A stretch of DNA of 60,797 bases from a virus. Below, piece after piece: positions 1-60,797 of the stretch. The DNA lies in IMG/VR virus record IMGVR_UViG_3300037357_000143, positions 1-60,797 of that record; one strand, given 5' to 3'. The position numbers and the translations under genes were made by a program. Within the stretch, counting starts at the first letter, position 1; the number at the start of each line of letters is the position of its first letter. The notes under the pieces were generated by a model, which made no database searches, was not told where the DNA came from, and saw only the letters and a program-made list of their open reading frames with translations.

Positions 1-45
1 GTGGAATTTGAAGATGCTGAAAAAGTAGCGGGTAGGTTACTTTAA
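1..45 (+). CDS. 3' end of a truncated gene
   Basis: Frame 1 reads EFEDAEKVAGRLL and then a TAA stop, so the window opens inside a plus-strand gene. Too little remains to assign a function. A T-run follows directly. Confidence 0.5.
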   Translation: MEFEDAEKVAGRLL

Positions 46-60
46 TTTTTATTTTTTTTT
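46..60 (+). terminator. T-rich terminator-like run
   Basis: An almost pure T tract immediately after the stop of the partial gene. Archaeal RNA polymerase can terminate on U-runs without a hairpin; none is visible here. Confidence 0.4.
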
Positions 61-78
61 AAAAAGTTGGTGATTTAA

Positions 79-444
79 ATGCAAGAACAAAATGAAAAAA
101 GAATTGTAATAACCACAGGAGAAAATAAAGACAAAATTTTAGTTAGTTTTAAAACAGAGAATTTATCAAATGCTACAAAAATAAAAGAAATATTAAATAA
201 AATGAATTTAAATCTTTCTAATTTTGAAATAAAAGGTAAATATTATGTATCTAGTGTAACTAAATTATGTGATTATAAAAACAAAAAAGAATATAATATA
301 ATTGCAAAAAAAATTATGAAAATATTTGGAGAATTGAATTTTAATATAGAAATACAAAAAAGTAAAACTCAAGCTTTACGAGCAAAAAACCCAGATAAAA
401 TATATAATGAGCGTTTACCTTCTGATTACGCTTGGATGGATTGA
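79..444 (+). CDS. hypothetical protein, 121 aa
   Basis: Preceded by GGTGAT at good spacing. Lysine- and asparagine-rich soluble protein with a single Cys, ending SDYAWMD. No family recognised. The last 13 bases overlap the next gene, which suggests co-translation. First member of the block of small unknown plus-strand genes that runs to 13.6 kb. Confidence 0.7.
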   Translation: MQEQNEKRIVITTGENKDKILVSFKTENLSNATKIKEILNKMNLNLSNFEIKGKYYVSSVTKLCDYKNKKEYNIIAKKIMKIFGELNFNIEIQKSKTQALRAKNPDKIYNERLPSDYAWMD

Positions 445-665
445 TAAACATGTCTATAAGGGTATTTAAAGAAAATAAATATAGTACAGATGTAGAAACT
501 ATAACTCCAATAATGAATATTGAAGAAATAGAAGAATTACTTAACTCTAAAGATACATTAGGAGTTAATTCTGGAAGCGATTGGAGTGATACACAAATAG
601 AATTTTATCATATAGTAAGCAAAAAAATCGATCAATTATTGGAGTTATTAGATTATGAAACATAA
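432..665 (+). CDS. small acidic hypothetical protein, 77 aa
   Basis: Starts inside the end of the preceding gene; a second ATG at 450 is an alternative start and neither has a strong Shine-Dalgarno. The C-terminal half is acidic and probably helical (EEIEELL and IDQLLELL patterns). Function unknown. Confidence 0.6.
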   Translation: MDGLINMSIRVFKENKYSTDVETITPIMNIEEIEELLNSKDTLGVNSGSDWSDTQIEFYHIVSKKIDQLLELLDYET

Positions 666-826
666 ATTAAACAAAAATTATATATCAAATAAGGATAAAA
701 AAACTTTTAAGATGTTTATTAAAATTAAATATATAATTTATAGCTTGAGTATTATCTTAAACTATATCATATTTGGGAATAGTATCAATGAAAATAATAA
801 AAGAAAATGGAAATTTTAAGGTAGGT

Positions 827-835
827 TTATATATA
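827..835 (+). promoter_or_regulatory. archaeal TATA box
   Basis: TTTATATAT lies in a roughly 200-base AT-rich gap, about 37 bases before the ATG at 872. The gap shows nothing else convincing. Confidence 0.5.
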
Positions 836-871
836 TTAAATTATATAATTATATATAAGGAGTTATAAAAA

Positions 872-1438
872 ATGAAAGAAGAAAAAAAAGTTATTCGAGA
901 AATAAAAAAGGTATATGGAATTGTAGAAGAACAAGAAGCCCAAATTATGAAAATAAAATTATATGAGGACAATACATATAATATAGAGGGTGAAATAATT
1001 GATACTCCAATAACAGAGGATGAAGCCGAAATGGAAATGGAAGATAGCTTAGATGATGACGATGAACTATGGAAAATAGCAGTAAAAAGTGGAAATACAT
1101 TATCAGGATTTGAAGATTGGAAGGAAGAAGTAAGGAATGAGTACGATCCAATATCCTATTTAGACCTACAAGACTATAACACAACCTATCAAGATGAAGA
1201 TATATATTGGAGGTGGTCTTGTATAGGTTGTGTAGGAGAATGTATTGATCCTATAATTAAAAAATTAAACAAACTTCAAAAAACCGTTACAATCAAAGGG
1301 GAAAAATATAATAGACAACCGAAATATCCTAAAATATATAAAAATATGGTTGCTATTCAATTAATTAATAAATTAGGTGAATCCGAAGATGTTACTGAAA
1401 GATTAAACGAAATATGCAAAGAAATAAAGGAATGGTAA
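872..1438 (+). CDS. acidic hypothetical protein, 188 aa
   Basis: Follows AAGGAG with good spacing. Residues about 40-75 form a very acidic stretch (EDEAEMEMEDSLDDDDE). A CIGCVGEC Cys cluster lies around residue 116 and could bind metal. No family recognised. One base separates its stop from the next start, so the two genes are almost certainly co-expressed. Confidence 0.75.
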   Translation: MKEEKKVIREIKKVYGIVEEQEAQIMKIKLYEDNTYNIEGEIIDTPITEDEAEMEMEDSLDDDDELWKIAVKSGNTLSGFEDWKEEVRNEYDPISYLDLQDYNTTYQDEDIYWRWSCIGCVGECIDPIIKKLNKLQKTVTIKGEKYNRQPKYPKIYKNMVAIQLINKLGESEDVTERLNEICKEIKEW

Positions 1439-1439
1439 T

Positions 1440-2249
1440 ATGCAAATGGAAAAAACCGAAATTAAAAAATTAATAGATAATGCAAAAAATGTATATATCG
1501 AAGAGCAAAAATATCGTATTGGTAGAGAGCGAGAAAGTTATTATAATACCAACGATACATTATATGATAGACTACAAGACGATCCCGATTGTATTGAAAT
1601 GGAGAAATACGAATTTCCAACGAAAGACATAGAAAACTTTAAAAAAGGAATAGGTGAAGGTATAAATCCTAATATAACAGCTGGACGGATTCAAGACTTA
1701 TTATGTCTATATAGCAACACTTATGATGAAGATTGGAAATTAACAGTTGAAGATTTAGAAACTGAATTTGAAGACCTAGAAGAAAAAACCCAGAAACTAA
1801 TTATTAAAACACTTGAAAAAATTACAAGAGAGGATTTAGAAGACGCTAATTTTTACATGATAAACGACGGTGCAGAATTATTTAATGTGGATGAAGATTG
1901 GATATATGAATGGGATAATGAAGAAGGATTCGATTCACTTGCCTATTGGACGGCATTTTTTAAACCTCATTATGACAACCTAGATATAGCTTTAAAGTGT
2001 CGTCTAGTCCCATTTTATTATGATGACGAACTTTATCTAGCTTTAGGTGGTTCTGGGATGGATTTATCACCTAAATTAGATGCCTATATAGTCTTATGCA
2101 GTGGTAGTCTTCCAAGTGATTCAATTCTAACAAAGGATATAAACAATGAATACTTTAAATATGTCGTAGGTGATGAGGTCTTTAAAGAGGTAATGGAAAA
2201 AATCACATTAGATAAACCTCATTATATAGTGAGTTTCGACGGTGTTTAA
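1440..2249 (+). CDS. hypothetical protein, 269 aa
   Basis: Begins immediately after the previous stop. Acidic soluble protein with no signal peptide or membrane segment. Aromatic and acid-rich middle (DEDWIYEWDNEEGFD) and a C-terminal part with LYLALGGSGMDLSPKLDAY, which looks like a folded enzymatic or ligand-binding core but matches nothing I recognise. Longest gene of the left-hand block. Confidence 0.75.
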   Translation: MQMEKTEIKKLIDNAKNVYIEEQKYRIGRERESYYNTNDTLYDRLQDDPDCIEMEKYEFPTKDIENFKKGIGEGINPNITAGRIQDLLCLYSNTYDEDWKLTVEDLETEFEDLEEKTQKLIIKTLEKITREDLEDANFYMINDGAELFNVDEDWIYEWDNEEGFDSLAYWTAFFKPHYDNLDIALKCRLVPFYYDDELYLALGGSGMDLSPKLDAYIVLCSGSLPSDSILTKDINNEYFKYVVGDEVFKEVMEKITLDKPHYIVSFDGV

Positions 2250-2250
2250 A

Positions 2251-2421
2251 ATGAGTGTATTAAATATTAAAACAACACATAGAAATGAATTATTAAATAG
2301 AGTAGTTAATGATTTAGCTAACAGTAATTTAAATGAAGAAGAAGTAAGCCAAGAAATAGAAAACTTTTTAGAAGTGTTAGGTGATGATATATACAATTTC
2401 TTTTTAGAGATAAGAAAGTAA
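2251..2421 (+). CDS. small acidic hypothetical protein, 56 aa
   Basis: ATG one base after the upstream stop. Reads MSVLNIKTTHRNELL... and ends FFLEIRK; predicted mostly helical. The GGTGT just upstream may serve as ribosome binding site. Function unknown. Confidence 0.55.
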   Translation: MSVLNIKTTHRNELLNRVVNDLANSNLNEEEVSQEIENFLEVLGDDIYNFFLEIRK

Positions 2422-2425
2422 ATAG

Positions 2426-2436
2426 TTTTATATATA
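2426..2436 (+). promoter_or_regulatory. archaeal TATA box
   Basis: TTTTATATATA starts five bases after the stop of the preceding gene and about 70 bases before the ATG at 2496. Likely start of a new transcription unit. Confidence 0.45.
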
Positions 2437-2495
2437 ACAAGCTATAAAAATATAAATGTAGTCAAGTAACTACGAAATATAAATGAGGTATAAAA

Positions 2496-2936
2496 ATGAA
2501 TATAGAAGACATAAACAAAGAATGTAAAAAATTAAGTGAAAAACAAAGCTATATTAAAAAAACATTAGAAGATTTTTTTAAAAATGTAAATAAAGAATTA
2601 GATACAAACAATGCAGATATAAGTCTGCATATTGGTTTATCAGCATGGGAACAAAGCCCTAACTATCCCTACGATTTTGATGGCGAATTTGATAATCAAT
2701 ACTACTTAACTCTTGAAGATGGAGAATTTAAACTGCAATTAGACGACACCGAATATTATAACCAAACCGGCACGATAGATTATGAAGATGTTTTATTCGG
2801 TGATATAACAGCACCGAAAGCACGAAATATATTAATAGCATTACCGGACGCTTTTAAAACAATATTACAGAAATTACAAAACTTAAACGCAAATTATGAA
2901 AACGCTGAAAAAATTGCAGAAAAAATAGGGGATTAA
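2496..2936 (+). CDS. hypothetical protein, 146 aa
   Basis: Preceded by GAGGT. The N-terminal third is a Lys-rich helix; the middle (about 45-85) is rich in Tyr and Asp (NYPYDFDGEFDNQYYLTLEDG), as in phage proteins that bind other proteins. The C-terminus is helical and coiled-coil-like. No family recognised. Confidence 0.7.
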   Translation: MNIEDINKECKKLSEKQSYIKKTLEDFFKNVNKELDTNNADISLHIGLSAWEQSPNYPYDFDGEFDNQYYLTLEDGEFKLQLDDTEYYNQTGTIDYEDVLFGDITAPKARNILIALPDAFKTILQKLQNLNANYENAEKIAEKIGD

Positions 2937-2949
2937 CCCTATTTTATTT
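2924..2949 (+). terminator. hairpin plus T-run
   Basis: AATAGGG pairs with CCCTATT around a six-base loop, followed by a T-rich tail. The hairpin overlaps the stop of the upstream gene. It looks like an intrinsic terminator, though the next gene follows after only 30 bases. Confidence 0.5.
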
Positions 2950-2965
2950 TTAGAGGTGATTAAAA

Positions 2966-3613
2966 ATGCAAGTTGAAATATTAAATTCCATACATCCCGG
3001 ATTTTATGAAAGTTGGATAAATCCTATGAATAATGGGTTAGAAGAAATGGCAATAGAAGATGCAATAGATGAAGATGAAGGATATATCAAACACAAAAAA
3101 GGCGATCACTACAATGTAGAATATGACTTCAAAGAATATACAAAAGAAGTGAGCAGTAGAATAAACGATCTCTTTTTAAATAAAATCAATGAGATAGTCG
3201 CAAATATTCAATTTGAACCGAAAATTAAAAAACTATTTACAAAAGTTTCGGAAGAACTAGATAGCCCTAGAGAGTACAATTTTAGCACCGATAGAGCGTT
3301 TATAAAAGTAGAAGTCAGTAAAAATAACCTTATAAAGGTTATTCAATGGATATATGAGAATTACTATGATGAATTAAAAATAGCTATCAAAGAAGATTTT
3401 ACTAATTACGATGGTTTTTTATCCTTTTATCCTAATGATATTGATATATGGATGAATAAAGATATAATAAAATTAGATCATAACGAGTTATCTACTATAT
3501 TCGATATATTAATCGACGATGGAGAAGATTTAACAAATGACATGATCGAAATATCAAACGAAGTCTTTTATGAAATGGATTTAAAGGTAGTGAAAGAATG
3601 TGGAACTTTATAG
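2966..3613 (+). CDS. hypothetical protein, 215 aa
   Basis: Preceded by GAGGTGAT. Acidic soluble protein, no Cys-pair motif until the very C-terminus. Its last 16 bases overlap the next start. Function unknown. Confidence 0.7.
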   Translation: MQVEILNSIHPGFYESWINPMNNGLEEMAIEDAIDEDEGYIKHKKGDHYNVEYDFKEYTKEVSSRINDLFLNKINEIVANIQFEPKIKKLFTKVSEELDSPREYNFSTDRAFIKVEVSKNNLIKVIQWIYENYYDELKIAIKEDFTNYDGFLSFYPNDIDIWMNKDIIKLDHNELSTIFDILIDDGEDLTNDMIEISNEVFYEMDLKVVKECGTL

Positions 3614-3789
3614 CAGAATTTGAAAATAAAATTTTTGTGTTTTGTGAAAGTATGGAAGACGCTATTAAGGATCAAAAGAAATTAATTAAAGGTGGTATCT
3701 TTAGCAATATGAGTACAGAATATACGGAATTATGGACGCTAGAGATACCATATAATAACAAAGAAAAAGTATTAGAGGTGTTAAAATGA
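3598..3789 (+). CDS. small hypothetical protein, 63 aa
   Basis: Translationally coupled to both neighbours: it starts inside the preceding gene and its stop overlaps the next ATG. Pattern FENKIFVFCESMEDAIKDQ suggests a small alpha/beta fold. Not recognised. Confidence 0.65.
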   Translation: MWNFIAEFENKIFVFCESMEDAIKDQKKLIKGGIFSNMSTEYTELWTLEIPYNNKEKVLEVLK

Positions 3790-4007
3790 AATATGATAGA
3801 CTAACTATATCAATAGAACCAATGGTTAATAAACAACTCCGTTTTATTGATCTTGTAGAGAATGGAGTAACTTCAAGAACTTTAGGTAAAACTATTGAAA
3901 AAGCATTAAGTGAATATATCGAGAATCATAAAGAAAACGCAATAGAAATATTCACAAAACAATGGGGATTTAAACTTCCAGAAATATATAAGGAGGTGAT
4001 AAAATGA
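3786..4007 (+). CDS. possible ribbon-helix-helix protein, 73 aa
   Basis: An N-terminal strand (RLTISIEP) is followed by two helices with a turn (RTLGKTIEKALSEYI), the spacing of CopG/Arc-type ribbon-helix-helix DNA-binding proteins. The C-terminal 30 residues are extra. ATGA overlap with the previous gene. The fold call is inferred from pattern alone. Confidence 0.45.
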   Translation: MKYDRLTISIEPMVNKQLRFIDLVENGVTSRTLGKTIEKALSEYIENHKENAIEIFTKQWGFKLPEIYKEVIK

Positions 4008-4075
4008 AAGATCAAATAATAGAAATAAATATAACCGAGATAGCAAAAGAAATCGTTAAAGATTTGAAGAATTAA
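4004..4075 (+). CDS. 23-aa small protein
   Basis: Very short reading frame (MKDQIIEINITEIAKEIVKDLKN) whose ATG follows a full AGGAGGTGAT at ideal spacing, the best ribosome binding site in this area. The strong site argues for real translation; it may also couple to neighbours. Confidence 0.5.
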   Translation: MKDQIIEINITEIAKEIVKDLKN

Positions 4076-4092
4076 TAGAACTAGGTGATTAA

Positions 4093-4365
4093 ATGTTAAT
4101 AAAAAATAAAGGTATGATACTAACCGATACTAAAGAAGATTTTATTAAAACTTTCGGATTAGAAGATGAATTATATAATCATTTTAATACAACAATCGGA
4201 CACATGAATGAAGATATAGGAAATGACTATTCATTTGAAGAATTGATCGTTTATTTCCTTGAACTCTTAGATCAATACTATGTAGTACAATACGACGAAA
4301 GTTACAACGCATTCATGATAATCGAACTAAGCATTAAAAATATTGGTGGGAATATATGTTATTAA
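4093..4365 (+). CDS. hypothetical protein, 90 aa
   Basis: Preceded by GGTGAT. Acidic alpha-helical protein with FIKTFGLEDELYNHF near the start. Its end overlaps the next gene by ten bases. Function unknown. Confidence 0.65.
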   Translation: MLIKNKGMILTDTKEDFIKTFGLEDELYNHFNTTIGHMNEDIGNDYSFEELIVYFLELLDQYYVVQYDESYNAFMIIELSIKNIGGNICY

Positions 4366-4511
4366 TGGATTTTTTATTTAAAATCTTTAAATTATACCCT
4401 AATACTAGAAATAGTATTTATGTAAAAATCAATGAAAACAAAACAGCAGTTACTGGTGTTGAAATAGACGAAAAAGGAGATATTATTATCGAATCTTTTG
4501 AGGTGGATTAA
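4356..4511 (+). CDS. small hypothetical protein, 51 aa
   Basis: ATG follows GGTGGG in the end of the upstream gene. Hydrophobic N-terminus (MLLMDFLFKIF) and a beta-rich C-terminal half (NKTAVTGVEIDEKGDIII). Stop abuts the next ATG. Unknown function. Confidence 0.55.
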   Translation: MLLMDFLFKIFKLYPNTRNSIYVKINENKTAVTGVEIDEKGDIIIESFEVD

Positions 4512-4844
4512 ATGTTTTACAATGCAAAGAGGTTATTAAACCATTATATTCAATTATGTATGAAAGAGCAAGGTTTAACAGTTAATGATGATACAACAGC
4601 AGAAATTGATTATATATTTGAAAGTATGGAAGATGATCTAAGAGATATGATGAAGGAAGAAATTGAAAAGATATTAAAAAGTGGAGTAATAGTAGATCAA
4701 GTAAATGAAGACTACCCTCTGAGTTATATAGAAGAACAAGCCGATAAAGTGGACGATCTGGAAAATCAAATTGAAGATTTAAAACATGATACTGAAAAAA
4801 TAAAAGACGACATATACGATTTAGAAAACCCAAAAGGTGATTAA
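4512..4844 (+). CDS. coiled-coil hypothetical protein, 110 aa
   Basis: Preceded by GAGGTGGAT. The C-terminal 35 residues (VDDLENQIEDLKHDTEKI and onward) show a clear heptad pattern. Directly abuts the next start. Function unknown. Confidence 0.7.
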   Translation: MFYNAKRLLNHYIQLCMKEQGLTVNDDTTAEIDYIFESMEDDLRDMMKEEIEKILKSGVIVDQVNEDYPLSYIEEQADKVDDLENQIEDLKHDTEKIKDDIYDLENPKGD

Positions 4845-5141
4845 ATGAAGAAAAGTGTAAGTAATTTATTATATGTAAAAAAAGAAGAGAAAGCAACATG
4901 GGAAGATGTAATAGATGAAATGTGTATCGGTGATATATACGCCGAAAGGGTCGATAAAATTGAAATAGAATTAAGAACGAAAGACTGGCTAGAATTAATC
5001 GAAGGTGAATCAGATGAAAATAAAGCAGAAATTCTATTAGCTATTGAAAACGGAGATTATAAAGCAGAATATTATCAAGGTGATAATCCTAGTAAAGATA
5101 TGGTACTTCTTACAGTATGTGGATATGATTTTAAATTATGA
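4845..5141 (+). CDS. hypothetical protein, 98 aa
   Basis: Preceded by GGTGAT inside the upstream gene. Acidic; central ELRTKDWLELIEGESDENKA. Ends with a beta-like GDNPSKDMVLLTVCGYDF. Not recognised. Confidence 0.65.
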   Translation: MKKSVSNLLYVKKEEKATWEDVIDEMCIGDIYAERVDKIEIELRTKDWLELIEGESDENKAEILLAIENGDYKAEYYQGDNPSKDMVLLTVCGYDFKL

Positions 5142-5150
5142 GGTGATAAA

Positions 5151-5384
5151 ATGATTGAAAGAAAATTTGCCCCCTATATAGGTTTAGATTTAGACAAATT
5201 ACCGTTAAAAAAAGTAATAGGATTAGTCAAATTAAAAGAACAACTGATTAAAGAATTAGACTATGATATTAAAGATTTCAATAGATATATATTTAAACGA
5301 AAATTAGATAATATGAAACCACAATTAAATCCAAAAGAAGAAATTAATAGAATGTTATATGAACAATTAAGAGATGATTTTTGA
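5151..5384 (+). CDS. small basic hypothetical protein, 77 aa
   Basis: Preceded by GAGGTGAT. Basic and helical (KLKEQLIKELDYDIKDFNRY). Contrasts with the acidic neighbours. Function unknown. Confidence 0.65.
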   Translation: MIERKFAPYIGLDLDKLPLKKVIGLVKLKEQLIKELDYDIKDFNRYIFKRKLDNMKPQLNPKEEINRMLYEQLRDDF

Positions 5385-5393
5385 GGTGGTTAA

Positions 5394-5630
5394 ATGCAAC
5401 TAGTAATATCAAAAGACGAACTTAGAGATTTAGTTGATAATGATTATGCAGATGGATTAATAAGTGAAACAGATAAAAAAGAAGTTTTAAATGATATTAA
5501 ACATGGAAATATTAAAACTATGTGGATTGAAGATGAAAATGTCTTAATTGATTTCACATATTCAACTGTAACTCTAGTATATTATATAGGAAATGTAAGA
5601 TACGAAGCAGATTTAAGTATTGGTGATTAA
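5394..5630 (+). CDS. hypothetical protein, 78 aa
   Basis: Preceded by GAGGTGGT. Acidic N-terminal helix, then strands (VLIDFTYSTVTLVYYIGNVRYEAD). Stop abuts the next ATG. Function unknown. Confidence 0.65.
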   Translation: MQLVISKDELRDLVDNDYADGLISETDKKEVLNDIKHGNIKTMWIEDENVLIDFTYSTVTLVYYIGNVRYEADLSIGD

Positions 5631-5876
5631 ATGATATCATTAAAAAATGCAATTTCGATGAAAGAATATTTAAAAAGTATTGGATTTAAACCCGATCAAA
5701 TTGATCCTATGAACATGGTAGTACACTCTTTAAAACATTTTGATAATATTAAATCAAATCTTTTTACTGGTTACTACTATGAACAGTTAGAATTTACAAT
5801 AGGATATCATAATTTTGTAATTGATATTACTATTGATGAAGATTTAATAGTAGATGAAGGATATAGAGAGGTATAA
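5631..5876 (+). CDS. hypothetical protein, 81 aa
   Basis: GGTGAT lies inside the upstream gene. Small soluble protein with SMKEYLKSIGFKPDQIDP near the start and a strand-rich C-terminus. Not recognised. Confidence 0.65.
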   Translation: MISLKNAISMKEYLKSIGFKPDQIDPMNMVVHSLKHFDNIKSNLFTGYYYEQLEFTIGYHNFVIDITIDEDLIVDEGYREV

Positions 5877-5884
5877 GTGATAAA

Positions 5885-6070
5885 ATGAAACAAATAAAAA
5901 TATTTGGAGGTATAAGAGCAGAAAAAGAAATTAATACATTTTTGAAAACAAACCAAAATAAATATGATTTAATAGATATAAAAGTCTATTCATTAAATGA
6001 TTTTTATGAAGATGGCAGAATTTGTAATCAATGGATAGAATATGTTGTAATATATGAGGCGATAAAATGA
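5885..6070 (+). CDS. small hypothetical protein, 61 aa
   Basis: Preceded by AGAGGT and GTGAT. Alternating strands and helix; no metal motif. ATGA overlap with the next gene. Function unknown. Confidence 0.6.
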   Translation: MKQIKIFGGIRAEKEINTFLKTNQNKYDLIDIKVYSLNDFYEDGRICNQWIEYVVIYEAIK

Positions 6071-6177
6071 ATAAATATGACATTATCAATATCATTATGC
6101 TGATAGGTATGAGTTATGTAGTAGGTTTTTTTAGTGCCTGTATAATATTTGGTATAATAAAACCTTTATATATATGA
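6067..6177 (+). CDS. 36-aa single-pass membrane peptide
   Basis: MNKYDIINIIMLIGMSYVVG then FFSACIIFGII: one continuous hydrophobic segment. ATGA overlap with the upstream gene and GAGGCGAT as ribosome binding site. Such small membrane peptides are common in virus genomes; role unknown. Confidence 0.5.
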   Translation: MNKYDIINIIMLIGMSYVVGFFSACIIFGIIKPLYI

Positions 6178-6188
6178 ACTTATATAAC
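6165..6188 (+). promoter_or_regulatory. two overlapping TATA-like boxes
   Basis: TTTATATATA and, a few bases on, CTTATATAAC lie 25-45 bases before the proposed start at 6210. The first overlaps the end of the upstream gene. Confidence 0.45.
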
Positions 6189-6209
6189 TATACATAAGGA
6201 GGTATAAAA

Positions 6210-6575
6210 ATATTATCAACAATAATAGGATGGGATATATGCTTTCAATCAGACAAGAAATTTCATGAATTTCTAATTGAGAGCGTGAAAATAGAAGAGA
6301 TGGCGAGTAAACCAGATAAAATTCACGACATATACGAACAATGCCCTATAAGAAAAAAAACCTATTATCTAATAGATGACGGTGGAAAATTAAGGGTACA
6401 TCTATATAAAGTACAGCACGAACTTTTTGGAAAAGAAAATTGGCTACCATTCCTAGCTCGATATGTTGAAGGTGAATTTAAGGTTGAAGGTGATCAAAGC
6501 TATGACAAGTGGGGTGCTAGGTTCAATGGAAAAGGGGGATATAAGGATTTACAAGTTATAGAGGAGTGGAAATGA
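6210..6575 (+). CDS. hypothetical protein, 121 aa, proposed AUA start
   Basis: An AAGGAGGT at 6196-6203 is followed, with 6-bp spacing, by ATA and an open frame (ILSTIIGWDICF...) that runs into the GTG at 6285. GTG 6285 has no ribosome binding site, so AUA initiation is the better reading. The protein has a compact alpha/beta look with YYLIDDGGKLRVHLYKVQ and several Trp. Unknown function. Confidence 0.55.
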   Translation: MLSTIIGWDICFQSDKKFHEFLIESVKIEEMASKPDKIHDIYEQCPIRKKTYYLIDDGGKLRVHLYKVQHELFGKENWLPFLARYVEGEFKVEGDQSYDKWGARFNGKGGYKDLQVIEEWK

Positions 6576-6805
6576 ACCTTAGAGAAAAAGCAATTGAAAT
6601 ACGAATTGAAAAAGATTGCATCTGTTTTGTTTTATCGGATGAAGATTATGAGGAGTGGTGGGTAAAAGAGGCAGATGACTGTGAAATCGAAGTTTGCGAC
6701 GATTACGATAGATGTTTCTATACAAATATCAGCGACGCTATCGAAAATTACTTAGATGAAATAGGAATAGTTGTTGGAAGTAAAAGTATGTATGAGGTGA
6801 TTTAA
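6572..6805 (+). CDS. acidic hypothetical protein, 77 aa
   Basis: ATGA overlap with the upstream gene and GAGGAG as ribosome binding site select 6572 over an earlier ATG at 6566. Rich in Asp, Glu and Cys (DDCEIEVCDDYDRCFY). No family recognised. Confidence 0.65.
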   Translation: MNLREKAIEIRIEKDCICFVLSDEDYEEWWVKEADDCEIEVCDDYDRCFYTNISDAIENYLDEIGIVVGSKSMYEVI

Positions 6806-7252
6806 ATGGGTTATACACATTATTGGTATAGGAAGAAAATAATAGATGAAGATATATTTAAAAATATTGTAGATGACTTTAAAAAACTATTAAATAAAAC
6901 AAATATTCCAACACTTTTAGCTGATTGGAATGGCGACGGTGAACCAGATATTGATTACACCGAAGTTAGATTTAACGGTAAACAACCAGAGGATGACCAC
7001 GAAACATTCGTATTCGAACAAAATATGGATATAGAAAATAAAATATCTAAGGAAGGTAAATATTTTGTATTCTGCAAAACAGCACGAAAACCTTACGACA
7101 TAGCAGTAACGACTTTCTTACTTATAGCAAAATATTATTTAGGAGATGATATAAAAGTCAGTAGTGATGGAATCAAAGAAGACTGGAACGAGGCTGATGT
7201 TTTAGTACGACACATCTTAAAATATGACGTATTAGAGGAGATAGATTTATAA
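6806..7252 (+). CDS. conserved phage-type protein (MGYTHYWY family), 148 aa
   Basis: Starts MGYTHYWYRKK and carries CKTARKPYDIAVTTFLLIA and a later VSSDGIKEDW. This combination resembles a family of uncharacterised proteins common in phages; the name of the family is from memory. Preceded by GAGGTGAT and abutting the previous gene. Soluble; function unknown. Confidence 0.6.
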   Translation: MGYTHYWYRKKIIDEDIFKNIVDDFKKLLNKTNIPTLLADWNGDGEPDIDYTEVRFNGKQPEDDHETFVFEQNMDIENKISKEGKYFVFCKTARKPYDIAVTTFLLIAKYYLGDDIKVSSDGIKEDWNEADVLVRHILKYDVLEEIDL

Positions 7253-7267
7253 TAGGGAGGTGAAAAA

Positions 7268-7591
7268 ATGGTTCAAGTAATTAAAATAGAACAAGATGGA
7301 TTCTGTTATGGATGTAAATATCGTGGAAAAGTTGAAGGTTCTGCTCACAGCAACTGCAACAACCCACAAGTAAAGAAGTTAATAGCTAGGAGTAGTGAGC
7401 TAAAACAATTCCTAGTAGATTTATTAGCTAGAAATCAAATCGACAATCAATATCTATACCCTATGGAAATTACAGTTACAAAAGAAACAATGGATACATA
7501 TAACCCAATAGCAAATGGTTGGTTTAATTTCCCATTTAATTTTGATCCCGGATGGATTGACCATTGTAACGGTTTTGAGAAAGATGAGTAA
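7268..7591 (+). CDS. Cys-rich zinc-ribbon-like protein, 107 aa
   Basis: Strong GGGAGGTG site. Motif GFCYGCKYRG near residue 12, then SNC and DHCNGF at the C-terminus: four Cys in a likely metal-binding arrangement. Overlaps the next gene by eight bases. Function unknown. Confidence 0.6.
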   Translation: MVQVIKIEQDGFCYGCKYRGKVEGSAHSNCNNPQVKKLIARSSELKQFLVDLLARNQIDNQYLYPMEITVTKETMDTYNPIANGWFNFPFNFDPGWIDHCNGFEKDE

Positions 7592-7847
7592 CCCAAAATT
7601 AAGACAAAAATGCGAAGCCCAACGCAAAGAATCAGAGAAATATTACAAAAATCTTCTCGAAATTGACGATGCTTGTATGGTCATTCTCGAAAATTCCGAA
7701 TCTATCAGAGATACTGGCTTCTCCTCTTACTCGCCTAATGGCTCAATGATAATAGAAGGAGCAAAAGAAAGTGTAAAAAGTTTCTATTTCCTGCACAAAT
7801 TCTTAGATATGTGGGAGAAAAATCAAATAAAGGTGGAGATATTATGA
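7584..7847 (+). CDS. hypothetical protein, 87 aa
   Basis: The ATG at 7584 overlaps the upstream stop and is preferred to an in-frame ATG at 7515 that lies fully within the previous gene. Helical, Lys/Glu-rich, with AQRKESEKYYKNLLEIDDAC. Stop overlaps the next ATG. Unknown. Confidence 0.6.
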   Translation: MSNPKLRQKCEAQRKESEKYYKNLLEIDDACMVILENSESIRDTGFSSYSPNGSMIIEGAKESVKSFYFLHKFLDMWEKNQIKVEIL

Positions 7848-8104
7848 AAAAATATTTTATATTAGATGCAGATACCAACGACGATATGTTAATCACAATG
7901 GAACACCCTGATCCAAAATTAATAAATAATGTAGTAGAAGATTTGATTGAACCAACCCTACCTAATAATTGTGGTATATATGAAGTAGAAAGTGAATGGA
8001 AAGCCATACAACAAATACTAGGTAAAAAAGCAGTGAATACAGCAATTGAAGAAGGAGCAACTACGGAATGTATAGAACAATTAGAAAGAGCGTATGAATT
8101 ATGA
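7844..8104 (+). CDS. hypothetical protein, 86 aa
   Basis: ATGA overlap with the previous gene and AGGTGGAG as ribosome binding site. Acidic soluble protein beginning MKKYFILDADTNDDMLIT. Function unknown. Confidence 0.65.
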   Translation: MKKYFILDADTNDDMLITMEHPDPKLINNVVEDLIEPTLPNNCGIYEVESEWKAIQQILGKKAVNTAIEEGATTECIEQLERAYEL

Positions 8105-8127
8105 GAAATCATGAAGAGGTAATATTT

Positions 8128-8319
8128 ATGGAAAAAATAAAAGTAAATAAAATAAAATGTAGATTGTGTGGTGATGTGATTGAATCCACCCACAACCATG
8201 ATTTTAAGCGTTGCAAATGTGGTGCTGTCGCAGTTGATGGTGGACATGATTATTTGCGAAGATTAGGAAATCCCAAAGACTGTGAAGAATTAAGTGAGGT
8301 AGAAGAAGATGAAGAATAG
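8128..8319 (+). CDS. zinc-ribbon protein, DUF7695-like, 63 aa
   Basis: IKCRLCGDVIES, then RCKCGAVAVDGGHDYLRR, forms a two-Cys-pair zinc ribbon. The pattern matches a short conserved family I know as DUF7695 (from memory). GAAGAGGT supports the ATG at 8128; an upstream ATG at 8101 overlaps the previous stop and is the alternative. Function unknown. Confidence 0.6.
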   Translation: MEKIKVNKIKCRLCGDVIESTHNHDFKRCKCGAVAVDGGHDYLRRLGNPKDCEELSEVEEDEE

Positions 8320-8410
8320 GTTTACATTAGCGTTATTACATATCGATGGGATAGTTAGAAACAAAAAAGATTTAGATCAAAAAATAAGTTATGGAGAAAA
8401 ATTTGCATGA
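8309..8410 (+). CDS. 33-aa small protein
   Basis: Starts inside the preceding gene after GAGGT and ends with an ATGA overlap to the next gene. Reads MKNRFTLALLHIDGIVRNKK. Tight coupling on both sides supports translation; function unknown. Confidence 0.45.
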   Translation: MKNRFTLALLHIDGIVRNKKDLDQKISYGEKFA

Positions 8411-8592
8411 TCTTAATTCAAGATTTGGGATGGCTCGAAGGAAAACTGCTCGATTTGAAAGAGTTTAGTGTAGAGGAAATAGATGATATTCTACTCGAAA
8501 TTGAAGACGGTGAATATACTGTAACCGAGCTATCACCAAACCAACTCGAAATGAAAACAAACTCAGGATATGAATTCGAACTGGTGATTTAA
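8407..8592 (+). CDS. acidic hypothetical protein, 61 aa
   Basis: ATGA overlap upstream; stop abuts the next ATG. Acidic (SVEEIDDILLEIEDGEYTV). Function unknown. Confidence 0.6.
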   Translation: MILIQDLGWLEGKLLDLKEFSVEEIDDILLEIEDGEYTVTELSPNQLEMKTNSGYEFELVI

Positions 8593-8901
8593 ATGAATGA
8601 AAAGGTTAAAAAATATAATGCATTAAAAGAAATAGTGGATAGTGAATATAAGAGTATAAAAAATATAGTTTTTGAAGTAATGAATAAAATAATAAACGAC
8701 GAAAATCAAATTTATATGGTTAGTAATATTAAATTATCTAATGGGAATCTAGAATTTCGGATAAGCGAAAATGCTGGAGTTGATTTATATATTACATCCA
8801 AGCAGTTAAACAAATTAAAAGAAAAATTCGGTTATGATGATTGCAAAGTATATCATTTCACTGGATCACTAGGGTTAGAATTTTTTGATGAGGGTGGCTA
8901 A
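8593..8901 (+). CDS. hypothetical protein, 102 aa
   Basis: GGTGAT lies in the end of the upstream gene. Soluble alpha/beta protein; no motif recognised. Overlaps the next gene. Confidence 0.65.
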   Translation: MNEKVKKYNALKEIVDSEYKSIKNIVFEVMNKIINDENQIYMVSNIKLSNGNLEFRISENAGVDLYITSKQLNKLKEKFGYDDCKVYHFTGSLGLEFFDEGG

Positions 8902-9181
8902 GTTTAAAGAAAAATCATTTTCTTGTATATGTAATAATTGTGGAAAAATTATTAGGTGTAAAAAAACAAATATAGAGCATCACTATTGCGAAAAATGTTG
9001 GTGCATCTCAAAAAATCAAATGCATTATCGGACTCCAGAAAAGAGAAGGGAAAGAAGAAAGAAAACATTTTGTGAATTAACAGGAATGAGTAGAGAAAAA
9101 TATTTAGAATTAAAAGAATTCATGGGAATAGGAGGGGAGAATTATAGCAAATCCATACGAAAAAGCAAAAAAACTCAGTGA
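8888..9181 (+). CDS. zinc-ribbon protein with basic tail, 97 aa
   Basis: CICNNCGKIIRC and CEKCWC provide two Cys pairs, followed by a strongly basic stretch (RTPEKRRERRKKTF). The start is uncertain: ATG 8885, ATG 8888 or GTG 8894. The basic zinc ribbon next to a NUMOD3-type protein suggests a DNA- or RNA-binding role, by inference. Confidence 0.55.
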   Translation: MRVAKFKEKSFSCICNNCGKIIRCKKTNIEHHYCEKCWCISKNQMHYRTPEKRRERRKKTFCELTGMSREKYLELKEFMGIGGENYSKSIRKSKKTQ

Positions 9182-9665
9182 AGCTGAAAAGAAAAAAATG
9201 AAAGAAGACGCTACTTACCGATTAAAAAAAGCCGATAGTTACAGTAAAAGTGCATTTAAAAGGTGGGAAGACCCAGAGTATAGGAAAAAACAAATAGAAG
9301 AGCGTCAAGAAAGAGGCAAAGACCCAGAATATAGGGAAAAAATGAGTAAGTCGTGCCAAAAAAATGCCAAAAACAGTAAATGGCGTAAAAAAATATCAAT
9401 GAGCAAAAAGAGATATTTTGATGAACACCCCGATAAGCTAGAAAAACATCGACAAATGATTAAAAATACACAAACGCAACGGAAACAGAAAATGCAAGAA
9501 AACTGGAAAAATCCGGCATTCATATATAAAATGATGGAAGCACGTGTCGGTCATGACCGAGCATTAGAATTAATAGAAGAGAAATTAGGTCGAAGAGAAA
9601 TGAAAAAATTTTATAAAACCTTAAACCACAGAGGAAAAAGAAGAAATAGTGATATTTGGTCATAG
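9144..9665 (+). CDS. NUMOD3-like repeat protein, 173 aa, proposed AUA start
   Basis: GGAGGGG at 9131 is followed six bases later by ATA; the frame (ANPYEKAKKLSEAEKKKM...) runs into ATG 9198, which has no ribosome binding site. The body is made of short basic repeats (KRWEDPEYRKKQ, KDPEYREKMSKS, KNSKWRKKISMSK), typical of the NUMOD3 DNA-binding modules of homing endonucleases. No GIY-YIG or HNH catalytic domain is present, so this is either a remnant or a stand-alone DNA-binding protein. Confidence 0.55.
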   Translation: MANPYEKAKKLSEAEKKKMKEDATYRLKKADSYSKSAFKRWEDPEYRKKQIEERQERGKDPEYREKMSKSCQKNAKNSKWRKKISMSKKRYFDEHPDKLEKHRQMIKNTQTQRKQKMQENWKNPAFIYKMMEARVGHDRALELIEEKLGRREMKKFYKTLNHRGKRRNSDIWS

Positions 9666-9712
9666 ATTAGTCAAATTTGCCTATAAAGAAATTTTGAATG
9701 GTACGTATAAAG

Positions 9713-9856
9713 ATGTTATGTAAAATTTGTGGGGATGTTTGTTTGCCTCGTAGCTACCATTACGCTGATGTGCTGATGTGTTTAGATTGCTATTTATGGT
9801 ACTCGAACGGACACATGGACGACCCGCTGAGTGATTTAATAGGAGAGATAAGATGA
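9713..9856 (+). CDS. small zinc-ribbon protein, 47 aa
   Basis: CKICGD and CLDC form a four-Cys zinc ribbon. No strong ribosome binding site is visible before the ATG, but the stop overlaps the next ATG (ATGA). Unknown function. Confidence 0.5.
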   Translation: MLCKICGDVCLPRSYHYADVLMCLDCYLWYSNGHMDDPLSDLIGEIR

Positions 9857-10221
9857 CTTTTGATGTAAAAAATAAAATGGATGATTTAACCGAAAGGGAT
9901 GATATTCAATATTTAATTGCCATTGACGGTAAGGATACCCTCGAAAAGGTTATTAAAGAATTAAAGAATGTCAATTGTGAACTAGATGATGGAGAGTTAA
10001 TCATTCATATAGGCAAAGCCCTTGTAATATTAGAACATGTAAGCATGTGGGGATACTCAACAGCGGGCGGTTCAGATTGGAGAAAACCCCGTTTTAATAA
10101 AGCTATTGAATATATTGAAGTGGTATATGACGATATTTCTCAATTATGTAACTGTATAAAATTGAAAAATTGTATTAAAATGCTTAAAGTAATTGAAGAA
10201 TATGATCAAGATTGGAAGTGA
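9853..10221 (+). CDS. hypothetical protein, 122 aa
   Basis: Preceded by AGGAGAG. Has GYSTAGGSDWRKPRFNKAIEY in the middle; otherwise helical and acidic. Not recognised. Confidence 0.65.
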   Translation: MTFDVKNKMDDLTERDDIQYLIAIDGKDTLEKVIKELKNVNCELDDGELIIHIGKALVILEHVSMWGYSTAGGSDWRKPRFNKAIEYIEVVYDDISQLCNCIKLKNCIKMLKVIEEYDQDWK

Positions 10222-10225
10222 TAAA

Positions 10226-10561
10226 ATGGATAGATATTGTTATGAATGCATCCACTTCAGGGTATATGAAGATGGTGATGGGTATAATGAACCTAGAACC
10301 GAAGAAATTAGCTGTAAATATGCCGAAAGTAAAAATAGTCAAACATCGGAAATGGTATTAGATATCATAGATAATGATGGAAATGCGAATGGTTGTCCCT
10401 TATTTGATGCAGGTAAATGTAGAGAATGTGGTAGAAAAATTGGTATGGATGAATCAATAGTGGTGTTGGGAATATATGATAGTAACACCGTATGTAGTAA
10501 AGAGTGTCAAAAAATATGTCAGGATAAGATAGATAAAATAATAAAGGAGGATATATTATGA
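10226..10561 (+). CDS. Cys-rich protein, 111 aa
   Basis: GTGAT before ATG 10226 selects it over an upstream in-frame ATG at 10193. Contains CYECIHF, GCPLF, CRECGRKIG and CSKECQKIC: about ten Cys, suggesting two zinc sites. Function unknown. Confidence 0.6.
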   Translation: MDRYCYECIHFRVYEDGDGYNEPRTEEISCKYAESKNSQTSEMVLDIIDNDGNANGCPLFDAGKCRECGRKIGMDESIVVLGIYDSNTVCSKECQKICQDKIDKIIKEDIL

Positions 10562-11061
10562 ATGCGTTAGAGAAAATTAAAAATTATATAACACAAAATA
10601 TAGACCTTACTTGTGATGAAGTGGAATTTAATACCGGTTTTATAACGGCGTTAATTTTATTTTATGCCCACAAATATATGTTCAACATGACAGGTTACGA
10701 TGACGATCTGCGGTTATATGGGGCGACAGATCATTTATTTGATATGGAAATACCAGAAAATTTAACCCCTGAACACAAAGAGCGGGTAGAAAACCTTAAA
10801 GAGTCTGCTTTAGATTTAAGAATGGAAATAATTAAACGAACTGATGGTGATAAAATATTTGCTGAATGTGAAACTATTATAAAAATGATAGCAGATGAAT
10901 TACCTGAGATTGACAAAGCATGTCTATATTTAATCTTCGATGACCAGGATAATTATGAGATTATAAAAGATGGCAGTGTATCAAAAAAATGGATAGAACT
11001 CCTTGTGAAAATAGACCAAGAACAATTTGGAATAGAAAAAGTATGTGTGAATTATCCTTGA
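10558..11061 (+). CDS. hypothetical protein, 167 aa
   Basis: AAAGGAGG site and ATGA overlap with the previous gene. Helical soluble protein, acidic. No recognised domain. Confidence 0.7.
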   Translation: MNALEKIKNYITQNIDLTCDEVEFNTGFITALILFYAHKYMFNMTGYDDDLRLYGATDHLFDMEIPENLTPEHKERVENLKESALDLRMEIIKRTDGDKIFAECETIIKMIADELPEIDKACLYLIFDDQDNYEIIKDGSVSKKWIELLVKIDQEQFGIEKVCVNYP

Positions 11062-11071
11062 GGTGGAAAAA

Positions 11072-11257
11072 ATGGGATATTTCAGTGTAAGTGAAAACGA
11101 ATTAGTCAAAATAGATTTAGATATTACTAGAAGAAAGGTAATGCTTGAATTTGCAGGTATAATCAATAAATTAGACATAAACGAACATGATATTACAGTA
11201 AAGGATATTATGAGGTTAAAAAAAATATATGATGGACTAAATATAGTGATGGGGTGA
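11072..11257 (+). CDS. small hypothetical protein, 61 aa
   Basis: GAGGTGG directly before ATG 11072. Helical, with VKDIMRLKKIYDGLN at the C-terminus. Unknown. Confidence 0.55.
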   Translation: MGYFSVSENELVKIDLDITRRKVMLEFAGIINKLDINEHDITVKDIMRLKKIYDGLNIVMG

Positions 11258-11263
11258 TTTAGA

Positions 11264-11425
11264 ATGAAAGAAGACAGAGGAATGGAATGGTTTTATAATG
11301 AAGTATGTAAAAATTGCGAAAGTTATTTGACTAAAAATAGTTGTCCCCAAGACATTAAAGCTTGTATCGACGCAGAAATGTTAAGGGAATTTCAGCTCGT
11401 CACAAAATGGATGCCCGTAGGATGA
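11264..11425 (+). CDS. Cys-containing small protein, 53 aa
   Basis: GGTGAT before ATG 11264. CKNCESY, SCPQD and ACID give four Cys. Its TGA overlaps the next ATG. Unknown function. Confidence 0.5.
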   Translation: MKEDRGMEWFYNEVCKNCESYLTKNSCPQDIKACIDAEMLREFQLVTKWMPVG

Positions 11426-11589
11426 GAGAATGCACAATGTGTACTAAATTAGGCATTATGCACGAGGGTGATGACCACAAAAAACCTATTACTTATATAT
11501 TTTGCAAAGACTCTCATAATAAAGTAGAATGCGAGGGCGATTTAGAAAAATGTTTAAAAGAGTTAAATAAAAATTGTTCATTAGTTTGA
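11422..11589 (+). CDS. Cys-rich small protein, 55 aa
   Basis: ATGA coupling favours start 11422; in-frame starts at 11407 and 11362 lie inside the upstream gene. CTMCTKLG, FCKD, VECEGDLEKC and NCS provide six Cys. Unknown function. Confidence 0.5.
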   Translation: MRECTMCTKLGIMHEGDDHKKPITYIFCKDSHNKVECEGDLEKCLKELNKNCSLV

Positions 11590-11618
11590 TATTATTAAAA
11601 AAAAGGAGATAATAAAAA

Positions 11619-11747
11619 ATGAATAAAGAATTGTTAAATGAGATTTTGAATAAATATAAGATTTTTTGTGGAATTTTAAGTGAAGTAAATATAAATGAGG
11701 AAGATTTGAATAAACTCGAAGAAGCTTTAAAAAAAAGGAAGATTTGA
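11619..11747 (+). pseudogene. frameshifted paralogue of the next gene, 42 aa
   Basis: GGAGAT precedes ATG 11619. The product (KYKIFCGIL...INEEDLNKLEEALKK) parallels the C-terminal half of the next protein. A 38-bp tandem duplication (GGAAGATTTG... at 11699 and again at 11737) shifts the frame so the protein ends KKRKI; without it the end would read LKKEW, exactly as in the neighbour. Confidence 0.55.
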
Positions 11748-11773
11748 ATAAACTCGAAGAAGCTTTAAAAAAA
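11699..11773 (+). repeat. 38-bp tandem duplication
   Basis: Two adjacent copies, 11699-11736 and 11737-11773, differ only by one A in the terminal A-run. The length is not a multiple of three, so it breaks the host frame. Confidence 0.8.
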
Positions 11774-11808
11774 GAATGGTGATCATGGATGAAAAATGAT
11801 AAAGAATT
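11773..11808 (+). repeat. direct repeat copy 1 at a gene start
   Basis: A 36-bp sequence covering AGAATGGTGATCATG, the start codon and the first codons (MKNDKE) recurs with one mismatch at 12722-12757. It shows that gene starts in this block have been duplicated. Confidence 0.75.
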
Positions 11809-12010
11809 GTTAAATGAGATGGATATTGGTATTGAAGAAAAATATGAGGATTCTATTACGATAAGTGAAGGTGTTTATCCGATGGATTTTGATGAAATAA
11901 TCACTATTCTTGATAAATATAAAATTCAACGCTCAGGGATTTTAAGAGAAACTAGTATAAATAAAAAAGATTTAGATAACCTTGAAGAAGCTTTAAAAAA
12001 AGAATGGTGA
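11789..12010 (+). CDS. small acidic hypothetical protein, 73 aa
   Basis: ATG follows GGTGATC. Full version of the paralogue truncated just upstream, with IITILDKYKIQRSGI and a DLDNLEEALKKEW end. Its first codons are identical to those of the gene at 12738. Function unknown. Confidence 0.6.
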   Translation: MKNDKELLNEMDIGIEEKYEDSITISEGVYPMDFDEIITILDKYKIQRSGILRETSINKKDLDNLEEALKKEW

Positions 12011-12028
12011 TTGACTAAGAGTTTGGAT

Positions 12029-12048
12029 GAAACCTTTTTAAAGGTTTC
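12029..12048. repeat. perfect GAAACCTTT/AAAGGTTTC hairpin
   Basis: Nine-base arms around a TT loop in the gap between two genes. Related hairpins occur at 12415-12431 (imperfect), 13042-13064 and 23333-23353, so this is a dispersed intergenic element, possibly a terminator or RNA processing signal. Confidence 0.7.
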
Positions 12049-12090
12049 CAACTTTTTAAAAAAGGTTGATCAAAAGTGAGGTGATTATTG

Positions 12091-12411
12091 ATGGATAAAT
12101 GGAACAGATTAAAAAAATTATATAAGTGGAAGGTAGAATCGTTTAAAGACAATGAAGACCCTACATCACTGGATAAATACGATGATCTATGTAATAAACA
12201 TGTTTTAACTGAAATGAAAAGAATAGATGATAATTTTGATTATAATATCAAAATGGCGGGAATTTTTGTTAATGCAAGTAACGATTCCATTATAGATTAT
12301 TTGGAGAATATAATGCCTATTCATCCAGAATGGAACTTGAGGACTCATGCTGAAAATATAGGGATTAGAATTGCACAAATTGAAGATGAATTAAGTAACA
12401 AAGAGTTTTAA
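12091..12411 (+). CDS. hypothetical protein, 106 aa
   Basis: GAGGTGAT before ATG 12091 (an ATG at 12088 is also in frame). Helical, with WKVESFKDNEDPTSLDKYDD. Function unknown. Confidence 0.6.
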   Translation: MDKWNRLKKLYKWKVESFKDNEDPTSLDKYDDLCNKHVLTEMKRIDDNFDYNIKMAGIFVNASNDSIIDYLENIMPIHPEWNLRTHAENIGIRIAQIEDELSNKEF

Positions 12412-12447
12412 TTAAACTTTTTAAAGGTTTCAGGGGATGAATAAAAT

Positions 12448-12651
12448 ATGTTCGATATAAATTTAACTTCAGCACCCACACCAGATATGATTATGAAAAA
12501 CCTTGTAGATGCTTTAAATAACCCAATATGCCCTAAATGTCATAGTACAATGGTTAAACAGTTCATAGGTTATAATGTCAATGGTGGGAGTAGTTTAAAG
12601 AAATCTACTTTTGGATGTCCTAACTGTGGATATTATATTCCACCTAAATAA
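12448..12651 (+). CDS. zinc-ribbon protein, 67 aa
   Basis: CPKCHSTMVKQF and CPNCGYYIPPK form a classical C-terminal zinc ribbon after a helical N-terminus. No strong ribosome binding site (GGGGATG). Role unknown. Confidence 0.6.
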   Translation: MFDINLTSAPTPDMIMKNLVDALNNPICPKCHSTMVKQFIGYNVNGGSSLKKSTFGCPNCGYYIPPK

Positions 12652-12721
12652 AAAAATTGTGAATCATGACATAAAACTAAATATTAACAATTAGAACATA
12701 AACTAAAATGTAGATGTTCGT

Positions 12722-12757
12722 AGAATGGTGATCATGTATGAAAAATGATAAAGAATT
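12722..12757 (+). repeat. direct repeat copy 2 at a gene start
   Basis: Second copy of the 36-bp repeat at 11773-11808, again spanning a ribosome binding site and the first codons. Confidence 0.75.
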
Positions 12758-13034
12758 TTGGGAATGTTATGATAAATTAGGTGATGATATGATGGGTACA
12801 TTTGCATTTATGAGATTACCTAATGCCTCTGATATTTGTATGATGTGGAATAAAAAAGAACACCCATATAATTCTGAAAAAGATTTACCCAATTATCATC
12901 AAACTAAAACTTGTTTCAACTGCAAATATAGTGATAAAATGAGTTGTGGAAGCCATATCGAATGGAGTTGCGGGTTAACTTATGAATTTGTAAATGATTA
13001 TGATTGTGTTTGTGATTTACATGAATGGGATTAA
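12738..13034 (+). CDS. Cys-rich hypothetical protein, 98 aa
   Basis: ATG follows GGTGATC. Begins MKNDKE like the gene at 11789, then diverges. CFNCKYSDKMSCGSH, WSCG and CVCDLHEWD suggest metal binding. Function unknown. Confidence 0.6.
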   Translation: MKNDKEFWECYDKLGDDMMGTFAFMRLPNASDICMMWNKKEHPYNSEKDLPNYHQTKTCFNCKYSDKMSCGSHIEWSCGLTYEFVNDYDCVCDLHEWD

Positions 13035-13041
13035 TTTTTAA

Positions 13042-13064
13042 TTAAACTTTTTTTAAAAGTTTAA
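13042..13064. repeat. perfect TTAAACTTTT/AAAAGTTTAA hairpin
   Basis: Ten-base arms around TTT between two genes. Member of the same family of A/T-loop hairpins as 12029-12048. Confidence 0.65.
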
Positions 13065-13093
13065 AACATTAATTTAAATATAGGTGATAGAAT

Positions 13094-13369
13094 ATGGTTA
13101 GAATTGTTATAGATACAAAAAAAATAAAATTAAATATTGAAAACCTTTTTGGAGAATTATTACTGGATATTAAACAATTCTTGAAAATTAAGAATAAAGG
13201 CCGTTATGTTGTAATTGAAGAATCAAAAATGGATGGGTGTCCTCGCTGTCATTCACACCATATAAAATTTATTAAAATATCTCCAAATGGGATATGTAAT
13301 GGACAAATAAACGAATGTAAAGATTGTGGACAATGGTTTAATATTGTAGCAGATTATGATAAATGGTAA
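13094..13369 (+). CDS. zinc-ribbon protein, 91 aa
   Basis: GGTGAT precedes the ATG. CPRCHSHHIKFIK and ECKDCGQWFNI make a C-terminal zinc ribbon with a His-rich turn. The N-terminal half is helical and basic. Function unknown. Confidence 0.6.
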   Translation: MVRIVIDTKKIKLNIENLFGELLLDIKQFLKIKNKGRYVVIEESKMDGCPRCHSHHIKFIKISPNGICNGQINECKDCGQWFNIVADYDKW

Positions 13370-13384
13370 AAGGAGATGATATAA

Positions 13385-13597
13385 GTGATAAAAAAAATAT
13401 TAGATGAAATTGAGAATATCAATTATGAGGACATGTGGGAATATAAAGAAGAAATGGAAGGGATTTATATAAAAGCACTCAAGTCCGGCTCTAAAACAGA
13501 TTTATTTAAAGCCACTCAAGCACTTGAAAAAGCAGAGTTTCTTCTGGAAATTTGTGGTAGTTTTTTAAATGATGCTATGGAAGAAGAAATAGAGTAA
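13385..13597 (+). CDS. small hypothetical protein, 70 aa
   Basis: GTG start after AGGAGATGAT. Entirely helical and acidic. Last gene of the left plus-strand block; converges on the minus-strand genes with a gap of only seven bases. Confidence 0.6.
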   Translation: MIKKILDEIENINYEDMWEYKEEMEGIYIKALKSGSKTDLFKATQALEKAEFLLEICGSFLNDAMEEEIE

Positions 13598-13604
13598 CTA
13601 TAAT

Positions 13605-13868
13605 TTATCCGAACATCACCTTGTGGTGTTCACTCTTTTCCTCCATCCCTCTATTTAAACCCAAATCAATTTGAGCTTCCTGAAGTTCCATTGATATTGC
13701 ATTTAACATCTCGTTTTTCTCATCCTTATCAAACTCGGGATTGTTGAGACTTACAAAAATTAATTCTTTAAGAACATCAGTAGTAAACATAATAGCTTCA
13801 CTTAATTGCATATCAGATATAAGCTCACCGATAATATTTTGTACAATTGATTGCGTTAAAGTTGTCAT
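13605..13868 (-). CDS. helical hypothetical protein, 87 aa
   Basis: Last gene of a short minus-strand operon. Helical (SIVQNIIGELISDMQLSEAIM), with HHKVMFG at the end. Function unknown. Confidence 0.6.
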   Translation of the reverse strand: MTTLTQSIVQNIIGELISDMQLSEAIMFTTDVLKELIFVSLNNPEFDKDEKNEMLNAISMELQEAQIDLGLNRGMEEKSEHHKVMFG

Positions 13869-13900
13869 GCTGATAATAGAAAGTTGAGGATTAATAAAGG

Positions 13901-14143
13901 TTATGGTGATTGACCTGATATTTCACAATCTGTACTACACCAACTTACAGTTGGTGTATCACAAGTTATGATTGGTGGATTATATGTCGGAACAATTCTA
14001 TCTGGATACCAATAATAAGGTCTATTCCTCAATTCTACCATTTGACCTTCAAGTCGAGCTATTTTTTCTTTAAGATCACTTATTTCTTTTAAGTGTTCAA
14101 TTTCTTTTTCAAGTTGAGTTATTTTATCTTCTTCATTCATCAA
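13901..14143 (-). CDS. coiled-coil protein with Pro/Tyr-rich tail, 80 aa
   Basis: A heptad-rich N-terminal half (ITQLEKEIEHLKEISDLKEK) is followed by a Pro/Tyr-rich tail (NRPYYWYPDRIVPTYNPP) and a C-terminal region with three Cys. Resembles small oligomeric virus proteins, without a recognised family. Confidence 0.6.
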   Translation of the reverse strand: MMNEEDKITQLEKEIEHLKEISDLKEKIARLEGQMVELRNRPYYWYPDRIVPTYNPPIITCDTPTVSWCSTDCEISGQSP

Positions 14144-14170
14144 GAATCGCCTTCTTAGCTAACGCTATTT

Positions 14171-14329
14171 TTAGAAAAAAACAATTTCGGGATCTAAATC
14201 TAATTTTTTTCTAATCTTTCCAAAAAGAAAATTTCTTTCTAATTTATCAATAACATCAAGATTATAAAGTTTATCAATAAGAATTGCCTCTTCTGTTAAT
14301 TTTTCGAACCATTCAACATCGAATCTCAT
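14171..14329 (-). CDS. small hypothetical protein, 52 aa
   Basis: On the minus strand AAGGTG precedes ATG 14329. Reads MRFDVEWFEKLTEEAIL and ends LDPEIVFF. The start overlaps the upstream gene's stop. Function unknown. Confidence 0.55.
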   Translation of the reverse strand: MRFDVEWFEKLTEEAILIDKLYNLDVIDKLERNFLFGKIRKKLDLDPEIVFF

Positions 14330-14484
14330 AAATAACACCTTGTATTTGTTGAATTAGATTCAATTCCAAATTCTTCTTTTAACCTTTGTTGTTTTTTAAG
14401 CATTCGTTCGGCTTTAATAAATTTTTTCGCCAATTTAATTTTCTTTTTAGCGTCAGCGATCAGCTCTACATTTTCCAAGTTCAT
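14326..14484 (-). CDS. basic small protein, 52 aa
   Basis: GGTGAT before ATG 14484 is preferred to an in-frame ATG at 14553 that would lie on the promoter. Very Lys-rich helix (DAKKKIKLAKKFIKAERML). First gene of the minus-strand operon. Confidence 0.55.
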   Translation of the reverse strand: MNLENVELIADAKKKIKLAKKFIKAERMLKKQQRLKEEFGIESNSTNTRCYL

Positions 14485-14552
14485 TTTATCACCATAGGGT
14501 AGAGGTGTTTTTAACCTCTTTATTGCCCTATAGTTTATATAATATAAAGTCA

Positions 14553-14563
14553 TAATATATAAG
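14553..14563 (-). promoter_or_regulatory. TATA box of the minus-strand operon
   Basis: Reads CTTATATATTA on the minus strand, about 70 bases before ATG 14484. The operator-like palindrome at 14572-14587 lies immediately upstream of it. Confidence 0.5.
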
Positions 14564-14571
14564 CTTTGTGG

Positions 14572-14587
14572 TATAACGATCGTTATA
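14572..14587. promoter_or_regulatory. operator palindrome 1 (TATAACGATCGTTATA)
   Basis: Perfect 16-base palindrome just upstream of the minus-strand TATA box. The core ATAACGATCGTTAT is repeated at 15267-15280, next to the ribbon-helix-helix gene, and with one change at 14623-14636. Confidence 0.65.
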
Positions 14588-14622
14588 ATTTATTGGAAAA
14601 AAAGGAACCTTATTTCGGTTTC

Positions 14623-14636
14623 ATAACAATCGTTAT
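14623..14636. promoter_or_regulatory. operator palindrome 2 (ATAACAATCGTTAT)
   Basis: One-base variant of the operator core, about 50 bases from copy 1. Confidence 0.6.
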
Positions 14637-14641
14637 AAAGT

Positions 14642-14651
14642 AGTAATACTT
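14642..14651 (+). repeat. iteron-like repeat AGTAATACTT, copy 1
   Basis: Identical ten-base repeat found on the same strand at 14860-14869, 15014-15023 and 15250-15259, all inside the non-coding region. Confidence 0.6.
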
Positions 14652-14678
14652 TTGATTTTGACCGGAAGACGATGTCTG

Positions 14679-14757
14679 GTCAAAAAAACTGACCCGGTCA
14701 GTTACAGAAACGATGGAAAATGCTTAGAATCCCTTCTAACTTACATGTCAATTAGAA
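14679..14757 (+). repeat. large inverted repeat, left arm
   Basis: About 78 bases that recur, inverted and with roughly a dozen differences, at 15145-15222. The shared core includes GTTACAGAAA and GGAAAATGCTTAGAAT. It contains the near-palindromes AACTGACCCGGTCAGTT (14687-14703) and TAACTTACATGTCAATTA (14737-14754). Confidence 0.75.
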
Positions 14758-14859
14758 AGGAACGCTTAATATTCTTTCTTTTATTATAATACATTGTAAT
14801 ATAGTTCAAATAATATAAAATTAAAAAAATAGAAAAAGGGTGTCTGTCATTATATTTTT

Positions 14860-14869
14860 AGTAATACTT
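14860..14869 (+). repeat. iteron-like repeat AGTAATACTT, copy 2
   Basis: Exact copy between the arms of the large inverted repeat. Confidence 0.6.
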
Positions 14870-15013
14870 TGTATAAAATAAGCGTTTAAATAGAAGAAGA
14901 AAGTAAAATTTCAAGAGATTTTTGATTTTTTAGAAAAAAACATTAATGATATTTTTATGCATAATATACTATATAAATGTATCGTAGGAAGAGAGTTTCC
15001 GGTATAAACATAA

Positions 15014-15023
15014 AGTAATACTT
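15014..15023 (+). repeat. iteron-like repeat AGTAATACTT, copy 3
   Basis: Exact copy between the arms of the large inverted repeat. Confidence 0.6.
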
Positions 15024-15144
15024 AACATCACAGAAATATAGAGAAGATCGTAAAAGGCAGGGGTCGAAATTTTTTTTGATCAAAAAAATGGAGTTACGAC
15101 CTCTCAGAGTCTCTCTTATCAAAGTGACCCCAAAGCGTCCGTAT

Positions 15145-15222
15145 TTTCTAACTGACATGTAAGTTACAAGCAATTCTAAGCATTTTCCGCCATTTCTGTA
15201 ACTTACATGTCAGTTTTTTTGA
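15145..15222 (-). repeat. large inverted repeat, right arm
   Basis: Partner of 14679-14757. It contains TAACTGACATGTAAGTTA (15149-15166) and TAACTTACATGTCAGTTT (15199-15216), near-palindromes in inverted order to the left arm. Conservation of these sub-elements suggests protein binding. Confidence 0.75.
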
Positions 15223-15249
15223 ACAAAAATTTTAAGCAAGAAATTGCCC

Positions 15250-15259
15250 AGTAATACTT
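15250..15259 (+). repeat. iteron-like repeat AGTAATACTT, copy 4
   Basis: Exact copy just before the promoter-proximal operator. Confidence 0.6.
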
Positions 15260-15266
15260 CCCGCAT

Positions 15267-15280
15267 ATAACGATCGTTAT
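15267..15280. promoter_or_regulatory. operator palindrome 3 (ATAACGATCGTTAT)
   Basis: Perfect palindrome ending eight bases before the TATA box of the ribbon-helix-helix gene, as expected for an autoregulated repressor or for a regulator controlling both divergent promoters. Confidence 0.65.
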
Positions 15281-15287
15281 GCACAAG

Positions 15288-15297
15288 TTTTATATAC
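15288..15297 (+). promoter_or_regulatory. TATA box of the ribbon-helix-helix gene
   Basis: TTTTATATAC, about 35 bases before ATG 15332. Confidence 0.5.
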
Positions 15298-15331
15298 TAA
15301 TAGAAATATACTTTTATACAGGAGGTAGAGT

Positions 15332-15511
15332 ATGGTAATGAAAACAATACGTTTGACAAAAAAACAAATGGAAAAATTAAAAGAAATCAGTGAGATGATA
15401 AATAAAAATAATAGCTATTGTTCAACGACACAACTTATCCGAGACAGTATAGATCTTTTTCTTGAAAAGGATAAAAAAGAAATAGTTGAAGAATATAGTA
15501 ATTTATATTAG
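15332..15511 (+). CDS. ribbon-helix-helix DNA-binding regulator, 59 aa
   Basis: Strong AGGAGGT site. The N-terminal strand KTIRLTKKQMEKL, helix A (KEISEMINK), turn, and helix B (TTQLIRDSIDLFLEK) fit the CopG/MetJ/Arc ribbon-helix-helix fold, whose dimers read palindromes. The palindromes at 14572, 14623 and 15267 are the obvious targets, which would make this a regulator of both divergent operons and itself. Target assignment is inferred from position. Confidence 0.65.
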   Translation: MVMKTIRLTKKQMEKLKEISEMINKNNSYCSTTQLIRDSIDLFLEKDKKEIVEEYSNLY

Positions 15512-15515
15512 GAAA

Positions 15516-15525
15516 CATATATAAG
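15516..15525 (+). promoter_or_regulatory. TATA-like box
   Basis: CATATATAAG about 40 bases before the TTG start at 15563. Confidence 0.4.
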
Positions 15526-15562
15526 TCAAAAGAAACAGACATATAAATAGGAGGAGATACGT

Positions 15563-15922
15563 TTGAAGGAAAAAGAAGTGTTAAAGAAAATAGATGAAAT
15601 TGGTGAAAAATTAGTGAGGTGCGAAGATCTAAGTAAAGAAGATGAAGAATTTCTTGAACAAGTGACTATTGATTACAATTTACCAGAAGCTTTTATTCAA
15701 AATAAAAAAATTTATGTGGAAATATTGTCCTTTTTTTCTGATTTAACAAAAATTTACAGTGTCGCATTAGTTATGACATCTCTAAGTGAAGTAATAGCTA
15801 ATATAATTAAAATAGATATGGAAGAAGTAGATAAACCTACGCTTCTCCATAGTGTACGTACATTTTTGAGTCCAGAATATCGATTAGATTTTGTTTTAGT
15901 GGAAAATAAAAAGGAGGGATAA
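15563..15922 (+). CDS. hypothetical protein, 119 aa, TTG start
   Basis: GGAGGAG precedes TTG 15563; no ATG lies near. Helical and acidic. First gene of a plus-strand run ending with the radical SAM gene. Function unknown. Confidence 0.65.
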   Translation: MKEKEVLKKIDEIGEKLVRCEDLSKEDEEFLEQVTIDYNLPEAFIQNKKIYVEILSFFSDLTKIYSVALVMTSLSEVIANIIKIDMEEVDKPTLLHSVRTFLSPEYRLDFVLVENKKEG

Positions 15923-15924
15923 AA

Positions 15925-16347
15925 ATGGATAATTGTGAAATTTTACAAGTGATTAAAGAAAAATATCCATCGGCGGTTAGTATAGAACATGCAATTCCAT
16001 GTCCAATATTAAATGATCTTCCTCGTTTACGAGTGTTCTTCTTTAATAAAGAAGAAGCCGATTGGTTTGAGAAAGACTGTTTGGCACAAACTAGTACTGA
16101 CCCTAATTGGATGAGCAGAATATATAACAATTGTTATTATATTGTAGAATTTTTTAAAGAAGATATAGAAGAAATAGTCAAATTTTATCATGGAAATAGT
16201 GAACCTATTTTCCCAATGAGATTACCTATACTAAACGAAAAAAAGAGATTATATAGGAAAGTTGAAGAACTTAAAAGAGAAAATAATTGTTATAAAAAAC
16301 AAATTGATTGTTTAAAAATGAGGTTGGAAAATGTTCAAAAGAAATAA
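15925..16347 (+). CDS. hypothetical protein with C-terminal coiled coil, 140 aa
   Basis: AGGAGGGAT site. The N-terminal part has RLRVFFFNKEEADWFEK; the last 40 residues form a coiled coil (YRKVEELKRENNCYKKQIDC). Overlaps the next gene, which also has a coiled coil, so the two may interact. Confidence 0.65.
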   Translation: MDNCEILQVIKEKYPSAVSIEHAIPCPILNDLPRLRVFFFNKEEADWFEKDCLAQTSTDPNWMSRIYNNCYYIVEFFKEDIEEIVKFYHGNSEPIFPMRLPILNEKKRLYRKVEELKRENNCYKKQIDCLKMRLENVQKK

Positions 16348-16873
16348 CGCAGAAGAAGAATATTATAAATGTAAATATGATTATACAAATGAAGAAAATA
16401 AAAAATTACTAGTGGAAAATACTCATTTAAAATATAAAATGTCAAGTTATGACTGCCAAGAAGCCGAGATTAAAAAATTAAAACAAAAAAATAACAAATT
16501 ACTAGTGGAAAATACTCATTTAAAATATAAAAAATGGAGAGCATATACGACGATCATTAAAAAATTAAAAGAAAAAAATAGCAAATTAGTAAAGGAAAAT
16601 GGATTTAAAGAAATTGAGAAAGCAAATTTGATATTTGAAAAAAGAAATTTAAAAGCAGAAATTAAAAGGATAAGAGAAAATAAAAAAGAACATCTTAGAG
16701 ATATGAGAATTAATGGTTTCAAAAATTATTGCCCTAACTGTGGAAATCGGGGACAATTGTATTATGATGATGAGGATGATAATATAATATGTGTACATTG
16801 TCTTCAAACATATTTTAAGAACAGTGGAGCAGGAATTAGCGGTTATAAAGACCTAGAAATGCCAGGGTGCTAA
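16331..16873 (+). CDS. coiled-coil zinc-ribbon protein with duplicated segment, 180 aa
   Basis: Long coiled coil (about 15-125) containing the segment KLLVENTHLKYK twice, then a C-terminal zinc ribbon (YCPNCGNRGQLYYDDEDDN...CVHC). The architecture suggests an oligomeric nucleic-acid- or protein-binding adaptor. Directly abuts the radical SAM gene. Confidence 0.65.
   Translation: MFKRNNAEEEYYKCKYDYTNEENKKLLVENTHLKYKMSSYDCQEAEIKKLKQKNNKLLVENTHLKYKKWRAYTTIIKKLKEKNSKLVKENGFKEIEKANLIFEKRNLKAEIKRIRENKKEHLRDMRINGFKNYCPNCGNRGQLYYDDEDDNIICVHCLQTYFKNSGAGISGYKDLEMPGC
16403..16532 (+). repeat. 37-bp exact direct repeat within a gene
   Basis: The 37-bp unit at 16403-16439 recurs exactly at 16496-16532. 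The offset of 93 bases keeps the frame, so the coiled coil grew by an in-frame duplication of 31 codons. Confidence 0.8.
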
Positions 16874-17944
16874 ATGATAATAGGAAGATACGACGAGAAA
16901 TTCCATTTCAAAGAGGTATTTAATACTGAGACTGGTTTCTCTGTCCGAACTGGAATATTAGATGAAAATGGTGAAGAGACGGAAGAAAACCCCTTCCAAT
17001 CTTCTTTCCCCCCACTCCTTGATATAGGCGTATGTGGAACGTGTAATACTGGTTTAAACGGCAAATGTAATGTTAAATGTTATCAATCAGGAAATGTCAA
17101 GCAAGAACCTAATATGAGTCTAAACGATTTTCGTGAGATTATATGCCAAGCAGAAAAGGGAGGAACTTTTCAAATAGCTATCGGGGGCAGAGGTGACCCC
17201 AATAAACATGAAGACTTCGAGAGATTGCTCCGTTATGCCCGGCGTAGTAATATTGTGCCAAATTATACTACCAGTGGATATGAATTAACAGACCGTGAAG
17301 TCGAAATAACAGGGAAACATGTGGGCGCAGTGGCAGTAAGTGAACATTTTGCTCAATATACTAGAGAGGCAATCGAAAATTTCGTAGCTGAAGGTGTGAA
17401 AACGAATCTACATTACGTTTTAAGTAACGACACAATCGGTAATGCTATAGAAATGTTGAAGAATGATGGTTTTGATAGGGGACTAAATGCAGTAATATTC
17501 CTTCTTTATAAACCAGTTGGGCTACAAAAAACTCTCTCTTCTATTTTAACACCGGATGATCCGATGGTAAAGGAGTTTTTCCAATTGATAGATAAGGAGA
17601 GTTATGATTTTAAAATAGGGTTAGATTCTTGTTCAACTCCTGGGGTTTTTAATTTCACCAAGAACATAAATAGAGACAGTATAGATGGTTGTGAAGCGGG
17701 TTTATTTTCCGCTTTTGTCACTCCTGATATGTTTTTACTACCATGTAGCTTTGAGCAAGACCGAAAGTATGCAGTTAATCTTCGAGAATTTACAATTCAA
17801 GAAGCATGGGATAGTCCAGAGTTTGAAGATTTTAGAAGTAAATTAAAAAAACAATGTCCAAAGTGTGAAAATCACGAAGATTGTAGTATATGCCCAATTG
17901 TACCAGAAATAACATTATGTAACAGAACTGAAAAGGAAATTTGA
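16874..17944 (+). CDS. radical SAM/SPASM-like protein with variant Cys motif, 356 aa
   Basis: The N-terminal cluster reads CGTCNTGLNGKCNVKCYQSG, a variant of the CxxxCxxC motif of radical SAM enzymes: the third Cys position is Ser and two Cys precede the core. Then IAIGGRGDPNKHEDF (SAM-binding GGE-like region). The C-terminal half has LPCSF and CPKCENHEDCSICP, resembling SPASM auxiliary-cluster ligands. Such enzymes often modify peptides. Follows the coiled-coil zinc protein directly and lies 20 bases before a DFVTNSSSTCY protein. Substrate unknown. Confidence 0.7.
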   Translation: MIIGRYDEKFHFKEVFNTETGFSVRTGILDENGEETEENPFQSSFPPLLDIGVCGTCNTGLNGKCNVKCYQSGNVKQEPNMSLNDFREIICQAEKGGTFQIAIGGRGDPNKHEDFERLLRYARRSNIVPNYTTSGYELTDREVEITGKHVGAVAVSEHFAQYTREAIENFVAEGVKTNLHYVLSNDTIGNAIEMLKNDGFDRGLNAVIFLLYKPVGLQKTLSSILTPDDPMVKEFFQLIDKESYDFKIGLDSCSTPGVFNFTKNINRDSIDGCEAGLFSAFVTPDMFLLPCSFEQDRKYAVNLREFTIQEAWDSPEFEDFRSKLKKQCPKCENHEDCSICPIVPEITLCNRTEKEI

Positions 17945-17963
17945 ATATTTGGAGGAATAAAAA

Positions 17964-18479
17964 ATGAGCAAGTACAAGTTGGATTTTGTCACGAATAGTA
18001 GTAGTACGTGTTATGTGTGCGAAATAACCGGAGAAAGAGAATCAGGAATGGACGCAGATGCCGAAGATTTAGGTTTTTATTTATGTTCAAATGGGCATGA
18101 ATATTTAGAAAAATACCGGCTCGACCATAAGAAATTTTTCCCTAAAGAAAAGGCAATAGAATTTTTAGAAGAAATAATAAAAGAAAGTAAGTGCACAGAT
18201 AAAACAGGGCGTTATAAAGAATACTTAGAAAAACTAAAAATAGATAATGAATTCGCAGATGAAATAATTGGAGATTTAACGGAAGAAAGAAGCTTCGGCC
18301 GATGTTCTGATGGTGATGGCTCGACGATTCTTTGTCCAATTTGTCAAATGGAATACATTCGAGATAAAGATATGCTTAAATTTTTCTTAAAATTAAATGG
18401 CAAAAGGGAAGATGTTGTTAAATTAATGAAAGCGCAATACCCTACTTACGAAGATATGAGAAGGGATTTAGATGGATAG
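17964..18479 (+). CDS. DFVTNSSST-motif protein 1, 171 aa
   Basis: Preceded by GGAGGAAT. Starts MSKYKLDFVTNSSSTCYVCE; the same DFVTNSSSTCY occurs in the protein at 19081. Later Cys pairs (CSNGHEY, CPICQMEY) look like a zinc ribbon. N-termini of this DFVTNSSS type occur in many uncharacterised proteins (from memory). Position right after a radical SAM gene suggests the motif could be a recognition or modification site; that is inference. Confidence 0.65.
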   Translation: MSKYKLDFVTNSSSTCYVCEITGERESGMDADAEDLGFYLCSNGHEYLEKYRLDHKKFFPKEKAIEFLEEIIKESKCTDKTGRYKEYLEKLKIDNEFADEIIGDLTEERSFGRCSDGDGSTILCPICQMEYIRDKDMLKFFLKLNGKREDVVKLMKAQYPTYEDMRRDLDG

Positions 18480-18849
18480 TGACCCTCCTCTATGGATTAA
18501 AGAATATGCACGGAGAGCGATAGAAGCTCACATAAGTCGTGGGTTCTTTGTTGATATGGGACAGAAACAATTAATTGAATTCATCAATGAGAATTTAGAA
18601 CATGGTTGTAATTATTGCGGTTGTGAACTTAAATACATTGATACCAATTCATCTAAAATAAAACCGTGGGATATTGACCCACATTGCATAAGCCTTGATA
18701 TTATTAATCCCAAGAACCGTAGTTTAAATAGAAAAAATATTCAACTTCTATGTCATGAGTGTAATCTAACTAAAGGACACCATAATCATCAAGAACATAT
18801 AAAATATTGCAGAGATTTGGCGGTTAGATTTGGAGAAGCGTGGGGATAA
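18472..18849 (+). CDS. HNH endonuclease, Cys4 type, 125 aa
   Basis: CNYCGCELKY then DPHCISLDIINPKNRS and CHECNLTKGHHN: the beta-beta-alpha-metal core of HNH nucleases with a Cys4 zinc site. Likely a free-standing homing or accessory nuclease. Its start overlaps the previous gene by eight bases and it separates the two DFVTNSSST proteins. Confidence 0.7.
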   Translation: MDSDPPLWIKEYARRAIEAHISRGFFVDMGQKQLIEFINENLEHGCNYCGCELKYIDTNSSKIKPWDIDPHCISLDIINPKNRSLNRKNIQLLCHECNLTKGHHNHQEHIKYCRDLAVRFGEAWG

Positions 18850-18899
18850 TTTTAAATAACATAAAAAACAAATAATATAATAGTGGAGGTTAGATGTAA

Positions 18900-19115
18900 A
18901 TGTATATAAAAGAAGAAAATAACAATTGTAAGTGTTGTGGGGGAAGAGGGACACAATTTAATCATAAAACTGGTTTAACAGTTCATTGTCCTTGTTGCCT
19001 TGGAACTGGGAAAGAGAATAATTTCAAAAAAGATCGAATTATATGGGAAGGAAAACCGCTTACTGGGAATTTGATGGAATATGGTGCGAGTGAAAAGAGA
19101 TTTTGTTACAAATAG
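18900..19115 (+). CDS. DnaJ-type zinc-finger small protein, 71 aa
   Basis: GGAGGT lies 15 bases before the ATG. CKCCGGRGTQ and CPCCLGTGK are two CxxCxGxG repeats, as in the zinc-binding domain of DnaJ and related anti-TRAP-like proteins. No J domain. The C-terminus overlaps the start of the next gene. Two further small CxxCxGxG proteins occur in the tRNA region (57134 and 60445). Confidence 0.6.
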   Translation: MYIKEENNNCKCCGGRGTQFNHKTGLTVHCPCCLGTGKENNFKKDRIIWEGKPLTGNLMEYGASEKRFCYK

Positions 19116-19437
19116 TAGCTCAACATGTTATATAATTACGAATAAAACAAATAAAGATCTTGAGTTAGAAGAATTTGTAAAAGAAAACCCTCAATTATTA
19201 AAACAATTTCTTAGAGAATATAATTGGTATGCAAGGGAAAAAGAATTTAATCCTGAAATGATGATTTCTTGTGCTAAAAAAAGAGAACGGCTAAAATCAG
19301 GAATTAATTACAGGGAATTTGGAGATCATAATGATCCAGTAGATAATGATGTTCTTGGCCATGTGTTTGATTATATTTTACGCAAAAATGGAGAATCAAA
19401 ACGATTTAAATGGGAATTTGATTATTTTAATAGGTGA
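19081..19437 (+). CDS. DFVTNSSST-motif protein 2, 118 aa
   Basis: Starts MVRVKRDFVTNSSSTCYIIT, sharing 11 consecutive residues with the protein at 17964 while the rest is unrelated: no Cys pairs here, a helical C-terminal part. GTG codons at 19084 and 19090 are alternative starts. The shared N-terminal motif implies a common processing, modification or targeting signal. Confidence 0.6.
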   Translation: MVRVKRDFVTNSSSTCYIITNKTNKDLELEEFVKENPQLLKQFLREYNWYAREKEFNPEMMISCAKKRERLKSGINYREFGDHNDPVDNDVLGHVFDYILRKNGESKRFKWEFDYFNR

Positions 19438-19445
19438 TAAGAAAG

Positions 19446-21227
19446 ATGTATGTAGAATTATACGACTCAGATACAATAGATGGTTGGATTGATTGCCCAT
19501 TTAAATATGATGAGGAACTGGTAAATATATTTAGGAAGCAACCTAAAAGAACTTATGATGGTGCTCGTCGTATTTGGTCTATCCCAAAAGATGGTGTAAG
19601 TCATCTTATAGCTGATTGTAAAAAGGCAAGTATAGATGTTATAGATAAACGTGGGAATGGTGAAAAAGCAAACCATAATATGGCCGTTACTATTCGGAAC
19701 GATGGTTTTATCACTAATTTTGGTGAAGTTAAAGTACGTCCTGAAATGAGTCGTATGTATTACCTCAAAAGACCTCGTGATGGATATAGGGTTGCTGAAA
19801 TTCTAAATGCCGAAGGGTTTAAGGTTAAGGTTAAAGATAAAGTAAAAAATAATCCAATTAAGATGCATCCAAACGTTCAGTTATATCCATTTCAAGAAGA
19901 ATGTATGCAATTCTTACGCCAAAATGATTATAACGGTTTAGTTGCCCTCGATATAGGTTTAGGAAAGACAATGGTGTCCTGTAAGGCTATTGAAGAAATA
20001 GGAAAGGGCCCAGTCCTCGTGGTTGCGCCCTCCTCTCTATTATATCAATGGAAAGAGGAAATGGAAACTAAATTCAGTTATATGAATGCGACAGTAGTAA
20101 CAAGTAAAATAAAAGCGGAAGATAGATTAGAAGCAGTAGAACGAGCACTTAAAGGCGGGATAATGATAACTAATTATGAATTTCTTCGCACCATTCCTAT
20201 TAAATTCCAAGTAGAACTGTTAATTCTTGACGAAGCTCATAGAGTTAGAAACTGGAATACAAAGACTGCAAAAGTGATAGGAAATATTCCTGCACGTCAC
20301 GTAATTGGCCTTACTGGGACTCCAATAGTTAATCATTTGAAAGAATTATATCATATAACAGATCAGATAAAGCCGGGATTTTTTGGAACTATGAAGAGTT
20401 TCTATGGGAAATATGTGAATAAAGATGGGTATAAATCAACATATAAAGATTTAGAAGGTGTCTATGAAAGATTAAATGACTTGATGTATCGTAAAAGAAA
20501 ACAAGATGTATTAATGCAATTGCCTAAACGCATTACACAAACAATATATGTTCAGCTTACAAAACAAGAGAGAGATTTTTATGAAGATATGTTAGCTTCC
20601 CAACCTCATATTTTAGCAGCGATTTCAAACGCGAAGGTATTTGGTGTGTCTTCAACACTTAGGATTGAGAAGTTAGATATGTCTTCAAAAGAAAAAGAAT
20701 TAATGACTGTTTTAAATGAATTACATGGACAAATTATATTATTTTGTGAGTCTAAGACAGAGGTTAAACGATTAGGAGAAATGGATTTAAAAAGAGAATC
20801 ATTTGTATTACATGGTGATTCAAATAAAGAACAGAGAGAAACGGTGAGAAAGAAATTCCGTGATTCATCAGATGGAATTCTTTTAATGACCGAGATAGGA
20901 ACAGAAGGTCTTAATTTACAATATGCAGGTAATCTTATTAATTTTTCAATACCCTGGACTTATTCAGCATTGGAGCAAAGAATAGGTAGAATTGAAAGAT
21001 TAGGAAGCGACTTCGATACGGTAAATGTGGTTAATATGCTTACAGATAATACGATCGATAATCATGTTTCGGAAGTTGTGGCGGACAAAGCTCATTTATT
21101 TAATATGACAGTGGATGGAGCAAAACAAGAAGTATCGAGGAAATTTGCTAGTGACTTATTCAGCATGGGTATAAAAGTCAATAGCGATGGTTTCTTAAGT
21201 AGAGTTAAGGAAAAGGTGAAAGCATGA
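19446..21227 (+). CDS. SNF2-family helicase, SMARCAL1-like, 593 aa
   Basis: AGGTGAT precedes ATG 19446 (the upstream GTG is part of that site). Residues about 1-60 resemble a HARP-type annealing-helicase domain (CPFKYDEELVNIFRK, RIWSIP). The motor carries Walker A DIGLGKT, Walker B DEAH (LILDEAHRVRN), TGTPI and the C-terminal EGLNLQYA and QRIGRIERLG motifs, all intact. A complete SF2 translocase that may remodel forks or branched DNA during virus replication. Confidence 0.9.
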   Translation: MYVELYDSDTIDGWIDCPFKYDEELVNIFRKQPKRTYDGARRIWSIPKDGVSHLIADCKKASIDVIDKRGNGEKANHNMAVTIRNDGFITNFGEVKVRPEMSRMYYLKRPRDGYRVAEILNAEGFKVKVKDKVKNNPIKMHPNVQLYPFQEECMQFLRQNDYNGLVALDIGLGKTMVSCKAIEEIGKGPVLVVAPSSLLYQWKEEMETKFSYMNATVVTSKIKAEDRLEAVERALKGGIMITNYEFLRTIPIKFQVELLILDEAHRVRNWNTKTAKVIGNIPARHVIGLTGTPIVNHLKELYHITDQIKPGFFGTMKSFYGKYVNKDGYKSTYKDLEGVYERLNDLMYRKRKQDVLMQLPKRITQTIYVQLTKQERDFYEDMLASQPHILAAISNAKVFGVSSTLRIEKLDMSSKEKELMTVLNELHGQIILFCESKTEVKRLGEMDLKRESFVLHGDSNKEQRETVRKKFRDSSDGILLMTEIGTEGLNLQYAGNLINFSIPWTYSALEQRIGRIERLGSDFDTVNVVNMLTDNTIDNHVSEVVADKAHLFNMTVDGAKQEVSRKFASDLFSMGIKVNSDGFLSRVKEKVKA

Positions 21228-21409
21228 GAGTAAAACCTCTTAGTGATTATGAAAATGAGCATTTAAAATTAGTAGCACAATTTGGAACAGATGATGATTT
21301 TTTAGGATATACTGAAGAATTAAGGTTAAAATATAATTTGTCAGATAAAATAATTGATTATTTGTTTGATATAACAGATGAGATTAGGAATCCAAGGGTG
21401 TTTGGATGA
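21224..21409 (+). CDS. small hypothetical protein, 61 aa
   Basis: ATGA overlap with the helicase gene and AAGGTG site. Acidic, helical. Its coupling to the helicase hints at a linked role; function unknown. Confidence 0.6.
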   Translation: MRVKPLSDYENEHLKLVAQFGTDDDFLGYTEELRLKYNLSDKIIDYLFDITDEIRNPRVFG

Positions 21410-21434
21410 ATAGAAGAAATATAGGAGTGAAAAT

Positions 21435-21743
21435 ATGAAACGTGGAGAAAAAGGTTATTGGTTAAATACAGAAAAGAGGATTTGGCAGGATATAGTTAAA
21501 CCTTGTAAACTTTGTGGTTTTTGTCCTTATGGCCAACTTGTTGAAGAATTTCCGTTGTATCCGTACAGACCAGAGGGTGCAGACTTGAATGAATTAGCAA
21601 GAGAGGGAAAATTAGATACAAAATATTCCTGTCAGGTTTTTGGACATGACTGTCCAGTGTTTTATCACGCAGAACCGTTACATGAAGATAATGATTTGAC
21701 ACAAGAAGATATAGACGCAATGGATAAGGAATTAGGTGATTAA
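21435..21743 (+). CDS. conserved Cys-rich protein (CKLCGFCPYG), 102 aa
   Basis: CKLCGFCPYGQLVEEFPL and SCQVFGHDCPVFYHAEP give five Cys and one His, a probable Fe-S or zinc centre. The pair of motifs resembles conserved uncharacterised proteins found in archaea and phages (from memory). AGGAGTG site; stop abuts the next ATG. Confidence 0.6.
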   Translation: MKRGEKGYWLNTEKRIWQDIVKPCKLCGFCPYGQLVEEFPLYPYRPEGADLNELAREGKLDTKYSCQVFGHDCPVFYHAEPLHEDNDLTQEDIDAMDKELGD

Positions 21744-22310
21744 ATGGAAATACCATATATACAAGTACCAGAATATAGTAAAATAAATATACCTAAAATA
21801 AAACCCTGGTTACCCTCAGAAGGTTTAACAAGGGCAGAACAACAAGAAGAATATGATAAATGGCATTTCACATGGCAACAATTAAATGGTATATTTAATG
21901 TAATTGATAATTATTTAAAACCTAATATTATTATAGAAAGAGATAAACTAATTTTAAATTGGTTTAAAGATTATGAATCTCATCCATTAAAGTATAAAAA
22001 TGTTGAATTAAGAGAATTAAATTTTCCTGGTGGATCCTCTATTTGTTTAATATTATATCCTCCGCAAGCTACCTGTTTTGAAGAGAATATAATAATAACA
22101 ACTATTTTAAATAGTATATGTAGATGGGATGTTTTGAAAGATATTTTAGAACATTATATGGGAACAAATATAACTCCAACTTCTCACCTAGAAATAGAAC
22201 AACAAATACAATCTCATTTGTACGATATGAGTAATAGATTAGGAATAGATTGGAAGGAATGGCTTAAGCGGAAAATAGAAATTGAAGGATATCATGTATG
22301 TGAGGAGTAA
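21744..22310 (+). CDS. hypothetical protein, 188 aa
   Basis: GGTGAT lies in the end of the previous gene. Opens IPYIQVPEYSKINIPKIKPW and has a helical remainder with several Trp. No known domain. Two bases separate it from the next gene. Confidence 0.65.
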   Translation: MEIPYIQVPEYSKINIPKIKPWLPSEGLTRAEQQEEYDKWHFTWQQLNGIFNVIDNYLKPNIIIERDKLILNWFKDYESHPLKYKNVELRELNFPGGSSICLILYPPQATCFEENIIITTILNSICRWDVLKDILEHYMGTNITPTSHLEIEQQIQSHLYDMSNRLGIDWKEWLKRKIEIEGYHVCEE

Positions 22311-22312
22311 AA

Positions 22313-22606
22313 ATGGATTATGAAAATTCCTTTACACACAGAAGATCATTGATGGATTATTATATGGTTCATTATCCTTTGACCCGTGTAAAGTTCGATG
22401 CCGAAGTAGATGCTGGATATTATGATTATTGTGGAGCCAATGGCGATATCCACATTTTAATAACTGGTAAACATTGGAAGAAAGGCAAATATTATCATTC
22501 TAGAGAAATGGATGCGTGGCTTGTTGTCTTCGACTATGATAAGGATGGTGGTTTACTTGGTATCGAAATCATATGCAAAGCTGAATTGGGGGATTTGAAA
22601 GAATGA
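22313..22606 (+). CDS. hypothetical protein, 97 aa
   Basis: GAGGAG site. Rich in Tyr, Asp and His (VDAGYYDYCGANGDIHILIT, HWKKGKYYH). Small beta-rich protein; function unknown. ATGA overlap with the next gene. Confidence 0.6.
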   Translation: MDYENSFTHRRSLMDYYMVHYPLTRVKFDAEVDAGYYDYCGANGDIHILITGKHWKKGKYYHSREMDAWLVVFDYDKDGGLLGIEIICKAELGDLKE

Positions 22607-22743
22607 ATTATGAAAGTTGTTGTACTTGTGCTGAGCGGGAATCTCATTATTGTTGCATAAATTGTGAAAGATTATATGAAGATATTGGGAAGAAAAAAGG
22701 ATGTGTACACTGGATTGAAGGAATTGAGATAGGAGATGATTAA
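22603..22743 (+). CDS. Cys-rich small protein, 46 aa
   Basis: ESCCTCAERESHYCCINCERLY has seven Cys and one His, then CVHW. Probably a zinc-binding mini-protein. ATGA coupling upstream, GGGGGAT site. Confidence 0.5.
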   Translation: MNYESCCTCAERESHYCCINCERLYEDIGKKKGCVHWIEGIEIGDD

Positions 22744-22744
22744 A

Positions 22745-22873
22745 ATGGATGATAACACTACATTAGTATTAATTATAGGAATTATCCTCTTGTTCCTTCT
22801 AGGAATTGCTTTAATTGCAGTATATAGTCATTTCTCGCCCCCACAATATGTAACAGTGCCAGTACATAGTTAA
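22745..22873 (+). CDS. 42-aa single-pass membrane peptide
   Basis: AGGAGATGAT precedes the ATG. One hydrophobic segment (LVLIIGIILLFLLGIALIAV) with an acidic N-terminus and a short polar tail. Role unknown. Confidence 0.55.
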   Translation: MDDNTTLVLIIGIILLFLLGIALIAVYSHFSPPQYVTVPVHS

Positions 22874-22885
22874 ATGGTGATTAAA

Positions 22886-23323
22886 ATTAGAGAAATAAAA
22901 TTCAGAGCATGGAATAAAACAGATAAGAAAATGATTTATAAACCAGAAGATAAAGAAGAAGGGAATCAAACGGTCACAGATTGTGACCGGTTGAAAATGC
23001 CTGCTGCTGATGGTAAAATGAGATTAACTGACGTAGCTAGTACAAAACAATTATTAAGATTAATTCAATCAATACCATCCCCTAATGCCGAACCTTTTAA
23101 ACTATGGTTAGCCGAAGTTGGTAAAGAAAGACTTGATGAAATAGCTGACCCCGAATTAGCAATTGAAAGAGCTATGAAAACTTATAAAGCCAAAGGTTAT
23201 TCAGATAATTGGATTAACCAACGATTAAAAACAATTGAGATGCGGAAAGAATTATGTGATGAATGGCAACGATGTGGTGTTGATGAAGGTTTTGAATATG
23301 GAATTTTGACATATATCAAATGA
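22886..23323 (+). CDS. YopX-start/DinD-type chimera, 145 aa, proposed AUU start
   Basis: GGTGAT is followed four bases later by ATT in IREIKFRAWNKTDKKMIY, the classic YopX N-terminus with Met replaced by Ile. From residue about 45 on (MRLTDVASTKQLLRLIQSIP, PFKLWLAEVGKERLDEIADP, CGVDEGFEYGILT) it matches the conserved core of DinD/BRO-type phage antirepressor proteins. Only about 20 YopX residues remain, so this is a recombinant gene. An earlier ATG (22874) overlaps the ribosome binding site. Confidence 0.65.
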   Translation: MREIKFRAWNKTDKKMIYKPEDKEEGNQTVTDCDRLKMPAADGKMRLTDVASTKQLLRLIQSIPSPNAEPFKLWLAEVGKERLDEIADPELAIERAMKTYKAKGYSDNWINQRLKTIEMRKELCDEWQRCGVDEGFEYGILTYIK

Positions 23324-23332
23324 GGTTTAAAT

Positions 23333-23353
23333 GAAACCTTTTCTAAAGGTTTC
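23333..23353. repeat. GAAACCTTT/AAAGGTTTC hairpin, copy
   Basis: Nine-base arms identical to those at 12029-12048, loop TCT. Sits between two genes 11 kb away from the other copy. Confidence 0.7.
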
Positions 23354-23397
23354 AAAGAAGGTTAAAATACTTTTAATCGAAGATTTAGGTGATTAAA

Positions 23398-23688
23398 ATA
23401 TCTGGAAATCCAGTTTGCCATAAGTGTTCTAGAAAAATAGTACTAGGTTACTCTGTTAAAGATGAATTATGGGCTAAACTCCCAAAAAAATGGAATTCTG
23501 GGAGTGTCTTGTGTTTAGAATGTTTTATTGAAGAAATTGAAAAGAAGAATCCTACTCAAAAAATAACACTAAATGATTTCTATTTTTTAGCCATAATAGG
23601 AGATTATGATCACAATGATTTTGGAGGAATGATTTTAGAAAGTGATTTTAGAAAAAATAGAAGAATTGAACCGTTGGATGGTGATTAA
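23398..23688 (+). CDS. zinc-ribbon protein, 96 aa, proposed AUA start
   Basis: AGGTGAT at 23388-23394 is followed by TTAAA and ATA; GTG 23389 is in frame but overlaps the Shine-Dalgarno itself. CHKCSRKI and CLECFIEEI form a zinc ribbon. Function unknown. Confidence 0.55.
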   Translation: MSGNPVCHKCSRKIVLGYSVKDELWAKLPKKWNSGSVLCLECFIEEIEKKNPTQKITLNDFYFLAIIGDYDHNDFGGMILESDFRKNRRIEPLDGD

Positions 23689-23690
23689 AT

Positions 23691-23930
23691 ATGGATCATA
23701 ATAAATATAAAGAACATCTTATCAAATGGACTAAAGAACAACTCTTAAAATATGAAAAACGTTCAAGGTTAGGTGGTTATGATGAAGCTGGTTTTGCATA
23801 TCAAGAGGGCCATGTTCATGCTTATACTAAAATACTCAGAAAATTAGATGTAAATAATGAAGAAATAGAAAGAATTCTTGTTTTAGCTACAAGTGAGTTG
23901 ATAAAAAATGGAGATGAATGCAAAAGTTGA
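23691..23930 (+). CDS. hypothetical protein, 79 aa
   Basis: GGTGAT before the ATG. Helical, with SRLGGYDEAGFAYQEGHVHAY. Function unknown; its end overlaps the next short frame. Confidence 0.6.
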   Translation: MDHNKYKEHLIKWTKEQLLKYEKRSRLGGYDEAGFAYQEGHVHAYTKILRKLDVNNEEIERILVLATSELIKNGDECKS

Positions 23931-24027
23931 TATTGGTTGGGATGGGATAATTAATATAAAATTAAAAGGTGAAAGAGAATTAAAACAATATATCGGTCAT
24001 GTGAATTTGATATTCATGGAGCTATGA
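23908..24027 (+). CDS. small hypothetical protein, 39 aa
   Basis: Starts in the end of the preceding gene (ATG 23908, or 23914 after GGAGAT). Reads KVDIGWDGIINIKLKGE. ATGATG overlap with the next gene supports translation. Confidence 0.4.
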   Translation: MEMNAKVDIGWDGIINIKLKGERELKQYIGHVNLIFMEL

Positions 24028-24242
24028 TGGATGCAAATCTAGGGAATTATGGAGAAATTATTCTTGGTTTATTAGAAGAAGGTTACGGATTTAAATCGGA
24101 ACATTGGGATAAAGGTAAGAAATGGATTGTTAAAAAAGAAAGAAATAGTTTAAAGCCAGATGAACTTTTAATTACGTTGAATAAAGCATTGACTCTCATT
24201 TTTAAATTATTAAATGATTATAAAAATGAAATTACGAAATAA
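24024..24242 (+). CDS. small hypothetical protein, 72 aa
   Basis: Starts ATGATG over the previous stop. Helical with NYGEIILGLLEEGYGFK. Unknown function. Confidence 0.55.
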   Translation: MMDANLGNYGEIILGLLEEGYGFKSEHWDKGKKWIVKKERNSLKPDELLITLNKALTLIFKLLNDYKNEITK

Positions 24243-24301
24243 ACGTTTAGCATTTTAAGATTCGTGGGAAAAAAATTTGAAATAGTTTGTGGAGGAATTT
24301 A

Positions 24302-25099
24302 ATGGAAGCGAGGGAAAGAATAGAATTGATAAATTTTTTAAAGAATGAAGTACATAATAGAAATGGTATACTCTTAAATGTGTGTATAAGTGGAAGCCAT
24401 TTATATGGGTGGGAATCAGAAGATTCAGATGTTGATATACGTGGGACTTTCGCTTTAAACCATCGGGAATTTTTTAAACTCTGCACTAACGGCTTACCAA
24501 GATCTAAGCGGACCATGCATATTAAAAATCACCCCAATCCAGACTATGATATTGAGTTTTTTGAATTAGGGAATGCCACCGAAAAAGCTCTCAAAAGTAA
24601 CTGCACAATTCATGAGATGTTACATGCCCCGCAGATATATCAAACAAAAGAATTTATAGATTATTTGCCAACTGTTAGAAATATTTGGGGTAAAACGATT
24701 CACTATAGTTATAAAGGGATGACTATGAATAACTATGAGGATTTTATTTGTAAAGGTAGGGCTACAGCTAAAAAGTGGCTTTATGTGTTTAGGGGTATTC
24801 TCGCAGGTCTTTATGCGCTTGAACAACATGAAATTGAACCGAATATGAATATTCTGGCTAAATATTACAGAACGCCTGGAATTAAAAAAATATTAAAGAT
24901 CAAAAAAGAAGGGAAAGAAGATGAACCATTTCATGATTCAGACACAGGTGAAATTGATGCGCTTTATAATAAATTGTTAGATAAATTCGATAAAGCATAT
25001 GAAAAAAGTGATCTACCTTACGGCCCGACAAAAGAAGAGAAAAATAAAGCATGGGATATGGTGGCTACCATCAGACAGGAATTGGGGATGAATAGATAA
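24302..25099 (+). CDS. nucleotidyltransferase (RlaP-like, pol beta superfamily), 265 aa
   Basis: GTGGAGGAAT selects ATG 24302. CISGSHLYGWESEDSDVDIRG is the GS...DxD catalytic motif of pol-beta-superfamily nucleotidyltransferases of the RlaP type (PF10127), linked in other genomes to RNA or DNA end repair. Full length, with a helical C-terminal half. No RNA ligase neighbour is visible. Substrate unknown. Confidence 0.75.
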   Translation: MEARERIELINFLKNEVHNRNGILLNVCISGSHLYGWESEDSDVDIRGTFALNHREFFKLCTNGLPRSKRTMHIKNHPNPDYDIEFFELGNATEKALKSNCTIHEMLHAPQIYQTKEFIDYLPTVRNIWGKTIHYSYKGMTMNNYEDFICKGRATAKKWLYVFRGILAGLYALEQHEIEPNMNILAKYYRTPGIKKILKIKKEGKEDEPFHDSDTGEIDALYNKLLDKFDKAYEKSDLPYGPTKEEKNKAWDMVATIRQELGMNR

Positions 25100-25100
25100 C

Positions 25101-25110
25101 TATTTATATA
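25101..25110 (+). promoter_or_regulatory. archaeal TATA box
   Basis: TATTTATATA starts two bases after the upstream stop and about 29 bases before ATG 25130, ideal for archaeal transcription with a short leader. Confidence 0.6.
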
Positions 25111-25129
25111 ACAAAAAGGAAGTAATATT

Positions 25130-25288
25130 ATGAATTCGTTTGCGGAATTTGTATTTACTGTATTTACAATACTTATCATTATTGGAGTGGTTATATTTGC
25201 ACTCGCTATAATAATCGCATTTCCTTGGTTATTTATTTTAGTAGTATTATTCGCACTGGTGTATATTTTGTTAGGAGGTAAAACATGA
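25130..25288 (+). CDS. 52-aa hydrophobic membrane peptide
   Basis: Two hydrophobic segments (VFTILIIIGVVIFALAI and PWLFILVVLFALVYIL) with hardly any charge. Holin-like in size but no family recognised. ATGA overlap with the PcfJ-like gene. Confidence 0.55.
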   Translation: MNSFAEFVFTVFTILIIIGVVIFALAIIIAFPWLFILVVLFALVYILLGGKT

Positions 25289-26400
25289 TTTATGCCGATA
25301 AAATAGGAAGTGAATTGATATTCTGGAATGATGAAGGAAAAAAGTACAGTTATGATTTTAAAGATAAAAATTTTTGGTCATACAACGTGGGAAAAGTTAG
25401 GAAAAAAATAAAAAGTATAAATAGATTTTTAGTCAAAACTCCTGTATATAAAGTTAAATGGGTTAATAAGGCTTATGGAAGTTTTATTGAGTGGATTCGT
25501 CGTAATGAAGGGCGTTGCTCAAATATCGGGACGTTCATTAGTAGAATGGAATCTTATATTCATTTAGAAGCCTATTTTCTGTTGGGGTTTAAAATAAAAG
25601 ATATGATGGGAATAACAAAACCTCCGGAATTTTATAATAAAAAAGTTCTCAAAATGCTCATTAAACACCAAATACCAATCACTGCTAAATTGGAACGAGC
25701 ATTCAAAAATAATTATGATTTTTTAACAGATGTATTTTTCTGTTTAGATGCACTTTATGACGAGACTAGAGAAAGTCGGTTTTTTGATGAAGAACTATTT
25801 AATATAATATATTATGGGAGTGATTTAAAAGAATTAACTGTTGAATATAGATATGATATGAAACATTTACTCACCTATTTGTGTTATCTATCAGATTATG
25901 AAGCTATGAATCTTGGAAATGGGATAAGAAATTTACGAGATTATGCGCGTATGATGAGTACTATGCAAGACAAATACCTAAAATATCCCCGTAATTTACA
26001 CACGACACACGATATTGTTGTTAGAAATTTTAACAATGCCAAAAAAGAACATAATAATGAACTGTTTAAAAAATCAGTAGAAACACAATATAAATATGAA
26101 TGGAAATATAAAGATTATATTATATTAGTTCCTGAATCTACAGAGGATGTTCAAAGTGAAGGTTGTAATTTGCGGCACTGTGTAGGAGGATATATTGATT
26201 CTATTATTATGCAAAGAACAAAAATATTATTTTTGCGAAAAATTGATAATTGGGAGGAATCATTAGTTACGTTAGAGGTAAGAGATGAAAAATTAGTAGA
26301 AGCTAGAGGTTTTGGAAATCGATATGCAAATGCAGATGAAAAAAATATGTTAGAAAAATGGTGTAAAGTAAAAAATATAGAATATAGGACTAGGAGATGA
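25285..26400 (+). CDS. PcfJ-like protein, 371 aa
   Basis: AGGAGGT site. The C-terminal part (about 285-365) reads SEGCNLRHCVGGYIDSI, then KILFLRK, SLVTLEVRDEKLVEARGFGN and LEKWCK, the signature of the PcfJ family (PF14284) found on conjugative plasmids and phages. The family's molecular function is not established. The N-terminal 250 residues are helical and poorly conserved, as usual for the family. Confidence 0.75.
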   Translation: MIYADKIGSELIFWNDEGKKYSYDFKDKNFWSYNVGKVRKKIKSINRFLVKTPVYKVKWVNKAYGSFIEWIRRNEGRCSNIGTFISRMESYIHLEAYFLLGFKIKDMMGITKPPEFYNKKVLKMLIKHQIPITAKLERAFKNNYDFLTDVFFCLDALYDETRESRFFDEELFNIIYYGSDLKELTVEYRYDMKHLLTYLCYLSDYEAMNLGNGIRNLRDYARMMSTMQDKYLKYPRNLHTTHDIVVRNFNNAKKEHNNELFKKSVETQYKYEWKYKDYIILVPESTEDVQSEGCNLRHCVGGYIDSIIMQRTKILFLRKIDNWEESLVTLEVRDEKLVEARGFGNRYANADEKNMLEKWCKVKNIEYRTRR

Positions 26401-26404
26401 TAAA

Positions 26405-26686
26405 GTGGAAATAATTAATAAAAAGAGTGGGAAATTAGAGATAAATGAATTAAACGAAAATGAGATTAATATAACTAATATAGATGACGAAATTTTTGAT
26501 GTAACAGTTAAATTTGAGGATAAAGGAATAGAAAATAAATGTTGGGCAAGAACTTTGCATATCAATAAAAAAGAAAATTCTATAAAAATGTGGGAGATGG
26601 ATATAATTTTAGGTACGCTGGTCTCAGATTTGGATACAACAATAAATGTATATGAAGATAGAGTAGAGGTAGAAGTAACAGAATGA
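26405..26686 (+). CDS. acidic hypothetical protein, 93 aa, GTG start
   Basis: GAGATGAT precedes GTG 26405. Beta-rich and acidic (NINVYEDRVEVEV-like ending). Function unknown. Confidence 0.6.
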   Translation: MEIINKKSGKLEINELNENEINITNIDDEIFDVTVKFEDKGIENKCWARTLHINKKENSIKMWEMDIILGTLVSDLDTTINVYEDRVEVEVTE

Positions 26687-26691
26687 AAAAC

Positions 26692-26701
26692 TATTTATAT
26701 A
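26692..26701 (+). promoter_or_regulatory. archaeal TATA box
   Basis: CTATTTATATAAG region, about 35 bases before ATG 26734. Confidence 0.55.
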
Positions 26702-26733
26702 AGTTAATATAAAAATTATTTGGAGGTGAGAAT

Positions 26734-26910
26734 ATGGCAACAGCAGTATGGGTAAAATATATAACTCGTGGTGAAACTAATGATGCAGATTTGGCAGCAA
26801 TACAAGCAATATCAGATGATTATTATGAACAGGGTTATACTTTACAACAATATTCAATGGGAGTTAATTCTATACAACATATGGAGCATGTAATGTGTTT
26901 CCAAAAATAA
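26734..26910 (+). CDS. small hypothetical protein, 58 aa
   Basis: GGAGGTGAG site. MATAVWVKYITRGETNDADL then Gln- and Tyr-rich. Own promoter suggests separate control. Function unknown. Confidence 0.55.
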   Translation: MATAVWVKYITRGETNDADLAAIQAISDDYYEQGYTLQQYSMGVNSIQHMEHVMCFQK

Positions 26911-26926
26911 TATGGGGGTGGTAGAT

Positions 26927-27178
26927 ATGGTAGATATAGATTTTGTTGAAGGTAAAATGAAAAAAGTTTTAGATTCGGATTTTAAAACGCAATTAACTCC
27001 TGAAGTATATGAGCAATTTATTCAGGTTGTTAATCTTAATTCAACAGTAACAAAGCTTTGGATACATGTAATTGATAATCTCTTTTTAGAACAAGAAGAG
27101 AAAATTATTGATTTAACAAATCAAATAGAGACATTAAAAGAAGAAATAGAAGAATTGGAGCAAGAACTTGAGGAATAA
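26927..27178 (+). CDS. coiled-coil protein, 83 aa
   Basis: GGGGGTGG selects ATG 26927. The last 35 residues form a strong acidic coiled coil (IDLTNQIETLKEEIEELE). Function unknown. Confidence 0.6.
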   Translation: MVDIDFVEGKMKKVLDSDFKTQLTPEVYEQFIQVVNLNSTVTKLWIHVIDNLFLEQEEKIIDLTNQIETLKEEIEELEQELEE

Positions 27179-27183
27179 TCTCC

Positions 27184-27193
27184 TTATTTTTTT
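27184..27193 (+). terminator. T-run terminator-like
   Basis: TTATTTTTTT directly after the coiled-coil gene. Confidence 0.35.
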
Positions 27194-27231
27194 ATAGGTG
27201 ATAAAAATTAAGACAAAGGAGAATGATATTT

Positions 27232-27399
27232 ATGGAACATCCTATAGTACAAATTGAAAAAATAAATTATGAATATAGAAAACAATTTAAAAGACTTGTG
27301 TTTGCCCAATTAACTGATAGTATTTGTGTTCCTTATGGTTCTTTAGAATCTTTAGGAGTGGAAAGAATATCTTATTGTGTAGGGAAACATACGAGATAA
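27232..27399 (+). CDS. small hypothetical protein, 55 aa
   Basis: AAAGGAG before ATG 27232. Basic, two Cys. Function unknown. Confidence 0.5.
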   Translation: MEHPIVQIEKINYEYRKQFKRLVFAQLTDSICVPYGSLESLGVERISYCVGKHTR

Positions 27400-27420
27400 T
27401 AAGAATGGGGAAATGATTAA

Positions 27421-27573
27421 ATGAATATAGAGAAAATTGAAAAACAATTAGATACAATTAATACAATAGTAGATTATGCATTTGATGATTTAAATGGAAA
27501 TGCGGTTTTTGAAGAACATGCAAAAAATATAATAGATATGACTGAAGCGATAAGAGAAGAATTGAAAAAATAA
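27421..27573 (+). CDS. small helical acidic protein, 50 aa
   Basis: ATG after GGGGAAATG region. MNIEKIEKQLDTINTIVDYA: amphipathic helices. Function unknown. Confidence 0.5.
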   Translation: MNIEKIEKQLDTINTIVDYAFDDLNGNAVFEEHAKNIIDMTEAIREELKK

Positions 27574-27586
27574 AGGGGGAACAAAA

Positions 27587-27829
27587 ATAAAAATAACGTG
27601 GTCTAAAATACTCAAATATTTAAAAGAAAATAATGATGACCCAGATAAGTGGGAACCTGAAATAGATAATTGGGATGAAGTTCGGCAGCATATCCAGGAA
27701 ATGAATCGAGCAAGTTTAGAAGATGAACCAGAATTACTAAAGGAACGTGCTAAAAAAGATGCTTGGGTTTCTAAAATGCTAGGAACTCGAGAATGGATTG
27801 AAAAATCTAAAAAGCGAAGTGAAAAATAA
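27587..27829 (+). CDS. hypothetical protein, 80 aa, proposed AUA start
   Basis: AGGGGGA at 27574-27580 is followed six bases later by ATA (ATA-AAA-ATA-ACG, product MKITWSKILKYLKENNDD...). No ATG, GTG or TTG occurs in frame near the beginning, so this is one of the clearest AUA-start candidates. Acidic and Trp-rich; converges on the minus-strand gene with three bases between stops. Confidence 0.55.
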   Translation: MKITWSKILKYLKENNDDPDKWEPEIDNWDEVRQHIQEMNRASLEDEPELLKERAKKDAWVSKMLGTREWIEKSKKRSEK

Positions 27830-27832
27830 AAA

Positions 27833-28426
27833 TTATTTTTTGTTTTTGCTTTCTAAAATTAAGTCTTCAAATGAATGAGATACATTTATCTCTTGTCCAT
27901 TCTCAAGTTCATAAATTTTAACTAATGTGTCACGATACGAATCAATAGCATCGTTTTGAACACGCCACATTTCATTACGATTGTTTTCTATTTCAGCGCC
28001 ATTAATTACTCTTGCTTTTTGCATTGTGGCTAATTCTCGAAGCATATCAATAGGGTCAAATCCTTCTTCCCGCATGATAAGAATTTCTCTTCTTTCATCT
28101 TCTGTCCATTTCTTTGTAACTGTGGTAATGAGTCTGCTTGGGGTAGTCCCCATCTCATATTGACCTTCGCGTCCACTCTGTTTACTTCGGGTAAAAGCAG
28201 GGTCTTTATAGACTCTTAATTCATGAGCTAATCGTTCAACATCTTCTGTTGATATAAGAAATTGCTTAGCTAAAATATCATTCTCAGTCATCGAATAAAG
28301 TTTTTTGAATAATTGCCGTTCCTTTTCCGTTAATGTTTTCTCAGTTCTATTTCCCGAAATAGCTTCCTTTTTTATTATGTTTTGCTTAATTTGAACAGGA
28401 CTAAGATCAATTTTCTTTAGTGTCAT
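27833..28426 (-). CDS. DNA-binding-like hypothetical protein, 197 aa
   Basis: Helical, basic and acidic in alternation, with a helix-turn-helix-like NDILAKQFLISTEDVERLAHEL around residue 55 and KWTEDERREILIMREEGFDP around 110. It could be a terminase-small-subunit-like or regulatory protein, but nothing confirms this. Last gene of the minus-strand operon. Confidence 0.5.
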   Translation of the reverse strand: MTLKKIDLSPVQIKQNIIKKEAISGNRTEKTLTEKERQLFKKLYSMTENDILAKQFLISTEDVERLAHELRVYKDPAFTRSKQSGREGQYEMGTTPSRLITTVTKKWTEDERREILIMREEGFDPIDMLRELATMQKARVINGAEIENNRNEMWRVQNDAIDSYRDTLVKIYELENGQEINVSHSFEDLILESKNKK

Positions 28427-28461
28427 ATAAAGATAGAACTATTTGCACGGATTAATAAAGG

Positions 28462-29283
28462 TTATGTATTATTTCTATATCGTAAAAAATCAATAATTTC
28501 TATAAATTTGTCGTGTTTCCTTCCAAGATATAATTTATTTTCTAAAGTATAGTCATCGTAAAAGTAGTTGTATAAATCTTGCCAGAAATTGAGTTTTCTA
28601 GATTGTTTAGTGATCCCGAAACTATTCTTTTTTTGTTTATATTTTCTAATTTTATTATTAGAAATTTTTAAAACTTCATCTCTAAAATTCTTACATATTT
28701 GTTCATTACCGGTTAAATTTATGTCTGGGGTAAGATATCCCTTATTATCCCAATTTCCTATTGAACCATCTCCTTCCCAGACACCACGCCAGAAATGGGA
28801 CATTAATTCCTCTGGTAAATTTAAAGGTTTTACTATATCTGATTTTTTACCACGGGGGATACCTAAGTTCACAAGATCATTAACTAAGATTTTTCCACCA
28901 AAATTTAAATTACAAACTTCAACATCATATTTATATTTTCTAACTTTTGTCTTTTCAAATTCTTGTGAAATCCGTTTTAAAACATTAATGTCTTGAATGC
29001 CTAACTCAAACTTAATGGTATTATCTCTCTTACTTATATGCCCGTCACTTACTATCCACCCTAAGATCCAGGCCTGTTCAGGTTTGGTAATTTCTGAAAA
29101 GTAATTTTCGTAAGGCTTATCTACTTTAAATGTCCAGTGAGGTTTTCTCCCAAATTCGTTTAAACATCTTCGAATAGATTCTCTACTACAATTTAATTTT
29201 TCTCCAATTTTTTTTAAAGATAAACCTTGATTATAATAAAGATCACAAATTAAATCAATATCTAAAATTAGTTTTTTTGACAT
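28462..29283 (-). CDS. LAGLIDADG homing endonuclease, 273 aa
   Basis: An N-terminal helix-turn-helix (YNQGLSLKKIGEKLNCSRES) precedes two LAGLIDADG-like helices: AWILGWIVSDGHI and FWRGVWEGDGSIG, each with its catalytic Asp. Monomeric two-motif type. Start 29283 is preferred to 29301. It overlaps the 3' end of the upstream gene and separates two minus-strand genes, consistent with insertion. Confidence 0.85.
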   Translation of the reverse strand: MSKKLILDIDLICDLYYNQGLSLKKIGEKLNCSRESIRRCLNEFGRKPHWTFKVDKPYENYFSEITKPEQAWILGWIVSDGHISKRDNTIKFELGIQDINVLKRISQEFEKTKVRKYKYDVEVCNLNFGGKILVNDLVNLGIPRGKKSDIVKPLNLPEELMSHFWRGVWEGDGSIGNWDNKGYLTPDINLTGNEQICKNFRDEVLKISNNKIRKYKQKKNSFGITKQSRKLNFWQDLYNYFYDDYTLENKLYLGRKHDKFIEIIDFLRYRNNT

Positions 29284-29743
29284 AATCTTCCACAATATCA
29301 CAATCTCTCTCTATTTCTTCGATTCTTGTATGATTAATCATGGAACTCCTTTTTAAAAGTATTGAAACATATTTTGGTATTGTAATTCTCCTCTCAAATA
29401 GCCCATCTTGATTTTGTGGATGTTTATATATTTGATTTTTTACTTTGAAAGCAAAGGCGATACTTTCATATTTTCCTCCATATTTTGTTTCTATTAATTT
29501 TTGTAACGCCTTTCCAAATCTTTTCTTTTTTTCTTTAGGATCTACAAAAAATCTTATAGTTGCTTTTTTTTCTTCTCCGAGTTTAAATTCACAATATTCT
29601 ATAAGTTCCTTTATTAAATCTGGAGAAATTTGGTATTCCATTTCCTCACATAAAGATAAGATGTTTTCGCCACCTTCTAAAAGGTATATTTTTTGAAGAA
29701 AATCATAGTCTTCATCACTTATAATAAAATTTCCGTTTGACAT
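29255..29743 (-). CDS. hypothetical protein, 162 aa
   Basis: First gene of the minus-strand operon. Acidic N-terminal half, basic middle (DPKEKKKRFGKALQKLIETKY), C-terminal RRITIPKYVSILLKR. Its end overlaps the homing endonuclease start by 29 bases. Function unknown. Confidence 0.55.
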   Translation of the reverse strand: MSNGNFIISDEDYDFLQKIYLLEGGENILSLCEEMEYQISPDLIKELIEYCEFKLGEEKKATIRFFVDPKEKKKRFGKALQKLIETKYGGKYESIAFAFKVKNQIYKHPQNQDGLFERRITIPKYVSILLKRSSMINHTRIEEIERDCDIVEDYVKKTNFRY

Positions 29744-29759
29744 AAAAATAAATTGGTTT

Positions 29760-29772
29760 TTATAATATATAA
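29760..29772 (-). promoter_or_regulatory. TATA box for the minus-strand operon
   Basis: Minus strand reads AGTTTATATATTA, about 20-30 bases from ATG 29743, so the transcript would have a very short leader. Confidence 0.5.
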
Positions 29773-29798
29773 ACTTTGGTAAGTTAGCAACCGATTCA

Positions 29799-29807
29799 TT
29801 TATATAG
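29799..29807 (+). promoter_or_regulatory. TATA box for the replication module
   Basis: TTTATATAG about 35 bases before ATG 29839. It is the only clear promoter seen before a long run of plus-strand genes. Confidence 0.55.
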
Positions 29808-29838
29808 TAAAAAATTCTATTGTAGATAGTGACTTAAA

Positions 29839-30144
29839 ATGATTGACAAAATAAAAGATAAAATGTTCAAAAAAGAAATCAAGAAACCTATAGATGTTAC
29901 TGACGAAGAAATTAGAGAGAAAATATTTGAGCGTGCAGAACAGATAAGGGAACTCCAGGATGAAATAAACCCAGTATTAGAAGAGTATGGTGATCTCCTG
30001 CCTGGTACCATTATAGGAGCCCTAATAGGGTTAGCTTTAAGTGCAGTCGAAATAGTATATGATGAAGATGAAGAAGAAGGTAAGATGTTAAGGAGGGTAG
30101 CTATAAACGTATTTGAAATGTGGAGAGAAGAAAATGGGATTTAA
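29839..30144 (+). CDS. hypothetical protein, 101 aa
   Basis: Charged N-terminal helix (KDKMFKKEIKKPIDVTDEEI) and a small hydrophobic patch (LPGTIIGALIGLALSAVEIV). First gene of the replication module; overlaps the MCM-like gene. Possibly a helicase partner, by position only. Confidence 0.6.
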   Translation: MIDKIKDKMFKKEIKKPIDVTDEEIREKIFERAEQIRELQDEINPVLEEYGDLLPGTIIGALIGLALSAVEIVYDEDEEEGKMLRRVAINVFEMWREENGI

Positions 30145-31426
30145 ACAATTTATAGATGATTATATCAAACTCTCTGGAGAAATTTCGATTGATAATGAGA
30201 TGATGAATGGCACTCTTTTCTTTGCTGTGATGGGAGCTCTTTTAAATAGGAAGGGAATTACTATACAATATAATTTGAGTGAGTTTTCTCCATTAATTCA
30301 TGTCCTTCATATTCAAGATTCAAGAACTGGGAAAGGAATCTCTTTAAAAGTAATGAGGAATTTTGCAGGTAGTTTCACAGAGATGGATGAGGAAGGGGAG
30401 ATAGTAGAACTTCTTGAGACTAAAATTATAGGAGAAGCAACTGATGCTGGTCTGGTTGGGACAGTAGATCCAAATATACACCAAAGGAATTCAAATAAAG
30501 GTCTTCTTCCTGGGGATGAGGATTTCTTAAATCCAATTACTTATGGGGCATTAGCAACAAAAGATCTTATATGCTTCCCTGAAGCAGAAGAAATGTTTAT
30601 GACAGGCCCTCACAAAGAAGGAAGGATGAAAACCTTCCAACTCGCTATTGATGGAATAGTCAGTAAAACATTAGGTGCATCTACAATTGAATATGATTGC
30701 AATGCTACTATAATAGGGACTAGCTATTTTTTAAAAGAATTTGAAAAAATGGTATGGGAACGTGGAATTTTTCAACGGTTATATATTACCAATCTAGATT
30801 TAACTCCTGAACAAGTTTTCGAAAGGAATAGAAAACTTACTAAAGGGAGTGGGAATCCTTCTAAAAAAGAGGAAGTTAATGCAGATTTAGATAAACTTGC
30901 CAAAAAGATTCTTAAGGTAGTCAATAATTTTAATTCAAATACTATTCTTTCTTTGAGTGAAACAGGAGAAGATGCGTTGTTAAATATACTCGATGAACGG
31001 GAAAGCTATGTTTTAAGAGATTTTATAGGAAAAGAACTTAGACTTGTTTTGAGTTATATTTCTGCTATTAATGTTTTATATGTAAAAATGGGAGCGATTG
31101 CAGCGGTTTTGAATGGGAGAGATATAATAACCCATGAAGAAATCGAACAGGTTGATCCTTATGTTCGTTTGTATTGGAAAAGTGTAGTAATGGATATTTT
31201 ATCTCGGATCCAAAATAGGTCTCTTGAAGATATAAGGAAAAGTATATATACTATGTTGGGAAATAAAGAAAACAAGGAAGGATTGTCAGAAAAAGAACTT
31301 AAAAATACAGTAAAAATTAAGTTAAAATGCTCTAGTCGTTCCGTAAATAAAGTGGTTGATGATATGAAGAAAAATAAAGAACTTTTAACAAAAAAAGATT
31401 TTGTGAAATTAAATTCTAAAAGGTGA
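30134..31426 (+). CDS. MCM-like AAA+ ATPase, candidate replicative helicase, 430 aa
   Basis: GGAGAG selects ATG 30134. Residues about 50-70 hold a Walker-A-like HIQDSRTGKGISL with GKG in place of GKS/GKT. TDAGLVGT, ALATKDLICFPEAEEMF (Walker-B-like) and WERGIFQRLYI (arginine-finger region) appear in the order seen in MCM helicases. The C-terminus is winged-helix-like (LSEKELKNTVKIKLKCSSRS). Divergent, so the helicase role is inferred from these motifs and from the primase, polymerase and RecA-like neighbours. Confidence 0.5.
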   Translation: MGFKQFIDDYIKLSGEISIDNEMMNGTLFFAVMGALLNRKGITIQYNLSEFSPLIHVLHIQDSRTGKGISLKVMRNFAGSFTEMDEEGEIVELLETKIIGEATDAGLVGTVDPNIHQRNSNKGLLPGDEDFLNPITYGALATKDLICFPEAEEMFMTGPHKEGRMKTFQLAIDGIVSKTLGASTIEYDCNATIIGTSYFLKEFEKMVWERGIFQRLYITNLDLTPEQVFERNRKLTKGSGNPSKKEEVNADLDKLAKKILKVVNNFNSNTILSLSETGEDALLNILDERESYVLRDFIGKELRLVLSYISAINVLYVKMGAIAAVLNGRDIITHEEIEQVDPYVRLYWKSVVMDILSRIQNRSLEDIRKSIYTMLGNKENKEGLSEKELKNTVKIKLKCSSRSVNKVVDDMKKNKELLTKKDFVKLNSKR

Positions 31427-31431
31427 AAACT

Positions 31432-32589
31432 TTGAACGAAAAGAAAATAAGAGAAATTATAAATGGCCTTGCTAAAAGGGCTAACATGAAAGAAGAAGAT
31501 TTGAAAAAGCTATATAAAAAATTTGAGTATGAAGAAAAAAGCTATGGTTGTCCTGACGATGAGCTAGAAGAAGCTGTCCTTGTCGATATGGAGGCATTCT
31601 TACGTAAAAAGTTCCTCGTTGGTGGAAATACAGTCGCTGTGACTGGAACTATTTTCGGCCGAAGTAATGCAATAGACCGGGCAAAAAACCTTCATGAAAA
31701 AGCTGAAAAATATATTGAAGCTGAAGGAACTGGGAAAGCAATCGAAGATGGTTATGCAAAGTATGTACCTGATCTTCCCGAAAAAACTGAAGAAAATAAA
31801 GGGGAACTCAAAAAAATTCACGAATATATTAGCGAACATGGCGAAGACAAAGCAATGGAAGATGACATTCTCCCTAAAAAACTCGTACACCTCTATACCA
31901 GCGATCAATTTAATGACAAATATAACCGAACCGGAACCCCTATCCCAGAATTCGATTGGCAGGCTGATGGTTTCGGTGTTGTAAATTATCAGCAAAAAGA
32001 AGGTGTTGACGATATTAGATTCGCAGATATTAAATTTAAAGGTGTAGCTGCGACCGGTCCCCTCCCTCTATTTAAAGAAGTTTCAATGAAAGCTTTTGTA
32101 ACCGATAAGAAAAATGAGAAAAAATATCGATTCACGGTTTCTCGTGCTCCCGAACTAATTGACGATGAGTATGATAACTTTAGAGAAATGATGCCTTTAA
32201 TCAAAAAAGCATACCCTAACCGAGTATTATCTTTTGCAGAGGTAGAAGACTTCTTTGAAGATGCTGAAAGTAAGTTTAACCTTTGGTGTCTTGTCCAAGG
32301 TGTTATCACTGGTGTTAGTGGAACTAAAAAGGGTGGTTCTATTGTAGATGTTCACGATATGGAGATGGATGTCAGTGATGGTAGTTCAGAAAGAATTATT
32401 TTTGCCAGAGAATCTGAACTTGATTTAACAGAAGGGGCACAGGGTTATTTCTTTGTTAATCCTTCTCGAGATAACGAGGGAAGAATGTCATTTTTCGGTT
32501 TAGGATATTGGGTACCAAGTTACAAACGTGTACACAAAGAATTAATTAGTGATGAAGAAACTCCAGATGTAGAAAAAGGATGGGGTTAA
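31432..32589 (+). CDS. hypothetical replication-module protein, 385 aa, TTG start
   Basis: AGGTGAA precedes TTG 31432; the upstream GTG is part of the Shine-Dalgarno. Segments NTVAVTGTIFGRSNA and LVQGVITGVSGTKKGGS could be OB-fold strands, and its position between an MCM-like ATPase and a RecA-like ATPase would suit a single-strand-binding protein. No family is recognised, and this role is a guess. Confidence 0.5.
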   Translation: MNEKKIREIINGLAKRANMKEEDLKKLYKKFEYEEKSYGCPDDELEEAVLVDMEAFLRKKFLVGGNTVAVTGTIFGRSNAIDRAKNLHEKAEKYIEAEGTGKAIEDGYAKYVPDLPEKTEENKGELKKIHEYISEHGEDKAMEDDILPKKLVHLYTSDQFNDKYNRTGTPIPEFDWQADGFGVVNYQQKEGVDDIRFADIKFKGVAATGPLPLFKEVSMKAFVTDKKNEKKYRFTVSRAPELIDDEYDNFREMMPLIKKAYPNRVLSFAEVEDFFEDAESKFNLWCLVQGVITGVSGTKKGGSIVDVHDMEMDVSDGSSERIIFARESELDLTEGAQGYFFVNPSRDNEGRMSFFGLGYWVPSYKRVHKELISDEETPDVEKGWG

Positions 32590-32613
32590 TCCCCTCCTTT
32601 ATAACGTGGTAGA

Positions 32614-32784
32614 ATGAAATATAAAATCACTTTTGAATTAATTACAGCTTCCAAATCTATAGAAGTAGAAGCAGAAAATTTTACTGAAGCAGAAGATAAA
32701 GCATTAGCCCAACTCTCAACCGATTCAACTCCTGATGAAGAGATGTCTGAGTGGATGGTAACAGACGTAGAAGAGGTAGAATAA
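32614..32784 (+). CDS. small acidic protein, 56 aa
   Basis: MKYKITFELITASKSIEVEA then EAEDKALAQLS: a ferredoxin-like or KOW-like small fold is possible. Overlaps the RecA-like gene by one base (TAATG). Confidence 0.55.
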   Translation: MKYKITFELITASKSIEVEAENFTEAEDKALAQLSTDSTPDEEMSEWMVTDVEEVE

Positions 32785-33668
32785 TGGCACTTTTTAAATC
32801 CAAAACCGAAAACGATAAAATAGAAGATAAAAAAGCTGCACTTAAGCGTATGACTGAAAGATATACTAAACATGAACCATTGCCTGAACGTGCGTTTCTT
32901 TGTTCTTTATTCACTGGAGATAACGGCACAGGAAAAAGTGGTATAGCAACTTCATACTTAAATTTATTAGAACCTGACGAAAAAATATTTTATATTGATC
33001 TCGAAGTTGGGAATTATGAAAATATAATTGAATATTGGCGTGAGGCATACGAAAGAGATCAAATTATATATGAGACGTTAAAAGATCTTATCTGGGAAGA
33101 AGATTTATCAAAAGACACTCGAAAAGTTTATATCAACTATGATAAAGCAATGGAAGAACTAAGACGTATTGCTATGTGGCTAGACGAATATGCTGATAAA
33201 CTCAAAATTAGAATGGTGGCTCTTGATGGACTTAGTAAATTCAAAGATTATATAGAATACCAGATGAAACTTGAGAAAAATATAGATCTTGCTGGAGATC
33301 CTAGTAGGAAATTTTGGAGAGAAAGAAATAAAGAATTTATGGAGACCCTCGAATTATATAAAGCTCTTCCAATAGATGTAATATTGATTGGAAGTTCCAT
33401 TTTTAATAAACCTCCAGCGGAACAAAATGCTATAGACCGAGATATAAACAATATGGTATCTCAGAAGGTAGTATTTGAAAAAGATACCTCGGATGGAATT
33501 ACACAATTCACAGCACAAGTTAAAAAAAGTCGTCAGAATTCTAAGAAAAATGAAAGTAAAATCCCTTTTGGTAAAATAAATCCTAAAAAAGAGGAAGCAT
33601 TTTTAGATGGAGAAAAAGTATTTAATGCTATAATTTCAAAAAAAGATAAAGACAAATCAGGGTTTTAA
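32784..33668 (+). CDS. RecA/RadA-like P-loop ATPase, 294 aa
   Basis: TAATG coupling selects ATG 32784. Walker A is FTGDNGTGKSGIA (about residue 45) and Walker B MVALDGLSK (about 142), with IDVILIGSSIF downstream, as in phage AAA_24-type RecA-fold ATPases used in recombination or replication. Shorter than cellular RadA and without its N-terminal domain. Confidence 0.75.
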   Translation: MALFKSKTENDKIEDKKAALKRMTERYTKHEPLPERAFLCSLFTGDNGTGKSGIATSYLNLLEPDEKIFYIDLEVGNYENIIEYWREAYERDQIIYETLKDLIWEEDLSKDTRKVYINYDKAMEELRRIAMWLDEYADKLKIRMVALDGLSKFKDYIEYQMKLEKNIDLAGDPSRKFWRERNKEFMETLELYKALPIDVILIGSSIFNKPPAEQNAIDRDINNMVSQKVVFEKDTSDGITQFTAQVKKSRQNSKKNESKIPFGKINPKKEEAFLDGEKVFNAIISKKDKDKSGF

Positions 33669-33670
33669 AA

Positions 33671-34081
33671 ATGGATCTATATCTTGAGATGTGTGAGGCG
33701 GCTAGAGAACTTTTGTGGGAATTTGCTGATGAATTTTTGAACGGGGATCGTTTATATAGGAAATATTCAAGGCTTGATAATCTTGAAGGAATTTTTTATT
33801 GCGATCCCCTTTTTAGTTATGCTACAAAAGAGGATTTAGTACCCTACCCTACTCAAAATCAAATTCAGCGGTGGCTTAAAAAGTATTTACCAGAAGAGCA
33901 AGCGATGTTTTATGGATTTCAAAGTTTTTTCTTAAAACGTTGGATGATTAAAAATATTTATTCTTTTGATGAATTATGGCTCATGTTTTTTTTATATTAT
34001 GTCCACAATCTTTACTGGGATCAAGTAGATTACGAATGGAAGGAAATTCCAGAAGAGAGAAGTTATCGGATAAGTAGTTAG
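33671..34081 (+). CDS. hypothetical protein, 136 aa
   Basis: Helical and very rich in Trp, Tyr and Phe (ELWLMFFLYYVHNLYWDQ). Soluble rather than membrane-bound by charge distribution. Function unknown. Confidence 0.6.
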   Translation: MDLYLEMCEAARELLWEFADEFLNGDRLYRKYSRLDNLEGIFYCDPLFSYATKEDLVPYPTQNQIQRWLKKYLPEEQAMFYGFQSFFLKRWMIKNIYSFDELWLMFFLYYVHNLYWDQVDYEWKEIPEERSYRISS

Positions 34082-34092
34082 GAGGAAAAATT

Positions 34093-34539
34093 ATGAATAA
34101 AACGATGGATGAATTCATCCAAGAATATTTCAGGGGAAGAAAAAGTGTTCCTGTTAAAAAAATAAATTTGGATACAGGGGAAGAAGAGTATATCGATACA
34201 GAGACAGGAACTGGTAAGCTTTCAAATAATGAAACAATAGTGTTTCCATTAGGCCATGCAGATTCAAACGGTCAACAATTATACCAAGGAGATATTGTTG
34301 TTGTTGAGATAAGCGCAAAACATGGTAATTTCTGTCGGTGTGGGGTCATTAGAACTGAAGGATTTTTTGTATGTGGTATAGACTATTTTGATGATTATAA
34401 CAATATTGAAGAAGAAGGAGATTATATCGATGACCCATATATTGACAAAATAACACGGGTTGGAGATGTTTTTAAAATAAATTTACAAACTCAATTCAAT
34501 TGGAGAGACTTAATAGAAATTGAAGATGAAGAAGGATGA
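34093..34539 (+). CDS. YopX-domain protein, 148 aa
   Basis: AGGAGG site. HADSNGQQLYQGDIVVVE matches the DxxGxxIYxGDIV core of the YopX family, widespread in phages; GVIRTEGFFVCGIDYFDD follows as the second barrel part. Function of the family is not established. A fragment of another YopX gene starts the chimera at 22886. Confidence 0.65.
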   Translation: MNKTMDEFIQEYFRGRKSVPVKKINLDTGEEEYIDTETGTGKLSNNETIVFPLGHADSNGQQLYQGDIVVVEISAKHGNFCRCGVIRTEGFFVCGIDYFDDYNNIEEEGDYIDDPYIDKITRVGDVFKINLQTQFNWRDLIEIEDEEG

Positions 34540-34543
34540 TTAG

Positions 34544-35332
34544 ATGTTAGCAATTCAAGGAAGAACTCTTGAACTAGTTTGGCCGCAAATTATCAAAGCC
34601 ATTATGAAGAAAGGAGAAGAGGTTATTGACCAACGTGGTTCAAAAACAAAAGAATTGACTAATGTGGTATGGACGATAAATGATCCTGAAGCTTCAGGAA
34701 TTCCAGAGGGGAACCCTTTAGGCCCTAATGCTCTTGAACAATATAAAAATCAATTTCTTGACCCAGAATTACATGATTTTATTTACACATACGGAAATAG
34801 ATTAAATAAATATGAGATATTTTACCCAATTTTAAGTAAAGAAAAAGAAGAACTTTTTAAAAAGATAAAAGAAATGAAGTTTCCAAAAATTGAAAAAGAC
34901 AGTAATCTTACTTCAGAAGAAAAAATAGAAAAAATTCGTGATAAAAAATTAGAAGAATTTCATAAAGTAATGTTAAATGGAAGATATTATTTTTTGAACC
35001 AAGTTAAACAAACGATTGATTATTTAAAAGAAAACCCCAATACTAGACGGGCAATTATGATAACGTGGAAATTTCCTGTAGATTTTCTTGTTGAGGAAGT
35101 ACCTTGCTTAATTATGGTTGATTTTTTAATAAGAGAAGGGAAACTTTTAACGACGGCGGTTTGGAGAAGTCATGACGCTTTCGGAGCCATGACAGCGAAT
35201 TTTATGGCACTTAGAGAATTATCAAGACATGTTGCTGAAGAAGTAGGGATTTCTGTTGGTCCTATAACTATTCAAAGTATTAGTGCTCACATTTATGAAT
35301 ACAATTTTGAAGAAGCTAAGGGTGTTTATTAA
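34544..35332 (+). CDS. thyA: thymidylate synthase (ThyA family), 262 aa
   Basis: NTRRAIMITWKFPVDFLVEEVPCLIMVDFLIREGK contains the catalytic Cys (VPC), in the style of archaeal ThyA, followed by WRSHDAFGAMTANFMAL (substrate-binding region) and ISAHIYEY. Makes dTMP from dUMP; a dCMP-modifying relative cannot be excluded. Next to a nucleotide kinase fusion and 16 kb from NrdD, so part of the deoxynucleotide supply. Confidence 0.85.
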   Translation: MLAIQGRTLELVWPQIIKAIMKKGEEVIDQRGSKTKELTNVVWTINDPEASGIPEGNPLGPNALEQYKNQFLDPELHDFIYTYGNRLNKYEIFYPILSKEKEELFKKIKEMKFPKIEKDSNLTSEEKIEKIRDKKLEEFHKVMLNGRYYFLNQVKQTIDYLKENPNTRRAIMITWKFPVDFLVEEVPCLIMVDFLIREGKLLTTAVWRSHDAFGAMTANFMALRELSRHVAEEVGISVGPITIQSISAHIYEYNFEEAKGVY

Positions 35333-35751
35333 TGAAGACTGATATGTATTATAGAATCCATCATCCCAATGTATGGAAAAAGGAACGATTTAAACAAGCA
35401 TTAAAAACTGCACGTAAAATTAGGGAAAGGAGAAAAACTCTCGAAGATCTTCTTTCTGGGGATTGTGTCAGTAAAGCATTGGAAGCTATAGGAATTGCCA
35501 TGAGTAATCTTGGGGCAATAACAAACCAAGTTGTAGAACAAATGGCCGAAGCTGCGCGACAAATTAATGTTTCTTTTGGAATAAATCCAACCAATAAGGA
35601 GATAGAAAATCAAATAATTTATGGTACACCCTACCCTAAACAAATTCATCATTATAATCTCAAGCCTAAAACGATTGAATATTATACATCTTATTTGAAC
35701 CCTTATTTTAAAGCGGGGTGCCCAGGAGGATTAATATGGAAAAGCCAATAA
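35332..35751 (+). CDS. hypothetical protein, 139 aa
   Basis: TAATG overlap with thyA. The N-terminal half is basic and helical; middle MSNLGAITNQVVEQMAEAAR. Overlaps the next gene by 16 bases. Unknown. Confidence 0.6.
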   Translation: MKTDMYYRIHHPNVWKKERFKQALKTARKIRERRKTLEDLLSGDCVSKALEAIGIAMSNLGAITNQVVEQMAEAARQINVSFGINPTNKEIENQIIYGTPYPKQIHHYNLKPKTIEYYTSYLNPYFKAGCPGGLIWKSQ

Positions 35752-36602
35752 TTATATGTATTGTTGGAGAGAGTGGAAGCGGTAAAACTTTAATGACCGA
35801 ATGGGTTGAATATAAATATGATATTCCAATGATTCAAAGTTATACAGATCGTTTAAAACGAGATGAAAAGGATATTGGGCATACATTCTTAACGAAAGAA
35901 GAATATGATAAATTAAAAGAAGAAGATATGATTGCTCATACCCAATGGGGAAAACATAGATATTCTTGTTTAAAACAAGATGTTAATAAGCCTATAATGA
36001 CTTATGTTCTTGATGAGCATGGTTTGTTGTATTTAAAAGAACATTTCAAATTTGATTATAAAATTGTCGCAGTTCGTGTTTATCGGGATGAAAAAGAAAG
36101 ACTCAAAACGGTAGGTGAAGAACGTGTAGGCCGTGATGAAGGTAAATTTAATTTATGGGACGATTCTTATAATTATATTCTTTATAATGATTCGACAGGA
36201 GATTTTTTCATAGAGATAGACAAAGTTATAAATAAGATATTAGGAAGATACCAGGTTTGTATATATGTAGCAGGAAAACTTAATAGTAAATCAGCTCCCT
36301 ATCTTAGGAATGTTCATAAAATGGTTAAATATGCTGAAAAAATTCGGAAATTAGGATTTTGTGTTGTAGTTCCGGGCAATGATCTAATACATGGAATAAT
36401 TTGCGGGGAACATGAATATTCTGATTATTTTAACAACAATATTGAAATTATGAAAAGATGTGATGCTTTAGCTCTTGTTGATAATTGGAAAGAAAGTGAA
36501 GGGACCAAACGAGAAATTAAAGAAGCAAAAGAACAAGGGCTTCCTGTTTTGAAGACTTTTGGAGATGTATTAAGATATAAAATATTGATGAAAATACATT
36601 AG
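35736..36602 (+). CDS. nucleotide kinase fused to DUF4406-like domain, 288 aa
   Basis: AGGAGGAT selects ATG 35736. The N-terminal domain (1-165) has a P-loop IVGESGSGKT and a guanylate-kinase-like SYTDRLKRDEKDIGHTF and RVYRDEKERL. The C-terminal domain (170-288) has YVAGKLNSKSAPYLRNVHK, CDALALVDNWKESEGTKREI and KEQGLPV, as in DUF4406/nucleoside 2-deoxyribosyltransferase-like proteins. It likely phosphorylates and trims or exchanges deoxynucleotides. I do not know this fusion from elsewhere. Confidence 0.7.
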   Translation: MEKPIIICIVGESGSGKTLMTEWVEYKYDIPMIQSYTDRLKRDEKDIGHTFLTKEEYDKLKEEDMIAHTQWGKHRYSCLKQDVNKPIMTYVLDEHGLLYLKEHFKFDYKIVAVRVYRDEKERLKTVGEERVGRDEGKFNLWDDSYNYILYNDSTGDFFIEIDKVINKILGRYQVCIYVAGKLNSKSAPYLRNVHKMVKYAEKIRKLGFCVVVPGNDLIHGIICGEHEYSDYFNNNIEIMKRCDALALVDNWKESEGTKREIKEAKEQGLPVLKTFGDVLRYKILMKIH

Positions 36603-36620
36603 AAGGAGGAAAATTTTTAA

Positions 36621-37310
36621 ATGTTATATGGCTATATTTATGTAATTCAAAATCAAATTAATGATAAATATTATGTTGGACAAACTACTCAAAGGAACCC
36701 TTTGTCCCGTTTTAAACAGCATTCTTATGTTGATGAAAATAGGTTTTCAGCTATTAATAACGCGATTAAAAAATATGGTTTTCATAATTTTACGTTCACT
36801 ATAGTTGATTCAGCAAAAAATCAAGAAAATCTTAATCTTCTTGAAGAATCATATATTTGTTTGTTTGGTAGCAAAACATCAGTTAATGGTTATAATATTC
36901 GAGATGGTGGGAGCAGAGGACGACAATCTGCTGTAACTCGAATAAAAATGTCATGGGAAAATCATCCTAACTTTCTGGGGTTGGATAGTAAAAAAATAGT
37001 TCAATTATATACTAAGGATCGATTAAGTGCTCCAAAAATTGCTAAAATACTAGGATGTCACAAAAAAACAATATATAGATATTTAGAAAAAGAAGGAATT
37101 AAACGGAGAACCAATTCAGAATCTCAGCAAACTGGTGGGTTTTTGGGTTTTATTGGTATATATTATAGAGTAAAACACATTAAACCGTGGAAAAGGGTAT
37201 GGAATTCAGTGATCCATTTAAATAATTATTGTACAAGTTTGGGTGTTTTTGAAGATCCGTTTAGTGCAGAATTAGTATATAAATTAGTTTGGACAGAAAT
37301 TTATAGTTAA
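36621..37310 (+). CDS. GIY-YIG homing endonuclease, 229 aa
   Basis: GYIYVIQNQINDKYYVGQT is the GIY-YIG motif; RFKQH and the Glu in EESYI complete the nuclease domain (1-95). A helix-turn-helix (APKIAKILGCHKKTIYRYLE) around residue 145 provides DNA binding. AAGGAGG site. Free-standing, downstream of the kinase fusion. Confidence 0.85.
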   Translation: MLYGYIYVIQNQINDKYYVGQTTQRNPLSRFKQHSYVDENRFSAINNAIKKYGFHNFTFTIVDSAKNQENLNLLEESYICLFGSKTSVNGYNIRDGGSRGRQSAVTRIKMSWENHPNFLGLDSKKIVQLYTKDRLSAPKIAKILGCHKKTIYRYLEKEGIKRRTNSESQQTGGFLGFIGIYYRVKHIKPWKRVWNSVIHLNNYCTSLGVFEDPFSAELVYKLVWTEIYS

Positions 37311-37333
37311 AAAAATAATGAAGGTGATGTGAT

Positions 37334-37555
37334 ATGTATAATGAAAATGAAAAGAATTATGAAGGGGTTCACCGGGAGATCATGGACAAGGGTTTTCGCT
37401 TAAAGTTTCAGCGCGAACATCCAACTTACAGGCCTACTTGTTGCGGTAAAGAGGATTTTATTGTGTTATTAGACCAAAGAAAGTATGTTTGTAAGCATTG
37501 TTCCCAGATGTACGATATAGATGTGTGGATTGAGAACTTCGGGCCACAAAATTAA
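37334..37555 (+). CDS. zinc-ribbon protein, 73 aa
   Basis: AGGTGATGTGAT site. CCGKEDFIVLLDQRKYVCKHC forms a zinc ribbon. Function unknown. Confidence 0.6.
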   Translation: MYNENEKNYEGVHREIMDKGFRLKFQREHPTYRPTCCGKEDFIVLLDQRKYVCKHCSQMYDIDVWIENFGPQN

Positions 37556-37567
37556 AGGAGATATTTT

Positions 37568-37846
37568 ATGATTGATGTAATGAATAATATTTTATTTGGT
37601 TTTTCGTGGCTTTTTGGCTATCTTCTCGCCTTTATGGTCTTTATCTTTTTCATAATGCTAGCCTATGTAGTTTTTATAACCATAACTATGTTGATAGGTG
37701 AAAAAGGGTTAGAGAAAGAACGTTCCAGTCGTATGGATATTCTTGAAAAATATGGTGAAGGCGGTTCTCCAGAAGAATTAACACGAGAAGAGCCAGTTGC
37801 AAAAACCTCGGAAATTTTAAAAAGGGCCTGGAAAAAAGAGGAATAA
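37568..37846 (+). CDS. membrane protein, 92 aa
   Basis: AAGGAGAT site. One long or two short hydrophobic segments (FSWLFGYLLAFMVFIFFIML to TITMLIG), then a charged cytoplasmic-type tail (KGLEKERSSRMDILEKYGEG). Role unknown. Confidence 0.65.
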   Translation: MIDVMNNILFGFSWLFGYLLAFMVFIFFIMLAYVVFITITMLIGEKGLEKERSSRMDILEKYGEGGSPEELTREEPVAKTSEILKRAWKKEE

Positions 37847-37849
37847 AAA

Positions 37850-38080
37850 ATGGATTGTAGGGTTTGTGAGAATTATAAAAATTGGGAATTTGATTGCACA
37901 GTTTATTGTTCGGATCCTCCAAAAATATGTAATGATTGTAAATATTTCTTTAGTGATTGTATGGGAGAGGAAGGAGGATTCGAAGTTTGTGAACATCCTG
38001 CTTATTATAGAAAAGTATATATAAGAAATGGAATTTCTAATACGTGTCCTTTAACAAAAGAATATTGGTATGAAGAATGA
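37850..38080 (+). CDS. Cys-rich protein, 76 aa
   Basis: CRVCENY, CTVYCSD, CNDCKYFFSDC, VCEHP and CPLT give about ten Cys, suggesting two metal sites. ATGA overlap with the glycosylase-PHP gene. Confidence 0.6.
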   Translation: MDCRVCENYKNWEFDCTVYCSDPPKICNDCKYFFSDCMGEEGGFEVCEHPAYYRKVYIRNGISNTCPLTKEYWYEE

Positions 38081-39549
38081 AAGAACTAATCCAGCAGATA
38101 AAAAATTGTAAATTATGTGCGATTGAATCCAACACCAAAAATAAAACCATTGGAAAAGGTTCATTTGACCCGAAATATCTCTTCATAGGTCTTAACCCAG
38201 GAAAAGAGGAAAACGAGGTTGGCGTTCCATTCATTGGACCTAGCGGTAAGCTTCTCGACAAATGGATAGAATTTTTAGGTTTAACTAAAGATGAATATTC
38301 AGTTGTTAATATAATTAAATGTTTCACTCCAGACGAATCCGGATTAAATGGTGACGAAGCCGACAATTGTCTCCCTTTTCTATTAAAACAAATCGAGTTA
38401 TTGAACCCTCAATACATTTTTACTTTAGGAGCGATACCAACTAAAAAACTATTGAATATGGAAGGCATAACATCATTAGCTGGTAAGCATTTCAGAAAAG
38501 ATGGTATAATTTATTTCCCTTTTCCACACCCATCCTTTTTTTTGAGACAAGGAGGTTTCGGTTGGCAAGAGCCTTTGGGAATAATAAAACAATTTATTCA
38601 CGATGAGGAATTCCAACAACAATCCCCACTCAAAAAACTTGAATTAATTGATCCTGGTTTAATTAACCCTAAACTTTCTACTCATTCTAAACAATCTTAT
38701 ATTCCTCTTCATGTCCATACTACCTATTCTATCGGAGATTCTCCTTTAAAAATACCTGATTTAGCAAGGGATGCTAAAGATATGGGCTTTGATACGCTCG
38801 CATGTACAGATCACGGCACAGTTACAGGGTGGTTTGAGTTTCAACAAGAATGTGAGAAGGAAGATATTAAACCCATTTTGGGAGTAGAATTTTATATCGC
38901 AGATAATTATGAGGAAAAAACAAAAAATCGTTATCACCTCGTAGCTCTTGCGAAAAATAATGAGGGTATGCACAATATTCTTAAGCTTGTAGATATCTCG
39001 AACCGTGTTGGATATTATTTTAAACCTCGGATAACCTTAGAGGATTTGTATAAATATAAAGAAGGTCTCGTTGTTTTAACTGCATGTGTCGAAGGGGTAA
39101 TCGCTAAGAGGTTATTGCACGATCAGAAAGAAAAAGCGGAAGAAGTGTTAGCAAAACTGAAAGAAGAGTTCGGAGAAGACGTGTATCTTGAACTCCAACC
39201 TCACGATTTTCCGATGCAAGCTGAACTGTCTCCTATGCTTGTGGAATTATCAGAGAAATATTCTGTCCCGCTGGTTATAACAACCGACGTTCATTTCATC
39301 AAAAAGGCAGACTATCGTATTAAGCAAGCTCTTAACGCTATCGCTTGGGGAAAAACCCTAGAAGATTCAAAAACATATGGAGCTCCAACTAATTATCTCA
39401 TGGAAACAAATGAAATGCTACAATACCCATATGTAACTGAAGAAGTGATTAAAGAAGCGATGGCAAACACCGTTAAAATAGGGGAGAAGTGTAATTCGCG
39501 ACTGGAAAAGTATGTGGATGCACTTCCTCTCTTTGAGATGAAAGAATGA
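38077..39549 (+). CDS. uracil-DNA glycosylase fused to PolIII-alpha PHP domain, 490 aa
   Basis: Residues 1-175 are a family-4-type uracil-DNA glycosylase: CKLC, GLNPGKEENEVGVPFIGPSG, NIIKC, DNCLPF (four Fe-S Cys) and HPSFFLRQ. Residues about 205-490 are the PHP domain of bacterial DNA polymerase III alpha: LHVHTTYSIGD, TDHGTVTGW, GVEFYI, YHLVALAK, LTACVEG and TTDVHF retain all nine metal ligands, so exonuclease activity is plausible. The chain stops at LPLFEMKE, where PolIII alpha would continue into the palm; the rest is encoded at 41330. It could couple uracil detection to proofreading. Confidence 0.9.
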   Translation: MKELIQQIKNCKLCAIESNTKNKTIGKGSFDPKYLFIGLNPGKEENEVGVPFIGPSGKLLDKWIEFLGLTKDEYSVVNIIKCFTPDESGLNGDEADNCLPFLLKQIELLNPQYIFTLGAIPTKKLLNMEGITSLAGKHFRKDGIIYFPFPHPSFFLRQGGFGWQEPLGIIKQFIHDEEFQQQSPLKKLELIDPGLINPKLSTHSKQSYIPLHVHTTYSIGDSPLKIPDLARDAKDMGFDTLACTDHGTVTGWFEFQQECEKEDIKPILGVEFYIADNYEEKTKNRYHLVALAKNNEGMHNILKLVDISNRVGYYFKPRITLEDLYKYKEGLVVLTACVEGVIAKRLLHDQKEKAEEVLAKLKEEFGEDVYLELQPHDFPMQAELSPMLVELSEKYSVPLVITTDVHFIKKADYRIKQALNAIAWGKTLEDSKTYGAPTNYLMETNEMLQYPYVTEEVIKEAMANTVKIGEKCNSRLEKYVDALPLFEMKE

Positions 39550-39686
39550 AAGCCGAAGTTGAAGGTACTATTACAAAATGGCATTGGGGAGAATGGATAC
39601 GAGATTCAAATGATCCATTAAATAAATGGATAAGAATTAAAATAGTTGATAAACTTAATATAACAGGGGTTTCTTATGTCCCATAA
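39546..39686 (+). CDS. small hypothetical protein, 46 aa
   Basis: ATGA overlap with the PHP gene. Trp-rich (ITKWHWGEWIRDSND). First of five genes lying between the two polymerase parts. Unknown. Confidence 0.5.
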   Translation: MKAEVEGTITKWHWGEWIRDSNDPLNKWIRIKIVDKLNITGVSYVP

Positions 39687-39813
39687 AACTTGTGATTGTG
39701 GTGGAGAAATTTATAAGCTCAAACCTTCAGTCCAAGAAGTTTTAGGTATGAATCCAATTGAATATAAATGTAGTAAGTGTGGAAAAGTATTTATTAATTG
39801 GGTGAAAAAATAA
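39676..39813 (+). CDS. zinc-ribbon protein, 45 aa
   Basis: CDCGGEIYK and CSKCGKVFI form a minimal zinc ribbon. Overlaps the previous gene by 11 bases; stop abuts the next ATG. Confidence 0.55.
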   Translation: MSHKTCDCGGEIYKLKPSVQEVLGMNPIEYKCSKCGKVFINWVKK

Positions 39814-40437
39814 ATGTTTGATAAACAATTATCACGAGAACCTTGGGATAAAATAACAGACCTAATACTTAAGGCAGCGAATGATGGGCATAAGAGGAAA
39901 AAGGATACCCATGCTTGGATTGGTGTGCAGGGTAAAAAGTATGAGTATAGTATAATAGTGTCGTTTGGTTCTTGTGTGGAATGGAGGAACGAAACGACAT
40001 ATGATCATGAGGCCATCCACTTATTGCATAGTATTGGTAGAAATGGGTTGCATAAGGCTCCTGATGATTTGATAAATGCAATAATAGAGGATTTACCTAA
40101 TATATTAGATAAAATAAGAAGAGAGGGAGTTAATTCAAGAAGTCAACTTCAAGAACAAAACAAACAGGAAAGGGAAAGAATAATAGCAACATGTAAGAAA
40201 AAAAATAAGCAATACGAAGCAATTAATCAATATGGGTTGGAGGGGGAAAGTATAGGAAGAGGATTGAATTTGGATGAAAGAAGGATAATAGAGCGATTTT
40301 TACTCTTCCCTAAAACCATAAATGGAGAAACCAGATGGTTGAGGCGTGTTAAAATGAGTCAGAAAGTGGGGAATAAAGAAGATATAACAGGTCATTTTCA
40401 GCCCTATTGGTATGATGAGATGTGGATTGATGATTAA
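39814..40437 (+). CDS. hypothetical protein, 207 aa
   Basis: Starts directly after the previous stop. Has THAWIGVQGKKYEYSIIVSF and a long basic helical middle (about 110-145). No recognised motif. One-base overlap (TAATG) with the next gene. Confidence 0.6.
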   Translation: MFDKQLSREPWDKITDLILKAANDGHKRKKDTHAWIGVQGKKYEYSIIVSFGSCVEWRNETTYDHEAIHLLHSIGRNGLHKAPDDLINAIIEDLPNILDKIRREGVNSRSQLQEQNKQERERIIATCKKKNKQYEAINQYGLEGESIGRGLNLDERRIIERFLLFPKTINGETRWLRRVKMSQKVGNKEDITGHFQPYWYDEMWIDD

Positions 40438-40700
40438 TGGTCGGAAGCGACGACGAAGGGTTGAACCCATATCGCGGTAAAACTCCCTCTAAGAAAAACA
40501 ATGGGGAAGTAACGACTTTAAACGCTTATAAATTGGGTTGTAAGTTTTGTCCATACCTAGGATATAGATATAATTGGTTTATATGTACACATCCGGATTC
40601 AGTTAGAGATTACCCTATACGTTGGCTCAGCCACAGAGAGGAACCAAGAAAAGTTCCAAAGGCGTGCCCATTGAGAGAGGAAGAAAATGAAAAGAATTAA
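40437..40700 (+). CDS. Cys-containing protein, 87 aa
   Basis: GCKFCPYLGYRYNWFICTH and KACPL give four Cys and a His, likely one metal site. Overlaps the HNH gene by 14 bases. Confidence 0.55.
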   Translation: MVGSDDEGLNPYRGKTPSKKNNGEVTTLNAYKLGCKFCPYLGYRYNWFICTHPDSVRDYPIRWLSHREEPRKVPKACPLREEENEKN

Positions 40701-41355
40701 ACTGACTCAAAATCAATTCACAAAAGTTGATGATGAAGACTATGAATGGCTTATCAAATGGAATTGGCAAGCAACACAGGATAAAACTGTTAAACATAAA
40801 AAGCAATATTATGTTAGAAGACGAGAGTTTCAAAAGGTAGATCCTATACGTCCTACAATAAGAATGCATCGCGTGATTATGGAAGAGTTTTTGAGACGAA
40901 AACTAGAATCATGGGAACAAATTGATCATATTGATGGTGATGGCTTACACAATGAAAAAGAAAATTTAAGAGTTGTTAATAATAGAGAAAATTGTCAAAA
41001 TCGACATTGTTTTAAAACTTCAAAATATCCTGGAGTTTGTTGGAATAAAAGAGAACAAAAATGGCAAGCTCAAATTCGAATAAATGGGATAAATAAATAT
41101 TTAGGTTCTTTTTATAATGAAATAGAAGGTAAAAAAGCCTATGAATGGGCAAACAATGAATTAAAAAAAGATAATCCTATCCCAAATTTAAGAATAAAAA
41201 CAAGTAAATATAAAGGAGTTTTTTGGGATAAGGAAGTAAAAAAATGGAGAGTTGAAATTACTAGAAATGGGAAGCGAAAATATTTAGGACGTTTTAGTGA
41301 CGAGCAAAAAGCAGCAGAGGCTTATTTATATGAAAAGGAAAAATTATCTAGTTAA
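40687..41355 (+). CDS. HNH homing endonuclease with AP2-like domains, 222 aa
   Basis: GAGAGAGG site. MHRVIMEEFL...EQIDHIDGDGLHNEKENLR is the HNH core (about 60-110). Two AP2-like DNA-binding repeats follow: SKYPGVCWNKREQKWQAQIR and SKYKGVFWDKEVKKWRVEI with KYLGSF/KYLGRF. It sits between the PHP and core parts of the polymerase and its 3' end overlaps the core's start by 26 bases, as expected for a nuclease that invaded a polymerase gene. Confidence 0.85.
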   Translation: MKRIKLTQNQFTKVDDEDYEWLIKWNWQATQDKTVKHKKQYYVRRREFQKVDPIRPTIRMHRVIMEEFLRRKLESWEQIDHIDGDGLHNEKENLRVVNNRENCQNRHCFKTSKYPGVCWNKREQKWQAQIRINGINKYLGSFYNEIEGKKAYEWANNELKKDNPIPNLRIKTSKYKGVFWDKEVKKWRVEITRNGKRKYLGRFSDEQKAAEAYLYEKEKLSS

Positions 41356-43804
41356 TTTATGTCAACTTCGGGCAGTTAAGAAAGGGATAGATTTAGAAGA
41401 TAAAGATTATAAAAAAAGATTTAATTATGAACTTTCAGTTATAGAACAAAAAGGATATATTGATTATTTTTTAATCGTATCTAACATAATAGATGATGCT
41501 AGAGAGAAAAGAATTGAAATGGGATATGGACGTGGAAGCATTGGCGGCTCATTAATTGCCTTTCTTTTAGGGATTACTGAAATAAATCCTCTTAAATATA
41601 ATTTGCTTTTTGAACGTTTTTTAAATATTTCCAGAAATGAGCCACCAGACGCGGATATAGATTATCAAAAGTTTCGACGTGAAGAGGTAATTGAATATAC
41701 TCGAGAAAAATATGGAGAAGCAAATGTTTGCAATATTGTTAACTTTTCTAGATTTAAAGCAAAGAATACAACAAAAGATGTTTCTCGTATATTTGGAATT
41801 TCTTTTAAAGAAGTGAACAAAGTTACTGCCTTAATCGATAAAAATATGAGTTTAGATGATGCAATCAATAAAATTCCAGAAGTTAAAAATTTCTATGAAA
41901 AATATCCTGAATTAAAAGAAATTGCTTATTCTCTTGAAGGAGCTATTAGAGGTCTATCTAAGCATGCTGCCGGCATATTAATCACTAGAAGAAAAATTTC
42001 TGATTATATATCAACGGTTAAAGTAAAAGGAACAATTTGTTCTTGTTTTGATAAAGATGGGATAGAAGATTTAGGTTTACTTAAATTTGATTTTCTCGGA
42101 CTAAGAAGTTTAGATGTAATCGCTAAGACGAAAGAATTGATTGGTAAAGATATTAAGTTACCAACGGAGTTTGACGATCCTGAAGTTTATAAAATTTTTC
42201 AAAATGATGCTGCTTTTACTTTTCAATTTGATACTTTATTACTGACGAATATGGCTAGAGAGATGCAAATTTCTGATTTTAAAACCTTGTGTGCGGCCAC
42301 AGCATGTGTTAGACCAGGAATTCAAAATTCAGGATCGGCTAAAAGATATATTGATAGATTATTAGGTAGGAAACCAGTTAAATATTTACATGAATCTTTA
42401 AAACCATATTTAGAAGATACTCTTGGAGAAATATTATTTCAAGAGACGATAATGGCAATAGCTAATGAACTGGGTGGTATAGAATTATCACGTTCATATC
42501 AAATGATTAAAGCAATATCTAAGTCAAAGGGTATCGATGTTATTAATAAATATAGAAATGAGTTTGTAGAAGGATGTTTTGAAAATAAGATCCCAAAGGA
42601 TATTTCTAATAAGATATTTGACATTATTCAGGAATCAGGAGCTTATTCATTCAATAAATCGCACGCTGTGGGTTATTCGGCTCTTTCTTACATCACTGCA
42701 TGGCTTAAAACATATTATCCCAAACAATTCCTTATTGCTACTATTCATTATCCAAAAGACGGTAAAAAAGAAGAAAAAAGAGAAACACTTATTCAAGCTA
42801 TTCGAGAATTACGGAAAATTGGATATGAAGTTCAAGTCCCCGATATTAACTTGTCTATTGATTCAATCAGTATCGCAGAGAATGGAGGCATCTATATGGG
42901 ACTATCTGATGTCGCGGGTGTCGGCAAAGAAGCAGTCAAAGAAATTTTATTGTACCAACCCTACGGGTCTTTCGATGAATTCGTGGGAAAAGTACAAAAG
43001 AGAAAAGTGAAAAAGAACATCCTTCTCAACCTCATTCAAGCAGGTGCCTTCGATAAGTTCGAAAGACGTGATGAATTGTATTCGAGAATTACAGAAGAGC
43101 CATACCGAGTATGGGAAGATGTGGAAATGTTAACGCGTCAGATGACTGTTCTTGATCTTCCTTCTGCCAAACCAATTATTGATTATTATGAGAACAAATA
43201 TGAGGGTTATGTTAACATAACCCTGATTGAAGATATTGATCCAAATGTAAACGAAAAAGAAATTTGGGTGCGGGGAATTATATCTGATTATAAAACTCGA
43301 AGTATCGCGTCCAAACTTAGTGAATCTCTAGGAATCGAAAAGAAAATTGCTCTTTTTACTGTTGATGATGGGACCAAACGGTTAGAGTGTTCCGTCCCTC
43401 CTGAAATTTATACTTTTAGTAAAGAACTTTTAAATGATGGAGAACCTGTTGTATTAAAAGGGCATACTTATAATTCTAGATTGTATGTCGACGGTATCTT
43501 GAATTTGACTCAGAACAACGATGAAATCTTAGAGAAATATATTTATACTCATGGCCGAGAAAAGGAGATAGAAGATTTAGAATCGCAGCCTGGTCATAAT
43601 AATGTCAGCGTCATTGTATCATTAAATTATAGGCTCTCTAAAAACGGAAATCAGTACGTACAGATCCATGATCAAAATGGAGAAAGATTGATGTGGTTTG
43701 GCAGAGGGCAGGCCTTTAAAAATCTTAAACCAGGCAAGATAATAGTTTGGAATAAGAGTGACGATAGTAAACCATTTATTAATATGGAGAAGGTGATAAG
43801 TTGA
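41330..43804 (+). CDS. dnaE: DNA polymerase III alpha (C-family) catalytic core, 824 aa
   Basis: Begins YLVNLCQLRAVKKG, the segment that follows PHP in normal DnaE. YGRGSIGGSLIAFLLGIT (palm) and PDADIDYQKFRREEV carry the catalytic Asp pair; SFNKSHAVGYSALSYITAWLK is the fingers region; GAFDKF ends a helix-hairpin-helix part; OB-fold-like strands lie near 650-750. So a full polymerase lacking only PHP, which is encoded in the fusion at 38077. ATG 41330 is favoured; a GTG at 41297 lies inside the HNH gene. Archaeal viruses normally carry B-family polymerases. Confidence 0.92.
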   Translation: MKRKNYLVNLCQLRAVKKGIDLEDKDYKKRFNYELSVIEQKGYIDYFLIVSNIIDDAREKRIEMGYGRGSIGGSLIAFLLGITEINPLKYNLLFERFLNISRNEPPDADIDYQKFRREEVIEYTREKYGEANVCNIVNFSRFKAKNTTKDVSRIFGISFKEVNKVTALIDKNMSLDDAINKIPEVKNFYEKYPELKEIAYSLEGAIRGLSKHAAGILITRRKISDYISTVKVKGTICSCFDKDGIEDLGLLKFDFLGLRSLDVIAKTKELIGKDIKLPTEFDDPEVYKIFQNDAAFTFQFDTLLLTNMAREMQISDFKTLCAATACVRPGIQNSGSAKRYIDRLLGRKPVKYLHESLKPYLEDTLGEILFQETIMAIANELGGIELSRSYQMIKAISKSKGIDVINKYRNEFVEGCFENKIPKDISNKIFDIIQESGAYSFNKSHAVGYSALSYITAWLKTYYPKQFLIATIHYPKDGKKEEKRETLIQAIRELRKIGYEVQVPDINLSIDSISIAENGGIYMGLSDVAGVGKEAVKEILLYQPYGSFDEFVGKVQKRKVKKNILLNLIQAGAFDKFERRDELYSRITEEPYRVWEDVEMLTRQMTVLDLPSAKPIIDYYENKYEGYVNITLIEDIDPNVNEKEIWVRGIISDYKTRSIASKLSESLGIEKKIALFTVDDGTKRLECSVPPEIYTFSKELLNDGEPVVLKGHTYNSRLYVDGILNLTQNNDEILEKYIYTHGREKEIEDLESQPGHNNVSVIVSLNYRLSKNGNQYVQIHDQNGERLMWFGRGQAFKNLKPGKIIVWNKSDDSKPFINMEKVIS

Positions 43805-43950
43805 AAATAGAATGTTATTTTAAAGAAAATGGGGAAAAGATTCCAGTGTTCAGGCTTATGCTTGGTCCATATGGTCGTATAATAGCAGTGGAAGATTCTG
43901 AAGGTGAATTATATAATAAAGAAGATTTTGAAATAACAATAACTTGGTGA
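43801..43950 (+). CDS. small hypothetical protein, 49 aa, TTG start
   Basis: TTGA overlap with the polymerase stop; GGTGAT is the site. Beta-rich (VFRLMLGPYGRIIAVEDSEG). Coupled to the polymerase; function unknown. Confidence 0.5.
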   Translation: MKIECYFKENGEKIPVFRLMLGPYGRIIAVEDSEGELYNKEDFEITITW

Positions 43951-43954
43951 TAGA

Positions 43955-44326
43955 ATGAAGTTAATATTGACAGGTGATGGATTAAAATTACCGAAAGTAG
44001 AACAAGATAAAGATGGTGCCTTAACCAAGATAATATTTGACGCGCCTTTTGTTTTAACTCAAACACCCGATAGGACAGATAGGGAAGACATTATAATTCC
44101 TGTTCGGATGCAAGAAAAGATAAAATGTGAAGGTCCTTGTGGACAGATGAGAGAAAGAAATGAATTCCAACTTTCTAAGACAAAACGGACAGGTTTACAA
44201 GGCTACTGTATCATATGTAGAAAATATACTGAAAGAGAACGTAGAAGGAAAAGAGATATGGGAGAAGATCAATATGTTCCAAAACCTTTTTACGAGTGGG
44301 TAGAAGAGGAAGGGATTGAGTTATGA
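43955..44326 (+). CDS. zinc-finger protein, 123 aa
   Basis: CEGPCGQMRERNEF and GLQGYCIICRKYTERERRRKR: a Cys4 zinc finger of the type seen in HNH-associated proteins, with a basic helix. No nuclease core. ATGA overlap with the next gene. Confidence 0.6.
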   Translation: MKLILTGDGLKLPKVEQDKDGALTKIIFDAPFVLTQTPDRTDREDIIIPVRMQEKIKCEGPCGQMRERNEFQLSKTKRTGLQGYCIICRKYTERERRRKRDMGEDQYVPKPFYEWVEEEGIEL

Positions 44327-44574
44327 GTTTTGCAAAAGAAATTAAGAGCTATCAAGAAGAATTTGGAGCAAGAGTTTTTGAATGGATAAAAGAAAATATA
44401 GACAAATTATATTCGGAAAAAATGATTAAAGCTCAAGTAATTCTTTTGACTCCTTGGGATTATAAATTTTTGAATGAGTATTCACCTCCTATAATAATTG
44501 ATGGTGAAATTAAAACAATTTTTGGTGTTAGAATTTATAAAATAGATTATTTAGATGAATCGAGGGTGTATTAA
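44323..44574 (+). CDS. hypothetical protein, 83 aa
   Basis: Coupled by ATGA upstream and TAATG downstream. Alpha/beta small protein (IIIDGEIKTIFGVRIY). Unknown. Confidence 0.6.
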   Translation: MSFAKEIKSYQEEFGARVFEWIKENIDKLYSEKMIKAQVILLTPWDYKFLNEYSPPIIIDGEIKTIFGVRIYKIDYLDESRVY

Positions 44575-45329
44575 TGGGAAAACAAATTCGTTTGAGTAAA
44601 TCGGCAATCACAAAATTCAATGCTTGCCCTTATGATTTTTTTGTAGATTACATCCTTGGGGAAAGACATAATAGACCTGACCCTCCTAAAGGGAGTCCTA
44701 TGGCTATTGGTACAGAGGTGCACCAGATATTCGAGGACTATTATTCGCTACCGGCGGCGAAGGATGTCGAAGAACCTTATAACGAAACAATATTAGACCT
44801 TTTAATGACGCTTCCAAATGGTAAAGATCATCCTGTCCACATGATGAATTTTGCTGGATGGAATGCTAAAATCATTGAAGAAAAAGGAATCGAAAATTAT
44901 TTTCCAATCGAAACAGAAGCCAGTTATTATGACGAAGAGTTAAATGTCATTGGAATCATAGATAGGGTGGATGAGTGTTCGGATGGATTAAGAGTTATTG
45001 ATTATAAAACTGGAAAAGATAAAGTGATTCTTAGTAAAAAAAGAGATGGGACTCTTGTTGATAACCATTACTTTGAATTAGCTTTTTATGCTCTTCTTTA
45101 TGAGAGGCAAACTGGAAAAGTGGTCAATGATGCTGGTATTTATTTTTCTAAGACAAATAAGCTTAGAGTAATGCCGATCACTGATATTGATCGTGAGTAC
45201 GGATATGAAAAAATTAGAGAGTGCCGGGAGGCGATAACGCGGGATGAATATTTTACAAATCCAAATTATCTTTGTAAATGGTGTGAAAATGGGAACATTT
45301 GTGAAGAAAATACAGAGGCATGGTTTTGA
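44574..45329 (+). CDS. Cas4/RecB-like PD-(D/E)XK nuclease, 251 aa
   Basis: SKSAITKFNACPYDFFVDYIL (first Fe-S Cys), GTEVHQIFEDYY, VIGIIDRVDE, VIDYKTGK (catalytic D..K) and the C-terminal CKWCENGNIC complete the layout of Fe-S RecB/Cas4 family exonucleases. Not near CRISPR arrays; the position between polymerase and primase suggests end processing in replication or recombination. Confidence 0.8.
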   Translation: MGKQIRLSKSAITKFNACPYDFFVDYILGERHNRPDPPKGSPMAIGTEVHQIFEDYYSLPAAKDVEEPYNETILDLLMTLPNGKDHPVHMMNFAGWNAKIIEEKGIENYFPIETEASYYDEELNVIGIIDRVDECSDGLRVIDYKTGKDKVILSKKRDGTLVDNHYFELAFYALLYERQTGKVVNDAGIYFSKTNKLRVMPITDIDREYGYEKIRECREAITRDEYFTNPNYLCKWCENGNICEENTEAWF

Positions 45330-46321
45330 TGATTTTCGAGAATACCAAAATTTTTCAAATAGCTAATCCTGTAAGGATCACTTTTCCATTAAATGAAGAT
45401 GGAATTGAACGTGCTCAAAGATTAGTAAGGACTCTCAACGGTCGCGTTAATGTTTATAGAAGTATTTATAATTTTTGGGAAAGACCTTCCTACGATAAAG
45501 CTTTTATAGATAAAATATTTTTTGATTTCGATAAAGATGGCAACGGCACCGAATTGAAAGATACCAGAAAACTTCACTCCTATTTAATTGATAATCAAAT
45601 AACTCATGCCATTTATTTTTCAGGGCGCGGCTTTCATTTATTTGTAAAAACCAAATCTCTCGCTTCCTGGGAAATCCAGAATCCTGTAATGGCTATAAAA
45701 AATGCGTGGAATAGAATTAGTCAAGAAGCAAAAGTAAATCCTGACCCCGCTACTAAGGATATTTTAAGGATCGCACGTCTCCCCAATTCTTTAAATATGA
45801 AGAGTGGATTATTTTGTATTCCTTTGAGCTATAATGATATAGAATCATTGGAACGCGAGGAAATAGAGAAGTTGGCGGAGAGACAGAGATTCAAGAACTA
45901 TCACACAAAAGAGAAAGAGGTTCTTGATCTTACTGAGTTTGATTGTAACTCAGATGTATTTCAACCCCGAGAAATATGTAGAAATAAAGATTTAGATGAG
46001 AAACGTTTGCAAGAGCGTTTACCTGAGTGTGCTAAGGCTTGTTTGGAAGCTGAATATGCAGGATTTGAAGGGAGATTTATAACTATTTTAGCTCTTAAGG
46101 AATTAAATTATTCTGTTGGAAATACAAAAAAAATACTTGAAAAATACCTTTCTAATAATTTTAAGAAGGGACGTGATGAGAGCGAATATGACCACTGTAT
46201 CAATGAAAATCAAGTAGAATATCTTTATCAACGGGATTTTTTCTGGCCCAGTTGCGAAAAAATAAGAGCGGATGGTCTGTGCTGCGAAAATTGTGATGGA
46301 CCAACTATTTATTTAGAATAA
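45329..46321 (+). CDS. archaeo-eukaryotic primase with PriL-like Fe-S tail, 330 aa
   Basis: TGATG coupling selects ATG 45329. IFFDFDKDGNG holds the catalytic DxD; AIYFSGRGFHLFVK is the SGRGxH motif; DILRIARLPNSLNMKSGLFC is the basic motif of AEP primases. The C-terminal 100 residues with CAKACLEAEYAG, WPSCEKI and LCCENC resemble the Fe-S region of PriL, so PriS- and PriL-like parts appear fused. Supplies primers to a bacterial-type polymerase. Confidence 0.8.
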   Translation: MIFENTKIFQIANPVRITFPLNEDGIERAQRLVRTLNGRVNVYRSIYNFWERPSYDKAFIDKIFFDFDKDGNGTELKDTRKLHSYLIDNQITHAIYFSGRGFHLFVKTKSLASWEIQNPVMAIKNAWNRISQEAKVNPDPATKDILRIARLPNSLNMKSGLFCIPLSYNDIESLEREEIEKLAERQRFKNYHTKEKEVLDLTEFDCNSDVFQPREICRNKDLDEKRLQERLPECAKACLEAEYAGFEGRFITILALKELNYSVGNTKKILEKYLSNNFKKGRDESEYDHCINENQVEYLYQRDFFWPSCEKIRADGLCCENCDGPTIYLE

Positions 46322-46334
46322 GGAGGATGTAATT

Positions 46335-46637
46335 ATTGATAGTGAACCTAAAATTATGAAGAAAAATAAAAAAAACATTACGGAATATTGTATTTTTTAC
46401 TTAACTAACATTAGTAAAGAGGCTACTTCAAAAGAAATATGTTCTCACCTCTTTGAAAAGAAATTAATTAATAGAAGTTTTTCAATTAATCCTTCAACTT
46501 TGAGTCACTATATGAAGGATAATTTATTTAAAAGAACAAAAACAAATAAAGGGGTATACAAATATCGATTAAATCACAAAAAATTGTTTAGTTTCTTTAA
46601 AAAAGATTTGGAAGGTTCTAATGGCAATAATTTGTAG
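46335..46637 (+). CDS. winged-helix-like protein, 100 aa, proposed AUU start
   Basis: AGGAGG at 46321 is followed by ATT codons at 46332 and 46335 that open the frame IDSEPKIMKKNKK; ATG 46356 has no ribosome binding site. PSTLSHYMKDNLFKRTKTNKGVYKYRL looks like a winged helix. Overlaps the next short frame. Confidence 0.5.
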   Translation: MDSEPKIMKKNKKNITEYCIFYLTNISKEATSKEICSHLFEKKLINRSFSINPSTLSHYMKDNLFKRTKTNKGVYKYRLNHKKLFSFFKKDLEGSNGNNL

Positions 46638-46743
46638 CGGTGTATTAAGTTATATATTAACTAAGAATATTTCTTCTGCTATGAAGTCTGAAGATTTTGG
46701 TTATAAAAAGATAAATGGCCGAGGGTATTGGTATGACTCATAA
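46621..46743 (+). CDS. short winged-helix-like fragment, 40 aa
   Basis: CSGVLSYILTKNISSAMKSE then FGYKKINGRGYWY resembles the C-terminal half of a winged helix, similar in style to the previous protein. It could be the remnant of a gene broken by the neighbouring homing endonuclease. Confidence 0.4.
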   Translation: MAIICSGVLSYILTKNISSAMKSEDFGYKKINGRGYWYDS

Positions 46744-47533
46744 TAATTTTAATCGTTCCTGGTTCAAAGAATTAAATACCCCTGAAAAAGTTTATTTTGC
46801 CTTTTTTATTTTAGGTGATGGGCATTTGACGAAAGAAGGATATAGAATTCAAATAAATCTTGATGATGAAGATGAATATATTTTAAAAAGATTAATCGAT
46901 GAAATCGATGGGAATTATTCTTTTTTAAGACATAATCAAACTCATTCAAACATTGTTCATCTTGATTTGAATTCAAAAGAAATGGTTAAAGATTTGGAAA
47001 ATTATGGAATGATTAAAGGCTGTAAAAAATATACTGCAAAGTGGTTAAAAATCGATAAACAATTTGAATTTCATGCTATCCGTGGAATTTTAGATAGTGA
47101 TGGCAATATTCAAGAAAGGAGAAAAAGGAAAAGACCAAGTTTTTTATTTAGAGTAATTGGAACAGAGAATATTTGTATTAATGTTAGTAAAATTTTAGGT
47201 TATAATGGAAATTATGTTTATAAAAAAGAACCTAATTCTAAGGGGGGTTTTACTTATATTTTTGTTAAAAGCTATTCCCATTATAAAGATATGAAAGAAC
47301 TTTATGATAAATTATATCCAAACAAAATGATCCCTTGTTTAGTTCGTAAACAAAAACGAATTGAAGATATTATGAATAAAGCAAAGTATTTCGAAGAAAA
47401 AGAAGATAATAAATTGAAAAATATAATTGATAATTTAATAGGAAAAGGATTAAATTATCAAGAAATTGGTAAACTATTAGATTTAGGAACAACAACAATT
47501 TGCAAGAAACATTTAAGTCAGAGGATAAAATAA
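46733..47533 (+). CDS. LAGLIDADG homing endonuclease, 266 aa
   Basis: AFFILGDGHLTKEGYRIQ and AIRGILDSDGNI are the two LAGLIDADG motifs with their acidic residues. A helix-turn-helix lies at the C-terminus (LNYQEIGKLLDLGTTTICKK). Its stop overlaps the XPF-type nuclease start (TAATG). Probably free-standing. Confidence 0.85.
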   Translation: MTHNNFNRSWFKELNTPEKVYFAFFILGDGHLTKEGYRIQINLDDEDEYILKRLIDEIDGNYSFLRHNQTHSNIVHLDLNSKEMVKDLENYGMIKGCKKYTAKWLKIDKQFEFHAIRGILDSDGNIQERRKRKRPSFLFRVIGTENICINVSKILGYNGNYVYKKEPNSKGGFTYIFVKSYSHYKDMKELYDKLYPNKMIPCLVRKQKRIEDIMNKAKYFEEKEDNKLKNIIDNLIGKGLNYQEIGKLLDLGTTTICKKHLSQRIK

Positions 47534-48159
47534 TGTCTATTATAGTAGATGACAGAGAACCTAAGAGCGTTCAAAATGCTCTTCGTAAATATTTTCCTGA
47601 TTTGATAGTCAGACGGCTTGATTATGGAGATGTTATAGATACTGACAAAAATGCGTGTGTGGAAAGAAAAAAGGACCTCGATCTATCTTCAAGTATTGAT
47701 GATGGTCGATTGTTAAATCAAGCAGAAGGAATGAAAGAAAACTTTGAACACGCAATTATAATAAAAGTAGGAAATTATGAGAATGTTCGAAGAAATCGCT
47801 ATCATAAAAGAATGACAATTCATCGCTTTATTGGAGGAGAGACAGATTCTCTATGTTATTATGGGATCCCCATTGTCCAATGCGAGAATGAATCTCAATT
47901 TTCAAGATATGTAGATAGTTTTTTTCGAAAAATAGGGGGAAAGAGACCACAAAAAGCAATAAAAAGAAAAAATAAGAAAAAAAATGATGATAAAATTTCT
48001 TGTCTTCTGGGAATTCATATGCTTGGAGAGAAACGTGCACGTGCACTTTTAAAACAATTTACGTTCGGAGAATTATGTAAAGCAACAGAAAAAGATTTAA
48101 TGACTGTTGTAGGGATAGGGCGGAAGCATGCGAATAGAATAAAACAGGTTTTTAATTAA
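47533..48159 (+). CDS. XPF/ERCC4-type nuclease with HhH, 208 aa
   Basis: IVDDREP, DYGDVI and CVERKKDLDL form the ERCC4 catalytic motif GDX(n)ERKX3D. The tail (LGIHMLGEKRARALLKQF, VVGIGRKHANRI) is a (HhH)2 domain. Matches the nuclease half of archaeal Hef/XPF without the helicase. Cuts branched or flap DNA; fits resolution of replication intermediates. Confidence 0.9.
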   Translation: MSIIVDDREPKSVQNALRKYFPDLIVRRLDYGDVIDTDKNACVERKKDLDLSSSIDDGRLLNQAEGMKENFEHAIIIKVGNYENVRRNRYHKRMTIHRFIGGETDSLCYYGIPIVQCENESQFSRYVDSFFRKIGGKRPQKAIKRKNKKKNDDKISCLLGIHMLGEKRARALLKQFTFGELCKATEKDLMTVVGIGRKHANRIKQVFN

Positions 48160-48172
48160 GGAGAGATAAAAA

Positions 48173-48565
48173 TTGATAAAAGAATTTTTTAAAAAGATTG
48201 AAAATTTTATTTTAAGAAGAAAAGCGATTGAAAATAAAATAGTATTTGAGAATTATAATAGAAATAATAGATTAATAAATAAGGTTGAATTTTTAGAATT
48301 TGATAATCCAGTGCTGAATGAATTTTTCGAAGCTTTGGAACATTTTAATCAATCTGGGGTTATGGTTAGAGAGAATGAAGATGGAAATATTATAATCAAT
48401 TTCACACGAAATCCATTTAATATCAGGGTTGACGGGTTCTGGATCACTGAATGTGTTAAAATTTATTTCAATAGGAAAGAAAAAGTAGTTTTATTTAATT
48501 CTAATCCTACTGATTTTATAAATAATTATGATTATTCTGAGATAAAAGAAATTACAATTGAGTGA
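48173..48565 (+). CDS. hypothetical protein, 130 aa, TTG start
   Basis: AAGGAGAGAT precedes TTG 48173. Basic N-terminal helix, then a beta-rich domain with VDGFWITECVKIYFNRKEK. Function unknown. Confidence 0.6.
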   Translation: MIKEFFKKIENFILRRKAIENKIVFENYNRNNRLINKVEFLEFDNPVLNEFFEALEHFNQSGVMVRENEDGNIIINFTRNPFNIRVDGFWITECVKIYFNRKEKVVLFNSNPTDFINNYDYSEIKEITIE

Positions 48566-48570
48566 TTGAA

Positions 48571-48804
48571 ATGCAAAAATGGAAACCAGATAAGGAACAA
48601 TTAGAACAATGGGTGAACATTGATCAAAAGAGTTTTCGTGAAATAAAAAAAATTTGTGGTTATAGCATTACTACTATTAGTAATTGGCTTACAGAATATG
48701 AAATAGAAAAACCTTCTGTAGGACGGAAGAAAGGTTATAAAGCTTCAGCAGAAACGCGCAGAAGAATGTCTCGAGCGGCTTATATGGACAGGAATGAAGG
48801 GTAG
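48571..48804 (+). CDS. helix-turn-helix/NUMOD-like protein, 77 aa
   Basis: SFREIKKICGYSITTISNWLTEYEIEKPS is a helix-turn-helix; SAETRRRMSRAAYM resembles a NUMOD3 motif. DNA-binding part of a homing endonuclease without its catalytic domain, or a small regulator. Confidence 0.5.
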   Translation: MQKWKPDKEQLEQWVNIDQKSFREIKKICGYSITTISNWLTEYEIEKPSVGRKKGYKASAETRRRMSRAAYMDRNEG

Positions 48805-48815
48805 GAGGGATTATA

Positions 48816-49172
48816 ATCGAGGACTGGGTAGTAAGTAATTTTTTCAAGGTATACTTCGTGGGTGTTAAAGATGTGGAATTTTGGACCTTTAAAAGGACAG
48901 ATACGCGTCAAATGCTGATTACTTTTAACAACGAAGAGTCATGGGACGCTAGCTTGACAAAAGATCATTTACAAGTAATGAGACATATGTTTCTTATGGA
49001 TAGAGCGAGATTAGAAATTTTAGCTGAAAGAGATGCACTAGAAACTGTGATGTGGTTTACAGCGCAAAGTGCAGCGGCAGAAGAAGCTGCGCGTCAGTAT
49101 ATGGCTTTAAATCAGGTACAAGCTCAAGAGCCAGAGGAAGTAATAAAATTAATCAAAGAGAATAAAGAATAA
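48816..49172 (+). CDS. hypothetical protein, 118 aa, proposed AUC/AUA start
   Basis: TAGGAGGG at 48802-48809 is followed by ATT-ATA-ATC-GAG in frame; ATC 48816 has the best spacing. The internal GTG 48858 is unsupported. Contains VYFVGVKDVEFWTFKRTDT and a helical Ala-rich half (QSAAAEEAARQYMALNQVQ). Function unknown. Confidence 0.5.
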   Translation: MEDWVVSNFFKVYFVGVKDVEFWTFKRTDTRQMLITFNNEESWDASLTKDHLQVMRHMFLMDRARLEILAERDALETVMWFTAQSAAAEEAARQYMALNQVQAQEPEEVIKLIKENKE

Positions 49173-49189
49173 AATAAAGGGTGTTTATA

Positions 49190-49342
49190 ATGTATCAAAA
49201 TAAATTAGATATAGCAATAAAAGAATGGGCTGTTTCATCGCCTTATAATGATATGGAACATCCAAATGAAATGACAAATGTGGTATTTAATCCTGAATAT
49301 TGGAAGGAAGGAGATGTCTTTATTAGCTTTGATAGGGTGTAA
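49190..49342 (+). CDS. small hypothetical protein, 50 aa
   Basis: AAGGGTG upstream. Contains KEWAVSSPYNDMEHPNEMTN. Function unknown. Confidence 0.5.
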   Translation: MYQNKLDIAIKEWAVSSPYNDMEHPNEMTNVVFNPEYWKEGDVFISFDRV

Positions 49343-49345
49343 AAA

Positions 49346-49687
49346 TTGGAAACTCAATTAAAAAAACTTAAAAATTGGTTTGATATTTTAGATGATTATA
49401 AAATTATTATTAAACATGAACATCATGATTTTCCTACTGCAATTATTCATCCAAATAAAATATCAGAAATAGAACCTGGTAAAGTTGTTATGGTAATTAA
49501 AGCAAATAAGCCTTCTCTTATCCGCTATGCTTTAATTGATCTGATCTGTCATGAAATTGCTGAACATCGCTTTTATGAAGAGTATCCTAATTATAAAGGG
49601 AATAGTCATAAACATAAAAAATTTCAAGAAATTGAACGGGCATTAAGAAAAAATATTGAGAAAAAAATATATGAGGAACACGGATGA
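49346..49687 (+). CDS. putative zinc metallopeptidase-like protein, 113 aa, TTG start
   Basis: AGGGTG precedes TTG 49346. LICHEIAEHRFYEEYPNYKG then HKHKKF: an HExxxH variant with a following His cluster, similar to small metallopeptidases, but the spacing differs from classical HExxH. ATGA overlap with the next gene. Confidence 0.45.
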   Translation: METQLKKLKNWFDILDDYKIIIKHEHHDFPTAIIHPNKISEIEPGKVVMVIKANKPSLIRYALIDLICHEIAEHRFYEEYPNYKGNSHKHKKFQEIERALRKNIEKKIYEEHG

Positions 49688-49845
49688 AAAGAATGTTGAG
49701 CCGGATGGAAACGATAGCTAGGCTTTTCATCGACATTGCTCGGTTGGAAGAGAAAGAAAAAGTAACTGGGGAACTAGACCCCACAGTAAATAAAAAATTA
49801 GAACAAATATGTAAACTTTTGGAAGAGGAAATAAATGACGATTGA
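49684..49845 (+). CDS. small helical protein, 53 aa
   Basis: ATGA coupling upstream; overlaps the HNH gene by 11 bases. Amphipathic helix (METIARLFIDIARLEEKEK). Unknown. Confidence 0.5.
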   Translation: MKRMLSRMETIARLFIDIARLEEKEKVTGELDPTVNKKLEQICKLLEEEINDD

Positions 49846-50521
49846 GAATAAATATGGGGATTATATAGTTAAGAGATATGTAGAAGATAGGGTTGGTTCT
49901 CCTACAATAGCGAAAGAGATTGGGTGTCATCATGTAAGTATTTTAGAAATATTAGAAAAAAGAGGAGTATCTAGACGTTCATCAAGTGATTATAAACATA
50001 AGCATTCTAAAGAAACTCGAGAAAAAATTTCTAAAAATAACGCTTGTTATTGGAAGGGAAGAACTAAAAGAATCAAAGTAAATTGTGAATATTGTGGAAA
50101 AGAGATAGAGAGAGTTCCTTCAGAAATAAAACGAGGAAAATATTTTTTTTGTTCTAGAGAACATAAAGATATATACCAGAAAGGAGAAAATCATCCTAAT
50201 TGGAATAATGGTTCATCTTTTGAACCTTATTGTATTCTTTTCAGTAATGAATTTAAAGAGCGTGTCCGTGAATTTTGGGGAAGGAAATGTGTAATGAGTG
50301 GAATAACTGAAGAGGAACATGGGTCGAAACTTTCAGTTCATCATGTATCATACGATAAAGAAACTTGTTGTAATATTACCCCTCCATTGTTTATTCCAGT
50401 AACTAAAGGATGGAATGCAAAATTTAATGAAAATAGAGAATATTGGGAAGAATATTTAACTAATTATATAATGATCTGGTTTGATGGTGAATGTTATCTC
50501 CCAAAGGAGGATATATTATGA
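49835..50521 (+). CDS. HNH homing endonuclease with HTH and NUMOD3, 228 aa
   Basis: A helix-turn-helix (GSPTIAKEIGCHHVSILEIL), a NUMOD3 motif (HSKETREKISKNN), a zinc knuckle (CEYCGKEI) and an HNH-like C-terminus (EFWGRKCVMSG, LSVHHVSYDKETCC). Sits directly upstream of NrdD with an ATGA overlap; ribonucleotide reductase genes are frequent homing targets. Confidence 0.75.
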   Translation: MTIENKYGDYIVKRYVEDRVGSPTIAKEIGCHHVSILEILEKRGVSRRSSSDYKHKHSKETREKISKNNACYWKGRTKRIKVNCEYCGKEIERVPSEIKRGKYFFCSREHKDIYQKGENHPNWNNGSSFEPYCILFSNEFKERVREFWGRKCVMSGITEEEHGSKLSVHHVSYDKETCCNITPPLFIPVTKGWNAKFNENREYWEEYLTNYIMIWFDGECYLPKEDIL

Positions 50522-52542
50522 GTCAAATTTTCGTAAATACTTCTCATGATTCATGTGAAGTTTTTAAAAAACGTAAAATTGTTGATTCTTTATTAAATGA
50601 AACAGATGTTAAAGAAGCAGAAGCAATGATGATTGCAAGGTCAATTGAGCTACAAGTGAAGAAAAATAAAGACCAATTAACAACTACGTCACAAATAAGA
50701 GTTTTGATGAACGCCCAATTATATATGAGAGGAGATGTCAAGGCGGCACGAGAATCAGAAAGAGTAGGAATTCCCACAATTGAGATTGATTATTTAATTA
50801 ATAACCATGTAAATGATAATGCAAATTTATTAAGAGCTCCTCGAACTGTTGAAAAGTTTGTTGCAGATTCAGCTTTAAAACAATATGCCTTAAATAAACT
50901 CCCTTCTGATATTGCATTAGCTCATAATAAAGGGGATATTCGACTTCATGATTTAGATTATTTTGCCACGAGACCTGGAAATTGTATGCAGGCAGATGCT
51001 CGTTGGTTTATTAAAGAGGGACTTAAAATAGATGGGACAGGGAAACACTCTTCGGTAGCAGGTCCTGCTAAAAATTTAATGACATTGGTGAATCAAATTG
51101 GAGAAGTTTTATTATCTCAACAACAAAATTTAAGTGGCGGGCAGGGCCTTCCTTTAATGAATGTATTTTTAGCTCCTTTTGCCCGAGGTTTAAAATATAA
51201 TGAAATAAAACAAGGAATGCAGATGTTTATATATAATATGAATAATGCATATGTAGATCGTGGTTCGCAAACTATTTTTGGTTCTGTTGGAATCGAAATG
51301 GGTGTCCCTAATTTTTTAAAAGATTATGATGCTTATGGTCCTAATGGAAAGAGAGTTGGAGTTTATGAAGAATTTGAAGAAGAAAGTAGGCAATTACAAA
51401 GAGCTTTTACTGAAGTGATGAATGAAGGAGATTTTTTAGGTAAGGCTCATATTTTTCCTAACTCTTTATACAATTTAAGAAAGGAACACATGAAAAAAGA
51501 ATTCGATGAGGATTGGTTAAAAGTACATCAGCTTTCTTCAAAATTTTCAGTCCCCTATTTTATCAATCAAGAAATTGGTTATAATGGGGTTACAAGCTCA
51601 ACTATGGGTTGTCGTACTTCTTTAGGGTCTAATTTTACTGGAGACTGGGAAAAGGATACATTAAGAACAGGAAATCTTGCATATTCGACTATTAATCTTC
51701 CGCGGCTTGCATACAAAACAAGTGATTTATCAGAATTTTTAGAAGAATTAGAACAAATAATGAATATAGTAGAGGAATATCTTTTGTTAAGGAGAGAAAG
51801 GGTTGAAGCCTTGTTAAATAAAAAGAATCTTTTGCCATTTTTATTTCAAAAAAATAAGGAAGGAGAAACTTATTATAGAATTGATACGACTTCACTTGCT
51901 TTTGGATTTGTCGGAATGCATGAAACTTTATTAGCAATGGGAATTGAGGATGGGGTTATTTCTAAGGATGGACAATCTACTACAAAAATTATTTTACAAG
52001 CAATGAATGATCGAGTAAAAGATTTAAGGGAGGAAACAAATTATCGTTGGGGTGTTTTCCAAACTCCAGCAGAATCTGCGGCTAGAGATTTTGCTCTTTC
52101 TGATTTAAAATATTACCCAAAACAGGCTATTATAAATGGGGATAAAGATTCAGCTTATTATACTAATTCCAGTCATGTCCCTGTTAGCTCGGATATTTTA
52201 TTACCTCAAAGAATAAAGATTGAATCACAATTTCATCCTTATACGGGTGCAGGTGCGATTATGCATGGGTGGTTAGGGGAAGAACGTTCAAGTCCCGAAG
52301 GTCTTTTGAGTTTAACTAAAAAAATAATGAATAGTAAATGTAGTTTTTTCACATATACTTCTGCTTATACTCATTGTTTTAGTTGTAACACTCGAATGGC
52401 TGGAATTCAAACAGAATGTTATGCTTGTGGAAGTAAAGAAATAGAATCATATGATAGAGTTACCGGTTATATGCAGAAGATTTCAGGCTGGAATGCAAGC
52501 AAACAAAGAGAACAACAAGATAGATATAGATATGAGGTGTGA
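50518..52542 (+). CDS. nrdD: anaerobic ribonucleoside-triphosphate reductase, 674 aa
   Basis: AAAGGAGG selects ATG 50518. Residues 1-90 are an ATP-cone; HDLDYFATRPGNCMQ and SGGQGLPLMNVFLAPFARG belong to the catalytic barrel; CFSCNTRMAGIQTECYACG is the zinc site; RVTGYMQK carries the glycyl radical Gly, with WNASKQREQQDR following. Makes dNTPs without oxygen, implying a strictly anaerobic host. No NrdG activase gene is seen in the window. Confidence 0.95.
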   Translation: MSQIFVNTSHDSCEVFKKRKIVDSLLNETDVKEAEAMMIARSIELQVKKNKDQLTTTSQIRVLMNAQLYMRGDVKAARESERVGIPTIEIDYLINNHVNDNANLLRAPRTVEKFVADSALKQYALNKLPSDIALAHNKGDIRLHDLDYFATRPGNCMQADARWFIKEGLKIDGTGKHSSVAGPAKNLMTLVNQIGEVLLSQQQNLSGGQGLPLMNVFLAPFARGLKYNEIKQGMQMFIYNMNNAYVDRGSQTIFGSVGIEMGVPNFLKDYDAYGPNGKRVGVYEEFEEESRQLQRAFTEVMNEGDFLGKAHIFPNSLYNLRKEHMKKEFDEDWLKVHQLSSKFSVPYFINQEIGYNGVTSSTMGCRTSLGSNFTGDWEKDTLRTGNLAYSTINLPRLAYKTSDLSEFLEELEQIMNIVEEYLLLRRERVEALLNKKNLLPFLFQKNKEGETYYRIDTTSLAFGFVGMHETLLAMGIEDGVISKDGQSTTKIILQAMNDRVKDLREETNYRWGVFQTPAESAARDFALSDLKYYPKQAIINGDKDSAYYTNSSHVPVSSDILLPQRIKIESQFHPYTGAGAIMHGWLGEERSSPEGLLSLTKKIMNSKCSFFTYTSAYTHCFSCNTRMAGIQTECYACGSKEIESYDRVTGYMQKISGWNASKQREQQDRYRYEV

Positions 52543-52544
52543 AA

Positions 52545-52679
52545 ATGACTAAATGTTATCCATTGGATCAATGTTGGAAATGTCCGAGCTATGATGCCGG
52601 AAGTCTTTGTACGGAAGATGAGCCTGGTAGTGAATATTATGGTAGTTATTTTTATCTCGGATCTGAAAGAATACTATGA
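52545..52679 (+). pseudogene. Cys-rich small gene interrupted by IS200/IS605
   Basis: GAGGTG before ATG 52545. CYPLDQCWKCPSYDAGSLC, then a stop that lies inside the left-end hairpin of the insertion element. Beyond the element, a matching frame resumes (TCDREFKNIMSISD, ending 54374), so the gene probably continued there before insertion. Confidence 0.5.
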
Positions 52680-52759
52680 CTTCTTATAAGTCATAGATGA
52701 ATTTCAGACTAATACTTAAACGGAAAGGTTAAATACTATAAAAACAGATATAATACATA

Positions 52760-53164
52760 ATGATACAGAATTTAGACAAAAACCAACATTCAGTATACAC
52801 ATTGACATACCATTTAGTGCTTGTTACAAAATACCGTAAACAAATCATAACACCGGAGATATACTCTAAATTAGTGGAAATCTTCCAAAATATTGGAAAA
52901 AATTATAATATCCATTTACAAGAAAGCAACTATGATTTAGAACATTTACACTTCCTTTTTAAAGCTAAACCCGATACAGCACTGTTAAAATTCATCAATT
53001 CTTATAAATCAGCAAGTAGTAGGTTAATCAAAAAAGAATATCCTGAAATCAAGAAGAAACTTTGGAAAGAAGCATTCTGGAAAATAGGGTATTTCATCTC
53101 TACAACAGGTGGAGCAAATATTGAAACAATACGGAAATATATCGAAAGGCAACAGAAAAAATGA
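52760..53164 (+). CDS. tnpA: TnpA, HUH Y1 transposase of IS200/IS605, 134 aa
   Basis: TLTYHLVLVTKYRKQII and LEHLHFLFK (HxH motif of HUH enzymes), with the catalytic Tyr in ETIRKYIERQ. Full length. A TATA-like CTATAAAAAC lies about 20 bases upstream. Cuts and joins single-stranded ends of the element. ATGA overlap with tnpB. Confidence 0.92.
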   Translation: MIQNLDKNQHSVYTLTYHLVLVTKYRKQIITPEIYSKLVEIFQNIGKNYNIHLQESNYDLEHLHFLFKAKPDTALLKFINSYKSASSRLIKKEYPEIKKKLWKEAFWKIGYFISTTGGANIETIRKYIERQQKK

Positions 53165-54324
53165 GAACAGTTAATAAATCATACAAATATCGAATATATC
53201 CAAATAAAAAACAACAGGATGTATTAGAATTTAACATGAATAGTGCACGCTTCGTTTTTAACCATATCAAAGCAACATATGAACTCTACAGAAAACAGGT
53301 CAAAGAATATGGATTCACATTATATGCTAATAGAAAACTATTCAATGCCATATTAAATGATTTAAAAAAATGTTACCCATTTTTAAGAGAAGCTAACAGC
53401 ACAGTTCTCCAAAAAGCATATGATAACCTCATAGCTGCATACCAAATGATAGGCAAAGCAGGTAATGGATGGGTAAAATTCAAATCTAGCAAAAATCCTA
53501 TACAATCATTTCGCACATTAAACACTAAAATTATTGAGGGTAAACTGAAACTACCCAAAATCCATTCATTAATACAGATGAAATATGGCAAAAAGGTGAA
53601 AGGAGATATATTAACTTCAACAATTAGTAAAAACAATTCTAATCAATATTTTGTTAGTATTAATGTTAAAAACAGTCCTGTTAAACCTATAGAAAAGACT
53701 AAACAGAAAGTAGGGATTGACCTTGGATTGAAAGATTTAGCAACATTCAGTAATGGTTATAAAACAGGTAAAATACTGTTAAAAGAGGTTGATAAGAGAA
53801 TAGGAAAACAAAACCAGATTTTAAGTAATAAAGTTAAAAATGGATGTAATTGGATGAAAGCGAAAACCAAGCTCAACCGATTATACCAGTATAAAAAGAA
53901 TATAATAAATGATTTTCTACATAAAACAACAACCAAAATAGTACGTGAATTTGATGAAATCTATGTTGGAAACGTGAACAGTAAATTAGGATTAAAAAAT
54001 AAATATCTTGCACATACAACCGCTGACCAACACTGGTATGAGTTCAAACGGCAATTAGAATATAAATCTGATTGGTATGATAAATATTTTGAGGTTGTTG
54101 ATGAAAAATATACTTCTAAAACTTGCAGTAACTGTGGATATGTTACAAAGAGTTTAGATTTGAGTATTCGTCATTGGGTGTGTCCTGAATGTAATATGAA
54201 GCATGATAGGGATATAAACGCTGCATGTAATATTCTAACCGTAGGGATTACGGGGATTGCCTTTAGTAAAATCAACAAATTAGTTGGTGGATTAGGAATC
54301 CATGACCTCTACAGGTCATGGTAG
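53161..54324 (+). CDS. tnpB: TnpB RNA-guided nuclease, 387 aa
   Basis: RuvC motifs VGIDLGLKDLATF, EIYVGNVNSK and HDRDINAACNI, with a zinc finger CSNCGYVTKS...CPEC. Intact catalytic Asp, Glu and Asp. The stop falls in the right-end hairpin region, where the guide (omega) RNA of TnpB systems is usually encoded. Confidence 0.92.
   Translation: MRTVNKSYKYRIYPNKKQQDVLEFNMNSARFVFNHIKATYELYRKQVKEYGFTLYANRKLFNAILNDLKKCYPFLREANSTVLQKAYDNLIAAYQMIGKAGNGWVKFKSSKNPIQSFRTLNTKIIEGKLKLPKIHSLIQMKYGKKVKGDILTSTISKNNSNQYFVSINVKNSPVKPIEKTKQKVGIDLGLKDLATFSNGYKTGKILLKEVDKRIGKQNQILSNKVKNGCNWMKAKTKLNRLYQYKKNIINDFLHKTTTKIVREFDEIYVGNVNSKLGLKNKYLAHTTADQHWYEFKRQLEYKSDWYDKYFEVVDEKYTSKTCSNCGYVTKSLDLSIRHWVCPECNMKHDRDINAACNILTVGITGIAFSKINKLVGGLGIHDLYRSW
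54300..54321 (+). other. right-end hairpin, probable guide-RNA scaffold
   Basis: Perfect nine-base stem with loop CTAC spanning the last codons of tnpB. In known TnpB systems the omega RNA ends at the element's right end and takes its guide from the flank; here the flank after 54321 would be the guide. Inference from the family. Confidence 0.5.
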
Positions 54325-54382
54325 TTCAAACATGTGATCGTGAATTCAAAAATATAATGAGTATTAGTGATTAGGTGATATC

Positions 54383-54862
54383 TTGAAAGAATGTTCTATT
54401 TGTAAAGAATGGAAGGATGAAAGTGAATTTCATAGAAATAAAAGGGAAAAAGATGGATTAAATTATGAATGCAAAATATGTACGAGTAAAAGGGCTGCCA
54501 AATGGAGAAAAAATAATAAAGACAGAATCTGGGCGAACACAACAATTCATAAACATCGGAAAGCAGGAATAGATATTAGATTAGAAATAAAAGAATTACA
54601 AGATTTTTTTAATATTACTATGAAAAAAGGTTGTAAAATTTGTTCTGCTAAAATGGAACCAGGAGATGGTGTTGTTGGTCCCCGGTCTCCTTCTCTAGAT
54701 ATAAAAAATCCTTTTAAGAAAATTGTTGATAATATTGATGATGTTCAAATAATATGTCATGAGTGCAACAAAAGAAAAGGAAATCGTACAATGAAACAAT
54801 GGTTTGATGATAATTTAGATTTTGTAATTAAATTTCAAAATGATTATCAAAATTGGACATAA
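54383..54862 (+). CDS. HNH endonuclease, 159 aa, TTG start
   Basis: AGGTGAT precedes TTG 54383. CSICKEWKDESEFHRNKREK and CKICTSKRAAKWRK form a zinc-finger recognition part; CKICSAKM, SLDIKNPFKK and CHECNKRKGNRTM the HNH core. Another free-standing nuclease, just after the insertion element. Confidence 0.75.
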   Translation: MKECSICKEWKDESEFHRNKREKDGLNYECKICTSKRAAKWRKNNKDRIWANTTIHKHRKAGIDIRLEIKELQDFFNITMKKGCKICSAKMEPGDGVVGPRSPSLDIKNPFKKIVDNIDDVQIICHECNKRKGNRTMKQWFDDNLDFVIKFQNDYQNWT

Positions 54863-54897
54863 CCGCAACCTTTTAATAAAGGTGAAAAAACGATAAG

Positions 54898-54908
54898 TTT
54901 ATATATAA
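54898..54908 (+). promoter_or_regulatory. archaeal TATA box
   Basis: TTTATATATAA about 38 bases before ATG 54941. Confidence 0.6.
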
Positions 54909-54940
54909 TGTTCGACTTCTTTTAATTATAGGATGATATT

Positions 54941-55168
54941 ATGGATGAAAAACAAGTAGCGAAAATTTTAGCAATAGTCGTAACGATTTTAGGTATAGTT
55001 TACTCGGCATTGAATAATTATCCGATTACCGGTGTTAGTCTTACCGGGGCAGCCTTTATAGTTTCTGTTGTGATTCAGGTTTTACAAGTTGTAGAAACCA
55101 ATTTGGATAGTCAAACAAGAGAACTTAAAGCTGAAATCGAAGTACTCAAAAATATGTTAACGAAATAA
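54941..55168 (+). CDS. two-pass membrane protein with coiled-coil tail, 75 aa
   Basis: VAKILAIVVTILGIVYSALN and LTGAAFIVSVVIQVLQVV are hydrophobic, followed by a charged helix (SQTRELKAEIEVLKNMLTK). Size and layout resemble holins of the small class; not proven. Confidence 0.6.
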   Translation: MDEKQVAKILAIVVTILGIVYSALNNYPITGVSLTGAAFIVSVVIQVLQVVETNLDSQTRELKAEIEVLKNMLTK

Positions 55169-55185
55169 TTTCTTTAATTTTTTTT
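55169..55185 (+). terminator. T-rich terminator-like run
   Basis: TTTCTTTAATTTTTTTT-type tract after the membrane-protein gene and before the tRNA array. Confidence 0.4.
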
Positions 55186-55235
55186 ACCCAAAAGAAATAA
55201 ACGTTTACTGTGATTGTTCAAAAAGAAATATATGA

Positions 55236-55307
55236 ACTGCCGTAGTCCAACGGAAGGACGGTTGGCTTTGGACCAGCTAATGTCGGGTTCAAGTCCCACC
55301 GGCAGTA
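55236..55307 (+). tRNA. tRNA-Gln(TTG)
   Basis: Acceptor ACTGCCG/CGGCAGT pairs fully; D stem GTCC/GGAC; anticodon loop CTTTGGA gives UUG. The T stem (TCGGG/CCCAC) has two mismatches, but the loop TTCAAGT is normal. No encoded CCA. Confidence 0.85.
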
Positions 55308-55309
55308 TA

Positions 55310-55381
55310 TGCGGCGTAGAAAATTGAATATTCGACAGGCTCATGACCTGTAGAGAGTCGGTTTGATTCCGACCGTCGCAA
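55310..55381 (+). tRNA. tRNA-Met-type (CAT)
   Basis: Acceptor TGCGGCG/CGTCGCA; anticodon arm ACAGG-CTCATGA-CCTGT. The D arm is weak (GAA/TTC) and lacks the usual GG, so folding is unusual. It lacks the A1-U72 of archaeal initiators. Elongator Met or Ile(CAT) cannot be told apart here. Confidence 0.75.
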
Positions 55382-55383
55382 TT

Positions 55384-55456
55384 GGGGCTGTGGTGTAATT
55401 GGCTAGCATGTTGCCCTGTCACGGCATCGATTCGGGATCGTACCCCGGCGGCCCCG
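55384..55456 (+). tRNA. tRNA-Asp(GTC)
   Basis: Acceptor GGGGCTG/CGGCCCC; anticodon loop CTGTCAC. The T loop reads ATCGTAC instead of a TTC start, and one anticodon-stem pair is T-T. Confidence 0.8.
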
Positions 55457-55458
55457 TT

Positions 55459-55555
55459 GTGAGGATAGCTTAACGAGTAAAGCACTTTTAAATAGTCTTA
55501 GTATAGACATATACTTATTTAAAGGAAGATGGAGGTGCAAGTCCTCCTCTGAACA
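55459..55555 (+). tRNA. tRNA-like RNA with extended anticodon arm
   Basis: D stem GCTT/AAGC, a perfect T arm GGAGG-TGCAAGT-CCTCC and five of seven acceptor pairs are tRNA-like. In place of a normal anticodon arm there is a long helix, CTTTTAAATA paired to TATTTAAAGG, capped by a further hairpin. No bulge-helix-bulge intron could be drawn, so no anticodon is assigned. An alternative fold gives a loop TTTAAAT (TAA). Confidence 0.5.
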
Positions 55556-55559
55556 CTTT

Positions 55560-55634
55560 GGGTCGGTGGCCTAGTCTGATTAAGGCGAGGGACTTTTAAT
55601 CCCTAGATCGGGAGTTCAAATCTCCCTCGACTCA
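55560..55634 (+). tRNA. tRNA-Lys(TTT)
   Basis: Acceptor GGGTCGG/TCGACTC (two G-T pairs), anticodon arm AGGGA-CTTTTAA-TCCCT, T arm GGGAG-TTCAAAT-CTCCC. Confidence 0.9.
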
Positions 55635-55641
55635 CTTTATT

Positions 55642-55715
55642 TGCTATCTTAGTCTAGCAGCAAGGACGACGGACTTTCACTTCGTTAACGAGGGTGCAAC
55701 TCCCTCAGATAGCAT
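55642..55715 (+). tRNA. tRNA-Glu(TTC)
   Basis: Acceptor TGCTATC/GATAGCA; anticodon arm ACGGA-CTTTCAC-TTCGT. Confidence 0.85.
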
Positions 55716-55717
55716 TA

Positions 55718-55788
55718 CCCTGCGTGGGAGCGGCCTCCCAGATGGGCTGTAGACTCATCCTCTGCCGGATCGACACCGGTCGTCGGGA
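55718..55788 (+). tRNA. tRNA-Tyr(GTA)
   Basis: Acceptor CCCTGCG/CGTCGGG with C1-G72, the archaeal/eukaryal Tyr identity pair rather than the bacterial G1-C72. Anticodon arm ATGGG-CTGTAGA-CTCAT. D stem GGGAG/CTCCC. Short variable loop, again unlike bacterial tRNA-Tyr. Confidence 0.85.
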
Positions 55789-55790
55789 TT

Positions 55791-55825
55791 AGCTCCTCCA
55801 ATAATTTTATCAGTGAGGAGGGGCT
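55791..55825 (+). other. hairpin after tRNA-Tyr
   Basis: Nine pairs between AGCTCCTCC and GGAGGGGCT around a 17-base loop, then a weak T tract. May act in termination or processing. Confidence 0.5.
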
Positions 55826-55832
55826 TTAATTT

Positions 55833-55906
55833 GCCTGCGAGGCCATATTAGAATTGGTGGCAGCCTTGTAAGCTGTTTGTTGTGGGGGCAGATCCCACCG
55901 TAGGCT
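55833..55906 (+). tRNA. tRNA-Thr(TGT)
   Basis: Acceptor GCCTGCG/CGTAGGC; anticodon arm GCAGC-CTTGTAA-GCTGT. Confidence 0.9.
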
Positions 55907-55911
55907 CATTT

Positions 55912-55983
55912 GCCTTTGTAGTACAATTGGTAGTATGTCAGACTGTTAATCTGAAGATGCAGGTTCGAGCCCTGTCGTTGGCG
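55912..55983 (+). tRNA. tRNA-Asn(GTT)
   Basis: Anticodon arm TCAGA-CTGTTAA-TCTGA and T arm GCAGG-TTCGAGC-CCTGT are perfect. The acceptor GCCTTTG/CGTTGGC has two T-T mismatches. Confidence 0.85.
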
Positions 55984-55986
55984 CTT

Positions 55987-56071
55987 AACGGAGTGTTAGG
56001 GAGTCTGGTTAACCTTACCGGCTTAAGACCGGTGCTTAGTGCAATCGCGAGTTCAAATCTCGTCTCCGTTA
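55987..56071 (+). tRNA. tRNA-Leu(TAA)
   Basis: Acceptor AACGGAG/CTCCGTT; anticodon arm ACCGG-CTTAAGA-CCGGT; long variable arm typical of Leu. Confidence 0.9.
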
Positions 56072-56093
56072 TTTAATTAAAAATGAGCAAAAG

Positions 56094-56100
56094 TATATAA
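56094..56100 (+). promoter_or_regulatory. TATA box of a gene inside the tRNA array
   Basis: TATATAA lies about 26 bases before ATG 56126, implying a leaderless or nearly leaderless mRNA. Confidence 0.5.
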
Positions 56101-56125
56101 AGGATCACTCAGATAATTGAGTAAC

Positions 56126-56347
56126 ATGAAAGATATTGATGAAGCAATAAATGATTACAATCAAAATAAATTTAAAGATTGGAATCAAGAAGATGTAGTA
56201 ACTTTTGATATTGAGAATGATCTTACTGGAAAAACTATTACAGTTATTTTAAGTGGAGACTTTATCACTGTTAAAAATTGCCGAGATAAAATTCTTCATG
56301 GATTTCATTGGCAGCAAGGTAGTCTAAGAAGAGAAACAATAAAATAG
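56126..56347 (+). CDS. small hypothetical protein within the tRNA array, 73 aa
   Basis: No Shine-Dalgarno; the TATA box at 56094 points to leaderless ATG 56126 (a TTG at 56117 would lie up to the expected transcription start). Acidic, with YNQNKFKDWNQEDVVTF. Its stop overlaps the first base of tRNA-Leu(TAG). Confidence 0.55.
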   Translation: MKDIDEAINDYNQNKFKDWNQEDVVTFDIENDLTGKTITVILSGDFITVKNCRDKILHGFHWQQGSLRRETIK

Positions 56348-56428
56348 GTGCTGTGGTGGAGAGGTCTAACACGTCGGGTTTAGGACCCGAGCATAGCGCA
56401 AACGCAAGTTCGAATCTTGTCAGCACCA
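56347..56428 (+). tRNA. tRNA-Leu(TAG)
   Basis: Acceptor GGTGCTG/CAGCACC; anticodon arm TCGGG-TTTAGGA-CCCGA; long variable arm. Confidence 0.9.
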
Positions 56429-56466
56429 TTGGTGCAACGAGTTTAGCGGGTTCCTAATTCACCAAT
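56428..56466 (+). other. 39-nt hairpin starting at the tRNA-Leu discriminator
   Basis: ATTGGTG/CACCAAT, seven perfect pairs around a 25-base loop, beginning at the discriminator base of the upstream tRNA. A hairpin of the same size follows tRNA-Trp. Confidence 0.55.
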
Positions 56467-56527
56467 CAAAAACAAAAAACTGCGAGGAGCTTAGATATTC
56501 ACCTCTTTAAAAAAGAAAATCACCATT

Positions 56528-56603
56528 GTAGAGGTAGTTCAGTTGCGAGAACGCTGGTTTTGCAAATCAGAGGCCGCGGGTTGGAGTCCCGTCCTTTACA
56601 CCA
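56528..56603 (+). tRNA. tRNA-Ala(TGC) with encoded CCA
   Basis: Acceptor GTAGAGG/CCTTTAC, discriminator A at 56600 and CCA at 56601-56603, the only clear encoded CCA in the array. Anticodon arm CTGGT-TTTGCAA-ATCAG. The acceptor has A3-T70 instead of the Ala identity pair G3-U70; a G-T pair lies at 4-69. Confidence 0.8.
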
Positions 56604-56676
56604 GGGCGCGAAGTATCTATGGCGATACACCCGGCTCCAGACCGGGAGGAGGCGAGTTCGAACCTCGTCGGGCCCA
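56604..56676 (+). tRNA. tRNA-Trp(CCA)
   Basis: Begins directly after the Ala CCA. Acceptor GGGCGCG/CGGGCCC with one mismatch; D stem GTAT/ATAC; anticodon arm CCCGG-CTCCAGA-CCGGG. No intron, unlike many archaeal tRNA-Trp genes. Confidence 0.88.
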
Positions 56677-56714
56677 TCGGGGTTATTTCGTTAATGGTGA
56701 CCTTTCTCCCCGAT
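56676..56714 (+). other. 39-nt hairpin starting at the tRNA-Trp discriminator
   Basis: ATCGGGG/CCCCGAT, seven perfect pairs around a 25-base loop; same geometry as 56428-56466 with a different sequence. Confidence 0.55.
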
Positions 56715-56741
56715 CAAAAGAAATGGAACCTGGAGGCGGTA

Positions 56742-56761
56742 GCCCGAATGAAAATTCGGGC
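56742..56761 (+). other. perfect GNRA-tetraloop hairpin
   Basis: GCCCGAAT/ATTCGGGC with a GAAA loop, five bases before tRNA-Pro. Very stable; may be a processing or packing element. Confidence 0.65.
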
Positions 56762-56766
56762 ATTTA

Positions 56767-56842
56767 GGGATTGTGGTCTAGTCTGGTTTAGGATTGGGCG
56801 TTTGGAACGCTTAGGTCGCTGGTTCGAATCCAGCCAATCCCA
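56767..56842 (+). tRNA. tRNA-Pro(TGG)
   Basis: Acceptor GGGATTG/CAATCCC; anticodon arm GGGCG-TTTGGAA-CGCTT. Confidence 0.9.
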
Positions 56843-56845
56843 TTT

Positions 56846-56947
56846 GTGGTTCAGTGTAAGTCTTATATTAAAACAATGACTTCCTCGGAGAGGTTGGAGA
56901 AGAATATGAGCATTATGAGGGGATGGTTCAAATCCATCCGCCACTCA
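56846..56947 (+). tRNA. degenerate tRNA-like sequence, isotype not assigned
   Basis: A good T arm (GATGG-TTCAAAT-CCATC) and a partial acceptor (GTGG with CCAC) remain. Between them lie hairpins AAGTC/GACTT and CTTCCTCGG/TTGGAGAAG but no normal anticodon arm. Could be a tRNA pseudogene or an unusual structured RNA. Confidence 0.35.
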
Positions 56948-56955
56948 ATCATAAT

Positions 56956-57028
56956 GGCGCATGTAGTGTAACGGTTAGCACTCGAGGTTGTGATCCTCGC
57001 AGACGGAGCTCATCTCTCCGCTTGTGCC
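56956..57028 (+). tRNA. tRNA-His(GTG)
   Basis: Extra G at -1 (56956) facing C73 (57028), the hallmark of tRNA-His, here genome-encoded. Acceptor GCGCATG/CTTGTGC with one mismatch and one G-T pair; anticodon arm CGAGG-TTGTGAT-CCTCG. Confidence 0.88.
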
Positions 57029-57037
57029 CTCAATATA

Positions 57038-57109
57038 GAGCCGATAGCTTAACAGGGAAAGTCTGTCGCTGAAGACGGCAAGTCGGTGGTTCAAGTCCTC
57101 CTCGGCTCA
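57038..57109 (+). tRNA. tRNA-Phe(GAA)
   Basis: Acceptor GAGCCGA/TCGGCTC; D stem starts GCTT; anticodon arm TGTCG-CTGAAGA-CGGCA. One T-T mismatch in the T stem. Confidence 0.88.
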
Positions 57110-57133
57110 TTAGGTGATGATTATGAAATAATC

Positions 57134-57298
57134 ATGAAAATCTGTAAAAATTGTAATGGCGAAGGGATTATTAGGATCCCAAGAAGAAAGTATGTTATAA
57201 AACCAGAGCTAGACCCTTGGGATTATAGTGGATATTTTAACGGTAGAAGTTATCATATGAGAGTTTGTAAAAATTGTAATGGTAAAGGTGAAATATGA
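57134..57298 (+). CDS. CxxCxGxG zinc-finger protein, 54 aa
   Basis: CKNCNGEG and CKNCNGKGEI frame a 35-residue loop, the DnaJ-type zinc finger. ATG 57134 is chosen because the frame further upstream lies in tRNA-Phe. ATGA overlap with the next gene. Confidence 0.6.
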   Translation: MKICKNCNGEGIIRIPRRKYVIKPELDPWDYSGYFNGRSYHMRVCKNCNGKGEI

Positions 57299-57612
57299 GT
57301 AACTGGGAAATACATAAAGACAATTTTATTTACTGTTTGGCTAATAAAATATTTGAATTGAGGCCATGTGACATTGAATCTATTAACTTTGGATATTTCA
57401 GGGTAAATTTTGATAATTTAGATGAAGTGCAAAAGATATATATAGATGAAATTGAATTAAAGGTAAATGATTTTCATTTAGATGAATATGATTTTAAAGT
57501 TAATGGTGACTTGTCATTATCTGGTGTTCGTGTTGAGCAAATCTATTCATCTGATGGTGAATTAAGGATTACGTTGTATGATAAATTAGGAAATACATGG
57601 GAGATATATTGA
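57295..57612 (+). CDS. hypothetical protein, 105 aa
   Basis: Coupled by ATGA; AAGGTG site. Beta-rich acidic protein (DLSLSGVRVEQIYSSDGELRI). Function unknown. Abuts the next ATG. Confidence 0.6.
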   Translation: MSNWEIHKDNFIYCLANKIFELRPCDIESINFGYFRVNFDNLDEVQKIYIDEIELKVNDFHLDEYDFKVNGDLSLSGVRVEQIYSSDGELRITLYDKLGNTWEIY

Positions 57613-57813
57613 ATGAAATTGCCTTCAAAATATAAAATAGATTTGCCGGATATTCCAATAATCGAAAGTCATTTTAGAGATTCTGTTGTGTGTGCAGCTT
57701 GCCACCAATATATATTGGTCGAGAAGAATAATAATTTTACAAACGAAAAACATATATATCATTATGCAGAGATGATTGGTTATGATAGTAGATCTATTAA
57801 AAGGAAAAATTGA
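57613..57813 (+). CDS. small hypothetical protein, 66 aa
   Basis: Starts one codon after the previous gene. CAACHQYI suggests a zinc half-site; ends in basic SRSIKRKN. Overlaps the next gene. Confidence 0.5.
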   Translation: MKLPSKYKIDLPDIPIIESHFRDSVVCAACHQYILVEKNNNFTNEKHIYHYAEMIGYDSRSIKRKN

Positions 57814-58093
57814 AGATGAAGATAAAATCTATGGTTGTCTTTATGAGGTTCTTAGACCATGTTGTAACGATATGGATATTGGTTTAAAGTATCATCACAT
57901 TATAAGTAGTGGCATTGAAATGGAGATTCCTGACCATGAAGATAATGATTTTACTAAGCCAATTGAAGGTGGTTTAACTATATCTCATTGTCCTTGGTGT
58001 GGAGAAATAATTGCATGTCTTAACCCTTGGACCCCATTTAGAACGGCTGACATGCTTGATAAATTAGCACCAAAATCGTGTTTCTGGTTGTGA
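57782..58093 (+). CDS. hypothetical Cys/His protein, 103 aa
   Basis: ATG 57782 (an ATG at 57776 is in frame). CPWCGEIIACLNPW and RPCCNDMD give possible metal ligands; KYHHIISSG in the middle. Unknown. Confidence 0.55.
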   Translation: MIVDLLKGKIEDEDKIYGCLYEVLRPCCNDMDIGLKYHHIISSGIEMEIPDHEDNDFTKPIEGGLTISHCPWCGEIIACLNPWTPFRTADMLDKLAPKSCFWL

Positions 58094-58098
58094 TTAAA

Positions 58099-58584
58099 AT
58101 GGTTAAAATCCAATGTGAAAGTTGTAAAGAATTTAGAGAAGATACTATAATATGGAGACATGGAAATTATTGCCCAGATTGTAGTTTTGAGGATTATGAT
58201 ATGATAAAGGAGGAAAAAATGATTAAACCTTACCCTTATGAAGCGTATAGAAAAGCATTTAATTTAATGGTGGATGAAGCTGCCGAAATGTTTGACTTAT
58301 ATGAAGGAGATAAATTTACGATTGGATTTAATGCTTATGCTCCTTGGCAATTATTATACCTACAAGACGGTAATTGGCAACCAACAATTCGAATGTATGA
58401 AGATGATGATAACTTTAAATATTTTTGGGAGATGGCATATAGTGCAACACCTGCTTATGGGTGCTATTTAACTCTCAAAAAAGGAGATAGTCATTTTACT
58501 GAATTTCATGGAGAACGTTGTTATGCTAAGAATAAATATTTTGAATTTATGCCAACATTTATGTTAGAAAATAAAAGTGATTGA
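58099..58584 (+). CDS. zinc-ribbon plus unknown domain, 161 aa
   Basis: GTGAT selects ATG 58099. An N-terminal zinc ribbon (CESCKEF...YCPDC) is followed by a Trp/Tyr-rich alpha/beta domain (NAYAPWQLLYLQDGNWQP). Function unknown. Confidence 0.6.
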   Translation: MVKIQCESCKEFREDTIIWRHGNYCPDCSFEDYDMIKEEKMIKPYPYEAYRKAFNLMVDEAAEMFDLYEGDKFTIGFNAYAPWQLLYLQDGNWQPTIRMYEDDDNFKYFWEMAYSATPAYGCYLTLKKGDSHFTEFHGERCYAKNKYFEFMPTFMLENKSD

Positions 58585-58586
58585 AA

Positions 58587-58751
58587 ATGGATATTGATAA
58601 ATTCATTCTCCCTTATTTCTTTGGTAATCCTGATTGGGATTGTGAAATGGAAGTAAAAGAAGGGAAAAATGATTACGATATTGATATTAATTTTACTTTT
58701 ATTAAAAGAACACCAATTAAAACAATAGAATGCACAATTATAATAGAATAG
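58587..58751 (+). CDS. small hypothetical protein, 54 aa
   Basis: ATG after GTGATTGAAA. Acidic; ends next to tRNA-Arg with no gap. Unknown. Confidence 0.5.
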   Translation: MDIDKFILPYFFGNPDWDCEMEVKEGKNDYDIDINFTFIKRTPIKTIECTIIIE

Positions 58752-58821
58752 GGCTTATGGTGTAACAGAGAGCATTTAAGCCTTCGAAGCTTACGATCGG
58801 GGTGCAATTCCCCGTAAGCCT
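58752..58821 (+). tRNA. tRNA-Arg(TCG)
   Basis: Acceptor GGCTTAT/GTAAGCC; anticodon arm TAAGC-CTTCGAA-GCTTA. Confidence 0.88.
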
Positions 58822-58825
58822 ATTT

Positions 58826-58897
58826 GCCTCTATGACTGAATGGTAAGGTGCGTGGCTGCAAACCACGATTTCACAGGTTCGATTCCTGTTGGAGGCT
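58826..58897 (+). tRNA. tRNA-Cys(GCA)
   Basis: Acceptor GCCTCTA/TGGAGGC; anticodon arm CGTGG-CTGCAAA-CCACG. Confidence 0.9.
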
Positions 58898-58901
58898 TTA
58901 T

Positions 58902-58975
58902 GGATGTATGGGGTAGTTTGGTAGCCTACTGTTCTGATATAGCAGTCGTCGGCGGTTCGAATCCGTCTACATCCA
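58902..58975 (+). tRNA. tRNA-Ile(GAT)
   Basis: Acceptor GGATGTA/TACATCC; anticodon arm CTGTT-CTGATAT-AGCAG. Confidence 0.88.
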
Positions 58976-58979
58976 TTTA

Positions 58980-59054
58980 GGACGCTTAGCTTAGTTTGGT
59001 TAAAGCTGCGGGCTCATAACCCGACGATCGCCGATTCAAATTCGGTAGTGTCCA
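58980..59054 (+). tRNA. tRNA-(CAT), Ile2 or Met
   Basis: Acceptor GGACGCT/AGTGTCC; anticodon arm CGGG-CTCATAA-CCCG. The D arm and loop resemble archaeal tRNA-Ile(CAT), whose C34 would need host agmatidine modification; elongator or initiator Met cannot be excluded. Confidence 0.8.
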
Positions 59055-59056
59055 TT

Positions 59057-59223
59057 GCCGAGGTGGTGGAGTGGTTTATCATGCCGGACTGCTAAGGTGA
59101 AAGAGTATTATTGAGTAGGCGGCCTTGACGAAGGGTTTAGCTCTTAATTAACGCTTTTTTCACACCGCGGATATCCGGTGCTTTCCTTTAGGGAAGCCAT
59201 AGGTTCGAATCCTATTCTCGGCG
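59057..59223 (+). tRNA. tRNA-Ser(GCT) with 78-nt intron
   Basis: Acceptor GCCGAGG/TCTCGGC; exons join as CCGGA-CTGCTA|A-TCCGG with anticodon GCT. Intron 59095-59172 between positions 37 and 38. A canonical bulge-helix-bulge can be drawn: CTGC pairs GCGG, bulges TA|A and AT|A, inner helix GGTG/CACC. Long variable arm as expected for Ser. Needs the archaeal splicing endonuclease. Confidence 0.93.
59095..59172 (+). other. archaeal tRNA intron
   Basis: 78 bases at the canonical 37/38 position with both splice sites in three-base bulges separated by four pairs. Confidence 0.85.
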
Positions 59224-59225
59224 TT

Positions 59226-59471
59226 ATGAAAACAACATCAGAAGCATTTGAAAAATTAAATGAATCTATACGTGAATTAGGAAGAGCAATGTTTGAAGAT
59301 ATAGGGTATATTTTATGTGAATCTTCTTTTCGAATAGAAGTGGATGATAAATATTATAATGATAATCTTGACCTTATAAATAATTGTCCTTTATTCATAA
59401 AATTTAAAATATGGTTATCATGGAAATTATATCACTATGGGTGTGAATTCTATGGTAAAGGAATAGAATAA
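59226..59471 (+). CDS. small hypothetical protein, 81 aa
   Basis: ATG 59226 is just past tRNA-Ser. No strong ribosome binding site. Helical, Trp-rich C-terminus (FKIWLSWKLYHYGCEF). Unknown. Confidence 0.5.
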   Translation: MKTTSEAFEKLNESIRELGRAMFEDIGYILCESSFRIEVDDKYYNDNLDLINNCPLFIKFKIWLSWKLYHYGCEFYGKGIE

Positions 59472-59475
59472 TATA

Positions 59476-59558
59476 GCCGGCTTGACAGAGTGGTAATGTG
59501 ATGGATTGGAAATCCATGCTTCTTCGGGAGCTCGCTGGTCCGAATCCAGCAGTCGGCG
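59476..59558 (+). tRNA. tRNA-Ser(GGA)
   Basis: Acceptor GCCGGCT/AGTCGGC; anticodon arm ATGGA-TTGGAAA-TCCAT; long variable arm. Confidence 0.9.
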
Positions 59559-59560
59559 TT

Positions 59561-59649
59561 GCGTCGGTGCTAGAATCAGGTTAATAGGCTCGGCTTGAGA
59601 CCGAGAGCCTCGTAAAAAGGGCATCCAGGTTCGAATCCTGGTCGGCGCG
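59561..59649 (+). tRNA. tRNA-Ser(TGA)
   Basis: Acceptor GCGTCGG/TCGGCGC; anticodon arm CTCGG-CTTGAGA-CCGAG; long variable arm; T arm CCAGG-TTCGAAT-CCTGG. Confidence 0.92.
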
Positions 59650-59658
59650 TTTAAATTT

Positions 59659-59730
59659 TCCCTCGTAGCATAATGGAATTGCTTTCGACTTCTAATCGAA
59701 CGAATGGGGGTTCGAATCCCCTCGAGGGAG
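59659..59730 (+). tRNA. tRNA-Arg(TCT)
   Basis: Acceptor TCCCTCG/CGAGGGA; anticodon arm TTCGA-CTTCTAA-TCGAA. Confidence 0.9.
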
Positions 59731-59734
59731 CTTA

Positions 59735-59807
59735 GCGACCTTAGTTTAACTGGTTAAAACTCCTCATTGCCAATGAGAAGATTTGGGTTCGAGTCCCAGA
59801 GGTTGCA
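59735..59807 (+). tRNA. tRNA-Gly(GCC)
   Basis: Acceptor GCGACCT/AGGTTGC; anticodon loop TTGCCAA within CCTCA/TGAGA (one mismatch). Confidence 0.88.
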
Positions 59808-59808
59808 T

Positions 59809-59988
59809 ATGTTTGCTATATTGATAGATGGTAAAAATGAATTACTCGAATTAATTGACGATGAAAATTGGGAACTCCATGATTTAATTATTTCCAATGA
59901 CAAATGGTATTATATATTAGATATTGAAAAACTAAGTGAAAATACTGTTAGATATAAAGTCGAAAAAATAGAAAGAGAGAGAAAATGA
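59809..59988 (+). CDS. small hypothetical protein, 59 aa
   Basis: ATG 59809 follows tRNA-Gly by one base, without a ribosome binding site. Acidic. ATGA overlap with the next gene. Confidence 0.5.
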   Translation: MFAILIDGKNELLELIDDENWELHDLIISNDKWYYILDIEKLSENTVRYKVEKIERERK

Positions 59989-60341
59989 GATTTAGAATGA
60001 GTGATAAACCATTTTCATTTAGAAAAGGGGATACTATCTGGACTTACGATCATTGGTCTATCTATATGATTGATGAGAATGAAGAAAATGTTTTGGATCG
60101 AGAAAAACTTGTGGCTGTATTTATTGGAGGCGATAGGTTTGGAGAGACCCCAAAAGACCTTGCTCCTTTACTTGCTGGCGATTATTGTGAATTTTTGAAC
60201 TCCAAATATTTAGACAAAGAAATGAACGCCGAGTGGGGTAAAGTAGATGTCGAGGCAAGGATTAAATATCATGAGGAGCAAATAAAAATATTAAAGACTG
60301 GAGAATATTATTGGAACAAAAATGGGGACGGAGTAGAATAA
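59985..60341 (+). CDS. hypothetical protein, 118 aa
   Basis: Coupled by ATGA. Contains RKGDTIWTYDHWSIYMIDE and a helical acidic end (MNAEWGKVDVEARIKYHEEQ). Unknown. Confidence 0.6.
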   Translation: MRFRMSDKPFSFRKGDTIWTYDHWSIYMIDENEENVLDREKLVAVFIGGDRFGETPKDLAPLLAGDYCEFLNSKYLDKEMNAEWGKVDVEARIKYHEEQIKILKTGEYYWNKNGDGVE

Positions 60342-60368
60342 GTGAAAGTTCAGGGAAGATTTAAACAA

Positions 60369-60441
60369 GCGTGATTAGTGACAATGGTTAACACCCGACG
60401 CTTCCAACGTCGGAATAGGAGTTCAAATCTCCGTGAGGGCA
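60369..60441 (+). tRNA. tRNA-Gly(TCC) with defective acceptor stem
   Basis: Anticodon arm CGACG-CTTCCAA-CGTCG is perfect and the T loop is normal, but the acceptor strands GCGTGAT and TGAGGGC form only three of seven pairs. An intact Gly(TCC) gene lies at 60725. Probably a decaying copy, or an RNA with another role. Confidence 0.6.
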
Positions 60442-60444
60442 TTT

Positions 60445-60501
60445 ATGATATGTACAAAATGTAAAGGAAGAGGTGAAATAATTGATGCGTATGGGTTTTA
60501 G
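60445..60501 (+). CDS. 18-aa CxxCxGxG micro-ORF
   Basis: MICTKCKGRGEIIDAYGF holds a single DnaJ-type half zinc finger. No ribosome binding site; overlaps the next gene. It may be a genuine micro-protein or a remnant of a longer zinc-finger gene. Confidence 0.3.
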   Translation: MICTKCKGRGEIIDAYGF

Positions 60502-60721
60502 AAGACCAGCATTGAATGTAAAACAAACATTTATTCCCAATGGGCGTTTAAAACAGTTTATTGAGCCAAATAAAAGGTTGGAGAAAGAAGAAATGGCAAG
60601 AGTACCAATACATTGTAAATTATGTGGATATTATGGAAATATAATTGTTAAAGAAAGATTCCGTAATGGTGTTTTATATTATTGTCATGAATGTGATGAA
60701 GATTTTGTAAGAGAAAGTTAA
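60485..60721 (+). CDS. zinc-ribbon protein, 78 aa
   Basis: AGAGGTGAAAT lies upstream of ATG 60485 (TTG 60482 also in frame). Basic N-terminus, then CKLCGYYGNI...YYCHECDEDF zinc ribbon. Function unknown. Confidence 0.6.
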   Translation: MRMGFRRPALNVKQTFIPNGRLKQFIEPNKRLEKEEMARVPIHCKLCGYYGNIIVKERFRNGVLYYCHECDEDFVRES

Positions 60722-60724
60722 TTT

Positions 60725-60795
60725 GCGTCTTTGGTCTAATGGTATGATACAGGGCTTCCAACTCTGTGATGGGGGATCGTTACCCTCAAGACGCA
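60725..60795 (+). tRNA. tRNA-Gly(TCC)
   Basis: Acceptor GCGTCTT/AAGACGC perfect; anticodon arm CAGGG-CTTCCAA-CTCTG. The array probably continues beyond the window edge. Confidence 0.9.
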
Positions 60796-60797
60796 TT

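Follow-up and report, generated by a model that had tools for sequence, protein, structure and literature searches.

The locus and its genes

Why should two unrelated proteins of one virus begin with the same residues, just downstream of a radical SAM gene, and does the enzyme act on that shared start? The question is raised by a run of plus-strand genes, some of them overlapping, in a 60.8 kb virus contig (the window, by which we mean the whole stretch of DNA analyzed). The run comprises a radical SAM/SPASM gene followed by two tagged genes (first A, then B), with an HNH-like and a small CxxC gene between them, as follows:

16874..17944, + strand: radical SAM/SPASM protein, 356 aa (PF13186; phrog_7293, 4e-26; AF2; Foldseek)
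17964..18014, + strand: N-terminal tag MSKYKLDFVTNSSSTCY of tagged protein A (motif and consensus; residues 1-10 with mean pLDDT 47)
17964..18479, + strand: tagged protein A, 171 aa, Zn-ribbon-like body (C..C..NGH..CPICQ)
18472..18849, + strand: HNH endonuclease-like ORF, untagged (phrog_1035, endonuclease VII, 1.3e-7)
18900..19115, + strand: CxxC-rich ORF, 71 aa, untagged, overlapping the start of tagged protein B
19081..19131, + strand: N-terminal tag MVRVKRDFVTNSSSTCY of tagged protein B
19081..19437, + strand: tagged protein B, 118 aa, body ..NPQL..FGD..FDYxLR..

The sequence-only reading of this locus had claimed that two otherwise unrelated proteins start with an identical motif and that the first lies just after a radical SAM/SPASM-like gene. 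Both claims were borne out. Only 19 bases separate the radical SAM stop (17944) from the first tagged start (17964), and the bodies of A and B fell into separate clusters of 44 and 21 members, the latter without a known family. The motif DFVTNSSSTCY occupies residues 7-17 of both proteins, whose starts read ..[KR]x[K]xDFVTNSSSTCY.., and occurs only these two times in the whole record. It is identical in both, as claimed, but the tag proved to be about 16 residues long rather than 11.

The HNH-like ORF, which sits between the tagged genes and overlaps the end of tagged protein A, probably lies outside the tag/enzyme system. Tagged gene B overlaps its neighbours on both sides. Directly after it, a 597-aa ORF (19434-21227) reads as an SNF2-type helicase; a relative of this ORF is present in another locus (L011), where a homologue of tagged protein A was also found. 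The right end of the window (55236-60796) is a block of 23 tRNA genes with small ORFs interspersed.

The conserved stretch always stands at the start codon, as might be expected if it were a nucleic-acid signal for translation or RNA processing. However, 5 of the 11 codons of the 33-base motif differ between A and B, all synonymously, indicating selection at the protein level, and synonymous codons vary just as freely across genomes. A signal acting at the RNA level was rejected on this ground, and the chance left to it is negligible.

Sequence and distribution of the tag

A scan for exact DFVTNSSSTCY recovered 8 viral stretches; the motif stood at protein starts in all of them, and many carried several tagged genes. 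Wider viral scans for D- and G-type starts gave at least 120 matches each, and a scan of cellular genomes gave at least 117 tag stretches, from Clostridia, Bacteroidota, Proteobacteria, spirochaetes, Verrucomicrobia, candidate phyla and archaea. At least 731 tagged ORFs (676 distinct) were recovered. These counts of tags and loci are samples of the collections, not totals, and the sequences are not independent. The tag was N-terminal in every recovered tagged ORF; eleven tags that seemed to lie elsewhere belonged to ORFs with over-long starts and had an in-frame MK at the tag.

The consensus was M-K-[IV]-[RK]-x-[DG]-F-V-[ST]-N-S-S-S-x-S-[FY]-[IV], the tag extending from Lys2 through the aromatic residue at position 16; the window tags have one additional residue after Met. 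Scanning the collected loci with a tag profile yielded 513 distinct tags, whereas a control of 120 random viral loci (1.02 Mb) contained none, so that chance coincidence could be rejected. Since the scan patterns fix some positions, conservation was recounted on 129 tags matched by no scan pattern. R/K4 was present in 129/129, and K/R2, aromatic7, N10, S11, S12 and aromatic16 in 128/129 each.

No model in Pfam or NCBIfam covered the tag. PHROG family 7397 (function not assigned) matched 25 of the 80 tagged proteins scanned, probably through the tag itself. Searches of GenBank phages by tblastn with the short tag or with tagged protein A gave nothing useful.

The proteins carrying the tag ranged from about 46 to 919 aa, with a median of 135 aa in viral loci and the upper limit reached in cells. 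Without the tag their bodies formed 153 clusters at E<1e-3 (106 singletons). Pfam gave few matches on 80 tagged proteins, among them LRR, BRCT, beta-propeller and STAS-like. The body family of A occurs on both D- and G-type tags, and in that family the tag is the most conserved part, with F8, N11, S12 and S13 invariant. The model of tagged protein A predicted a confidently folded body preceded by a poorly ordered start (mean pLDDT 47 for residues 1-10), and a PDB fold search with this protein gave no match. A tag that is conserved yet predicted to be disordered shows the pattern of a recognition or modification site.

The shared start could also be no tag at all but merely the opening strand of an ancient fold retained by distant homologues, and in the model of A the C-terminal end of the motif does run into the first beta-strand of the body. 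On the other hand, residues 1-10 were disordered in the single body modelled, and bodies as different as LRR, BRCT, beta-propeller and Zn-ribbon are found among the clusters. Moreover, one type of cellular operon encodes an untagged homologue of the tagged protein in the preceding gene (hhalign probability 94.8). A common fold was rejected on the number of clusters and remains very improbable.

Association of the tag with the radical SAM enzyme

The enzyme was detected with an iterated profile of the family of the window enzyme. Of the cellular tag loci, fragments of at most 8 kb, 95 of 117 contained it; for the viral tag loci, also fragments, the figures among the matches listed were 62/117 (D-type) and 37/119 (G-type). 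The same profile found nothing in 120 random viral loci. Because the viral loci are fragments, whole virus records were searched. The enzyme was found in 26/37 and 16/36 records of two tag-bearing sets, mostly picked because the fragment lacked it. Of the tag-bearing records 100 kb or longer, 27 of 31 had it; none of 41 random whole virus records contained it. The four large records without the enzyme in the sequence at hand count against the pairing. All ten tag-bearing cellular genomes tested had the enzyme.

The association also held starting from the enzyme, which makes the less ambiguous test. Among 249 genomes of one phylum, 7 had the enzyme and 3 the exact tag pattern, all 3 within the 7 (hypergeometric probability, calculated by hand, about 1.4e-5, rising to 4.9e-4 when the centre genome is left out). 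Fifteen cellular genomes were picked by enzyme, these 7 and 8 from the order around a Lacrimispora genome, and a tagged ORF adjoined the enzyme gene in 14 of them (11/12 after excluding three genomes first found by their tag). The one genome without an adjacent tag had the weakest full-length enzyme match. Cellular genomes seldom carry the enzyme: when 392 and 397 genomes from two other phyla were sampled, only the centre genome had it. Of 118 tag genes at cellular loci, 75 lay within 100 bp of the enzyme gene on the same strand, on either side, and only 1 was on the opposite strand. The co-occurrence of motif and radical SAM genes across genomes, which the initial reading had left to be checked, was thus very strong in both directions, with empty controls.

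Sequence and predicted fold of the enzyme

The window enzyme matched the SPASM family PF13186 at E=2.5e-6, above the family cut-off. It has the three [4Fe-4S] cluster cysteines required for radical SAM membership, C57, C65 and C69, spaced C-x7-C-x3-C and invariant in 73/73 homologues; the spacing itself varies among homologues (roughly C-x3 to 12-C-x2 to 8-C) and is not CX3CX2C. Auxiliary-cluster cysteines were identified at C253, C273, C291 and C331 plus C328, C337, C340 and C349, and these eight, together with PF13186, satisfy the description of a SPASM protein with two auxiliary clusters. Seven cysteines were invariant in 73/73 homologues, and four further ones that complete the SPASM domain were present in about 55-65%. 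About 45% of the homologues, including G-type phage enzymes, lack C337/C340/C349 and have only the four invariant auxiliary cysteines or few more. Since the second SPASM half is absent from the G-type phage and other enzymes, a single chemistry for all is not assured.

The AlphaFold model of the enzyme had a pLDDT of 94, and its closest PDB structures by Foldseek were SuiB (1e-13), anSME, PqqE, SkfB, CteB and TigE, in agreement with a profile search. As judged from the model, the fold is that of peptide- and protein-modifying SPASM enzymes. The NCBIfam radical SAM peptide maturases (PqqE, MftC, PapB, KxxxW, His-Xaa-Ser and others) did not reach their cut-offs; the tag enzyme stayed far below every curated one, the best scores being 43 bits against 380 for the window enzyme and 69.6 against 265 for a cellular relative. 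The PHROG family matched, phrog_7293, has no assigned function. A search for relatives with patterns taken from the window radical SAM protein alone found none, the patterns being too specific; motif patterns worked.

In one locus (L092, 3795-6131) a member of the enzyme family is interrupted by an apparent intein, giving a 778-aa ORF. A second radical SAM type (VNWLLTRKCNLxCxYCAI; L005 1077-2108, also L089, L093, L098, L116 and L119) lies a few bases from tagged genes in D-type large phages, in some cases together with the main enzyme.

Tag and enzyme might merely travel together, the tag being a docking or localisation signal for some other factor and the enzyme having its substrate elsewhere. 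Both lie in accessory phage regions and the chemistry has not been shown, which leaves room for this explanation. It does not readily account for the fact that tag and enzyme lie side by side and almost always occur together, in phages as in bacteria and archaea and despite differing neighbours, nor for an enzyme with a peptide-modifier fold, and we consider it quite unlikely.

Agreement of tag variants with the enzyme tree

A tree was built from 159 enzymes, each being given the variant of its nearest tag as state, and the number of state changes was compared with 200 shuffles. D/G changed 5 times (shuffle minimum 25), T/S 4 times (minimum 30) and R/K 9 times (minimum 31). On the trees of three body families the D/G changes numbered 6, 10 and 3 against shuffle means of 12.8, 14.2 and 6.0, a much weaker departure than on the enzyme tree. 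Among loci with several tags, 163 of 167 used one tag type throughout. On these comparisons of sequences, the tag variant follows the enzyme more than the body. Because independent changes of tag state are few, part of the agreement may simply reflect phage lineages inheriting tag and enzyme together.

Proposed role of the enzyme

We propose that a dedicated radical SAM/SPASM enzyme modifies the N-terminal tag on several unrelated proteins of the same genome, a reading to which we give a probability of about 0.8. The pairing, its generality, the N-terminal position of the tag, its agreement with the enzyme rather than the body and the peptide-modifying fold of the enzyme are findings of the comparisons and the model above; the action of the enzyme on the tag is inferred, no modified residue having been observed. 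The suggestion of a viral peptide-modification system made at the outset is supported by the pairing, the tree agreement and the conserved, disordered tag. Its restriction to viruses did not hold, since the system is also found in bacteria and archaea, and modification remains an inference.

The enzyme would bind the flexible 16-residue N-terminus, and a SAM-derived radical would modify the tag after translation. As a speculative first guess, the radical may cross-link or oxidize the tag between its invariant aromatic residues 7 and 16, with Asn10/Ser11/Ser12 as the most likely participants. Two fixed aromatic residues nine positions apart around N-S-S would suit a cross-link, to which we give about half of the likelihood; the Ser run would suit oxidation as by anSME, given about a fifth, and other chemistry takes the remainder, all by inference. 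The modified N-terminus might then be a common handle that recruits a partner, or might anchor or protect small accessory proteins of the phage; cellular NACHT-type conflict operons might make use of it as well. Both roles are speculative.

Alternatively, the tag may be a leader at which the enzyme docks in order to modify the body or C-terminus, as in many RiPPs. A conserved leader with a variable follower is the usual RiPP layout, and at the C-terminus one cellular body family has an invariant Trp, another the sequence DLSY. However, no further conserved feature runs through the 153 body clusters, of about 46 to 919 aa, and a RiPP leader would not require such fixed aromatic and Ser residues. 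We regard modification outside the tag as unlikely, although less so than the other alternatives considered here, and retain the tag as the preferred site.

A broader form of the proposal is a general tagging system in which one radical SAM enzyme per genome places the same unusual modification on a short N-terminal code found on many unrelated proteins, among the accessory proteins of large phages and in the NACHT-type immune operons of bacteria and archaea, and thus on both sides of the conflict between phage and host. This extension is tentative, and somewhat less probable than its failure.

Comparison with known systems

SuiB, SkfB, CteB, PqqE and anSME resemble the window enzyme in fold and iron-sulfur layout, and their genes likewise adjoin the substrate gene. 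SuiB contains a RiPP recognition element (RRE), a statement that concerns SuiB only and not the window enzyme. Peptide-modifying SPASM enzymes act on one short precursor peptide, whereas the tag system comprises many unrelated folded proteins; radical SAM chemistry usually serves a single precursor or enzyme target. In the RiPP systems with one leader and many cores (nif11- and NHLP-type), an invariant N-terminus precedes a variable follower and one enzyme has several substrates. The tag system shares these properties. It differs from such leaders in that the tag has only about 16 residues, the followers reach 919 aa and are mostly of unknown family, and the tag itself looks, by inference, like the modification site. 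The short precursor typical of RiPPs is not met either, given the size range of the tagged proteins and the folded body of the one modelled.

The nearest precedent is found in the FtsH-ternary vWA-MoxR conflict systems, in which a radical SAM protein has been suggested as the modifier of a peptide effector encoded by a gene of its own (Kaur 2020, PMC7159879). The core machinery of those systems differs from that described here, and the passage concerned mentions no N-terminal tag. Searches of full-text literature with the motif strings gave no relevant paper among the matches listed. Those for phage or NACHT radical SAM proteins gave only the vWA-MoxR remark, few subscription journals being covered and other names possibly escaping. 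Within the same limits of coverage and naming, no description of tag and enzyme as a system was found in the literature and family libraries searched. The pair is very probably an undescribed protein-modifying system, modification being inferred. It would extend the known radical SAM modification of peptides, and would be new in kind if the tag is a general protein code.

If the proposal is true, more than 100 kinds of protein, from phages and cells alike, are directed to one radical SAM enzyme by a short N-terminal code. This would be a new route to diversify protein function and a transferable tag for protein engineering, and it would offer a starting point for the many phage proteins whose function is unknown.

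Genomic contexts in phages and cells

Among GenBank phages the enzyme family corresponds to the RB16/RB43 group (Pseudotevenvirus), whose radical SAM protein, phrog_7293, is a homologue of the window enzyme with 27% identity. As in the window, these phages encode two tagged proteins (GFVSNSSS) alongside the enzyme; in RB16, however, the tagged genes do not adjoin the enzyme gene but are separated from it by about 20 kb. The tagged RB16 proteins p106 and p111 and the radical SAM protein p156 matched 174, 175 and 174 of 50,697 records, respectively, and the three sets had the same organism make-up, that of one lineage. Since RB16 and RB43 are well studied and carry tag and enzyme, tests are within easy reach. 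A VWFA-like gene, RB16p109, lies between the RB16 tagged genes (L503 3421-5640; RB16 67920-70139), which is worth recording given the vWA-MoxR systems with radical SAM proteins.

In about 24 cellular loci, from archaea and many bacterial phyla, tag and enzyme belong to a four-gene operon that encodes a STAND/NACHT NTPase, an untagged paralogue of about 130 aa, a tagged protein ending in Trp and the radical SAM enzyme (L253 4397-7998, L255, L261, L264, L282, L294, L331, L346 and others). Sulfurimonas and Xanthobacter provide examples of such operons. The NTPases have variable N-terminal domains, trypsin-like in some. They are related to Avs2, a defence NTPase of the Avs2/bNACHT STAND type, and PADLOC gave partial Avs2 matches (7e-21 and 2e-22). 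Nevertheless, the NTPases stay below the Avs2 cut-off (59.9 bits against 1000 for the NCBIfam equivalog), and the operons add the tagged, radical SAM and untagged paralogue genes. This arrangement suggests an undescribed, Avs-like operon of the defence type, protection being inferred from gene context only, and the link between STAND/NACHT operon and tag poses a directly testable question of immunity.

A different arrangement, Lachnospiraceae-type, was seen in L266 (1293-1658) and ten other cellular loci, in which a small HTH_3 regulator accompanies the enzyme and a tagged protein that in many cases belongs to the '..DLSY' family.
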